Shown one piece after another: positions 1 to 64,000 of a stretch of 64,000 nucleotides of DNA (positions are counted from its first letter, which is position 1; every line of letters begins with the position of its first letter). The notes beneath the pieces are model-generated. The model saw only the letters and a program-made list of their open reading frames with translations, was not told the origin of the DNA and ran no database searches. The position numbers and the translations under genes are program-made. The DNA is from Halichondria panicea (Eukaryota > Porifera > Demospongiae > Suberitida > Halichondriidae), in contig NC_087390.1 in NCBI RefSeq assembly GCF_963675165.1, positions 6,354,319-6,418,318 on the forward strand, written 5' to 3'.

Positions 1-836
1 ATACACATGATATTACTGTGTATGCACATTACCCCCCCCCCCCACACACACACACATGATATTACTGTGTATGCACATTGCCCCCCCCCCCCCACACACA
101 CACACATGATATTACTGTGTATGCACATTACCCCTCCCCCCACACACACACACACACATGATATTACTGTGTATGCACATTACCCCCTCCCTCACACACA
201 CACACATGATATTACTGTGTATGCACATTACCCCCCCCCCCCCACACACACACACATGATATTACTGTGTATGCACATTACCCCCCCCCCCACACACACA
301 CATGATATTACTGTGTATGCACATTACCCCCCCCCCCACACACACACACATGATATTACTGTGTATGCACATTACCCCCCCCCACACACACACACACACA
401 CACACATGATATTACTGTGTATGCACATTACCCCTCCCCCCACACACACACACACACATGATATTACTGTGTATGCACATTACCCCCTCCCTCACACACA
501 CACACATGATATTACTGTGTATGCACATTACCCCCCCCCCCACACACACATGATATTACTGTGTATGCACATTACCCCCCCCCCACACACACACACATGA
601 TATTACTGTGTATGCACATTACCCCCTCCCCCCCACACACATATGATATTACTGTGTATGCACATTACCCCCCCCCCCACACACACACACATGATATTAC
701 TGTGTATGCACATTACCCCCCCCCCCCCACACACACACACACACACACATGATATTACTGTGTATGCACATTACCCCCCCCCCACACACACACACATGAT
801 ATTACTGTGTACATATATTACCCCTCCCCCCACACA
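1..836. repeat. Minisatellite in a calaxin intron, about 17 units
   Basis: The core tgatattactgtgtatgcac recurs about 17 times at 45-57 bp spacing. Cores are joined by a C-run of 7-14 bases followed by a (CA)n run of variable length. The array ends directly on the 3' splice site (cacacag) of the first calaxin exon in the window, so it fills the end of an intron. The His/Pro/Thr-rich open frames across it are repeat artefacts. It probably continues beyond the left edge. Confidence 0.95.
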
Positions 837-837
837 G

Positions 838-1869
838 TTTCTAAGGATGAGATTGAGCAGCTACTATACACGTATCGAGCCATCACTGGTGACCCCAACG
901 GACGAATAGACAGAATCAAGTTCCGGGACCTACTACAAGACCACTTCCACATGAGTGATGACTTCTTTATGGATCGTGTGTTCCGTGCATTTGATAAGGA
1001 CAGTGATGGCTACCTCAGTCACGAGGAGTGGGTGGTTGGTATGATCACCTTCATCAAGGGAGATCTGGACAGTGACATTGAGTGTGAGGCATAGCCAGCC
1101 ATTATTGTAACTGGCTTTCCAGTATAGCTACCATGCAATGTAGATATTAATTTGCCACGTACTGATAACTCAACTAATTAGTCGGCCATTTCCTAGTGCC
1201 AATCGTTTGGTTGATAGAAACAATTCTTGATACTGAATTTTAATTTCAGTTATTCTGGGTGACAAAATTCTTATAGCTTTTTCCAACATTATTATAGCCA
1301 TATATTGTAGCCACAGATATTATACGTATAACTATTAGGCCCTCGTCATCCATTGCCCCTGTCCCTTTTATTAGATTGCTTTGGAGTGTACGACCTCAAC
1401 GATGACGGCTACATCAGTCGTGAGGAGATGTTTCAGATGCTCAAGAACACGATGCCCAAACAGTTGACAGAGGAGGACCCTGACGAGGGCATCAAGGAGA
1501 TAGTGGAGGGCATGGTCAAGAGAATGGTGAGACAGAGACTACCTTATATAAACGGGTACTAATTTTAGCGAATTTGTAATTAACGCTAAATTAAGTACGC
1601 GCTAATAATAAAACGCAAGTAAAAAATTATGAATCTCAAAATTTTTTTAAATGCACTTTTACATTACATTGTATATACACATGTATCTGTAAGTACATTT
1701 ACGACATCGTTCCGTTTCTCTGCAGGATCATGACAATGACTCAAAAGTGTCACTGGAGGATTTCAAGAAATCTATTGAGAACGAGCGACTGTTGATTGAA
1801 GCATTTGGACCTTGTTTACCAGACTCTACCTTGTTAGAGGACTTCTCAGCTAAAATATTCAATAGCTAG
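838..1869 (+). CDS. CLXN: Calaxin (EFCAB1-like) EF-hand protein, 3' part
   Basis: Calaxin is an axonemal calcium sensor tied to outer-arm dynein and needed for normal ciliary beating. Three exons are in the window: 838-1083, 1375-1526 and 1726-1869, with GT-AG junctions. The 5' exons, about 20 residues in the human protein, lie to the left. Three EF-hand loops are visible: [28 protein letters not shown] and [13 protein letters not shown]. The tail EAFGPCLPD is nearly identical to human EFCAB1 as remembered, as are [18 protein letters not shown] and [13 protein letters not shown]. The first exon starts with two bases that complete a codon from the missing upstream exon. The terminal exon has been copied several times downstream. 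Confidence 0.93.
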
Positions 1870-2158
1870 TGGCCATTATTATTATAGTGCTTGATACTGC
1901 ATTACCTGTGATATAATTATATATATTATGAGTGCTATAATTGATTGGAGCTTAATGTCAGAGTAGATCTATAGTGTACTTAGAGTGATGTGTATTGAAG
2001 ATTGAGTGGGTGCATGGCTCTGCAGTATATATCAACAGATATCAGATAAAATGTAACTATATAATTATAAGCTATGTACGGAGGGGTATATAGAGCTACA
2101 GAACTTTCTACTCATTACATGCACATAATGTTTCAGTTAAGTTTCAGAAAAATACTTA

Positions 2159-3014
2159 TTAAATCAGTAGGTTTCGAGTATAAGGACACTTGGTGACAGT
2201 CAGTGTGCAGACCGCATTATTACTTGGCGAGAATGAGCTGTGACTACCACCACTGGGATAGGTAACTTCACAGGAGCAGTAAATATTGTTTCCACTCTTC
2301 CAGTATGAGGTGGATGTGAAGTAGCTGGTAAAGGAAAAATCACACAAAATGCTGGATGTGAAGTACTGTGTGTCCTGTATGGGATTGATATGGTTATGAG
2401 CTGTACACTTGATCATGTGATTATAGTGTATTAGGGCTTGGACTTACTCCACGATTGATGGACACACCACTAGTGCTGCAAGAGTGATAACTAGTGGTTG
2501 ATGATGTTGACATCGTACAAGTCCTGGTCTCCTGGATACAGCCCTCATAGAGGTTGATTGTGCGGAGACGGTCCAAATCTTGACGAAGGTTGTTCTGTGC
2601 CAAAGTTGAGGTCTGTATTAAGCTCTGCATGCTGGCTATCTGGGATTCTTTAGCAGTGTTAGTTTCCTCCAGCTGTTGAATCCTCAACAACAACAGATTA
2701 TCTCCGGCAGTGCTTGCACTTGATTCAGTGTTGTCTCCACCACTGGCCAGAGGACTGTATATGATGACAGCCACCAGAGACACAACTAGAGCAATGACCA
2801 GAAATACAGTCATCAGAGCAATCACAACACATTTCCACCTCTTGATTTTAGTGGAGATTTGACCAGCTAGTTGGGATTTGTCCTCAACTTCAATGCGGTT
2901 AGGGCGATTGATTGTCATGTAATGAGATTGTTGTTCCTGCATCTCGACGTGCTCGTACAACTCTTGTTCTTTGTTTGGCTGGTGACTTGTTTTAGCAGCT
3001 GGTTGACGACTCAT
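2159..3014 (-). CDS. Type II membrane protein, Cys-rich ectodomain, subtype 1 (copy A, intact)
   Basis: Two exons: 3014-2448 and 2374-2159, in phase, giving 260 aa. The start MSRQ is chosen because paralogues D and H start the same way; an in-frame GTG 21 nt upstream is not needed. Order: a polar cytoplasmic N-terminus with a Tyr motif (YEHVEM, about residues 20-25), a basic stop (KIKRWK), one hydrophobic segment at about 62-86, a Ser/Thr-rich linker, a short coiled coil at about 107-153 (RIQQLEETN, NNLRQDLDRLRTINLYEGC), and a Cys-rich C-terminal domain across the splice junction ending CTLTVTKCPYT. Positive charge before the membrane segment and no signal peptide suggest type II topology. 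I do not recognise the family. A trimeric receptor or ligand is possible from the layout but is only inference. Confidence 0.8.
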
Positions 3015-4344
3015 CTTCTCAACTAATTGGGTCACATCACATATAATGTGTATTTATAGCCTTTATGGTGCAGCAATGTGCGTACATGTCTAGAGCATAA
3101 TTATCATATTGATAGGGGGAGGTAAACAGTTCCTGTTTGTTGCTATGATAATAGTGAAAGCAAACGCCCACATTATACAGTAAACATGCACACGTAGACT
3201 ACATTAAGCACAAAACAGATGGACTGTATCTGCCACCAAGTCACAATAAGTTACATTATATAGTTCATATTCTGCTATTGTGCAGCACTGTATCTACTGT
3301 TACAGTATAGTAATTTCTGTGCAATTGTGTGTGTGCCTGAGTGGATCTGCAAAATATCAATCGACATTGAAAGTTGGGTACTGGATGGCTGTGCTTATAG
3401 CTACCTATAATTATATCTACATTGGAACTTGACTAGGCGTTCTTTCAGATAGCGAACGGCTGGTCTCGAGGCTATACCAGCTACTGAGGGAGGGAGGTTA
3501 TCATTATTCATTATTGTGACATCACTTCCTGTAAAACCCCATTTCCTGTTAATTAAAAACACAACAACACAAACTATGGCGGCGGCCGTCCCTGACGGGA
3601 GGTCGGGTTGCAAGCTCATCTGGGATTTGTCCTGCTGCATTATGTAACACTGCTATGAATATTGTTATTCTCAAGTGGGTGTTAACCGACTTGATGACGT
3701 GTAGACCATAGCCTACACTGCATGCGGTTTCGCAACTAGATGCAAACGGAAGTGTAACCAAGCACGTGAAAAGTGCTTCAATCTGATAGGGCGCCACTAT
3801 AGTGGCGCTAGAACAAATCCCAGATAGGCTTGCAACCCGACATCCCGTTAGGGACGGCCGGGTTGCAAGCCTAGCTATGGCACAAATTGAATCACTATCT
3901 ACTGTCTAAGTACACAGAAACAACCTTCCACTATAGCAGACCTTCTTGATTCCGGACAGAGGACAATTAAGCTTTGTGCTCCCAAAACTGACCAACTTGG
4001 CTCTCTGTGCAAAACTGCCTCTTATAATTATAAAAGACGAACAGGAAACCACATTATGCCCAACAATTATGCCATGCCATATTGGGCATAAAATAATAGT
4101 ACTATAATTATACAACATAATTATTAATAGAAATAAGCAAAAAACTGTATGCAGGTAATTGGGTATGTGTTTGGAGTTCAGTGCCAGAGTGGTAAATTAT
4201 TCTCATAAACTCATGCACATAATAATTTATAGTAAAGGGTAACATCACAATCTATGCAGCTATAATTATCTATTGAACTACTTGAACTACACACAATGTC
4301 ATAAGAGAATTCAGTTTCAGCAAAATACGTATTATCAAGTCAGT
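3015..4344. other. Intergenic region between copies A and B
   Basis: No coding region is supported. It holds a fold-back element (3583-3861). The stretch from about 3300 to 3410, which includes tttctgtgcaattgtgtgtg, recurs at about 13384-13505 between copies F and G. That makes this spacer part of the duplicated unit. Confidence 0.6.
3583..3861. mobile_element. Fold-back MITE with about 50-bp arms
   Basis: The left arm (about 3583-3632, ggccgtccctgacgggaggt then cgggttgcaagctcatctgg) is the imperfect reverse complement of the right arm (about 3812-3861, ending gttagggacggcc). It lies in the spacer between two membrane-protein copies. No coding capacity is seen, so it is probably non-autonomous. 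Confidence 0.75.
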
Positions 4345-5345
4345 TCAGTTGAGGAGGTTTTGAGTGTAAGGACACTTGTGATAGTCAGTGTGCAGACGGC
4401 AATACTTCCCAAGGCTACTGAGCCATGACCATGACCGTCGGGACACAGTCACAGCGAATATAATATTGTTTCCACTCTTGTAGTACGAGGTTGACACAAA
4501 GAAGCCGGTATTGGACAGATCACCATAATATACTGGATGTGAAGTACTCTGTGTCCTGCATGCATGTGGGATTGATACCACCCTCAATGTATGTAGATAT
4601 ATAATTATGATAAATACACTTACACCAGGATTGATGGTTATATCTCCAGTTTGACAGCCGATCCAGTAAGGATTAATTGGAATTGGCAACGTACAAGTCC
4701 TGGTCTCCTGGATACAGCCCTCATAGAGGTTAACTGTGCGGAGACGGTCCAAATCTTGACGAAGGTTGTTCTGTACCAAGCTCAGGTTTTGCATTGAGTT
4801 CTGCACAATAAGAAACTGTGAGGAGACAGTATCATCATAGTCCGATTGCCGCTGAAATTGTACTTATACCCTGCATCTCATTTGGTACAGTGGATCTCCT
4901 TTTATTATGACGTACACTTTGGGAAACAAAATTTTGGCCATCATAATTATATATAGAGGCCTTTATTGAGAGGTTCTTTTGCACACACTGTGACTGTGTT
5001 CATTTGGGACCTGGGTGGCTGGCCTTAATATCACAGTTGGCCTTCAGGAGTGGCCAGTAGGAGGGTTCCATGCACTTACAATAGCAAATCCCTGTAGTCA
5101 CCACCACTCTTGCAAATTTGATTTTGTTATAACCATAAGTACATACATATAACTATAGCAATCTACTACACTAGAAGAGCTGTATGATGACTGCCACCAG
5201 AGACACAACTAGAGTACAGGCCAGAAATAAAGCATTAGTGCAATCACAACAACATTCCTCCTCTTGGTTTTAATGGAGATTTGACCGAGTATATGTAGTT
5301 GAGAACTGTCCTCAACGGGGTTGGGGTGAATTGTGGTCATGTCCT
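4345..5345 (-). pseudogene. Membrane protein paralogue, subtype 2 (copy B, broken)
   Basis: Homologous to copy E. Exon 1 keeps the coiled-coil end and the subtype-2 signature (LPIPINPYWIGCQTG), with its donor after 4624. Exon 2 (about 4345-4557) has one extra base next to the first conserved Cys (TTATGGTGATC where copy E has TTGTGTGATC), which makes a TGA, and later length changes. The membrane region (about 5165-5345) lies apart and has lost one base relative to intact paralogues, bringing a TAG into frame. A 5' region with a start is not found. Confidence 0.85.
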
Positions 5346-5529
5346 GAGATTGTTCTAGGAATCAATTTTCTTCTTTCTTGAGGTCCTGGTAAGCCACATA
5401 ATACAATAAATAATAACAACAATAGATACATGTAAATAAGTCTTTTCTTCTCAGTGACTTTATATAGATAAGCTAACTTTAATATAAAATTCATTATAGA
5501 AACTAATATAACACTCTAATACTTTTGAG

Positions 5530-6290
5530 CGAAAGCAAAAACACGGCGAGAGGCATTAGCACAGCGCCAGCTTGAACACTAGTATATCCAGTTTGACAGC
5601 CGATCCAATAAGGATTAAATGGAATTGGCAACGTACAAGTCCTGGTCTCCTGGATACAGCCCTCATAGAGGTTGACTGTGCGGAGACGGTCCAAATCTTG
5701 ACGAAGGTTGTTCTGTACCAAGCTCAGGTTTTTCACTGAGTTCTGCACAATAAGGAACTGTGAGGAGACAGTATCATTATAGTCCGATTGCTGCTGAAAT
5801 CTTATACCCTGCATCTCATTTGGTACAGTGGATCTCCTTTTATTATGACGTACACTTTGGGAAACAAAATTTTGGCCATCATAATTATATATAGAGGCCT
5901 TTATTGAGAGGTTCTTTTGCACACACTGTGACTGTGTTCATTTGGGACCTGGGTGGCTGGCCTTAATATCACAGTTGGCCTTCAGGAGTGGCCGGTAGGA
6001 GGGTTCCATGCACTTACAGTAGCAAATCCCTGTAGTCACCACCACTCTTGCAAATTTGATTTTGTTATAACCATAAGTACATACATATAACTATAGCAAT
6101 CTACTAGATCTACACTAGAAGAGCTGTATGATGACTGCCACCAGAGACACAACTAGAGTACAGGCCAGAAATAAAGCATTAGTGCAATCACAACAACATT
6201 CCTCCTCTTGGTTTTAATGGAGATTTGACCGAGTATGTAGTTGAGAACTGTCCTCAACATGGTTTGGGTGAATGGTTGTCGAGATTGTTA
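5530..6290 (-). pseudogene. Membrane protein exon-1 remnant, subtype 2 (copy C)
   Basis: Direct tandem duplicate of part of copy B. The segment from about 4640 to 5345 reappears at about 5585-6290, offset about 943 bp and nearly identical, including the lost base in the membrane segment. Copy C therefore arose after copy B had decayed. It has no exon 2. The 139-residue open frame at 5503-5922 is a by-product and not a gene model I would keep. Confidence 0.85.
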
Positions 6291-6589
6291 TTCCTGCATG
6301 TCCATACAGTTGTTCATACACCTCTTCTTCTTTGCTTGGCTGTCCTTTCACTGTGTGACTTATCATGTTTAGAAGCTTGGCTATATATACTTATCTCCTC
6401 AACTGATGTGTGTAATATAAATCATGCAAATCATAATTATTTATATAGCATACTAGCAATTATTGCATGGACCACCTTGTATGTAAAATCACAGTATATA
6501 ATTATTATAACAAACAGTATACATCTGCCATGAAGTCATAAATTTAAGTTTATAGTTGTCTCATGTGATGTCTCACTGCGTATTACGTA

Positions 6590-6675
6590 CTGAGAACGAG
6601 TGACTGTTAGTCTGTTAGTTTACCAGACTCTATACCTTGTTAGATCTGAAATTTCTCAGCTAAAATATTCAGTGC
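6590..6675 (+). pseudogene. Remnant of calaxin terminal exon (unit 2)
   Basis: The text from gagaacgagtgactgttagt to ctcagctaaaatattc matches the calaxin last exon (1776-1860) with gaps and no open frame. It is fused to a stretch (about 6525-6585) like the sequence downstream of the HPRT terminal exon at about 16665-16715 and 12497-12545. This marks a unit boundary of the tandem array. Confidence 0.8.
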
Positions 6676-6947
6676 CTAACACTTAATGAGAATGCAGATA
6701 TTGTATCTTAATGCCAATTAAAGCAAGTCAATTAGTGCAGTCAATACTGGGTGTTGGGTATGTGTGTGGGTGATCATGACTCTGCAGTAAACTTCAACAA
6801 CGCATCATATACTCCAAAAATCAGGTATACAAGCAATTAATTAGGGTGACAGACAACATTATATACACCAGCGTATACACGTAACTACTCATGCATTGTT
6901 TCACAATCTCAGTTTAGTACATTTCAGCAATAATAGTTGAAGTCAGT

Positions 6948-7761
6948 TTAGTTGAGGAGGTTTTTAGTATAAGGACACTTGGTGACAGTCAGTGTGCAGA
7001 CAGAATCATAGACAGAGAATGAGCTGTGACCATCACTACTGGGAGCAGTAACTTTACAGAAGCAGTAAATATTATTTCCACTCTTGTAGTATGTGGATGA
7101 TGTGAAGTAGCTGGTATAGGAAAAATCACACACTATGCTGGATGTGAAGTACTGTGTGTCCTGTATGGGATTGATATGGTTATGATCATGTGATTATAGT
7201 GTATTAGAGGCTTGGACTTACTCCAGGATTGATGGTCACACTACCAGTGTTACAAGTGCGATAAGTACTCGTTGATGATGTTGACATCGTACAAGTCCCG
7301 GTCTCCTGGATACAGCCCTCATAGAGGTTGATTGTGCGGAGACGGTCCAAATCTTGACGAATGTTGTTCTGTACCAAAGTTGAGGTCTGTATTAAGTTCT
7401 GCATGCTGGCTATCTGGGATTCTTTAACAGTGTTTGTTTCCTCCAACTGTTGAATCCTCGACAATAGATTCCCAGTGTCTCCATCGCTGATCAGAGGACT
7501 GTACATGATGACAGCCACCAGAGACACAACTAGAACAATGACCAGAAATACAGCAATTAGTGCAATCACGACACATTTCCACCTCTTGATTTTAGTGGAG
7601 ATTTGACCGGCTAGTTGGGATTTGGCCTCAACTTTAGGGCGATTGATTGTCATGTAATGAGATTGTTGTTCTTGCATCTCAACGTGCTCGTACAAATCTT
7701 GTTCTTTGTTTGGCTGTGGTTTGACCTGGTGACTTGTTTTAGGAGCTAGTTGACGACTCAT
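6948..7761 (-). CDS. Type II membrane protein, Cys-rich ectodomain, subtype 1 (copy D, intact)
   Basis: Two exons: 7761-7222 and 7160-6948, joined in phase, 250 aa. It starts MSRQLAPKTSHQ and has the same layout as copy A: a Tyr motif (YEHVEM), basic KIKRWK, a membrane segment with core VFLVIVLVVSLVAVI, a coiled coil (SRIQQLEETNTVKESQIA), then GCIQETGTCTMSTSS and a Cys-rich exon 2 ending CTLTVTKCPYTKNLLN. The splice sites (gtaagt donor, catacag acceptor) are the same as in copies A and H. No frameshift or stop is seen, so this is one of two clearly intact members. Function unknown. Confidence 0.8.
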
Positions 7762-8718
7762 CTTCTTAATAGTTTCTCATCACATGGTTTTTGTAAATTG
7801 ATGAGGCCTCTATACAATAATTATTTTAATGATATTCATTACACAAACAAAATTACATCATGCAGTAATTGAACTTTTGGTTTCTTAATAAGGGGTGTGG
7901 CTCATTAATTTAGACCACACCCCGAACATGATGAATACTGAACTTCTTTGGGAAGCCATGAGGGGGCTGATGAGAAACTGCTAATCTACTTTGCCTGGCC
8001 TAATTGAGTCACATCACATAATTATTGTAGCCTTGAATCCATGCCGATTAAAACACGTATTTTAATCAGCGTGGATTTAAGGCTACATCACATACTGTGT
8101 TTTTATGGTACAACACTAATGTGCATGTCTATATTATAGCATTGATAATTAATGATAGGGAGGTGAACAGTTTCCGTTTGTTGTTTTAATTACAGTAGAT
8201 AATGAAAGCAAACCACATTTAATACAGTAAACACACATGCAATAAGCATAAAACAGATGGACTTCATCTGCCATCAAGTTGCAGTAAGTACTCATGGTAC
8301 TTAAAGTGCGAATTTCAATCGACATTGAAGGTGGGTGGGTGGCTGTGCTTAGCTATCTATAACATTACCGAGTCACATTACATAATAATATACAGTAGCT
8401 CATTGTAGAGAGTATAATTATGCGTTGTAGTTGAGTGGGTGCATGGTGGTTCTGCAGGACATTCACAACATAAATTATATGAACTGAGTCATGATTATGC
8501 AGGGTAACAAAGTATAATCTATATATATCTACATGGAGTTGAGTGCATGTGTATACAGTGGTTTTGCAGGACGTCATATAATGAACTCACGCACATAGTA
8601 AAGGGTAACGAACTAAATCTATCTATCCAGCTATAATTATACACACATTCGATTGTTGAACTACACACAATGTCACAAGACAATTCAGTTTCAGTAAAAT
8701 ACTTATTATTATGTCAGT
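7762..8718. other. Spacer between copies D and E
   Basis: No gene is supported. It contains a short palindromic element (8025-8088). The stretch at about 7820-8010 has weak similarity to the MITE at 11199-11526 (gagaaact, actttgc, tggccta). The stretch at 8270-8360 resembles spacers next to the other paralogues. Confidence 0.5.
8025..8088. mobile_element. 64-bp near-palindromic miniature element
   Basis: It starts tgtagccttgaatccatgcc and ends gcgtggatttaaggctaca. The halves pair over almost their full length with a centre around acacgtatttta. It could be a fold-back MITE or a structured regulatory hairpin. Confidence 0.6.
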
Positions 8719-10120
8719 TCAGTTGTCAATGAGAAGGTTTTGAGTATAAGGACACTTGGTGACAATCAGTGTGCAGACTGCATTACTTCCCGAGGCTACT
8801 GAGCCGTGACTATCACCATTGGGAGGAGCAGTAATATCACAGTCACAGCAAATACTGTTTCCACTCTTGTAGTACGAGGTTGACACAAAGAAGCCAGTAT
8901 TGGACAGATCACACAATATACTGGATGTAAAGTACTCTGTGTCCTGCATGCATGGGATTGATACCCTCAATGTATAATTAAAGCTAAGTATAATTATATG
9001 TATATATTATTATGATATAAATACACTTACACCAGGATTGATGGTTATATCTCCAGTATGACAGCCGATCCAATAAGGATTAATTGGAATTGGCAACGTA
9101 AAAGTCCTGGTCTCCTGGATACAGCCCTCATAGAGGTTGACTGTGCGGAGACGATCCAAATCTTGACGAAGGTTGTTCTGGATCAAAGTTGAGTTCTGTA
9201 TTAAGTTCTGCATGCTGGCTATCTGGGAGGAATGTGATGCCAACATCATTGTGATAGTGTCTTCCCTAGAACTATCTCCGGCAGTGCTGGTATTTGATTC
9301 AGTGTTTCCATGCAGATCCACCGCTGACCAGAGGACTGTATATGATGACTGCCACCAGACACACAACTAGAGCACAGGCTAGAAATACAGCCACCATTAG
9401 TGAAATCACACAAAACTTCTCTCTCTTAGTTTTAGTGGAGATTTTACCGACTAGTTGAGAACTGTCCTCAACGCAATTAGGGTAAATGCACTGTTAAAAA
9501 CGGTGTGTTGAATAGCACACTACTTTTCACAGGTAATTTTTAGTGTGTGTTAATGTGCACACCTGTGCATATCTGTGTTCACTGACACTCAATTGTGTGT
9601 AATAGAACACTCAACTGCACAGTGTGTAACTGAACACTCCTGACATTCACCTATGGACAAAATTAGTTTAAGTACAAGGTGCTAATGTTAAAGAATTTTA
9701 CTCAATGACATCGCTCTAAAATCTCATTGGTTAGTTTGTAGTTTTCTCACTTCACTGCCACATGTTTCTCTTTGAAACTCAAGAGAACCAGCTTGGAGAA
9801 GTTGGAGCTAGCTGAAGCAACAACTTGATCTAGTCTAGATATATAATGATATAATAGTATCTACCAGTTCTCCAAGGTCTTTTGGTCAAAGAGAGATCAA
9901 TCCAGCACCCAAAGACGCGAGGACACGAGTGTATCAAAGCAAGACAGCTGTACATATAGCCAGGAGTACTCAGTCCTGATAATAGCAGCCATGTAAGTCA
10001 TTTGTTATACACTATAGAGGTTTATCTTAATCTTTTTACACAGGGAGCTCGTCTACATGTCTATGCCAGTGAATAAGAACCAAGAACAATGTCAATTCTT
10101 GATGTGAGTATATATACATG

Positions 10121-10593
10121 TACCGTATTCACCCGAATTACCGGGACACAATTTTAAAAATAATTATATGGCTTGCAGTGTCCCTTGAAGAAAAATTACG
10201 TTAAAGTCGAAGTGTCCCTTGTATTAGGGTGTCCCGTAGTAATTAGAACGAATATTCCCACATTTAAGGTACGTACGCGGCCTCGATTCTAGTACATGTA
10301 GAATCCAGGAGTTTCTAAGAGTTTTGAGTCTCTACCGAGCTGTGTTGAGAATGACTAGACTATCTAGATCCGTTCCTTTGCCTACCCCCTCTTGCTGATT
10401 ATTGTGTCTAGGAGCTTTCTCCACTAAGCAACGAGCAGCCCCTCCCCTTCTAGTCACGCTCCCGCATTACGCATGCTCTTTTTTGTTCTAATTACGTCTA
10501 AAAATATTTACATTTCCTGTTGTTCCTTAATATAGAGTGAAAAAATTACCTAAGTCCGAATTGTCCCTTAGAATAGTTCGGGTGAATACGGTA
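10121..10593. mobile_element. MITE nested in the transposon, 17-bp perfect inverted repeats
   Basis: Begins TACCGTATTCACCCGAA and ends with its exact reverse complement. The outermost TA on each side may be the target duplication. The interior is AT-rich with no gene. It shares the (T)ACCGTAT start with other elements at 32604 and 36163. Confidence 0.85.
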
Positions 10594-10784
10594 TACACGT
10601 ACTGAATATTTCTCTGTCTAATTATTATTATGATGCCTATAAATGTATTCATCCAGGCTGAAGAATGTGGAGACAAACATGAAGAGCCCATGACAAGCAT
10701 GGTATCCGTCAGACTGCTTTAGCAAAGAAAATTCTTCAATTATGTGACTTTGTACAAAACTTGGTATAATTATACTGCTTAGGT

Positions 10785-11725
10785 TTCACCAAGGGCGTAT
10801 ACAGAGAAGAGGGCATGCAACTCGCCCAATTCTCAGAATCATCCGACTTCGTATTGAGCTATTTTTAGAACTGCCCACAAAACGCCCACGCGTAATCTTT
10901 GACCGCACAAGGTAAATCAAAGTCTTTTTTATATCTGTGCTAGCTAGCTAGCTCGATTGCAGCATAGTAAAACTAGTTCTCAGCAGCAGTATGGCTCGTA
11001 CTAGCAGTGTCAAAGGCAAACCATCCAACAGTTGCAACTCCAAGAAGATGAAACCTAGGTACAATAAACCTGTCTTCCTGAGTCTCTGGTACTTCTTAAC
11101 AATGCGCCCAGCACTTAACTTCCCGCTCGAAGGGGTTGTCTTGGACCTGGCTGGACTAGGACTGGTCATGACACTTCTCTAAAATAATACTCCACTGTTA
11201 GGCCAAGCAAAGTCAATTTGTAGTTTCTCAGGCTATTATTCCTAAAATAGCAAGCGGATTGAGGCATTTGATAAATATTAATGATAATGATATTCATAGA
11301 ATTTTAATTGAAAACACACCCCTAACTTCCTCAATAAGCGGAAGTGCATAATTTTCACTTATTAATTTTAGTCATAATTATATTCATGACCAAAAAACCA
11401 TACAAGTTTATCCTTTTCTTTTAGTGCCTTTAATTTGAGGTCACGTGATATTTAACTTTTTTGTAAAGCTGCCAATTTCCAAGCGCGAGGGCCTGAGAAA
11501 CTACAAATTGACTTTGCATGGCCTTAGCTAGCTAGCTAGCAAAGGCTAGGCAGCTCTGATGTACACGCCCATAATTATAACTCCGTAAACAACACCGCCC
11601 ACTTGTTCACGTCCGTATACTGGATTCTATTTTTAGCATATCCGGTCTCTGATACGAAGTCGGATGAGTACGTAGGGTACATAGTGAGTTGCATGCCCTC
11701 TTCTCTGTATACGCCCTTGGTTTCA
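10785..11725. mobile_element. Nested element with long imperfect inverted repeats
   Basis: The left end (about 10785-10870: ccaagggcgtatacagagaa, then gagggcatgcaactc and cgacttcgtat) is matched in inverted form at about 11640-11725 (gagttgcatgccctcttctc, then tgtatacgcccttgg). The arms are 80-120 bp with indels. Two overlapping short frames inside (10948-11182, opposite strands) resemble nothing I know. Confidence 0.7.
11199..11526. mobile_element. Innermost nested MITE, 35-bp inverted repeats
   Basis: The left arm (ttaggccaagcaaagtcaat, then ttgtagtttctcaggc) pairs with the right arm (gcctgagaaactacaaattg, then actttgcatggcctta) with about two mismatches. It lies inside the 10785-11725 element, giving three levels of nesting within a dead gene. 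Confidence 0.8.
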
Positions 11726-12544
11726 CTATATATGTACGTTACATTGTTTTTTTCTTGTGTTTTATCAACCATTATACATACGTGTACTCTAATGTTTCAT
11801 CACTGCTAATATTTTTATTGATCAGATGATTGTGTAATTGTTAAATGCATGCCATGCATATAGGCACGCTTTGGCATGTAAGGCTAGCACACTAAGGGTG
11901 TTGCTTTACATTCATTACGTGCAGTAGAGCACACCACAGCAGTGTCCCTGAACACTCTTGAAATGTGTTAAACAGCACTCTTCATAGGTGTGTTGTGTAG
12001 CACCCTAAAGTAGGTAAAACTTAAACAGTCATCCCAACGCCCCAAAAGTGTGTTAATCAACACATCATTTTTAACAGTGTGGTGGTCATGTCCTGAGATT
12101 GTTCTTCTTCCTGCATCTCCAGTTGTTCATACACCTCTTCTTGTTTCCTCGGCTCTGTTTTAACCGCGGGGCGACTTGTTTTAGGATTTGGTTGACTATA
12201 ATTATATATATATATATATATACTTGAGTATATAAAGCTATAGAGTCCCCCATCACATATTTATAGCATGCATGGTAGAGCAAATGCATGTAGATGAATG
12301 CATAACAGGACGGCCTTGTGGCAGGTGGATAACAGTTGTTTTGATCAAAGCAAAGAGATATAGTCTGGACTCAGTTTAGAGAGCTACAATACACAAAATA
12401 CACACCACAATAATACACATGTAAGCACAAGCATTATTATGTCTTCACAATAAACACCACCGATATACTTATGATAAACAAGTATATACGGACATGCCAA
12501 TAAAGTCATCAAGCTATAAGTTGTCTCATGCATGTGATGTCAAT

Positions 12545-12595
12545 GCACGCTGCATATACTTTTTTGGCCAGTTTCGTTAATAACACACACACATG
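12545..12595 (-). pseudogene. Relic of the HPRT terminal exon
   Basis: On the minus strand it matches the true HPRT last exon (16763-16716): CATGTGTGTGT, TTAACGAAACTGGC and TATGCAGCGTG are kept, but indels break the frame. The flanking agagaaaccatggtaac is also shared with 16779-16795. It marks the end of one duplicated unit of the array. Confidence 0.85.
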
Positions 12596-12806
12596 GCTGC
12601 ATAATTATAAGAGAGAAACCATGGTAACACAGCCACAAAACACTATTGCAATGATGAAAAACTTTATTACTGTAAACGGTGTCACTTTAAACATGTGTCA
12701 CTACTTACATTGAAATCTCAGAGTTAAGAATTTGTTGTAAGTTGTTGCAAATCGTGACGACGATATAATGTAATAGCATTTACGACATCTTTCTGTTTCT
12801 CTGCAG

Positions 12807-12950
12807 GATCATGACAATGACTTAAAAGTGTCATTTGAGGATTTTAAGAAGTCTATTGAGAATGAGCGACTGTTGATTGAAGCATTTGGACCTTGTTCAC
12901 CAGACTCTACCTTGTTAGAGGACTTCTCAGCTAAAATATGCAGTATTAAT
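12807..12950 (+). pseudogene. Copy of calaxin terminal exon (unit 3)
   Basis: The copy begins after a preserved acceptor (tttctctgcag) and runs parallel to 1726-1869 with about 90% identity by eye. The calcium loop now reads DHDNDLKVSFEDF and Pro-Cys-Leu is changed to PCSPDST. The stop has moved, and the frame runs on past the homologous end. No upstream calaxin exons accompany it. Confidence 0.85.
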
Positions 12951-13184
12951 TGTTATGACTATATAATTATATGCATACAAAGGATTGTGTATGCATGTGT
13001 TGAATGAGTGGGTGGCATTGCAGTATCTACAACATTATGATGCATGGTATCAAGAGTTCATTATGGTGGTATGCAGCAGCAGCAGCAATCAGACAACAAC
13101 AAATTAAATGTACACTAAATAATTATTAAGCTAGGGTAACAGATAAACATCATGTAGCTACTCATTCACACAATTCAGTTCAGT

Positions 13185-13370
13185 TTCAGCAAAATACGTT
13201 ATAGTCAGTTTAGCTCAGAAGGTTTTGAGTATAAGGACACTTGGTGACAGTCAGTGTATATACAGACTAGCCTGCCGATTATTTAATCGGCCTCGAGGCT
13301 ATGTGCAGACAGGATAATAGACAGCGAATGTGCTGTGACCAGTACTAATAGGAGAAGTAAGTTATACTGT
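13185..13370 (-). pseudogene. Membrane protein exon-2 fragment, subtype 1 (copy F)
   Basis: The end of exon 2 (ggttttgagtataaggacac, then ttggtgacagtcagtgt) is present but interrupted at about 13258-13305 by a short hairpin insertion (ccgatt-attt-aatcgg). The exon then resumes with gtgcagacaggataatagac and fades out by about 13360. No exon 1 is found. Confidence 0.8.
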
Positions 13371-13808
13371 ATTATAGTGTACAGTAATTTCTGTGCAATT
13401 GTGTGTGTGCCTGAGTGGATCTGCAAAATAATAATTAAAATTAATCGACATTGAAAGTTAGGTCACAGTATACTGGGTGGCTGTGCTTATAGCTAGATCT
13501 ACCTATATATATCAAAGCTACAACATCACTTTAACTTATGTAAATTTTATACAGTATAGCTCATTGTAAACAAGCAAAACTGCATGGTATGCAGGTAATT
13601 GGGTATATGTTTGAGTTGAGTGGGTGGTGGTTCTGCAGGACATCTCATATAAATTATAATGTGAACTCATGCACGCACATAGTAAAGGTAACGAACTATT
13701 AACATCATGCACAATCTATGCAGCTATAATATATATATATTGTTGAACTACACACAATGTCACAAGACAATTTAGTTTCAGCAAAATACTTATTATAATT
13801 ATGTCAGT

Positions 13809-14040
13809 TCAGTTGAGGAGGTTTTGAGTATAAGGACACTTGGTGACAATCAGTGTGCAGACCACATTACTTCCCGAGTCGTGACCATCACCATTGGGAG
13901 GAGCAGTAATATCACAGTCACAGTGAATACTGTTTCCATGCACTCTTGTAGTATGAGGTTGACACAAAGAAGCCGGTATGGGACAGATCACACAATATAC
14001 TGGATGTGAAGTAATCTGTGTCCTGTATGGATTGATACCC
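13809..14040 (-). pseudogene. Membrane protein exon-2 fragment, subtype 2 (copy G)
   Basis: It matches exon 2 of copy E (DCDITAPPNGDGH, CTLIVTKCPYTQNLLN) but has small indels upstream that break the frame. It ends where a palindromic element begins (about 14070). No exon 1 follows. Confidence 0.8.
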
Positions 14041-14065
14041 TATAGCTCAATGTCATTATAAAACG

Positions 14066-14215
14066 TGTATGTATTAGTTATTGCCCAGCCAGCAACATGC
14101 CATATATTGCACTGGAGCAATATAATGCCCTCGGGCCGCAGGCCCCGAGGGCATTATAATTATCATCCAGTGCAATATATGGCATGTTGCACGAGGGCGC
14201 CTGCAATAACTAACT
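14066..14215. mobile_element. Large hairpin element
   Basis: Inverted arms: gttattgcccagccagcaac, then atgccatatattgcactgg, against ccagtgcaatatatggcatg, then ttgcacgagggcgcctgcaataac. The centre is a palindrome, gccctcgggccgcaggccccgagggc. A decayed partial copy lies at about 14470-14545 (tccagtgcaatatatgg, caacatgccatata). Confidence 0.8.
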
Positions 14216-14633
14216 TGTTGCCCAATGACGTTAAACTCGTCTGACTGGTCATATAAATCGTAATAAAAGACATGTGTTTTGAAGGAATTTAGTGTATTCA
14301 TTAGTTTTGCTGAATTCCATAGTAAATTTTTTAGGTTTTCTTCACACTAGTAGTTGTAAAGGTAGTAGCCTATAAAAGGGACCAACTGAGTATTGGGTAG
14401 GATGGTGGGGCATAAGTCCCAACTGGATATCTCTTAAAGAAATCTACTGCATTTACACACAGTGCAAGTGCATATAATCCAGTGCAATATATGGTAGCCA
14501 TCCATGGCAGTTATGCAACATGCCATATACTGAGCACTGGATTGCTTTGATCTGCCCACTCACTGTGCAACAAATATATATATATACGTTATAGATGTGC
14601 ATTCATTTGCGACATCTTTCTGTTTCTCTACAG

Positions 14634-14786
14634 GATCATGACAATGTCTCGAAAGTGTCACTGGAGGATTTCAAGAAGTCTATTGAGAATGAGCGACTGT
14701 TGATTGAAGCATTTGGACCTTGTTTACCAGACTCCACCTTGTTAGAGGACTTCTCAGCTAAAATATTCATCCGATCATTATTATGA
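14634..14786 (+). pseudogene. Open copy of calaxin terminal exon (unit 4)
   Basis: It has an acceptor (ttctctacag) and an open frame in the same phase as the genuine exon: [20 protein letters not shown] through [20 protein letters not shown], then IRSLL and stop. One calcium-ligand Asp is now Val. There is no upstream gene, so alone it is a fragment. Its intact acceptor, phase and stop mean it could act as an alternative last exon of calaxin, about 13 kb downstream of exon 1375-1526. Confidence 0.8.
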
Positions 14787-14957
14787 GTGCTTTGCACTAT
14801 GTGCAATATCTAGCTATTATACAACATGTACAGAACTGTGCAAAATGTACACAATAACTTATAGCTAGAAGATAACGTTATAAACACCATTTAGAGCAGC
14901 TATACTGCCTCAGTTAATTGTTTCAGCAAAATATAGGTAGTATTAAAACAGTTCAGT

Positions 14958-15877
14958 TCAGGAGGTTTCGAGTATAAGGACACTTGGTGACAGTCAGTGT
15001 GCAGATGCCATTACTTGGCGAGAATGAGCTGTGACCAGTACTACTGGATAGGTAACTTGACAGTAGCAACGGATATTGTTTCCACTCTTGTAGTATGTCG
15101 ATGACGTGAAGTGGCCGGTATAGGTTTGAAGATCACACAATATGCTGGATGTAAAGTACTGTGTGTCCTGTATGGGATTGATATGGTTATGGGCTGTACA
15201 CTTGATCATGTGATTATAGTGTACTAGAGGCTTGGACTTACTCCAGGAGTGATGGTCACACTAGTAGTGCCACAAGTGGCATAAGTACTCGTTGATGATG
15301 TTGGCATCGTGCAAGTCCTAGTCTGCTGGATACAGCCATCATAGAGGTTGATTGTGCGGAGACGGTCCAAATCTTGACGAAGGTTGTTCTGGATCAAAGT
15401 TGATGTCTGTATTAAGTTCTGCATGCTGGCTATCTGGGAAGAGTACAATGCTGATGATTTAACAGTGTTCGCCACTGTGACATTCAATCCCTGAATTGCT
15501 TGCACTCTTCCTTCCAGCTGCTGTATCCTCAACAACATATTATCTCCGGCAGTGCTGGCACTTGATTCAGTGTTGTCTCCACCGCTGACCAGAGGACTGT
15601 ATATGATGACTGCCACCAGAGACACAACTAGAGCAATGACCAGCAATACAGCAATCAGTGCAATCACAACAAATTTCCTCCTCTTGGTTTTAGTGGAGAT
15701 TTGACCGACTTGTTGCGATTGGGAGTTGTCCTCAACATCATCACGGTTAGAGTGAATGGTTGTCATATATCGAGGTTGTTGTTCATCGTGCATTTCGACT
15801 TCTTCGTACAGCTCTTCTTGTTTATTTGGCTGTTCTCTGTTGTGGTGAATTATTTTAGGAGCAGGTTGACGACTCAT
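14958..15877 (-). CDS. Type II membrane protein, subtype 1 (copy H), frameshift near the C-terminus
   Basis: Exon 1 (15877-15242) is fully open and encodes 212 residues: MSRQPAPKIIHHNREQPNKQ, a YEEVEM motif, basic KTKRRK, a membrane segment (FVVIALIAVLLVIALVVSL), a longer coiled coil than copies A and D, and GCIQQTRTCTMPTSSTS. Exon 2 starts at 15167. A missing base near 15052 (TATCC-AGT against TATCCCAGT in copy A) shifts the frame, so translation stops at 14994 and loses the last two Cys. In the ancestral frame, exon 2 would end CTLTVTKCPYTRNLLN at 14958. It may be a young pseudogene, a polymorphism or a sequencing error. Confidence 0.7.
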
Positions 15878-16186
15878 TATTATCTCTCAACTAACTTAGC
15901 ATGAGCCACATCACCTTTTTATAATAATTAACCGGATGAGTGGCGGAGGGGAGGGATGCCATACATGTACGAGTATGTAAACAGATACTGATTTACTAGA
16001 TAGTGAAAATGAAAGTGTTAGTGATAAGGTGTTAAGCATGCAGCGCTTCAAGGTGGTGAAGGTATGATAGATTCATTAAAGATACAAATAGCCATGCAGA
16101 ATTAAATAACTGTTTTGTTTAGATACTGCATAAGAATATAAACAGATGCTGCATAGGAATATAAACATCGTTCTGTTTCTCTGCAG
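15878..16186. other. Upstream region of copy H
   Basis: AT-rich. Likely contains the promoter of copy H (agccacatcacctttttataataat just upstream of the start region resembles that of copies A and D). No other gene is seen. Confidence 0.4.
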
Positions 16187-16300
16187 GACAATAACTCAAA
16201 AGTGTCACTGGAGGATATTAAGAAATCTATTGAGAATGAGCGACTGTTGATTGAAGCGTTTGGACCTTGTTTACCATGCAGACTGTTAGTCAGCCAATAG
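16187..16300 (+). pseudogene. Truncated copy of calaxin terminal exon (unit 5)
   Basis: After ttctctgcag it reads DNNSKVSLEDIKKSIENE through [10 protein letters not shown], then diverges to RLLVSQ and TAG. It lacks the leading DH of the calcium loop. It is the last calaxin relic before the HPRT gene. Confidence 0.8.
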
Positions 16301-16715
16301 CTAGTGGCCATTATCAGTGCTTGTACAACACTGTATTGCTGTGTGTTTGAGTGCTATAATTATGTAGAAGATTGTTGTATATCAAATGTGTATGAGTGGG
16401 TGAGCTCTGCAGTAGTATAATAATATACAACCATTATAATATATTATAGGTATATTACATAATGCTTGTGTTATTTTGTATGGATAGTAAAAGCAATTGT
16501 GAGAATAAAGCTTACAGGTGAAGGTAAAATGATGATAGAACTCCATTAAACTATAATTATTATAGACCACTCTTGTCAACAAAGTACACACTACAATAAC
16601 AATCAGTATTACATACACAATGTATTGGGCGGCATTATTACTATGAAGTACATAAAATGTTTATTAGTTGTCATAATTATAAAGCTAAAATATAGTTGTC
16701 ATAATACGAGTGATG
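16301..16715. other. Region between last calaxin relic and HPRT 3' end
   Basis: AT-rich sequence that probably holds the 3' UTR of HPRT. Parts (16660-16715) are shared with 12497-12545 and 6525-6585. No gene is supported. Confidence 0.5.
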
Positions 16716-18696
<1,981 letters not shown>

Positions 18697-18904
18697 CTCA
18701 AGCTGCTAAAGGGGAGAACACTTGAGCTAGCTAGTTAGTCTAGGTGTTGTGCCACGTGGGGGGCTTTTCCTTATGGGGTATAAGAGGGGGCGGCTTCAAT
18801 AGAGCTATAGGCCTAAGGATATGTGGGCGTACCTCAACCTTTAGGGAATTCCCCATACTCCACTCAATATCAGTCGAGTCAGATCATATCCATCATATCC
18901 ACTG
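18697..18904. promoter_or_regulatory. Bidirectional promoter, HPRT / beta-galactosidase
   Basis: Only 208 bp separate the two start codons, which face away from each other, so both 5' UTRs and core promoters must fit here. The segment includes a GC-rich stretch (cacgtggggggct; ggggcggctt). No clear TATA box is seen. Confidence 0.65.
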
Positions 18905-21900
18905 ATGATACGAATGAAGATCCCATTCACAAGGACCAACATACGCATCAAGGGGACCACCAAATGGCAGGCAAGTGTGCGCATGCTCAGTAGAGAGAGC
19001 TTCCTAAAGCAAGTGCCCCTTTATTCATCATAAAATTGACTACACACACCCACCACCCACCCACACACACACACACAGATCGGGGTTGCTATAGTAATAG
19101 GGTTCGTGGGGGGTTACCTGCTCCTGCCGTACGTGTTTCCCGTCCCGCCCCCTTCCTACGGTGTGAGGAGTGTAGGTGTACGGGATCGTCATCACCCATT
19201 CGGAGCCCCCGCCAAACTCTCGCCAGGTGGGCAAGACCAGAAGAAGTGGGCGGATATGCTCAAGAGCAGAGTAAGTGGCCAGTCAGGGATAATGGTAGTC
19301 ATAGTGATGTGCCTAGCAAGTGATTAATCCTCGATCACACGGATTTGCGTCTTTTATGTTGTGGTTATTGTTGTCTAGAGGTGGTTAGTACCAACCACCA
19401 CCACTGACCAGTGTGGGCACATCACTGTGTATGTATATAGCTATAGAGCTACTGTTTAACCCAGCATAGTATATAATAGAATCTTAAGTGCAATTCCACA
19501 GCAAATTAATATTCACTGTTTCTTCCTCCTCCCTCCTCAGGTTAGGGACAGAGCGGTACATTTCGACTCTACAGGACGTCACTTCATAGTGGAGGGTAAG
19601 GAGAAGCTGATACTGAGTGGAGCAGTGCACTACTTCAGAGTGGTACCAGCATATTGGGAAGACAGGCTGCTACGTCTCAAGGCCGCCGGTCTTAACACTG
19701 TGGAAACGTACGTACATGATAGTTGGTGTATGTGAATGTTGTTTAAGAGTAGTACTACAGCCTATAATTTTAAAAATGCTTTGTGTAAAAAGCTTGTACA
19801 CTACAAGATAGATAAAGTAAATCTTGTACTTTTGTACTTTTAATAATAATTACATAATTAATCCAGCCCACCCCCCCCTCAGATATGTACCGTGGAACAT
19901 GCACGAGCCCCTCCCTGGTCAGTTTGACTTCACTGGTATACTGGACCTGGGCGAGTATATCCGCACAGCCCAACAAGTCGGGCTGCACGTCATAGTGCGT
20001 CCTGGTCCGTACATCTGTGCAGAGTGGGAGATGGGAGGACTGCCAGCGTGAGTGGGTGGTGTGGGCGTGTGTGTGGAGTGGGTGTTATCGTTTAGTGTAA
20101 AAAAAACGTTGCCTAAAAACTCTAATTGTGTTTTATAATTATTCACGATAGTGTATTGTACAGAATTGTATCAACCCCCCACCCCCCCACCCCCTCCTTC
20201 AGATGGCTGCTGCACTACAGAGACATGCAAGTGAGGACCACACACAGGGAGTACATGAATGCAGTGGAGCAGTACTTTAGACAACTGTTTGAGGTGCTCA
20301 TACCGCTCCAGTCGGCCTATGGTGGACCAATCATAGCCTTCCAACTCGAGAATGAATACGGAGCAGTCTCAGTGGATGATGATATGGGCAAAGACTACAT
20401 GACCTTCTTATTTCAGGTACGCACGTGCGTCGTGTGATCCAGTGGAGGGGGTGTGGTCAGCATCTTAGAGTGGGCGTAACTTATATTTGCATGGATGGTA
20501 CAATTTCAATGGTTCTGAAAGCTTAAAAGTGAGCCCTTTTAGAAATCATTTCAGGTCTTTTTTGACGGAAAAAATTTTGGAGCCATGTGTGAGCTGATCA
20601 TGTGATCTGAAAGAGCTCGTTTTAAGCTTTCAGAAAATCAGAATACTACTGAAATAGGACCTAAAAAATTCTATTTATCGATATAAACGTAACTAGTGTG
20701 ATGATAGTGCATGTACAGACAATGATTGTATTATCACCACCTGTGTAGATGCTACGAGAGATGAATGTGGTTGAGCTGCTGTTTGTGTCTGATGGAGCCA
20801 TCTACTTTAACTCCACCCTCTCCCGTCTCCCCATGGACGAGGTCCTCATCACTGTCAACTTCATGAATGAGAGGGGGGCCCTCGACACACTCAACAAGAT
20901 ACAGGTGGGCGTGGCCAGAGTAATAGCAATCGTGATATACACTGAGCATAACAATAGCCATAACTTTAGTTCTGTTGGTCCAATAACGTTAATTTTATGA
21001 TTTTCTGAAAGCTTAGAGATGGTTTTTCAGATGGTGTGTTAAATCAAAAGTCTATTTTGGGCCTGTTTTGTTACAAAATACCATAAGCTAGTATTTTTCC
21101 GAAAACAGGAAATTATGTCCTGTTCCAAAATTGGGATTTGAGCATACCATCTGAATGGGCTCCTTCTAAGCGTTTAGAAAATCTTAAATTTAATTGTTAA
21201 TTGTCCCTGTATATAGCCGTCCAAGCCTGCTATGATCATGGAGTGGTGGTCTGGTTGGTTTGATCACTGGCAGGAGGATCACCTGACTCGTAACCAGGGG
21301 GCGGAGCTAATAGCGGAGAGACTCACTGACTACATCACACGAGGCGTCTCCGTCAACTTCTACATGTTCCATGGTGAGCATCGTGCCTAGATACATGTAC
21401 CATATTACTAGAGTGTTTTGCGAGCATCAAACATATGCGAACTTTGCGATGGTTGATCAATTAGCAACAATAAAGTCGCAAAACCTAAATTATTACTAGT
21501 AAATACACACGATCCTTGCCAGAATGCAATAGTTAGATCGCAAACGGTCAAATTTTCGGCTGATTTGGCTCATTCGCAAAGGTTTTTCACCCGCAAAATA
21601 TTCTAGTAATACGGTAACTATATATAGATACCCTAGGCTAACTGCAAGTACCACTGGATACTATCTGTTGGCACAACGTTTCTATTCAACTGATGAGTTA
21701 GCCTCTCACTAAAGTGCTATAGCTATTTGGTAGCGGCCTTCCTCTTCCCTGCCGCCTGGAATTGAGACTGTTTTAGTTGTACCCAAGGTGAGGTAGCTTA
21801 GTAGCAAGTAGTTTTCATTCCAGTGGGTATATAAAACTGTCCGCTACATTGGAACTTATGGCAACATAAACCATCCTTGGCCTCGGGGCTTCTTGTGTCG

Positions 21901-24900
21901 GTTATTTTGCCAGGGCAAAAATGATTTATCGTGACAGTTTGGCTCGCTATATACCGTGACAACTGCCGCAGCAAAAAGCAAAACTTAGTAGATTCACACT
22001 ACTGTCTCAAATACCATGCCATACATCGATCCCTAGTTCTCTTTTCATCATAATTTATTAGTATACTATAATTATAGCTTATCCATAACTTATAGCTTAT
22101 CTATAGTAAATAAAAGTTCATAATAGTCAGTATAAGAGTTTAAGAGTTCAATCTCTTTATATAGTTCTCTCATTGTAGTTTCTGGCCACTGCATTCCTCA
22201 TAGACCAAGTGTAAGAAATGTCTGGCTACTTGGCCTCCATAATTCCCAACGATCTGGGTTGCTAGGTGGATTCCTTTTTCTTGCAGCAATCTCTTTCCAA
22301 CTTGCACTAAATTATGCCTCTCCACCGCATTCATCCCTTGGAGCACTTCCCAGAGTGGCTTGAATGTCTGCATATTGTTGGCAGCTATACCACTTCCAAA
22401 AAAATACCCTAAACCTCCTCCGACAAACATTCCAACAGGTCCACCCAACATGCCTCCAACCATGGCACCAGTTGCTGCTCCGCCTCCCATGGCTGCTGCT
22501 CCTTTCATAGTCTCCTTTACAGTGAGTCCCAGGTCATTGTTGGCTTTGGCTATCTCCTGCAGGACCTCAAATGTCAAGATAGTCACTGTAAATGCCATTA
22601 GATCTCTTCTGATTCAATTTTATAGCTCACCAAAATAATATGGGCAAGTGAGTAAGCAGATAACTCAAAATAGACTGTGTTAGTCTATTGTTATTGTCAT
22701 ATATAGTCTAGTGTGAAGGGTTTCCCCTGGGACTTTCCCTACTCTAACCACACTGTATGTAGTTATTACTCATACGTATATATATTAGTACTTTAGGTAA
22801 CTAGCTGTGAGCTGGCTAAGGCTATGGCTATCTATAGTCACTTTCAATTTGTTTTATATTGTCAAAGCTTTTCCTCGCAATGAGCGATTCTTCAGGACAA
22901 AAATAATAGAAAACAACTAGTGACTTTTATAGACAAAAATGAAACACCTGACACGTTGACTAGGTAGCCCTATAGTAAAATACCAGTCATACCAGTATAA
23001 CGTCTGGTTTGACGTCTGGTTTGGTGTCTGAGTGTCACATGTCAGGTGTTTCATTTTTGTCTATAAAAGTCACTAGTTGTTTTCTATTATTTTTGTCCTG
23101 AAGAATCGCTCATTGCGAGGAAAAGCTTTGACAATATAAAACAAATTGAAAGTGACTATAGATAGCCATAGCCTTAGCCAGCTCACAGCTAGTTACCTAA
23201 AGTACTAACCTACTCTAACCACACTGTATGTAGTTATTACTCATACGTATATATATTATAATCCTACACTTGACAACACGACAGGTGGTACCAACTTTGG
23301 GTTCATGAATGGAGGTAACTGGGACCGTGACATGCATGGGAAGTACCAACCCACCGTTACCAGTTATGGTGAGTCCTGTCATGTGACTGACATGTGATGA
23401 TCATGTGATCCCCATCCCCCTCCGCTATATATAGACTACGATGCTCCAGTTAGCGAATGTGGAGATCTTACAGAAAAGTACATCAACATTCGCGAAGTTA
23501 TTCGTAAATATGCACCGGACAGTATGCGTAAGTTCTAATCACGTGATGGTCATGTGATTTATTTTTATGACATGCCCATTTTTAGCCACCAACCCCCTCC
23601 CGCCGTTGCCTGGCAACCTCCCGAAGAGAGCCTATGATGAGACGCGATTGACATTATACATTCCAATCACCTCCACCCTTCAATTCACACCCGTACGTTA
23701 TGACCTCTGAACTGTGTATGTGTGTGTTGACCTCTGACCTGTGTATATGTGTATTTACCTTTGACCTTTAAACCTAGGAGCCTTATTATGCGGACCGCCC
23801 CATACCCATGGAGTACCTCCCCCTCAACAAGGGGTGGGGCCAGGGCTATGGTTATATCCTGTATCGTACCACCTTGCCTCGTACAGCAAGCAAAGTCAGC
23901 GTGTATGGTCTGAATGATTATGGAGTGGTGAGTGGAGATACTAGCTAGTTAGTGTATCATGTGTGTATCTTGAGAGGCTATAACTGCAGCTATTGTATTG
24001 GAAGTGGAGTTCATAGCGTTTACCTTTTTAACCTCACCCTCCACCCCCTCACACCACTCCCTCACCCTCCACCCCTCACACCACCCCCTCACTCTCTCCA
24101 GGCAATGATAAACTCAGTACCTGTGAAGCAGCTCTCTTACTTCAAATTTGAATCGTTTGTCATCCCTGAAAATGCTAAGACAAAGGTACTAACTGCTATT
24201 ATATATATATACAGTGTGTGGGTGGATGTGTGGGTGTGGGTGTGTGGGTGGGTGATTGTAAGAGTACTAGAGCCCGCTCTGTAACTAGAGTTCTGATGAT
24301 CCAAATTCTTTTTTTATGATTTTTAGTTGTAGTAGGGCCACTTGGTGGTGTGAAGCACTACCCAAGTGGCACTCCCTGCACTGGAAATTTTAAGACAGGA
24401 AGCTAGATCTACAGATCTCTAGATCTCTAGATCTGTTTTTCTGAAAGCTTAGAAAGAGACCTTTCAAATGGTACCATCAGTGTGACGATAGTGTGACGAT
24501 AGTGTGACGATAGTGTGACGATGGTGTGACGTAGTGTGACGATAGTGTGACGATGGTGTGACGTAGTGTGACGGTAGTGTGGAAACACACCATTTGAAAG
24601 GTATTTTTCCAAGCTTTCAGAAAATCATAAAATATTTGACATTAGATCAACTTTACTGAAGTTATGGCAGTTAAAAGACACCCCCCCCCCCTCTGTTTAA
24701 TCTGATTTTGGGAATCTTTCAGCTGCCATAACTTGAATTCTGTGGATCGAAAATCAAATATTTTATGTTTTTCTGAAAGCTTAGAAAGAGACCTTTCAAA
24801 TGGTACCATCAGTGTGACGATTGTGTGACGATAGTGTGATGGTAGTGTGGAAACACACCATTTGAAAGGTATTTTTTAGCTCTCGTTCTGTCAGTCAGTC

Positions 24901-26709
24901 ACACACACACTTGCTTATAATAGCTTCACTACCCTGGCCCCTAGCTCTCGTTCTGTCAGTCAGTCACACACACACACTTGCTTATAATAGCTTCACTACC
25001 CTGGCCCCTAGCTCTCGTTCTGTCAGTCAGTCACACACACACTTGCTTATAATAGCTTCACTACCCTGGCCCCTAGCTCTCGTTCTGTCAGTCAGTCACA
25101 CACATGTTTTTCTGAAAGCTTAGAAAGAGACCTTTCAAATGGTGTGACGATAGTGTGATGATAGTGTGACGATAGTGTGACGTAGTGTGACGGTGGTGTA
25201 ACGTTAGTGTACGGTAGTCTGAAGGTAGTGTGGAAACACCATTTGAAAGGTATTTTTCTAAGCTTTCAGAAAATCATAAAAATAAATTATTAATGTTTGA
25301 CATTGGATCAATTTTACTGAAGTTATGGCAGTTAAAAGACACCCCCCCCCCCCCCCTCCGTTTAATCTGATTTTAGGAATCTTTCAACTGCCATAACTTG
25401 AATTCTGTGTATCGAAAATCAAATATTTTATGTTTTTCTGAAAGCTTAGAAAGAGACTTTTCAAATGGTACCATCAGTGTGACGTAGTGTGGCGGTAATG
25501 TGACGTAGTGTGGCGGTAATGTGACGGTGGTGTGACGTTAGTGTAGGGTAGTCTGAAGGTAGTGTGGAAACACCATTTGAAAGGTATTTTTCTAAGCTTT
25601 CAGAAAATCATAAAATGTTTGACATTGGATCAATTTTACTGAAGTTATGGCTGTTGAAAGACACCCCCCCCCCCCTCCGTAGAAAGTAGAAAGTAGAAAG
25701 CTTAGAAGGAGCTCTTCCAGATGGTATGCTCAAATCTCAAATTTGGAACGGGCCATAATTTCCCATTTTCACATGGGCTTATATTTTGTCAAAAACAGTC
25801 AAAATAGACCTTTGATTTTTAACACATTATCTGAAAGGCCTCTCTCTAAACTTTCAAAATCAACGTTATTGGACCAACAGAACTAAAATTATGGCCGTTC
25901 AAAGATGATGCTATGGGTATAACGTTAATACCCCCGGTACTTGCATCAATCAGTGGTGTGCCCAGCATGTTAATGCCCCCGGTACTTGCACCAATCAGTG
26001 GTGTGCCCAGCATGTTGATACCCCCGGTACTTGCATCAATCAGTGGTGTGCCCAGCATGTTAAGTGGTGTGCCCAGCATGTTAAGTGGTGTGCCCAGCAT
26101 GTTAAGTGGTGTGGGTATTTTCAATCGCTCCTCAATCTCACAAATTGGCCTCTTACAGGCCTGAGAGATGGTTAGTACCAACCACCACCACTGACCAGTG
26201 TGTTACAGTGTTCTTTATCTCCCTCACATCTCCTCCAGAGCCCTGAGGGTGAGGGGATGACTCTGGATATACTGGTAGAGAATGCTGGCAGGGTTAACTT
26301 TGGTAGCCCTCTGGAGAACAGGAAAGGTACTCACATGAGCCATCACATGACATGTTTTTAGTATCGTCGTCTCCATGGTGATAGGTATTAATGGTAAGGT
26401 CATGGTGGACGGCAAGGAGCAACTCAAGTGGAAGATGTACTCACTGGAGTTCAAGTCATCGTATGTTGAGAGGTAAGCTGCTACAGGGACTTCCCCTAAT
26501 TATTGCCTAGGTATCTTTTTCCTGTACCCCCCTACTACTAGGTATCTTTGTTGCATAATGTATACAGCTATCTTTTAAGAGCCTGTATAATTTGTGTTAG
26601 GATTATCCAATTTCTTGATGCATTCAATAGCTTCGAAATTCCGTAATTAATTCAGCCCTTTTGTTATGTATACTCTCTATGCTATAAGGTATCTTTGTTA
26701 CCTCCCCCC

Positions 26710-26799
<90 letters not shown>

Positions 26800-27547
26800 A
26801 CACACCTCCACACACACACACACACAGCATCTACTCTGGTGGTATGTGGCAGCGGACTCCCTCGCCCACTCATCCTGGCCCCGCTCTCTTTAAGGGGACG
26901 TTCACTATACAAGGTCCAGCCTGTGACACCTTCCTGGACATGAAGGGGTGGGGCAAGGGTGTGGTCTTCATTAACGGTGCTAACCTAGGTCGCTACTGGA
27001 GTGTAGGTCCACAAAGGACTCTGTATGTACCCGGCCCAGTCCTGAGGGAGGGGGTCAATAAGGTGGGTGTGGTCTAACACATAAGGGGCGTGGTATCGCA
27101 GCTAGCTAGCTTATAGTCTGAGTACCGTATATCATAATTATTGTGTTGTGAAGTGTCCTTTGTTGACTGTGTATGGTTGCTATGGTTGCTATGGCCAAAA
27201 ATAATTTTGTCAACGGTATTGGTAGTAGCTATGTAATGCTCTTACAATCACCGCACACACACACACACACACACACTCCAATCACCGCACACACACACAC
27301 ATACTCCAATCACCGCCCACACACACACACACACACTCCAATCACCGCCCACACACACACACTCCAATCACCGCACACACACACACACACTCCAATCACC
27401 GCACACACACACACACACACACTCCAATCACCGCACACACACACACAGGTAGTGATATTCGAGTTCCACCAGCCGAAGATACCACAGAGTATTGTATTTA
27501 GAGACAGTCCCATCCTGGACAAAGACCACGCTCCTCTTCAAACATAG
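18905..27547 (+). CDS. GH35 beta-galactosidase (GLB1/GLB1L-like), membrane-anchored
   Basis: Family 35 glycosidase hydrolysing terminal beta-galactosides. Sixteen exons: 18905-18970, 19079-19270, 19541-19707, 19883-20047, 20203-20416, 20749-20904, 21217-21373, 23285-23368, 23435-23527, 23586-23692, 23778-23927, 24102-24185, 26239-26326, 26385-26472, 26828-27062, 27449-27547; 714 aa, all phases consistent. Residues about 23-42 ([20 protein letters not shown]) form a signal anchor or uncleaved signal. Conserved pieces: [51 protein letters not shown] (acid/base Glu about 248), [11 protein letters not shown] (nucleophile Glu about 329), [13 protein letters not shown], and a C-terminal jelly-roll part ([16 protein letters not shown]). 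The first intron appears to use a GC donor (CAG|GCAAGT). The start exon is the least certain. Introns 7 and 12 are swollen by repeats, and intron 7 hosts another gene. Confidence 0.93.
21397..21617. mobile_element. MITE in galactosidase intron 7
   Basis: The left end accatattactagagtgttt, then tgcgagc, is inverted at the right end (cgcaaaatattctagtaata, then cggta). It belongs with other elements ending in cggta that are scattered in this window. Confidence 0.65.
22170..22598 (-). CDS. C19orf12-like glycine-zipper membrane protein (intronless, nested)
   Basis: A single open frame of 142 aa inside intron 7 of the galactosidase gene, on the opposite strand. It has a short N-terminal helix, a long Gly/Ala-rich hydrophobic hairpin at about residues 34-72 ([20 protein letters not shown] then [15 protein letters not shown]), then [19 protein letters not shown] and a C-terminal helix ([10 protein letters not shown]). 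This order and the glycine-zipper hairpin match the C19orf12 family, a mitochondrial/ER membrane protein in vertebrates linked to NBIA. Absence of introns in an intron-rich genome suggests a retrocopy that kept its frame, or a naturally intronless gene. Assignment is by pattern only. Confidence 0.7.
   Translation of the reverse strand: MAFTVTILTFEVLQEIAKANNDLGLTVKETMKGAAAMGGGAATGAMVGGMLGGPVGMFVGGGLGYFFGSGIAANNMQTFKPLWEVLQGMNAVERHNLVQVGKRLLQEKGIHLATQIVGNYGGQVARHFLHLVYEECSGQKLQ
22739..23258. repeat. 169-bp-arm palindrome flanked by 49-bp direct repeats
   Basis: The left arm 22785-22953 and right arm 23040-23208 are equal-length, near-perfect inverted copies around an 86-bp spacer. The pair is flanked by a 49-bp direct repeat (22739-22787 and 23210-23258, starting ctactctaaccacactgtat) that appears identical. 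It lies in intron 7 of the galactosidase gene. Confidence 0.9.
24420..26160. repeat. Complex satellite block in galactosidase intron 12
   Basis: Three or more modules each contain an inverted pair (tctgaaagcttagaaagaga / ctaagctttcagaaaatcat) around a minisatellite of tgtgacgatag or tgtgacgtag words. There are four tandem 64-bp units from 24885 to 25100 (tagctctcgttctgtcagtc) and C-runs. At 25920-26110 lie three units of a 45-bp repeat (cccccggtacttgcatcaat) followed by four 21-bp units (gttaagtggtgtgcccagca). Related monomers occur in galactosidase introns 5 and 6 and at 63540-63660. Confidence 0.85.
26710..26826. repeat. (CA)n microsatellite running into a 3' splice site
   Basis: About 115 bp of nearly pure CA dinucleotides end in cacacag, the acceptor of galactosidase exon 15. 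It is in the place where a pyrimidine tract is expected. Confidence 0.95.
27245..27448. repeat. (CA)n minisatellite at the last galactosidase intron acceptor
   Basis: Seven units of (ca)n-ctccaatcaccgc precede the acceptor cacacag of exon 16. Confidence 0.95.
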
Positions 27548-28094
27548 CAACACTCACCATAGCAACACGTACTATCATATGTGTGTGAATTATTTCTAAT
27601 TACAGCACCTCTCATCTTGATAACTATGTATGGACCTGATCAATTGGCTCACAATTAAATACTTTTTTGCACTAATTTTAAATTATTTATTAGTACATTA
27701 TTTTAATAGTGTGAGCACATAATTACGTACAATGTAATATTCTTGTGGTGACGATATTGAACAAAGAGTATACGTACATGATCACATGATCACATGATCA
27801 ATATGCAGTACAGATATATAATTATAATTATAGCGAACAAAAATAAATAAGAGCCCACTATAGTTATAAGTACAGTCATACTCGGTAAAGGATTTAAAAA
27901 CTGTTTTGTGTTGATAAAAATTCAATTGCTGACAAGACGAATAAAGACGCAGTGAAATAAAAACTATGTATATACACAAGACATGTACAGTGCAAAATAA
28001 TAGCCCACCAACTGCAAAATACTAGTAAAACTAGACAATTATGTCGTAAGTGAATTGAAACGTGGCAGAAATTAATTAGTTAGTTAATGGTTAG
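27548..28094. other. Intergenic, convergent 3' ends
   Basis: Lies between the stops of the galactosidase (+) and PARD3 (-). AT-rich, with several aataaa/ttaaat words as expected for two polyadenylation regions. No gene is seen. Confidence 0.6.
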
Positions 28095-41421
<13,327 letters not shown>

Positions 41422-41944
41422 CTTTCTGCAATCACCACTGCACTGGGTTTACAATATCAGATGTTGATCATGTTCCGTATACAAAATCTGCTGCTGTCAC
41501 GGTCGGATCTTTTCACTAGAAGCAGGAGATGACTGTGTAGCTAGCTAGCTAGTACTGTACTGTCGGAGATGATCTATAGGATCTAGGATACTTACTGCAC
41601 TGAATATGAAAGGTGGGAGAGGTAACACGTTTGTGGGCGTATCTAAGCTCATTAAAAAGAGGGGCGTGGCAATCATAATTAATTAATGATAGCCTCGAAT
41701 AAAAACTGCCTTCGATATCACAACGCATCTAGTCGTGATTACAAGCCGCCCTCTAAACTCTTCCTGTGGTCTGGAAGCACGTGACAAAATACACCACAAA
41801 TTGGTTTCCTAGTGAGCACACACCCCCTAGTTTACAAAGGAGCACAACAAGCTAGCTACTACTACTACTAATGTCTTTGTGCAGACAATGGTCACAAGAT
41901 TAAGAGTTTAACAGACTTTCAAGCGTGTCGTAAATGTTCTAAAG
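41422..41944. promoter_or_regulatory. Divergent promoter region, PARD3 / chondroitin synthase
   Basis: 523 bp lie between two diverging start codons. It contains the short repeats agctagctagctag and actactactact. A small palindrome attaattaat is also present. Transcription starts cannot be placed from sequence alone. Confidence 0.5.
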
Positions 41945-44637
41945 ATGTCTCTACGCTGTGTGAGCAAATGTATGGTTGGCAGGCCTCGTTTCAAAGTCTA
42001 TTCTCTTGTCATTATTGGTATTATATTTGGATTCTCAATCTCAACTATGATTCAAAGACTAGACTTGAGCTATCTCCGGTCAGTACCACAAAGCAAGATG
42101 CAGAAACTAGAAGACTTGAGACGTATGAGCAGCGCTAATAAAAGAGTTGAATTTGCAAACTTCGATGAGTATGAACCACAAATCGATCTTGGAGTGGTCG
42201 ACGAATATGAAATGAATCAAGATCAATCAAAACTGGACCAACTTTCTCAGGAAATGTTTGATAATGCAGCACAAGACAATAATGAAGACAACAATGAAGT
42301 ACCACGTGTACGTGTCAAGTCATTACCCTCAGTACCTCCTGAGATACCTAAAGATGTCAAAATGAAACAGTTGGAGTACAGAAGTGACAATTGGCAAGGC
42401 CGGAATGTGCGTGAAACTATAAACGATGGACTACCTCCGAATAAACTAGCGGACGAACTACACCCTCGGAAGACTTATGTAGTCGCTGTTATCACCACGG
42501 TAACCCAACTGATGTCACAAACGCTAGCTATTCACGGGACATGGGGACCAGAGGCCCTTCATGTCATGTATTTTGTTGGTGAAGTCAACCCCATGCCTCA
42601 CTTACCACATGGAATGAACGTCATACAACTCGAGGGCATTGATGACAAATTAGGAGGCTGGGAGTTGAAGGAATTTACAGTGATCAAGTATCTAATAGAT
42701 AATTACCTCGATACAGTGGATTGGTTTGTTGTCGTGGGTGATGAAACGTATGTGGTGACGGACAGTTTAGAGAAGAGGCTCAACAAGTGAGTGTCCACTT
42801 TATATAAGCACACACACATAGTTTTAATGGTGCCAAATTGCCATGACTCTATGGTATGTTAATTATCTTATTGGCAGAGCTCTTTACTCCATTTATCCGA
42901 ACCCCCACCCACGCACACACACCCAACACACTCCACCCACCCACACACACACTCCACAGACTTGACTCGAGTGTATCAGCGTACCTGGGCCGCCCTGGTG
43001 ATGCCTCAGACGACGATCAGAGTCTACTCTGTGACCGTGAGCCGGGAGTCATCTATAGCAAGGGATTGTTTGAACGTCTCAAGCCCTATCTCCCTCTGTG
43101 CTGGCCAGGACAAGGAGACATGAACTCCATCAGTGGTTGTATATCAGTAATGGGGCTGAGGTGCTCACAAGCTAAAGAGGTACGTGGGTTGGCGAACGTT
43201 TCATTGATATTATTATTAGAGCTGTTTTAGTAGGGTTTTGAAAACTAACTAGTTTGAGGCATCTAAATCAACTTATTATTATAGAGCGAATGTGATTGTT
43301 TGTGACAGCTGTGCTTCTGAAAAGTATATCACTTTAGTAAAGTAAATTTAATTAAATGAGTAGGTTGCCTACAGTATGTATAGGGAGGTGCCGTTTGCTA
43401 GGACAACCTTATAGTGAGTATACAACCTAGGTGGTCACTGTGTGTGTGTTGACTGCACTAAGTTGCCATTGTAAAGCTTTATTTCCTGTGATATCATTTA
43501 GCACACACGCACTGAATAGCACTAGGCCACACAATTTACACTCTACCTGATAATGGTGATTGTCATGCAAGCAGAGCTATATAGTGTTTGTGTATATCCA
43601 CCAAGAATTTCATAGACTGTTAAGGAATTGGCAGGATGCTCTAGGACGCTGGGGGAGTACTTTATTATTGATCCTGAAGCCTCTTAACATGCTCATCCGT
43701 TTCTCTTTCATTATCGCACTTTAGTGAATATAATAGACTGTGCTATGCTAGACAACAGAAGCTCTGTTGGTTGACTAACTAATTAAAGACAAAGTACTGG
43801 GAATAATTGGTGTGTATTTCAACACTGCATGTTTATCACATGCCATTGTTTCTGTGTGATGTAGCCTAGGAATGATGATATGGTACTGATAGCCCTGAGG
43901 ACATGTCCTTTAGTACACAATAACCACACACCCACTGTCTAATGACGACCACTCTGATACCCTAGCTCTCCAACACCCAGTGTGATATCATGGGTATAAG
44001 CATTGGATAGGTATCAGGATAGGTATCAGGTGCTAGTATCATCAGGGTATGTATTTCAACTACCTTCCTTTTGGTGTTATAGTATTCAAGACAATAGTAT
44101 CCATCACTACGCCCACGGAGGAGGTTGATGTTTGCTTATAGTGCTCTTGTTGAGTGTCTTATTTACCTGCTAACATCGGTAGACATGTGTTGAACAGTTA
44201 GTATGGCTGGTTAAGCAAACCTTGATCGTTAGGTCTAACAAAAGCTGTCCAGGGAATAATAACTTATTTTGAATGTGTGTCTAATGCAGTGTGCTTGTTG
44301 TGTATCACAACTGACCATTACTCACGTCCCTAGAGGCTGGTGTGGAATCTTGTAAATAATTCAATGAGGATACTATTTAGATCAAACCCACAAAGCTGCG
44401 TATGCGAAAGATTATAATATCAATGTTGCTAAACTCATTGTGAATAATGTAGCCATTTTATGAGTGGACACACAATAATTATTGTGCAATCACCAGTCAT
44501 TAATGATTAGGCTACTTTAAATATCCTCCTGTCTCTTTATGAATAATGATTGTTTAATTGTAAACACACAGTAATAATATTATTCATTATCATGAAAGAA
44601 CACACACACACACACACACGCCCACACACACACACAA

Positions 44638-44731
<94 letters not shown>

Positions 44732-46208
44732 TCAGGACCTCTTTGTTACTGATGCCAAAGTACTACTGGAATCCTCTAAGCTATTCTCAATGAAGCAACT
44801 ATCTCAAGCCCTCATCATTCATCCTGTCAAATATCCAAAGTACATGTACCGTCTGCACAGCTACTTCAAAGAGCTAGAATACAATGCTTCCATGAGCAAT
44901 GCTAAATCTCTGATGGCCACCCTCAAAAGCACACATCCGTTCATCCCTTCCCACATGAGGTCAACATTCACGCCCACGGACTGCACACAACCCTCACAAA
45001 AGTACACCCCCACCCCCTCACCTGCAAACCCCGCCCCCTCAGATCATGCCGTTAGCGTACGTCCTCGTCATGTACCAAAGAATAAATTCGAAATAAATTA
45101 CTGGGAATATTTCAATCAAACTCGACTCATGACCATCATGAATGAGTCACCAGCCCGCGGTATTATCGGAGGCTTAAGAGAAGAAGCCAGGTACTCGCTA
45201 ACCAAGGCGATATATCTGGCCAATCAAGGCGTGCCTCAGGGGAAACGATTTGTGTTTGATAAACTCGAGAATGGCTATCACAGAGTTGACCCCATGAGGG
45301 GTTCAGAGTTCATTCTAGACTTTGTTTTTCATCGAGTTTCGGATAAATCAAGAAAAATCAAGAAAAGGCTCTCAATTTTGCGACCTTACCATGAAACAGT
45401 GGTCCCTGTTGAAACACCCGAAACCTTACCAACAGTTAATTTTGTTGTAACCCTTTCTGGACTGAGTAATCGATTGGACCATTTTTTGAAAGAGTACGAA
45501 CGTAACGTGCTACAACTGCGTGAAGATGCTACCCTAACCGTCGTACTATTTGATTCGCCGGACGCCTCTAAAGTACGTGTGATGATTCAACAGTATATGA
45601 CTCGCTATGAAGGAGCTAGAATGGTTGTCGTGGATGTTCCCGGGAAATTTGCGCGAGGAGTGGGTTTGGATATTGGTGTCAAAAAGTTCGAGGATAATCA
45701 ACTTGTGTTTTTAGTCGATGTTGATTTGGACATTTCAACTGATTTTCTGCAACGCTGTCGTTTAAACACTATACAGGGAAAACAAGTCTATTTCCCCGTA
45801 TTTTTCAAGCTATATAACCCCGATTTTGTCAACAAGTATCACCGTGGTAACGCGTCCCTCCAAATAACACGGCACAAAGGTCACTGGGCGCACTATTCGT
45901 ACGGTATGGTTTGTATGTACTCGTCCGACTATCGAAAATCTGGCGGTTTTGACACATCAATGAAAGGTTGGGGGGAGGAAGATGTCGACCTTTTGAACAA
46001 AGTCATGAGAAGTGGACTAGAAGTGTTCCGAGCACCAGACCCCGGGCTTATACACAATTGGCACACGAAAAACTGCAATAAAGACACAATTACAAACGGT
46101 GCTGCATACGAACATTGTCTGCAGTCAAAGGGTGAGAATTTAGCGGACAGAGTTGAGCTATCGCAATACGTGTTTCAGAATGAACTACGAAATGGAAATG
46201 TGTTATAA
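41945..46208 (+). CDS. Chondroitin synthase / chondroitin polymerising factor-like glycosyltransferase
   Basis: Golgi type II enzyme family (CHSY1/CHSY3/CHPF) that extends the GlcA-GalNAc backbone of chondroitin. Three exons, 41945-42786, 42960-43179 and 44730-46208, give 846 aa. There is a membrane anchor at about residues 18-36, an acidic stem and an N-terminal GT31-like domain (QTLAIHGTWGPEA, WELKEFTVIKYL). A C-terminal GT7/CHGN-like domain reads NFVVTLSGLSNRLDHFL, VFLVDVDLDISTDFLQRCR, and GGFDTSMKGWGEEDVDL with VFRAPDPGLIHNWH. The second-domain DVD motif (GalNAc side) is kept. In the first domain the metal motif reads VVGDETYV where active CHSY proteins have DDD, so it may be a CHPF-like partner with one active site. 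A long (CA)n tract precedes exon 3. Confidence 0.9.
43180..44729. other. Chondroitin synthase intron 2
   Basis: 1.55 kb intron. Apart from the (CA)n tract at 44597-44728 that touches the acceptor, I see no repeats or RNA genes that I can name. Confidence 0.7.
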
Positions 46209-46344
46209 CCTCTGTTGTGTTTTAGTTTAATATTTATTTATTTGTGTTCAGTCAACTTTATCGTATGCATTGAGCCTGACGATCAACATTGTATTATGAA
46301 TTATGTTAGCTTATTTCAATGGCACTATTTGTACGTATTGGCTT

Positions 46345-46505
46345 GTGATCACCACCCTCTCATATATTGCTGTGATCACCACCCTCTCATATATTGGCTG
46401 TGATCACCACCCTCTCATATATTGCTGTGATCACCACCCTCTCATATATTGGCTGTGATCACCACCCTCTCATATATTGGCTGTGATCACCACCCTCTCA
46501 TTATG
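46345..46505. repeat. 27-28-bp tandem repeat, six units
   Basis: The unit tgtgatcaccaccctctcat, then atattgg, is repeated six times downstream of the chondroitin synthase stop, probably within or just past its 3' UTR. Confidence 0.95.
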
Positions 46506-46723
46506 TATGATCATCATGAACATGGTTATGTTTAATTGACAAATATTATTAATTGATACAAAATAATGTATACAAAACCAATAATTATTATAATAATACA
46601 CGATAAGAAATTAATTATTGTGATAACTAATACACAAAACTAGCAGCAATTAAGGGGGCGGGGCTTAACATTATACACAGTCAGTAAATAATTATTGTTC
46701 AACACAAGTTCAGTTTCTACAGT

Positions 46724-48550
46724 TCAGAGATATGGCGTGAAGTTGTAGAGTCCAGTTTGGAACAGGATGAGAGTAGTGAAGGAGAAAGCTGTTATAATGA
46801 ACCAGACCAGCCACGGATACACGGGGATACCGAACATGGTGGCCTGTGTGTGTGTGTGTGGGTGGGTGTGTGTGTGTGAGGGGGTGGTACACGATCAATT
46901 GATTAACTAAATTTAGATACAGCTAACTTCATAATAATGTAAAGAACAGAGTGTGTGTGTACAGTCATAGCCATGGCAACTAGAGATAGGGGAGTAGAAT
47001 GAACACTACAGCTCACACAACTCTTCTGCTGTGAGCTAATGGGAGAGGTCATGTGAAAGCTACAGATCATTAGTATTAGCAGGAGCACTTTATGTGCTTC
47101 TGGTATTAGCGAGCATCCTCGTCCACTTACTCGGAGTTTGACAGCGTTTGTGAGGCCTACGAATGAGTCTAGTTCGATCTGAGGGGTCTTGCTGTATTGG
47201 AGGGGCCGTGCTCTTATCTCCACACCTGCTCCCTTTAACTCCTGGGCAGCATGACTCACTCTGGCAGCCTGAGGGAGGGGGGTGTGCCATTGACTGAGAA
47301 CTGACATCATTATACAGTCGTACATACATTGCTATTGACATTACAATGTTCCAATCTTTTATAGAATTTTGTTCTCTTTCTAAGCTTTCAGAGAATTACA
47401 ACATCAGTGAATAACCAATTTGGCAAGCTACTTCCAAGAGGTCATTCACTAAAAAGCGATTAATATATCAAACAAAGAGATGCATGACATGCTCAGATCA
47501 AAGAGGCTAATTGGCCAGTCCACAATCACCCAGCGATCACTAACCACCAGATCTGTACCTGAATGAAGGGGAAGAAGACAAGACCCATCCAGAGGATGAC
47601 GTTTAACCCCGAGGCCACAGTGGCGAGATCTTTAAAGTACTGCCCGGCCTTGCCTGTACTGATGTCGTTTAGACCAATAATCGCTGGAGGGATGATGGGT
47701 AAAGATCGTCAAACATAGTAGTAATGCATGGGTGATATAATCGTGGTAAAATGTAAGGAATGCAATAGGGAGAGAAAAAAACACCAATTTGGGCCTGAAA
47801 TAAATTGTTGATCAGCACTATCAAAGAGCTACTCAATGCATATTTTAGCTTTGAATTCGGACGTTCCCAACACAAGTTATGGACAATCAAACTTAACGTA
47901 CATATTCTTCTGTACTTACCCAGTACTCCAGCAGAGGCAAGATTGAACATGATGAGAGCTGCAGCTGTGGCCGTCTTGCCATTGAGCACACGCAAATACT
48001 GACGACACTCAAGGATGTCCTGTGGTCATTGTGATACAAGGGGACGTCAATATGAGGTACTGTGAGTATAACACTAACAGAGACATTCACAAATCAACAA
48101 AGCTGATATTAAGCTTTGGCTTTAACGCTGAGATGAGTACCTTAATGCCAGCATCGATATCTTCATAGAACTTCTGAACAACCATCCGACGAATAGCTCT
48201 CAGTAAGTATATGTTCATCTCACTCTGGGCAGCATAGTTGATGACCGCACCCACATACACAAGGTCAAAGAAGACAAACCCACCCAGAGAAATAACCAGT
48301 AGTGTGTCCTTACCAGCTCCACTGAGTCTGTGTGGGTGTGTGTGTGTGGTGTGGGGGCGTGTGTGTGTGTGTGTGTGTGTGTGTGATGCGGGGGCGTGTG
48401 TGCTTACTCTGTTGTGTTCCAGTAGATGGTTGTGTTCCCATTCCATAGGTCCAGAGCAAATGATGTCATCAGACGCACACAAAACGATAAGACAATCCAA
48501 ACAAGAGCGATCAGAAAGAAACCACTGTACATGTGTGTGGGCGTGTGTGT

Positions 48551-48585
<35 letters not shown>

Positions 48586-49826
48586 TGCGCGTGTGTGTGT
48601 ATGTGCTTGGGCATCACTTACAATATGGTGAAGATGAGCTTCTTATTGAAGTTGAGCTTGGCCTGTGTGCCCTTCACAAACGCCCTGTCAGCAAGATTAG
48701 ACAAGTATTCCGTTTCTCCCTTTGAGAAAAGGTAGAGTCCAAAGAAATATGAGGCCAGTAGCAACAAGTCTGGGAGGATGTATGAACTGATGATATGTTT
48801 CTGACATATGACTTGTCGTCCACTGCTGTTCATGGGTGTGGTAGCAAACTAGTGTGTGTGTGTGTGGGGGGGGGTAAGTCGTAGAGAAAGTCTTGCTAAA
48901 TTACGGGCTATAGATCGCGATAATAGACTAGCCATCTACATTGAAGCTCTATAATTATAAACTATTGTAGTTAGTGCACTTACACTGTCTCTGCGAAAAC
49001 AGGTGAGGATTTGAGTGATAAATGTGAGCAGAATAGCAAGCACCCAGGACATGACCAGAGCCACTCGTGCAAGCTTCTGTACCGCGGTGTCCCCATCCTT
49101 AGATAGCTGGGTCCAACCCAACTGTGTGTGTGGTGTGGGCGTGGGGTGAGTGTGTGGATGGGCAATGATTGTACTACTGACAGAGTAACATCTGTTGCTA
49201 ATGAATATCATTAATGCAAAGGTCAATGGCAGTTTTCCCAACACTTTACTTCCCAAACAAAATCAACCCTAACACATTCTCACCATTTTAAGCAGTAGTC
49301 GATATGGCCCCAGGACCCACTTCTCACACTGCTCCAGGGCAATGGCTATTGGATCACGAGTCTGTAGACACACAGAGGAGGAAACAAATCAACCTTCTAT
49401 TACAATGATAGCAAATAACTATAGCATGGCTACTATTTCACAGAAGCTTGTAATGGAAGCATAGCTATGTGCGTACAATACAACACGTAGTTGCTATATC
49501 GTATTAAGTCTGTTATAATAACTTAGCCAGCCGGCGGCCACATTGAAACTAGGTACCAGTCATTGAAAGGCTAAATTGAGTATTGTGTTTGGGCATAAAT
49601 ATTTCATATACAGTTGTGTTGGACGTACCTCCACCTCCACAAAGCCCTCTACCCCATCAGGACTGTCCATCTCAGTCACTTCAGAGCTAGTGGCACGATA
49701 TCTCAAGCTGCTCTCAACTGATACCGTGTCTCTTGTGAAGATTTGCCCTCCCTCATGACCTGTTGAGCCGGGCTCAGGCTCCACGTCCACGATGAGCTCC
49801 TTGCGTGAACCATTCCTCGAGGCCAT
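46724..49826 (-). CDS. Seven-transmembrane gustatory-receptor-like protein
   Basis: Ten exons: 49826-49629, 49361-49284, 49121-48984, 48848-48622, 48524-48408, 48327-48141, 48019-47920, 47683-47559, 47268-47131 and 46843-46724; 475 aa, phases consistent. Hydrophobic segments: VALVMSWVLAILLTFITQIL, ILPDLLLLASYFFGLYLF, LIFTIFGFFLIALVWIVLSF, LLVISLGGFVFFDLVYVGAV, AAALIMFNLASAGVLGAIIG, NVILWMGLVFFPFI and WLVWFIITAFSFTTLILFQT. The N-terminus is long and polar, with no signal peptide, and the C-tail is very short. A loop (YYLR-type: NIYLLRAIRRMVVQKFYED) precedes TM5. The last helix has a T-T-L-I-L-F-Q pattern close to the TYhhhhhQF signature of insect and invertebrate Gr/GRL ion channels. Family assignment is an inference from topology and that motif. 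Confidence 0.72.
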
Positions 49827-50117
49827 CTTAAGCTTCTTGTTATCTTGTGGGGATGAGTACAAACGATCTAAAATGGCTGCGCTAAGCTAGCTAGCTAACT
49901 TGTTGTGTGTAGGACCTAGGTGGGCGTGGCATTTGTACTATAATTATACTCAATACTGGGAAAGATCGTTGTTAGAACAAACCGTTAATCCATTGAAAGT
50001 AGGGTAAAGGTCATCACATAATTATCCTAATAATCATTATACAAAAAATACAATAATGTAAAAAACTAAAATTCTATTCCTACAAACACTAACAACTAAA
50101 AGAGAGCATAATTATAA

Positions 50118-51569
50118 TCAAGTAACCATAATGCTAGGGGCAGTGTCCATTAACCCTTGTAGAGCTGCGGCTAGTCGTGCTCTGTTCACCATACCCACAA
50201 ACACTCGATCAGATAAGTTCCAATTCTCAGACAGTAACAAGTTTATTAGTCCACTGTGATTTTCGTTAAACGTCAACGCTTTTCGAACACCTTCCACGAG
50301 TACTGAATCAGCAAAACTTTCCGTTGCCCCAGCAACGAGTGGCGGGGGCATGATACAAATATCCTTGAGCTCTAGCAAACTTTGCACTCCTTCATCTACG
50401 GATGACCTTCGACCTTCAACGTCCATTTCCTCGGCTTGACCTTTGGATTTTCTCTCCGGTGATAAACCAGCGTTCTGTCTGCTAGTCAATAGCTTGTTGT
50501 TTGATTTCCCGATTGGCTTGAGGTAAAACCCGTCTTCTTCACGACGCATATCTTGAAGAAACTCGCTGTGGAAAGCTTTGACTTGATCGAGTTGCTCCTT
50601 GTCTAGCATAATACTGGGAGAGGGGAGATTCTTGGAGGGCACATTGACTGACTCCAACCAACTATGCCGCAGCACGTCCTCAACCGTTATCCGCTCACTT
50701 GCTTCCACACAGAGTAACTTTCGAACGAGGTCTTTCGTGGAGTCTGACATTCCCTTCCATTCGTTGTCAGGAAATTCGAAGTCACCTGACATGATACGAC
50801 GTCTCATACGTGCTGTGATTGGCTGATTCGGGACCTCCGAATAAAATGGCGGATATCCACACAGCATGATGTAGAGGATGACTCCAACGGACCACATGTC
50901 ACAACTCTTGTCATAGCAATACGGGCTAGACGGTGACCTATGACCTTGCCGGATTTCTTTCTGTCGTTTTTGAGCCTCCAATACTTGCGGTGCTACGTAG
51001 TACGGAGTGAACTGCGGTGTGGTGAGATCACCATTGTCGACTTTAGCAAAACCAAAATCTGCTAATTTTATGACCAAATCGTCGGTAGATTCAACTTTGT
51101 CTTGCAAGAGCAGGTTCTCGGGTTTTAGATCGCGATGAGCAATGTTTCGTCTGTGACAATATTGAACGGCCAAACAAATCTGCTTCATAATCTGACTAGC
51201 TTCTTTCTCAGTGAAATGCTGTTTTTGTGTGATATAGGAGAATAGTTCACCGCCTTTCATCAGCTCCATAACGAGCAAAATCCGTTTCTTTGCAACTCCC
51301 TCGCCCGGCAAAAGAACGTCGTTTGCGTACACATCTACAACACGGACCATATGCTCGCTCCCACTACATAACCAGTGAAGGGTGACCTCTTTACGAGCTT
51401 TGGGTCTGTCCAGGAGAATCTTGAGAGCATATTCCTCGCCATTGGATTTGTTGATACACAAACGGACAGGACCACTAATACCAGTGCCGAGATTCTTATG
51501 CCATTTTATTTCGTAGTCATCTTGGATTGAGTTGGACTTGAAAACTGGATCTCTGTCATATTTTGTCAT
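50118..51569 (-). CDS. MAPKAPK5: MAPK-activated protein kinase 5 (PRAK), single exon
   Basis: Ser/Thr kinase activated by p38/ERK3-type MAP kinases. A single open frame of 483 aa. Gly loop LGTGISGPV (27-35), ATP Lys in YALKILLDRPKAR (about K50), catalytic HRDLKPEN (D147), DFGFAK (171-176) and activation loop TPQFTPYYVAPQVLEAQ with the MAPK-target Thr about 188. ILLDRPKAR, TPQFTPYYVAPQVLEAQ and MLCGYPPFYS are nearly identical to human MK5, which separates it from MK2/MK3. The C-terminal third is divergent but ends in a helix-rich region like MK5. All neighbouring genes have introns but this one has none, which suggests a retroposed origin or complete intron loss. Confidence 0.93.
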   Translation of the reverse strand: MTKYDRDPVFKSNSIQDDYEIKWHKNLGTGISGPVRLCINKSNGEEYALKILLDRPKARKEVTLHWLCSGSEHMVRVVDVYANDVLLPGEGVAKKRILLVMELMKGGELFSYITQKQHFTEKEASQIMKQICLAVQYCHRRNIAHRDLKPENLLLQDKVESTDDLVIKLADFGFAKVDNGDLTTPQFTPYYVAPQVLEAQKRQKEIRQGHRSPSSPYCYDKSCDMWSVGVILYIMLCGYPPFYSEVPNQPITARMRRRIMSGDFEFPDNEWKGMSDSTKDLVRKLLCVEASERITVEDVLRHSWLESVNVPSKNLPSPSIMLDKEQLDQVKAFHSEFLQDMRREEDGFYLKPIGKSNNKLLTSRQNAGLSPERKSKGQAEEMDVEGRRSSVDEGVQSLLELKDICIMPPPLVAGATESFADSVLVEGVRKALTFNENHSGLINLLLSENWNLSDRVFVGMVNRARLAAALQGLMDTAPSIMVT

Positions 51570-52639
51570 GTCTGAGACTGGGGTGACTTTTTGTTGATGG
51601 AGTGCTGTTTTGAAGATACGGTTAAACGGATTGGATGATTTTGAAGCTCTGCAAAGTGGTTTCCTCAGTGTTTGCGTGGGCTGAGAACTAGGGTATGTAA
51701 ATATTGACCCTATCTTGATCGTCCAATCGGATTGCAGCCTGTAAAGTCACCACCTTTTTCCTGTGAGTGGGAAAATACATAGTTTAGGAATTTGAAATTT
51801 AAGCAGTTCGTCTATTGTATCAACAAATACAGGAAATGATCAGGTTTCAATAACAAGGAATGACAGTTAATACACTACATTAACAAGATATGATTACTGA
51901 CGGAATGAGCTGGTTACCTGTACACACTGATGCAATGACTTGTACACAGATAATAATTGTGAGTAAGTTCACATCCACAGAACACCATTCACCTTGTCAA
52001 TCATCAACGTACATATACTTATATTGTACAGTTCACAGACTCAATGGAAATGCTCTCATCTGACATGTGGTTTATATACGAGCAAAACAATGACTCAGCA
52101 CTTTCTATAATTAGTTGACCCCAGGAACATTTCATCATGCAGCCTAATATTAGTGATGACATAGGGAATATACCAGGGTACTGTACAGTGTGTGTGTGTG
52201 TGTGGGTGTGTATGCGTGGTGTGGGTGTGTGTGTGTGTGTGTGGTATGGGTGGGTGTGTATGCGTGGTGTGTGTGTGTGTGCGTGGTGGTGTAGGTGTGC
52301 ATGCGTGGTGTGGGTGTGTGTGATGTGTGTGGGTGTGTGTGGATACAGAATGATGTGTGTATGATATAGTATGATCCATATTTAATATAGTATACAAGCT
52401 GATAGTGAGACTCTGACAGTACTAGGTTGTGATACAGTACAATCAAACAGCTTACTTTAGTGTGTACCTTGTGATAGTGAGGCTCCTAGCCTAGCTCCAA
52501 TAGATATATATATATATACAGTCACACAGTCAAAGATGCTGATCAGAAAAATACACAGAATAAAGGAATGCCTACGCCCCCTCTCGACACACCCCCTTAT
52601 CAAAGGTCATGTAAGGTCACGAATGACGTAAGGATTTTT
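51570..52639. other. Intergenic, between MAPKAPK5 and the snoRNA host gene
   Basis: Divergent promoters presumably lie here. A GT-rich imperfect microsatellite (52186-52350, gtgtatgcgtggtgtgggtg) is the only clear structure. Its His/Thr-rich open frames on the minus strand are repeat artefacts. Confidence 0.6.
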
Positions 52640-52818
52640 GTCGAAAATCTGATGTTTATGTGCGCATGCGCGTTTTCCATGCCACATGGTGTTCAACCAC
52701 GTGGCTGTGAAGGTGATATCAGTTGCTGGACTTCAGTTCTCAGGCATCAGTCAGTCAGTGTCTCTACGGAGGAGTGTGGTAGGTTGTAGTGTTTCTTTAT
52801 ACAGTGTCGTGTGTGTAC

Positions 52819-52881
52819 TGCCAATGATGATCTTGACAAGCATATGTCTGATTATTGTGATGCCACTTTTTATCGCTGAGG
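52819..52881 (+). ncRNA. Box C/D snoRNA, SNORD27-like (18S A27)
   Basis: Box C ATGATGA, D' CTGA, C' TGTGATG and D CTGA, with a gcc/ggc end stem. The guide before D' (gacaagcatatgt) is complementary to the 18S 5' region ACATATGCTTGTC-like sequence (remembered as GCATATGCTTGTC). The fifth base before D' pairs with the A of CAT-A-TGC, which is A27 in human 18S, the SNORD27/U27 target. It ends 76 nt before the acceptor at 52957. Confidence 0.85.
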
Positions 52882-53205
52882 CTAATATTCTATTGCATTT
52901 ATTGTATATAGCTACTTCAGTGATATGTTATTTGACTATTTTGTGCCCCTCTTTCAGATACATTGCTGGCAGTCTGACAAAAAACATCAGAACAGTTTTC
53001 CAGCTGCTAATAATTTATTTCCACGGCCCGGCTAGATATGATGTAAGTGAATGGATTTATTGGCTGCAATTACTTAATTTCATTTATTTGTCTCTGCACA
53101 GAATCTGAGAAGAGGCCAAGAAAAATGTCGACTAGCCCACTACCAAGCAAGCTGACGAGATTGAACTATAACTGCAAGGGCCCTCCTTCAGAGAATGGTT
53201 GCAGT

Positions 53206-53257
53206 GATGATGGCAGCAAGATCGTGCGTGTCAGTGAACTCAAAATCTGAAGAAGCC
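53206..53257 (+). ncRNA. Possible box C/D-like segment in host exon 3
   Basis: A GTGATGA near 53210 and a CTGA near 53249 are spaced like a small C/D RNA, but there is no clear end stem. The segment is exonic in my model and no rRNA match is recognised. Confidence 0.2.
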
Positions 53258-53434
53258 TATGACAGCAGAGGTTGTACAGGTGGCAACTAACCTAGTCGCT
53301 GTAATCATCTCTGGAAATCTTTTCAGTTGTACTACAAAGCCATTGGAGCGTGGGAGAGGTGAGTGTCCTTATCAGTGTGTGTGCATAGTGTGGTTGAGAG
53401 ACTAGTAATGAGTGCATAGTATGGTGGAGGGACT

Positions 53435-53510
53435 AGTACGCTGATGACCATGATATAACCTGAGCATGTGCTGTGACCTCACAACATCTTACCTACATTG
53501 TCTGAGTACT
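53435..53510 (+). ncRNA. Box C/D snoRNA, SNORD34-like (28S)
   Basis: Box C CTGATGA, D' CTGA and D CTGA, with end stem agtac/gtact. The guide before D (cttacctacattgt) matches the complement of 28S AATGTAGGTAAG over about 12 nt. The D+5 base falls on the U of AAU-GUAGG, the site I associate with SNORD34 / yeast snR62. It ends 68 nt before the acceptor at 53578. Confidence 0.8.
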
Positions 53511-53642
53511 CACCTTTGTCAGGACATACCTTAACACTCACATTTAGAGCAAGTGTTGATTATCTGTTATTTCTGCAGGTCTAACTTGGAATGCAGTTGT
53601 ACATATCACACGGTCAGTTTGTGTAGCAGTGAGCTTTTTAAT

Positions 53643-53729
53643 GGTGTGTGATGATGATTAGCTTGACTAGAGTCTCCGATGGGCCCCAACCCCAGTTGAT
53701 GATACAACCCTTGGCTGTCTGAACGCACC
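53643..53729 (+). ncRNA. Box C/D snoRNA family A, copy 1 (28S double guide)
   Basis: End stem ggtgtg/cgcacc, box C GTGATGA, degenerate D' CCGA, C' TGATGAT and D CTGA. The D guide (cccttggctgt) is complementary to 28S ACAGCCAAGGG, with D+5 on the C of ACAGC. The D' guide (gactagagtc) is complementary to 28S GACTCTAGTC. It ends 74 nt before the acceptor at 53803. Confidence 0.88.
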
Positions 53730-53959
53730 TGTTTCAAAGCTTTATGCGCTAAACTTTAGCTATTTTAAACATCTGTTTTTCACTACATGTTACATCTCTA
53801 CAGGGAAAAACCAGATCTGAGAACTAACTGCACAGCTACTGCCTTGTGTTTGGATGTGTGCTGACAGCAAAACTCTATCTGAAATTACTTCACTGGCTTG
53901 CAGCCAAGACAAAATTCGGGAGGTGTGTTAGTTGATTTGTGTTTAGATGACGTCATTGT

Positions 53960-54045
53960 GGTGTGTGATGATGATTAGCTTGACTAGAGTCTCCGATGGG
54001 CCCCAACCCCAGTTGATGATACAACCCTTGGCTGTCTGAACGCAT
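53960..54045 (+). ncRNA. Box C/D snoRNA family A, copy 2
   Basis: Same boxes and guides as the copy at 53643 with only end-stem differences (cgcat instead of cgcacc). It ends 74 nt before the acceptor at 54119. Confidence 0.88.
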
Positions 54046-54229
54046 CATTCAAAGCTTTATGTAGCCACAGCATACTTGTGTGCTTTGTGTGTTAATCGTG
54101 CCAAATCTCATATTTGCAGGCCTGGATGAAGATTGTGTCTAGTGTTAGAAGCAAGACAATGGTGAGCATTTTATCTCAAGGCAGTATCTTTTATGTATTT
54201 CTGGCTAATAGTGAGAGATTCTTTTAAAT

Positions 54230-54316
54230 GGTGTGTGATGATGATTAGCTTGACTAGAGTCTCCGATGGGCCCCAACCCCAGTTGATGATACAACCCTTG
54301 GCTGTCTGAACGCACC
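54230..54316 (+). ncRNA. Box C/D snoRNA family A, copy 3
   Basis: Essentially identical to copy 1 including the ggtgtg/cgcacc stem. Its distance to the acceptor at 54479 is 163 nt, longer than usual because a dispersed repeat (about 54345-54440) has been inserted between them. Confidence 0.88.
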
Positions 54317-54562
54317 TGTTTATAATGAATATCTACCCCAGAAATATAATCTGATGTGATAGGCCTTGTCTAAAGCTACAGAATGCATATCTTAGTTTTG
54401 ATATTGATTGCTTTTTAGTGAAGTTAATGGCTTCCCGAAAGTAGTCTTGGTTTTGTATTAATTCTGCTACCCACTGTAGCACCTGCTGAGGTCATCAAGT
54501 GCTTCAAGATGTTGCAACTTCCACAAAAGTGAGTAAACTTGTTGTGGTATTTTAATCTGTAA

Positions 54563-54646
54563 GGCTGTGATGACTAGGATAATCCCAGCTCGCTTCGAGT
54601 CTCTTATAGAGATGTTGAAGAGAAATAGTTCCTTTCCAACTGAGCC
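54563..54646 (+). ncRNA. Box C/D snoRNA family B, copy 1
   Basis: End stem ggct/agcc, box C GTGATGA and D CTGA. The guide before D is aatagttcctttccaa, for which I recognise no rRNA target. An internal guide (atcccagctcgc) could pair with 28S GAGCTGGG near the GTTTAGACC sequence, partly through G-U pairs. It ends 87 nt before the acceptor at 54733. Confidence 0.82.
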
Positions 54647-54844
54647 ACAATTACAAAGCCTGCATGTAGCCATAGCATTGCTGCATACCTCAAGTACTTT
54701 GTGTGTTAATCGTGCCAAATCTCACATTTGCAGGCCTGGGTGAAGATTGTGTCTAGTGCTAAGGAGCAAGACAATGGTGAGCATTTTTATCTCAAGGCAG
54801 TATCTTGTATGTATTTCTGGCTAATAGTGAGAGGTTCTTTTAAT

Positions 54845-54930
54845 GGTGTGTGATGATGATTAGCTTGACTAGAGTCTCCGATGGGCCCCAACCCCAGTTG
54901 ATGATACAACCCTTGGCTGTCTGAACGCAC
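54845..54930 (+). ncRNA. Box C/D snoRNA family A, copy 4
   Basis: Same core as the other family A copies. It ends 118 nt before the acceptor at 55048; a dispersed repeat fragment (about 54955-55010) lies between. Confidence 0.88.
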
Positions 54931-55139
54931 TAAATACTATCCAAATTTGAGCATATCATGTGATAGGCCTTGTTGAGAACTACAGAATGCATCTCTTACT
55001 TTTGTATCTTAGAGACGTATTAACTGTTGTCTACATATCCCTGTGCAGTAACTACTGAGGTCATCAAGTGCTTGAAACTTCCACAAAAAATGAAAATGAG
55101 TGAGTATTGTTTTGTGGCATATTTAATAATCACTTGTAA

Positions 55140-55223
55140 GGCTGTGATGACCAGGATAATCCCAGCTCGCTTCGAGTCTCTTATAGAGATGCTGAAGAGA
55201 AATAGTTCCTTTCCAACTGAGCC
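55140..55223 (+). ncRNA. Box C/D snoRNA family B, copy 2
   Basis: Near-identical to 54563-54646 with the same stem and boxes. It ends 74 nt before the acceptor at 55297. Confidence 0.85.
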
Positions 55224-55396
55224 ACACACAATAAGTGTAGTAATGTGTGGAATGCAACTAGCTCCGTGTGATTACATGTGTATCCACTTCCTTACAGGGC
55301 AAAGCTGTGTTGAGAGGGTTCAGTCAATGTTGTAAGGAAAGTGCTGATTGTAAGGTATGTCAGTGTGTTGTGTGTTTTGTCCAGTTACTTGTGTTG

Positions 55397-55462
55397 CACC
55401 GATGATGATCCCACACAGACCTGTACTGAATCTCTTATGAAGCATCTTGTCAACTGATGGTG
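55397..55462 (+). ncRNA. Box C/D snoRNA, SNORD25-like (18S)
   Basis: End stem cacc/ggtg, box C GATGATGA, D' CTGA and D CTGA. The guide before D' (cacagacctgt) is complementary to 18S ACAGGTCTGTG over 11 nt. The fifth base before D' pairs with the first G of AGGUCUGUG, the region methylated by SNORD25 in human (G1490). It ends 72 nt before the acceptor at 55534. Confidence 0.85.
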
Positions 55463-55603
55463 TATTTATATAGTCTCTGCGTTGCTGTGCTCATAGCTTT
55501 CTGTTTTTAACTTTCTGTTTATACGCACATGCAGATTAGAGCTGGGCCACGGATACATTTACGTTCAGGTGAGAAGTCAGTGTGTGTGCTGTGAGTGTGT
55601 GTG

Positions 55604-55687
55604 TGCTGTGATGACCAGGATAATCCCAGCTCGCTTCGAGTCTCTTATAGAGATGTTGAAGAGAAATAGTTCCTTTCCAACTGAGCC
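55604..55687 (+). ncRNA. Box C/D snoRNA family B, copy 3
   Basis: Same core as the other family B copies, with a slightly weaker end stem (tgct/agcc). It ends 76 nt before the acceptor at 55763. Confidence 0.85.
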
Positions 55688-56150
55688 ACACCTATTTATT
55701 ACCAGCTGATGTGTTTACTTATTTTTTAACAATTATTGTAACATCTGTATGTACATTTCACAGATTGCTCAAAACCTAGCGGGGTCACGAGGTCAAGTCT
55801 GTTCAAAAGATGATCTCAGAACTATTAATTTTCGTATTGAAACTGATTTTGTTGTCATGTGTCAATATAAATAATAATTCAATCAGTGGTCAACTAGAAA
55901 TCAATCATTAATAAAAAAAAATTTATGAGCAAGTTTATATATCGTATGACAAGAATAATAATTTCAAATTTTTTTGACAATTAGGCCTATATAAAAATTA
56001 CTATACAGAGCCAAAAATAATCTCTAAGTCATAATTAAGAGAAGTGATAAATATTCATATACACATAGTGCTGATGGGGAGATGGTGAATAAAGTGTACA
56101 AGAGTAGAAGTAAGAATAAATTAGAAATTGATTACACTACATGTACTGTA

Positions 56151-57762
56151 CTAGGTTCTATTCTTGGTCTGTGCTCCTATCCACTCTAGCCCTTGATACA
56201 GCCTGTGTGTGGTGTGTGGTGTGTGGTGTGTGGGGGGGGGGGTAATCACAGGTTAGCTAGTGCAATAAATTAATGATCCAAGGACAAGTACTGTATAATT
56301 ATATAGGCCCAAGCTTGACTACAGTTTTAGCCCACCCCCCCTAACCGTCCTTACCCCTCGCCAGTGAGAGCACAGCAGGCCTGGACGTGCCAGCCATGAT
56401 CCTTGATGGAGGTCAGATTGAGGTGTTGAGATATCTCTGCTGCACTCATTGACCCCTTCACGTCCTGTTTGTTGGCAAATATGAGCACGCCAGAACCTTT
56501 CAGCTCCTACAGCAGAGATGGGGAGGTGGGTACATAGAGCAATATAATACAACATAGAGCACTAACAAACTAACAGTACAGCTTTGCACTAATGTAATCC
56601 AATATAGCTATTAAAAACAGTGCACTCTAAGCTAATTATTATTGAGCATTCTACGCAATTTTCTCTGAACCTGCTCTAATGACCCAGAGGCAATACTCAC
56701 CTCGTTACTGAGCATTTTATAGAGCTCTTCTTTGGTGATGGTGAGTCTCTCTCTGTCAGTGCTGTCCACCACTAGGATGAGGAAGCTGGTCCCACTGTAG
56801 TAGGTACTCCATGCTTGCCTCAGGCTCTCTTGACCACCGATGTCCCACATAACAAAGTGAAGGTTTCTCCATTTGACCTCCTCTACATTGCTCCCTATTG
56901 TGGGTGAGGTGTGGACCACCTCGTTCATCAGACTGTGTGGTGTGTGTGTGTGTGGTGTGTGTGAGTGATGTGTGTGGTGTGATGTGTGGGGGGGTGTGTG
57001 TGATGTGTGGAGGGGGTGTGGTGTGTGGAGGGGTAAGTGCATTTGTAAAAAGTACAAGGCAAATACTTTAAGTCAAACACACAGGCAGGAAGGTGAACAC
57101 AATGAAAGGAAACACTATATCCTTATTGCCTGGCACCCACACCCACACCACCCACCCCCACACCACCCCCCCCACACACACACAGGCAGGAAGGTGAACA
57201 CAATGAAAGGAAACACTATATCCTTATTGCCTGGCACCCACACCCACACCACCCACCCCCACACCACCCCCCCCCACACACACAGGCAGGAAGGTGAACA
57301 CAATGAAAGGAACCACTATATCCTTATTGCCTGGCACCCACACCCACACACACCCACCCCCACACCACCCCCCCACACACACACACGTACACAGCCAATC
57401 AAAACATGCAGTTTAAGGCAATGCTCTCTGAGAGCCAGAGCCAGATAGACACGATGGGATGCCAACTGAACAGATGTTGACTAATCAACACTATAGCTGA
57501 CTCAGGGATAGTGATGATCACACACAGTTCAGAGATCAACTTACAATTGATACAAGATGGTGGTCTTCCCAGCATTATCCAGCCCAGTTATAATAATCTT
57601 GTACTCTGTATGGAAACACACACTATTATGGAGTAGTCTAATGAGCCAAAATTAACATCATACAATATACATAGTAGTGAAGACTTGATCGAACACATAC
57701 ATATACACGTACATACCTTCACGACCAAACATTTTCCATAGCTTCGCCCAAACCAGGCCCAT
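56151..57762 (-). CDS. ARL5: ARL5 small GTPase
   Basis: ARF-like GTPase that acts at the trans-Golgi in vesicle tethering. Five exons: 57762-57717, 57605-57545, 56932-56701, 56506-56355 and 56202-56151; 180 aa against 179 in human ARL5A/B. It starts MGLVWAKLW with Gly2 for myristoylation. P-loop GLDNAGKTT, switch [13 protein letters not shown], switch [16 protein letters not shown] and CCALTGEG are present. [17 protein letters not shown] is identical to human ARL5 as remembered. It is head to head with CUL2. Confidence 0.96.
57075..57385. repeat. Three ~113-bp tandem repeats in an ARL5 intron
   Basis: The unit contains ggcaggaaggtgaacacaat, gaaaggaaacactatatcct and a C/A-rich tail, and is repeated three times almost unchanged. 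Confidence 0.95.
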
Positions 57763-58031
57763 CCTGATCTCCTATAAAGTCACTGTCTGTCTACTGTGTG
57801 CCTAGATCTATGGCCACTGCACTATAGCTAGTTAAGTTAATGGTGGTTTAGGTGGGCGTGGCCGTAAACCTCGGTAAAAGGCAACCACGCCCACCTATCT
57901 TTTTCTGCTGAGCATGCATATTTTGTAAATAATTTGCTCAATAATTAAGCGAAGAGGGGTGGGGCTGGTGCTTTGTAATATTGAAACTCATAGAAGAGAC
58001 AAGTGTACATAAAGACACACAGTTCTAGACA
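57763..58031. promoter_or_regulatory. Bidirectional promoter, ARL5 / CUL2, with a stable hairpin
   Basis: 269 bp separate the two start codons. A hairpin at about 57850-57898 (aggtgggcgtgg ... ccacgcccacct) presents a GC-box-like sequence on both strands. Whether it works as a promoter element or is a small insertion is not decidable here. Confidence 0.6.
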
Positions 58032-63322
<5,291 letters not shown>

Positions 63323-63823
63323 CAACGTGTTCCATGTGTTACAATTATTTTGTTTGTCAATTTATACATTTGAAATGAATCAGGAATTGAATTTTAGTGT
63401 ATAGCAGGTGTAAGCCACACATCTTTTAGGCTGATCTTTTGAACACTATAATTTGTCATTTTTCGGCCTTGGACCATGGGCTATTATCCATGGTATCGCC
63501 AAATTGGCAAATACTTTTATCTCTCAAATATGATTTTTGATGACACCATTTGAACTATATTTTTCAGAAAATCATAAAAAATATTGACATTGGATCCACG
63601 GAATTCAAGTTAAAGTATCTCTGAACCAATTTTATGACTATTTTTCTGAATGATAAAATTTTGTCAGAGCCCTATACATACTTGACGATCTTTTCCTAGC
63701 AAGCAAAAAACACATGGCTTTCTGTAATGACCTTTAACCTTCTGAAAGTGAAAGCCAAGAAGCTGCAAATCAAGCGGCCGCCATTTATATCATAGTTCAA
63801 CTGGTTTGCCAAGAGACGACAAA
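63323..63823. other. Intergenic between CUL2 and the next gene
   Basis: Contains a fragment of the galactosidase-intron repeat family (about 63535-63660: ttcagaaaatcataaaaaat, ttgacattggatcc). The rest may be the promoter of the following gene. Confidence 0.6.
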
Positions 63824-63933
63824 ATGTCGCGAGACAAGGTAAGGCTAGTATAATATAGAGCATAGAATAAGCGCTTATTTATTTCATACATGCTTCCACC
63901 CACTCACTAGAGCCCTGAGGCTGTGTATGAGAG
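63824..63933 (+). CDS. First two exons of an unidentified gene (truncated by window edge)
   Basis: ATG at 63824 reads MSRDK, followed by a donor gtaaggct; an acceptor ctag at 63910 opens SPEAVYER, followed by a donor gtaagc after 63933. The two short exons join in phase and good splice sites support them. The rest lies to the right, and 13 residues are too few to name a family. Confidence 0.5.
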
Positions 63934-64000
63934 GTAAGCTTGTTACTATGTGTGTGCATGTTACCAGAGGTGACCTTTGTGTGTATGTACTACATGCAGG

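Follow-up and report, generated by a model that had tools for sequence, protein, structure and literature searches.

A locus on the forward strand of the Halichondria panicea genome is very probably a snoRNA host gene of the UHG type, with many introns and no protein product, since its exons give no coding signal and the duplicated ones have drifted while the snoRNA cores in its introns were conserved. It lies in the 64 kb stretch of DNA that was analysed, hereafter the window, and holds ten box C/D snoRNAs of five guide families: one U27-like, one U34-like, four snoZ157, three snoR69Y/U29-site and one U25-like (Table 1). A series of splice sites, the snoRNA boxes, the guides, the lack of coding signal, the conservation of the copies and the best or only place found in the genome are read directly from the sequence, and we infer from sequence the transcription, processing, promoter and methylation that would go with them.

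Table 1. Features of the putative host gene (positions in the window)
Feature	Position	Strand	Intron	Remarks
Probable promoter region	52600..52716	+		motif GCGCATGCGC at 52662, CACGTG at 52698
Putative snoRNA host transcription unit	52717..55912	+		12 exons, 11 introns; both ends guessed
U27-like C/D snoRNA	52819..52883	+	1 (52779-52957)	SNORD27 41.9 bits, cut-off 52
Intron 2	53043..53101	+	2	59 nt, without snoRNA
U34-like C/D snoRNA	53441..53508	+	3 (53359-53578)	guide precedes box D; without Rfam match
snoZ157/SnoR37-type copy 1	53642..53730	+	4 (53613-53803)	58.6 bits, cut-off 55
snoZ157/SnoR37-type copy 2	53959..54047	+	5 (53923-54119)	58.2 bits
Tandem duplication (exon, snoZ157 intron, exon, snoR69Y intron)	54080..55240	+		units 54080-54660 and 54694-55240
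snoZ157/SnoR37-type copy 3	54229..54317	+	6 (54162-54479 or -54418)	58.6 bits
snoR69Y / U29-site copy 1	54558..54649	+	7 (54529-54733)	27 bits, cut-off 45; repeat D2
snoZ157/SnoR37-type copy 4	54844..54932	+	8 (54777-55048 or -55012)	58.8 bits
snoR69Y / U29-site copy 2	55135..55226	+	9 (55100-55297)	26.9 bits; repeat D2
U25-like C/D snoRNA	55395..55464	+	10 (55355-55534)	SNORD25 23.8 bits, cut-off 39
snoR69Y / U29-site copy 3	55599..55690	+	11 (55569-55763)	34.7 bits; repeat D2

Intronic snoRNAs and exons without coding signal

Eleven introns could be read from splice signals, one more than in the first-pass annotation. Ten of them carry one box C/D snoRNA apiece, as that annotation had proposed, while intron 2 (53043-53101) is empty. 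Splice sites were consensus matches. Under a 7-of-9 rule, 13 donor sites in the region passed, 9 of which belong to the 11 introns; under a loose rule for acceptors 51 sites passed, among them those of all 11 introns. The distance from D-box end to acceptor was 73-90 nt for 8 of the 10 snoRNAs; the first-pass annotation had given 68-87 nt for eight. The snoZ157 copies at 54239 and 54854 stand 170 and 124 nt from their acceptors; with the nearer AGs at 54418 and 55012 as acceptors, these distances would shrink to 109 and 88 nt. An AATAAA lies close to 55910, at the presumed 3′ end of the gene.

Boxes C and D were found in all ten snoRNAs, each with CTGA at the D-box end. A strict scan (RTGATGA ... 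CTGA, terminal stem of at least 4 bp) recovered six of them and missed those at 52823, 53441, 54567 and 55144, whose stems are 3-5 bp by eye and one of which has CTGATGA as C box; it added one match within the gene (53204) and, both strands counted, three elsewhere in the window. At the gathering threshold, Rfam gave four matches in the 64 kb window, all of them snoZ157 (RF00333) and all in the host gene. The Rfam check of the introns that the first-pass annotation had suggested thus placed four snoZ157 copies above the cut-off, with SNORD27, the three snoR69Y copies and SNORD25 below it and the U34-like snoRNA unmatched. As SNORD27 (RF00086) and SNORD25 (RF00054) scored below their cut-offs (41.9/52 and 23.8/39 bits), the snoRNAs in introns 1 and 10 are named U27-like and U25-like by guide.

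The spliced exons come to 982 nt, and their longest ATG ORF, 64 aa, was equalled in length by 80 of 500 shuffles. Within the tandem duplication, exon 7 with its 3′ intron flank is 63% alike between the units (54080/54694), compared with 98-99% for the snoRNAs, and the other exon pair has a frame-breaking gap of one base. The duplicated exons have drifted while the snoRNA cores stayed alike; across repeated copies, the cores are 97-100% alike. Flanks of the copies were compared by gapped alignment and judged against shuffles. They align on both sides for snoZ157 copies 3 and 4, and copies 1 and 2 have a 14-base downstream stretch in common (equalled by 0 of 200 shuffles); the gapped flanks of the remaining 4 of 6 snoZ157 pairs were indistinguishable from shuffles. 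Of the three possible snoR69Y pairings, that of copies 1 and 2 gives an alignment, restricted to the upstream side.

Two other readings of the locus have to be set against these data. If the exons encoded a short conserved peptide, the snoRNAs would be passengers in a coding gene. The 64 aa ORF is present as that reading asks, but shuffles often reach its length, and the duplicated exon pairs are either frame-broken or just 63% alike, which makes the peptide highly improbable. It is less probable still that each snoRNA has its own promoter and that the splice signals are there by chance, because eight of ten snoRNAs keep a steady distance to the acceptor and all ten sit between a donor and an acceptor. 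Against the host-gene reading itself stands the fact that four of the five families are below the Rfam cut-off or unmatched.

Guides and their rRNA targets

Guide pairing runs are 10-15 pairs long in all five families; target letters were taken from the sponge's own 18S for the U27-like snoRNA only, and the remaining families were paired with external rRNA letters, from outside this genome. The U27-like guide pairs 12/12 with the own 18S letters, with A at D+5. With external 28S letters, the U34-like guide forms a 15-pair run, and with external 18S letters, the U25-like guide forms an 11-pair run with G at D+5. The snoZ157 copies are double guides, both of which fit the C2366 and U2422 SnoR37 sites on external rRNA letters. 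We take the yeast equivalents to be 18S A28 for the U27 site, 18S G1428 for the U25 site, 25S U1888 for the U34 site, U2421 and C2365 for the SnoR37 sites, A2946 for the U29 site and C2948 for the snR69 site. The D+5 positions, on own 18S letters for U27 and on external rRNA letters for the rest, coincide with bases catalogued as methylated, which in the source list include A28 (U27), U1892 (U34), C2366 and U2422 (SnoR37), A2947 (U29), C2949 (SnoR69Y) and G1434 (SnoR19) (PMC8053127); one site is common to U25 and snoR19, according to another report (PMC2780460).

The three snoR69Y copies are probably snoR69Y-like guides aimed at the U29 site or a base next to it. Their D′ box is degenerate (TCGA or CTTC), so their target may be either the A of the U29 site or the C of the snR69 site. 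snoR69Y and SNORD29 belong to one Rfam clan, CL00051, of which SNORD36 is also a member.

Placement in the genome

Across the 131 Mb genome, the searches for each of the five families led to the host gene as the best location or the single one found. snoZ157 DNA occurs at 4 places and snoR69Y-like DNA at 3, all inside the host gene, and the U34-like guide with its D box, TTACCTACATTGTYTGA, occurs at a single place, intron 3. The genome best for RF00086 is intron 1 (41.9 bits; next 23.9), and the genome best for RF00054 is intron 10, a weak match (23.8 bits, E 0.71; next 21.2). These two model searches scored the best 64 of 28795 first-look candidates for SNORD27 and the best 66 of 12218 for SNORD25, which leaves the claim of an only place short of proof.

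The genome search for SNORD29 (RF00070) gave 8 matches with E 1.7-8.4, none above the cut-off, and the snoR69Y copies were not among them. One of the eight loci carries AGCTCACTATG, which looks like a U29 guide, but with no C box nearby. Rfam, run on 5 of the 8 loci, scored SNORD29 at 23.5 bits at best, short of the cut-off of 48, and none of the loci was accepted as a separate SNORD29 gene. Viral contigs, searched with exact patterns for snoZ157 snoRNAs (two forms) and for the snoR69Y-like and U27-like ones, gave 0 matches, as did prokaryote genome contigs searched with the snoZ157 pattern; a distant blastn search of phages returned a single match, weak and partial (E 0.8).

The motif GCGCATGCGC, which we take to be of the NRF1 type, occurs once in the window where 0.0064 occurrences are expected. 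CACGTG occurs 12 times against an expected 13.5 and so shows no enrichment; the idea that this E-box signals Myc control, known from Drosophila Uhg genes, was therefore dropped. By eye, no clear 5′ TOP tract was seen in the putative start region (52600-52780). The neighbours of the host gene are a MAPKAPK5-like gene and an Arf-family gene; those at human SNHG1 are presumably others. Among database hits with an organism name, the best were from the sponges Amphimedon (55%, in a listing of the best 120 of 6476 hits) and Ephydatia (45%), followed by a fish at 30%, which fits the sponge origin of the DNA.

Relation to known host genes

Multi-snoRNA non-coding hosts are described in vertebrates (PMC7277114), flies (PMC4430873) and fungi (PMC2780460). 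Vertebrate UHG/SNHG1, which by the same vertebrate source contains U22 and U25-U31 (PMC7277114), is likewise non-coding with intronic box C/D snoRNAs, and U25, U27 and probably the U29 site are common to both genes. The sponge gene differs in having U34 and SnoR37/U52-type guides and two multi-copy families, in its neighbours, in the lack of a 5′ TOP seen by eye, and in that U31 lies elsewhere. Drosophila Uhg1 resembles it as a non-coding host with many snoRNAs for few sites (PMC4430873). Neurospora clusters I-V are UHG-like as well, their hosts having no more than short ORFs and carrying C/D snoRNAs in introns, so fungi share this architecture; the snoRNA composition of these clusters is, per the authors, unlike that of UHG-type genes (PMC2780460). 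Four sponge copies exceed the cut-off of RF00333 snoZ157, the family of Arabidopsis SnoR37, and both guides fit the SnoR37 sites, but unlike SnoR37 the sponge guides are intronic in a non-coding animal gene and number four. A non-coding snoRNA host in a sponge was not found among the listed titles of open-licence literature; the sponge snoRNA literature that was found concerns ribosomal-protein and FAU genes.

The first-pass annotation had linked the locus to vertebrate UHG. The pairing of two snoRNAs with the U27 and U25 sites stands, but on two snoRNAs the link to SNHG1/UHG is weak. If an ancient animal UHG was the common source of this gene and of vertebrate SNHG1/UHG, U25, U27 and a U29-site guide would have shared one non-coding host since before the sponge split, with U31 leaving and U34 and U52-type guides joining. 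We consider this descent unlikely, and equally doubt that the locus and vertebrate UHG are orthologs with a U25-U27-U29 grouping from the last common ancestor of living animals. In its favour, U25, U27 and probably U29 of the eight UHG members are in common (the genome-wide search covered U25, U27, U29, U30 and U31), snoR69Y shares its clan with SNORD29, and the probability of at least three of five families in common is 0.0053 (36 conserved sites, 4 of them UHG ones). Drosophila Uhg1 holds U27, U29 and U31. It is also non-coding, with 16 snoRNAs and five positions targeted by no others (PMC4430873).

Against such descent, an overlap of two of five is no unusual outcome (P 0.084, uncorrected for multiple testing), and the overlap drops to two if the snoR69Y copies serve the snR69 site alone; counting 7 UHG families raises P for at least three to 0.040, and the comparison had several human hosts to choose from. 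U31-type guides lie at five other genome places, two of them beside UBR4-like exons, and the U30-type pattern was not found in the genome search. At the sponge locus, the human neighbours of SNHG1/UHG were not seen, and the exons give no support. U34 and U52-type guides sit in human hosts other than UHG. Over long times snoRNA hosts are reported to be unstable and guide snoRNAs to move between hosts (PMC3511168), with cases in sponges (PMC3412847). Separate gathering of the families is likelier than descent from one ancestral UHG, and assembly of the five families through snoRNA movement and duplication is the likelier course.

Proposed function and significance

In the host-gene reading, one pol II transcript would be spliced, ten of its eleven introns would each be trimmed to one box C/D snoRNA shielded by core proteins, and the exon RNA would be a by-product. 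The snoRNAs would guide 2′-O-methylation at about six ancient rRNA sites: in 18S, an A (U27 site) and a G (U25 site); in 28S, a U (U34 site), a U and a C (SnoR37 sites), and an A (U29 site) or, two bases further along, a C (snR69 site). Repeat copies of two families may raise dose, and tandem duplication produced at least one copy pair.

The locus shows a multi-snoRNA non-coding host architecture in a sponge. Five ancient guide types seem to come mainly from this gene, and its silencing alone could therefore abolish about six methylations of rRNA. Were the descent from an ancestral UHG true, few long non-coding RNA genes could be traced further back, and this one would have survived through its cargo alone, with its exons wholly turned over. 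The locus also offers a clear way to test whether groupings of snoRNAs in a host gene can endure over the whole history of animals.

Structure of the host gene

Judged from its sequence, the plus-strand feature at ~52,717-55,912 belongs to the UHG-type host genes, a class already described from fungi and flies. New are its presence in a sponge, a predicted cargo of five guide families with two of them amplified, and a snoZ157 match above cut-off in an animal genome. Eleven donor-acceptor pairs could be placed by consensus matching, followed by a polyadenylation signal; a 7-of-9 rule selected 13 donors, which include 9 of the 11, and a loose rule selected 51 acceptors, which include all 11. As the first-pass annotation had proposed, ten introns held one box C/D snoRNA each, and intron 2 (59 nt) was empty of snoRNA. 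The steady acceptor spacing noticed for eight snoRNAs was also recovered, with 73-90 nt from snoRNA end to acceptor in 8 of 10; snoZ157 copies 3 and 4 lie at 170 and 124 nt, or at 109 and 88 nt if nearer acceptors are used. According to one report, how far a snoRNA lies from the 3′ splice site is important for its processing (PMC2780460).

The gene is flanked by a MAPKAPK5-like kinase gene (left) and an Arf-family gene (right), both on the minus strand. For one window protein, the best organism-named relative was from Amphimedon (55%; best 120 of 6476 matches), and for a second it was from Ephydatia (45%), the next named relative among the matches listed being a fish at 30%; both relatives give good support to a sponge origin. 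Directly upstream of the gene, at 52662, the window has its one copy of GCGCATGCGC (0.0064 expected), which we take to be an NRF1-type palindrome.

snoRNA cargo and predicted targets

At its own cut-offs, Rfam gave four matches across the window; each is a snoZ157 and each lies inside the host gene. A permissive scan added SNORD27 (41.9 bits, cut-off 52), three snoR69Y-like matches (26.9-34.7 bits, cut-off 45) and SNORD25 (23.8 bits, cut-off 39) in the gene. The tenth snoRNA, at 53441-53508, had no Rfam match even in the permissive scan; its guide is presumably that of U34, and the one occurrence of this guide plus D box in the 131 Mb genome was the one in this gene. The host gene was also the top genome-wide place for SNORD27 (runner-up 23.9 bits) and SNORD25 (E 0.71, weak alone; runner-up 21.2 bits). 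snoZ157 DNA was found at four places and snoR69Y-like DNA at three, all in the gene; these genome searches scored the best first-look candidates, so that places elsewhere may exist.

The U27-like guide formed 12 of 12 pairs with the start of the sponge's own 18S (D+5 = A), and the U25-like guide formed 11 pairs (target G), in agreement with the SNORD27 and SNORD25 sites named at first reading. Own rDNA letters were used for the U27-like target only, the remaining targets being predicted on yeast and animal rRNA; in the yeast stretch used, eight sites that we take to be methylated fell on the right base. On contig C2, 18S 5′ ends occur at 37 places (~3.30-4.57 Mb); since they lie on both strands with irregular spacing (~7 to 170 kb), they suggest scattered rDNA units, not one head-to-tail array.

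On the yeast and animal rRNA, the U34-like guide gave a 15-pair run, with D+5 = U if box D is CTGA. The snoZ157 D′ and D guides were predicted to target U2421 (10 pairs) and C2365 (11 pairs), matching the C2366 and U2422 reported for Arabidopsis SnoR37 (PMC8053127), and the copies would therefore be SnoR37-type double guides. For the snoR69Y-like copies, D′ as TCGA predicts A2946, the U29 site (10 pairs including a G-U), and D′ as CTTC predicts C2948, the snR69 site. We favour TCGA as the probable box because it retains GA. Rfam places snoR69Y, SNORD29 and SNORD36 in a common clan, and Neurospora CD27 is reported to act on both sites (PMC2780460). The snoR69Y-like copies were not among the matches listed for the SNORD29 model. 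A weak SNORD29 match on another locus (L012, ~1520; 22.4 bits) contains AGCTCACTATG, resembling a U29 guide with D′ box, and has no C box.

Conservation of snoRNA copies and drift of exons

The snoZ157 copies share 98-100% identity across 89 nt, and the snoR69Y copies 97-98% across 88 nt. In gapped alignments of the flanks for the six snoZ157 pairings, copies 3 and 4 aligned on both sides and copies 1 and 2 partly. The flanks of snoR69Y copies 1 and 2 aligned upstream only, and those of the remaining pairs in either family aligned no better than shuffles. Within the tandem duplication at 54080-55240 (units 54080/54694), the first half is 93-97% alike outside the snoRNA, and the second 59-63% outside and 98% within. 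By these figures the first half is young and the second old, which hints at gene conversion of the snoZ157 part; conversion between copies could add to snoRNA likeness. One pair of duplicated exons differs by a gap that breaks the frame, and identity in the second pair is 63%. In the spliced RNA, the longest ORF was matched in length by 80 of 500 shuffles. With the snoRNA copies near-identical, the cargo is therefore kept and the exons are not, upholding the earlier description of non-coding, poorly conserved exons; the same pattern is described for human SNHGs (PMC11405852).

Relation to vertebrate UHG

Common descent with vertebrate UHG, whose cargo is given as U22 and U25-U31 (PMC7277114), was first argued from two shared snoRNAs. 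That argument is weak, because sharing at least 2 of 5 families has a chance of P 0.084, taking four UHG members among the 36 rRNA sites reported as conserved across plant, yeast and human (PMC8053127), or 0.244 with seven members, both member counts being our own tally. The U29 site, as a third probable shared site, strengthens the case (at least 3 of 5, P 0.0053, or 0.040 with seven members). However, the genome has U31-type guides at five places outside the host gene, two of them above the Rfam SNORD31 cut-off and one pair adjoining an exon with a match to UBR4 (E 1e-10); a U30-type pattern gave no match, and snoRNAs are reported to shift between hosts over such times (PMC3511168). We consider common descent unlikely. 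In sponges, SNORD100 is reported as retained in RPS12, and SNORD24 as residing in RPL5 instead of RPL7A (PMC3412847).

SNORD31-like snoRNAs outside the host gene
Feature	Locus	Position	Remark
SNORD31-like snoRNA	L032	5041-5116	
SNORD31-like snoRNA, pair	L033	4579-4653 and 4903-4972	beside UBR4-like exon
SNORD31-like snoRNA	L034	4963-5026	
SNORD31-like snoRNA	L035	4916-4979	

The L034 and L035 loci appear to be almost identical copies, and their exon sequences are similar. L032 also carries a SNORA53 match (8860-9076; 47.2 bits, above the Rfam cut-off), ~3.7 kb from its SNORD31 copy and on the same strand.

The third, probable shared site makes UHG homology worth testing, and the sponge gene offers a concrete way to test whether host-gene ancestry runs deep.
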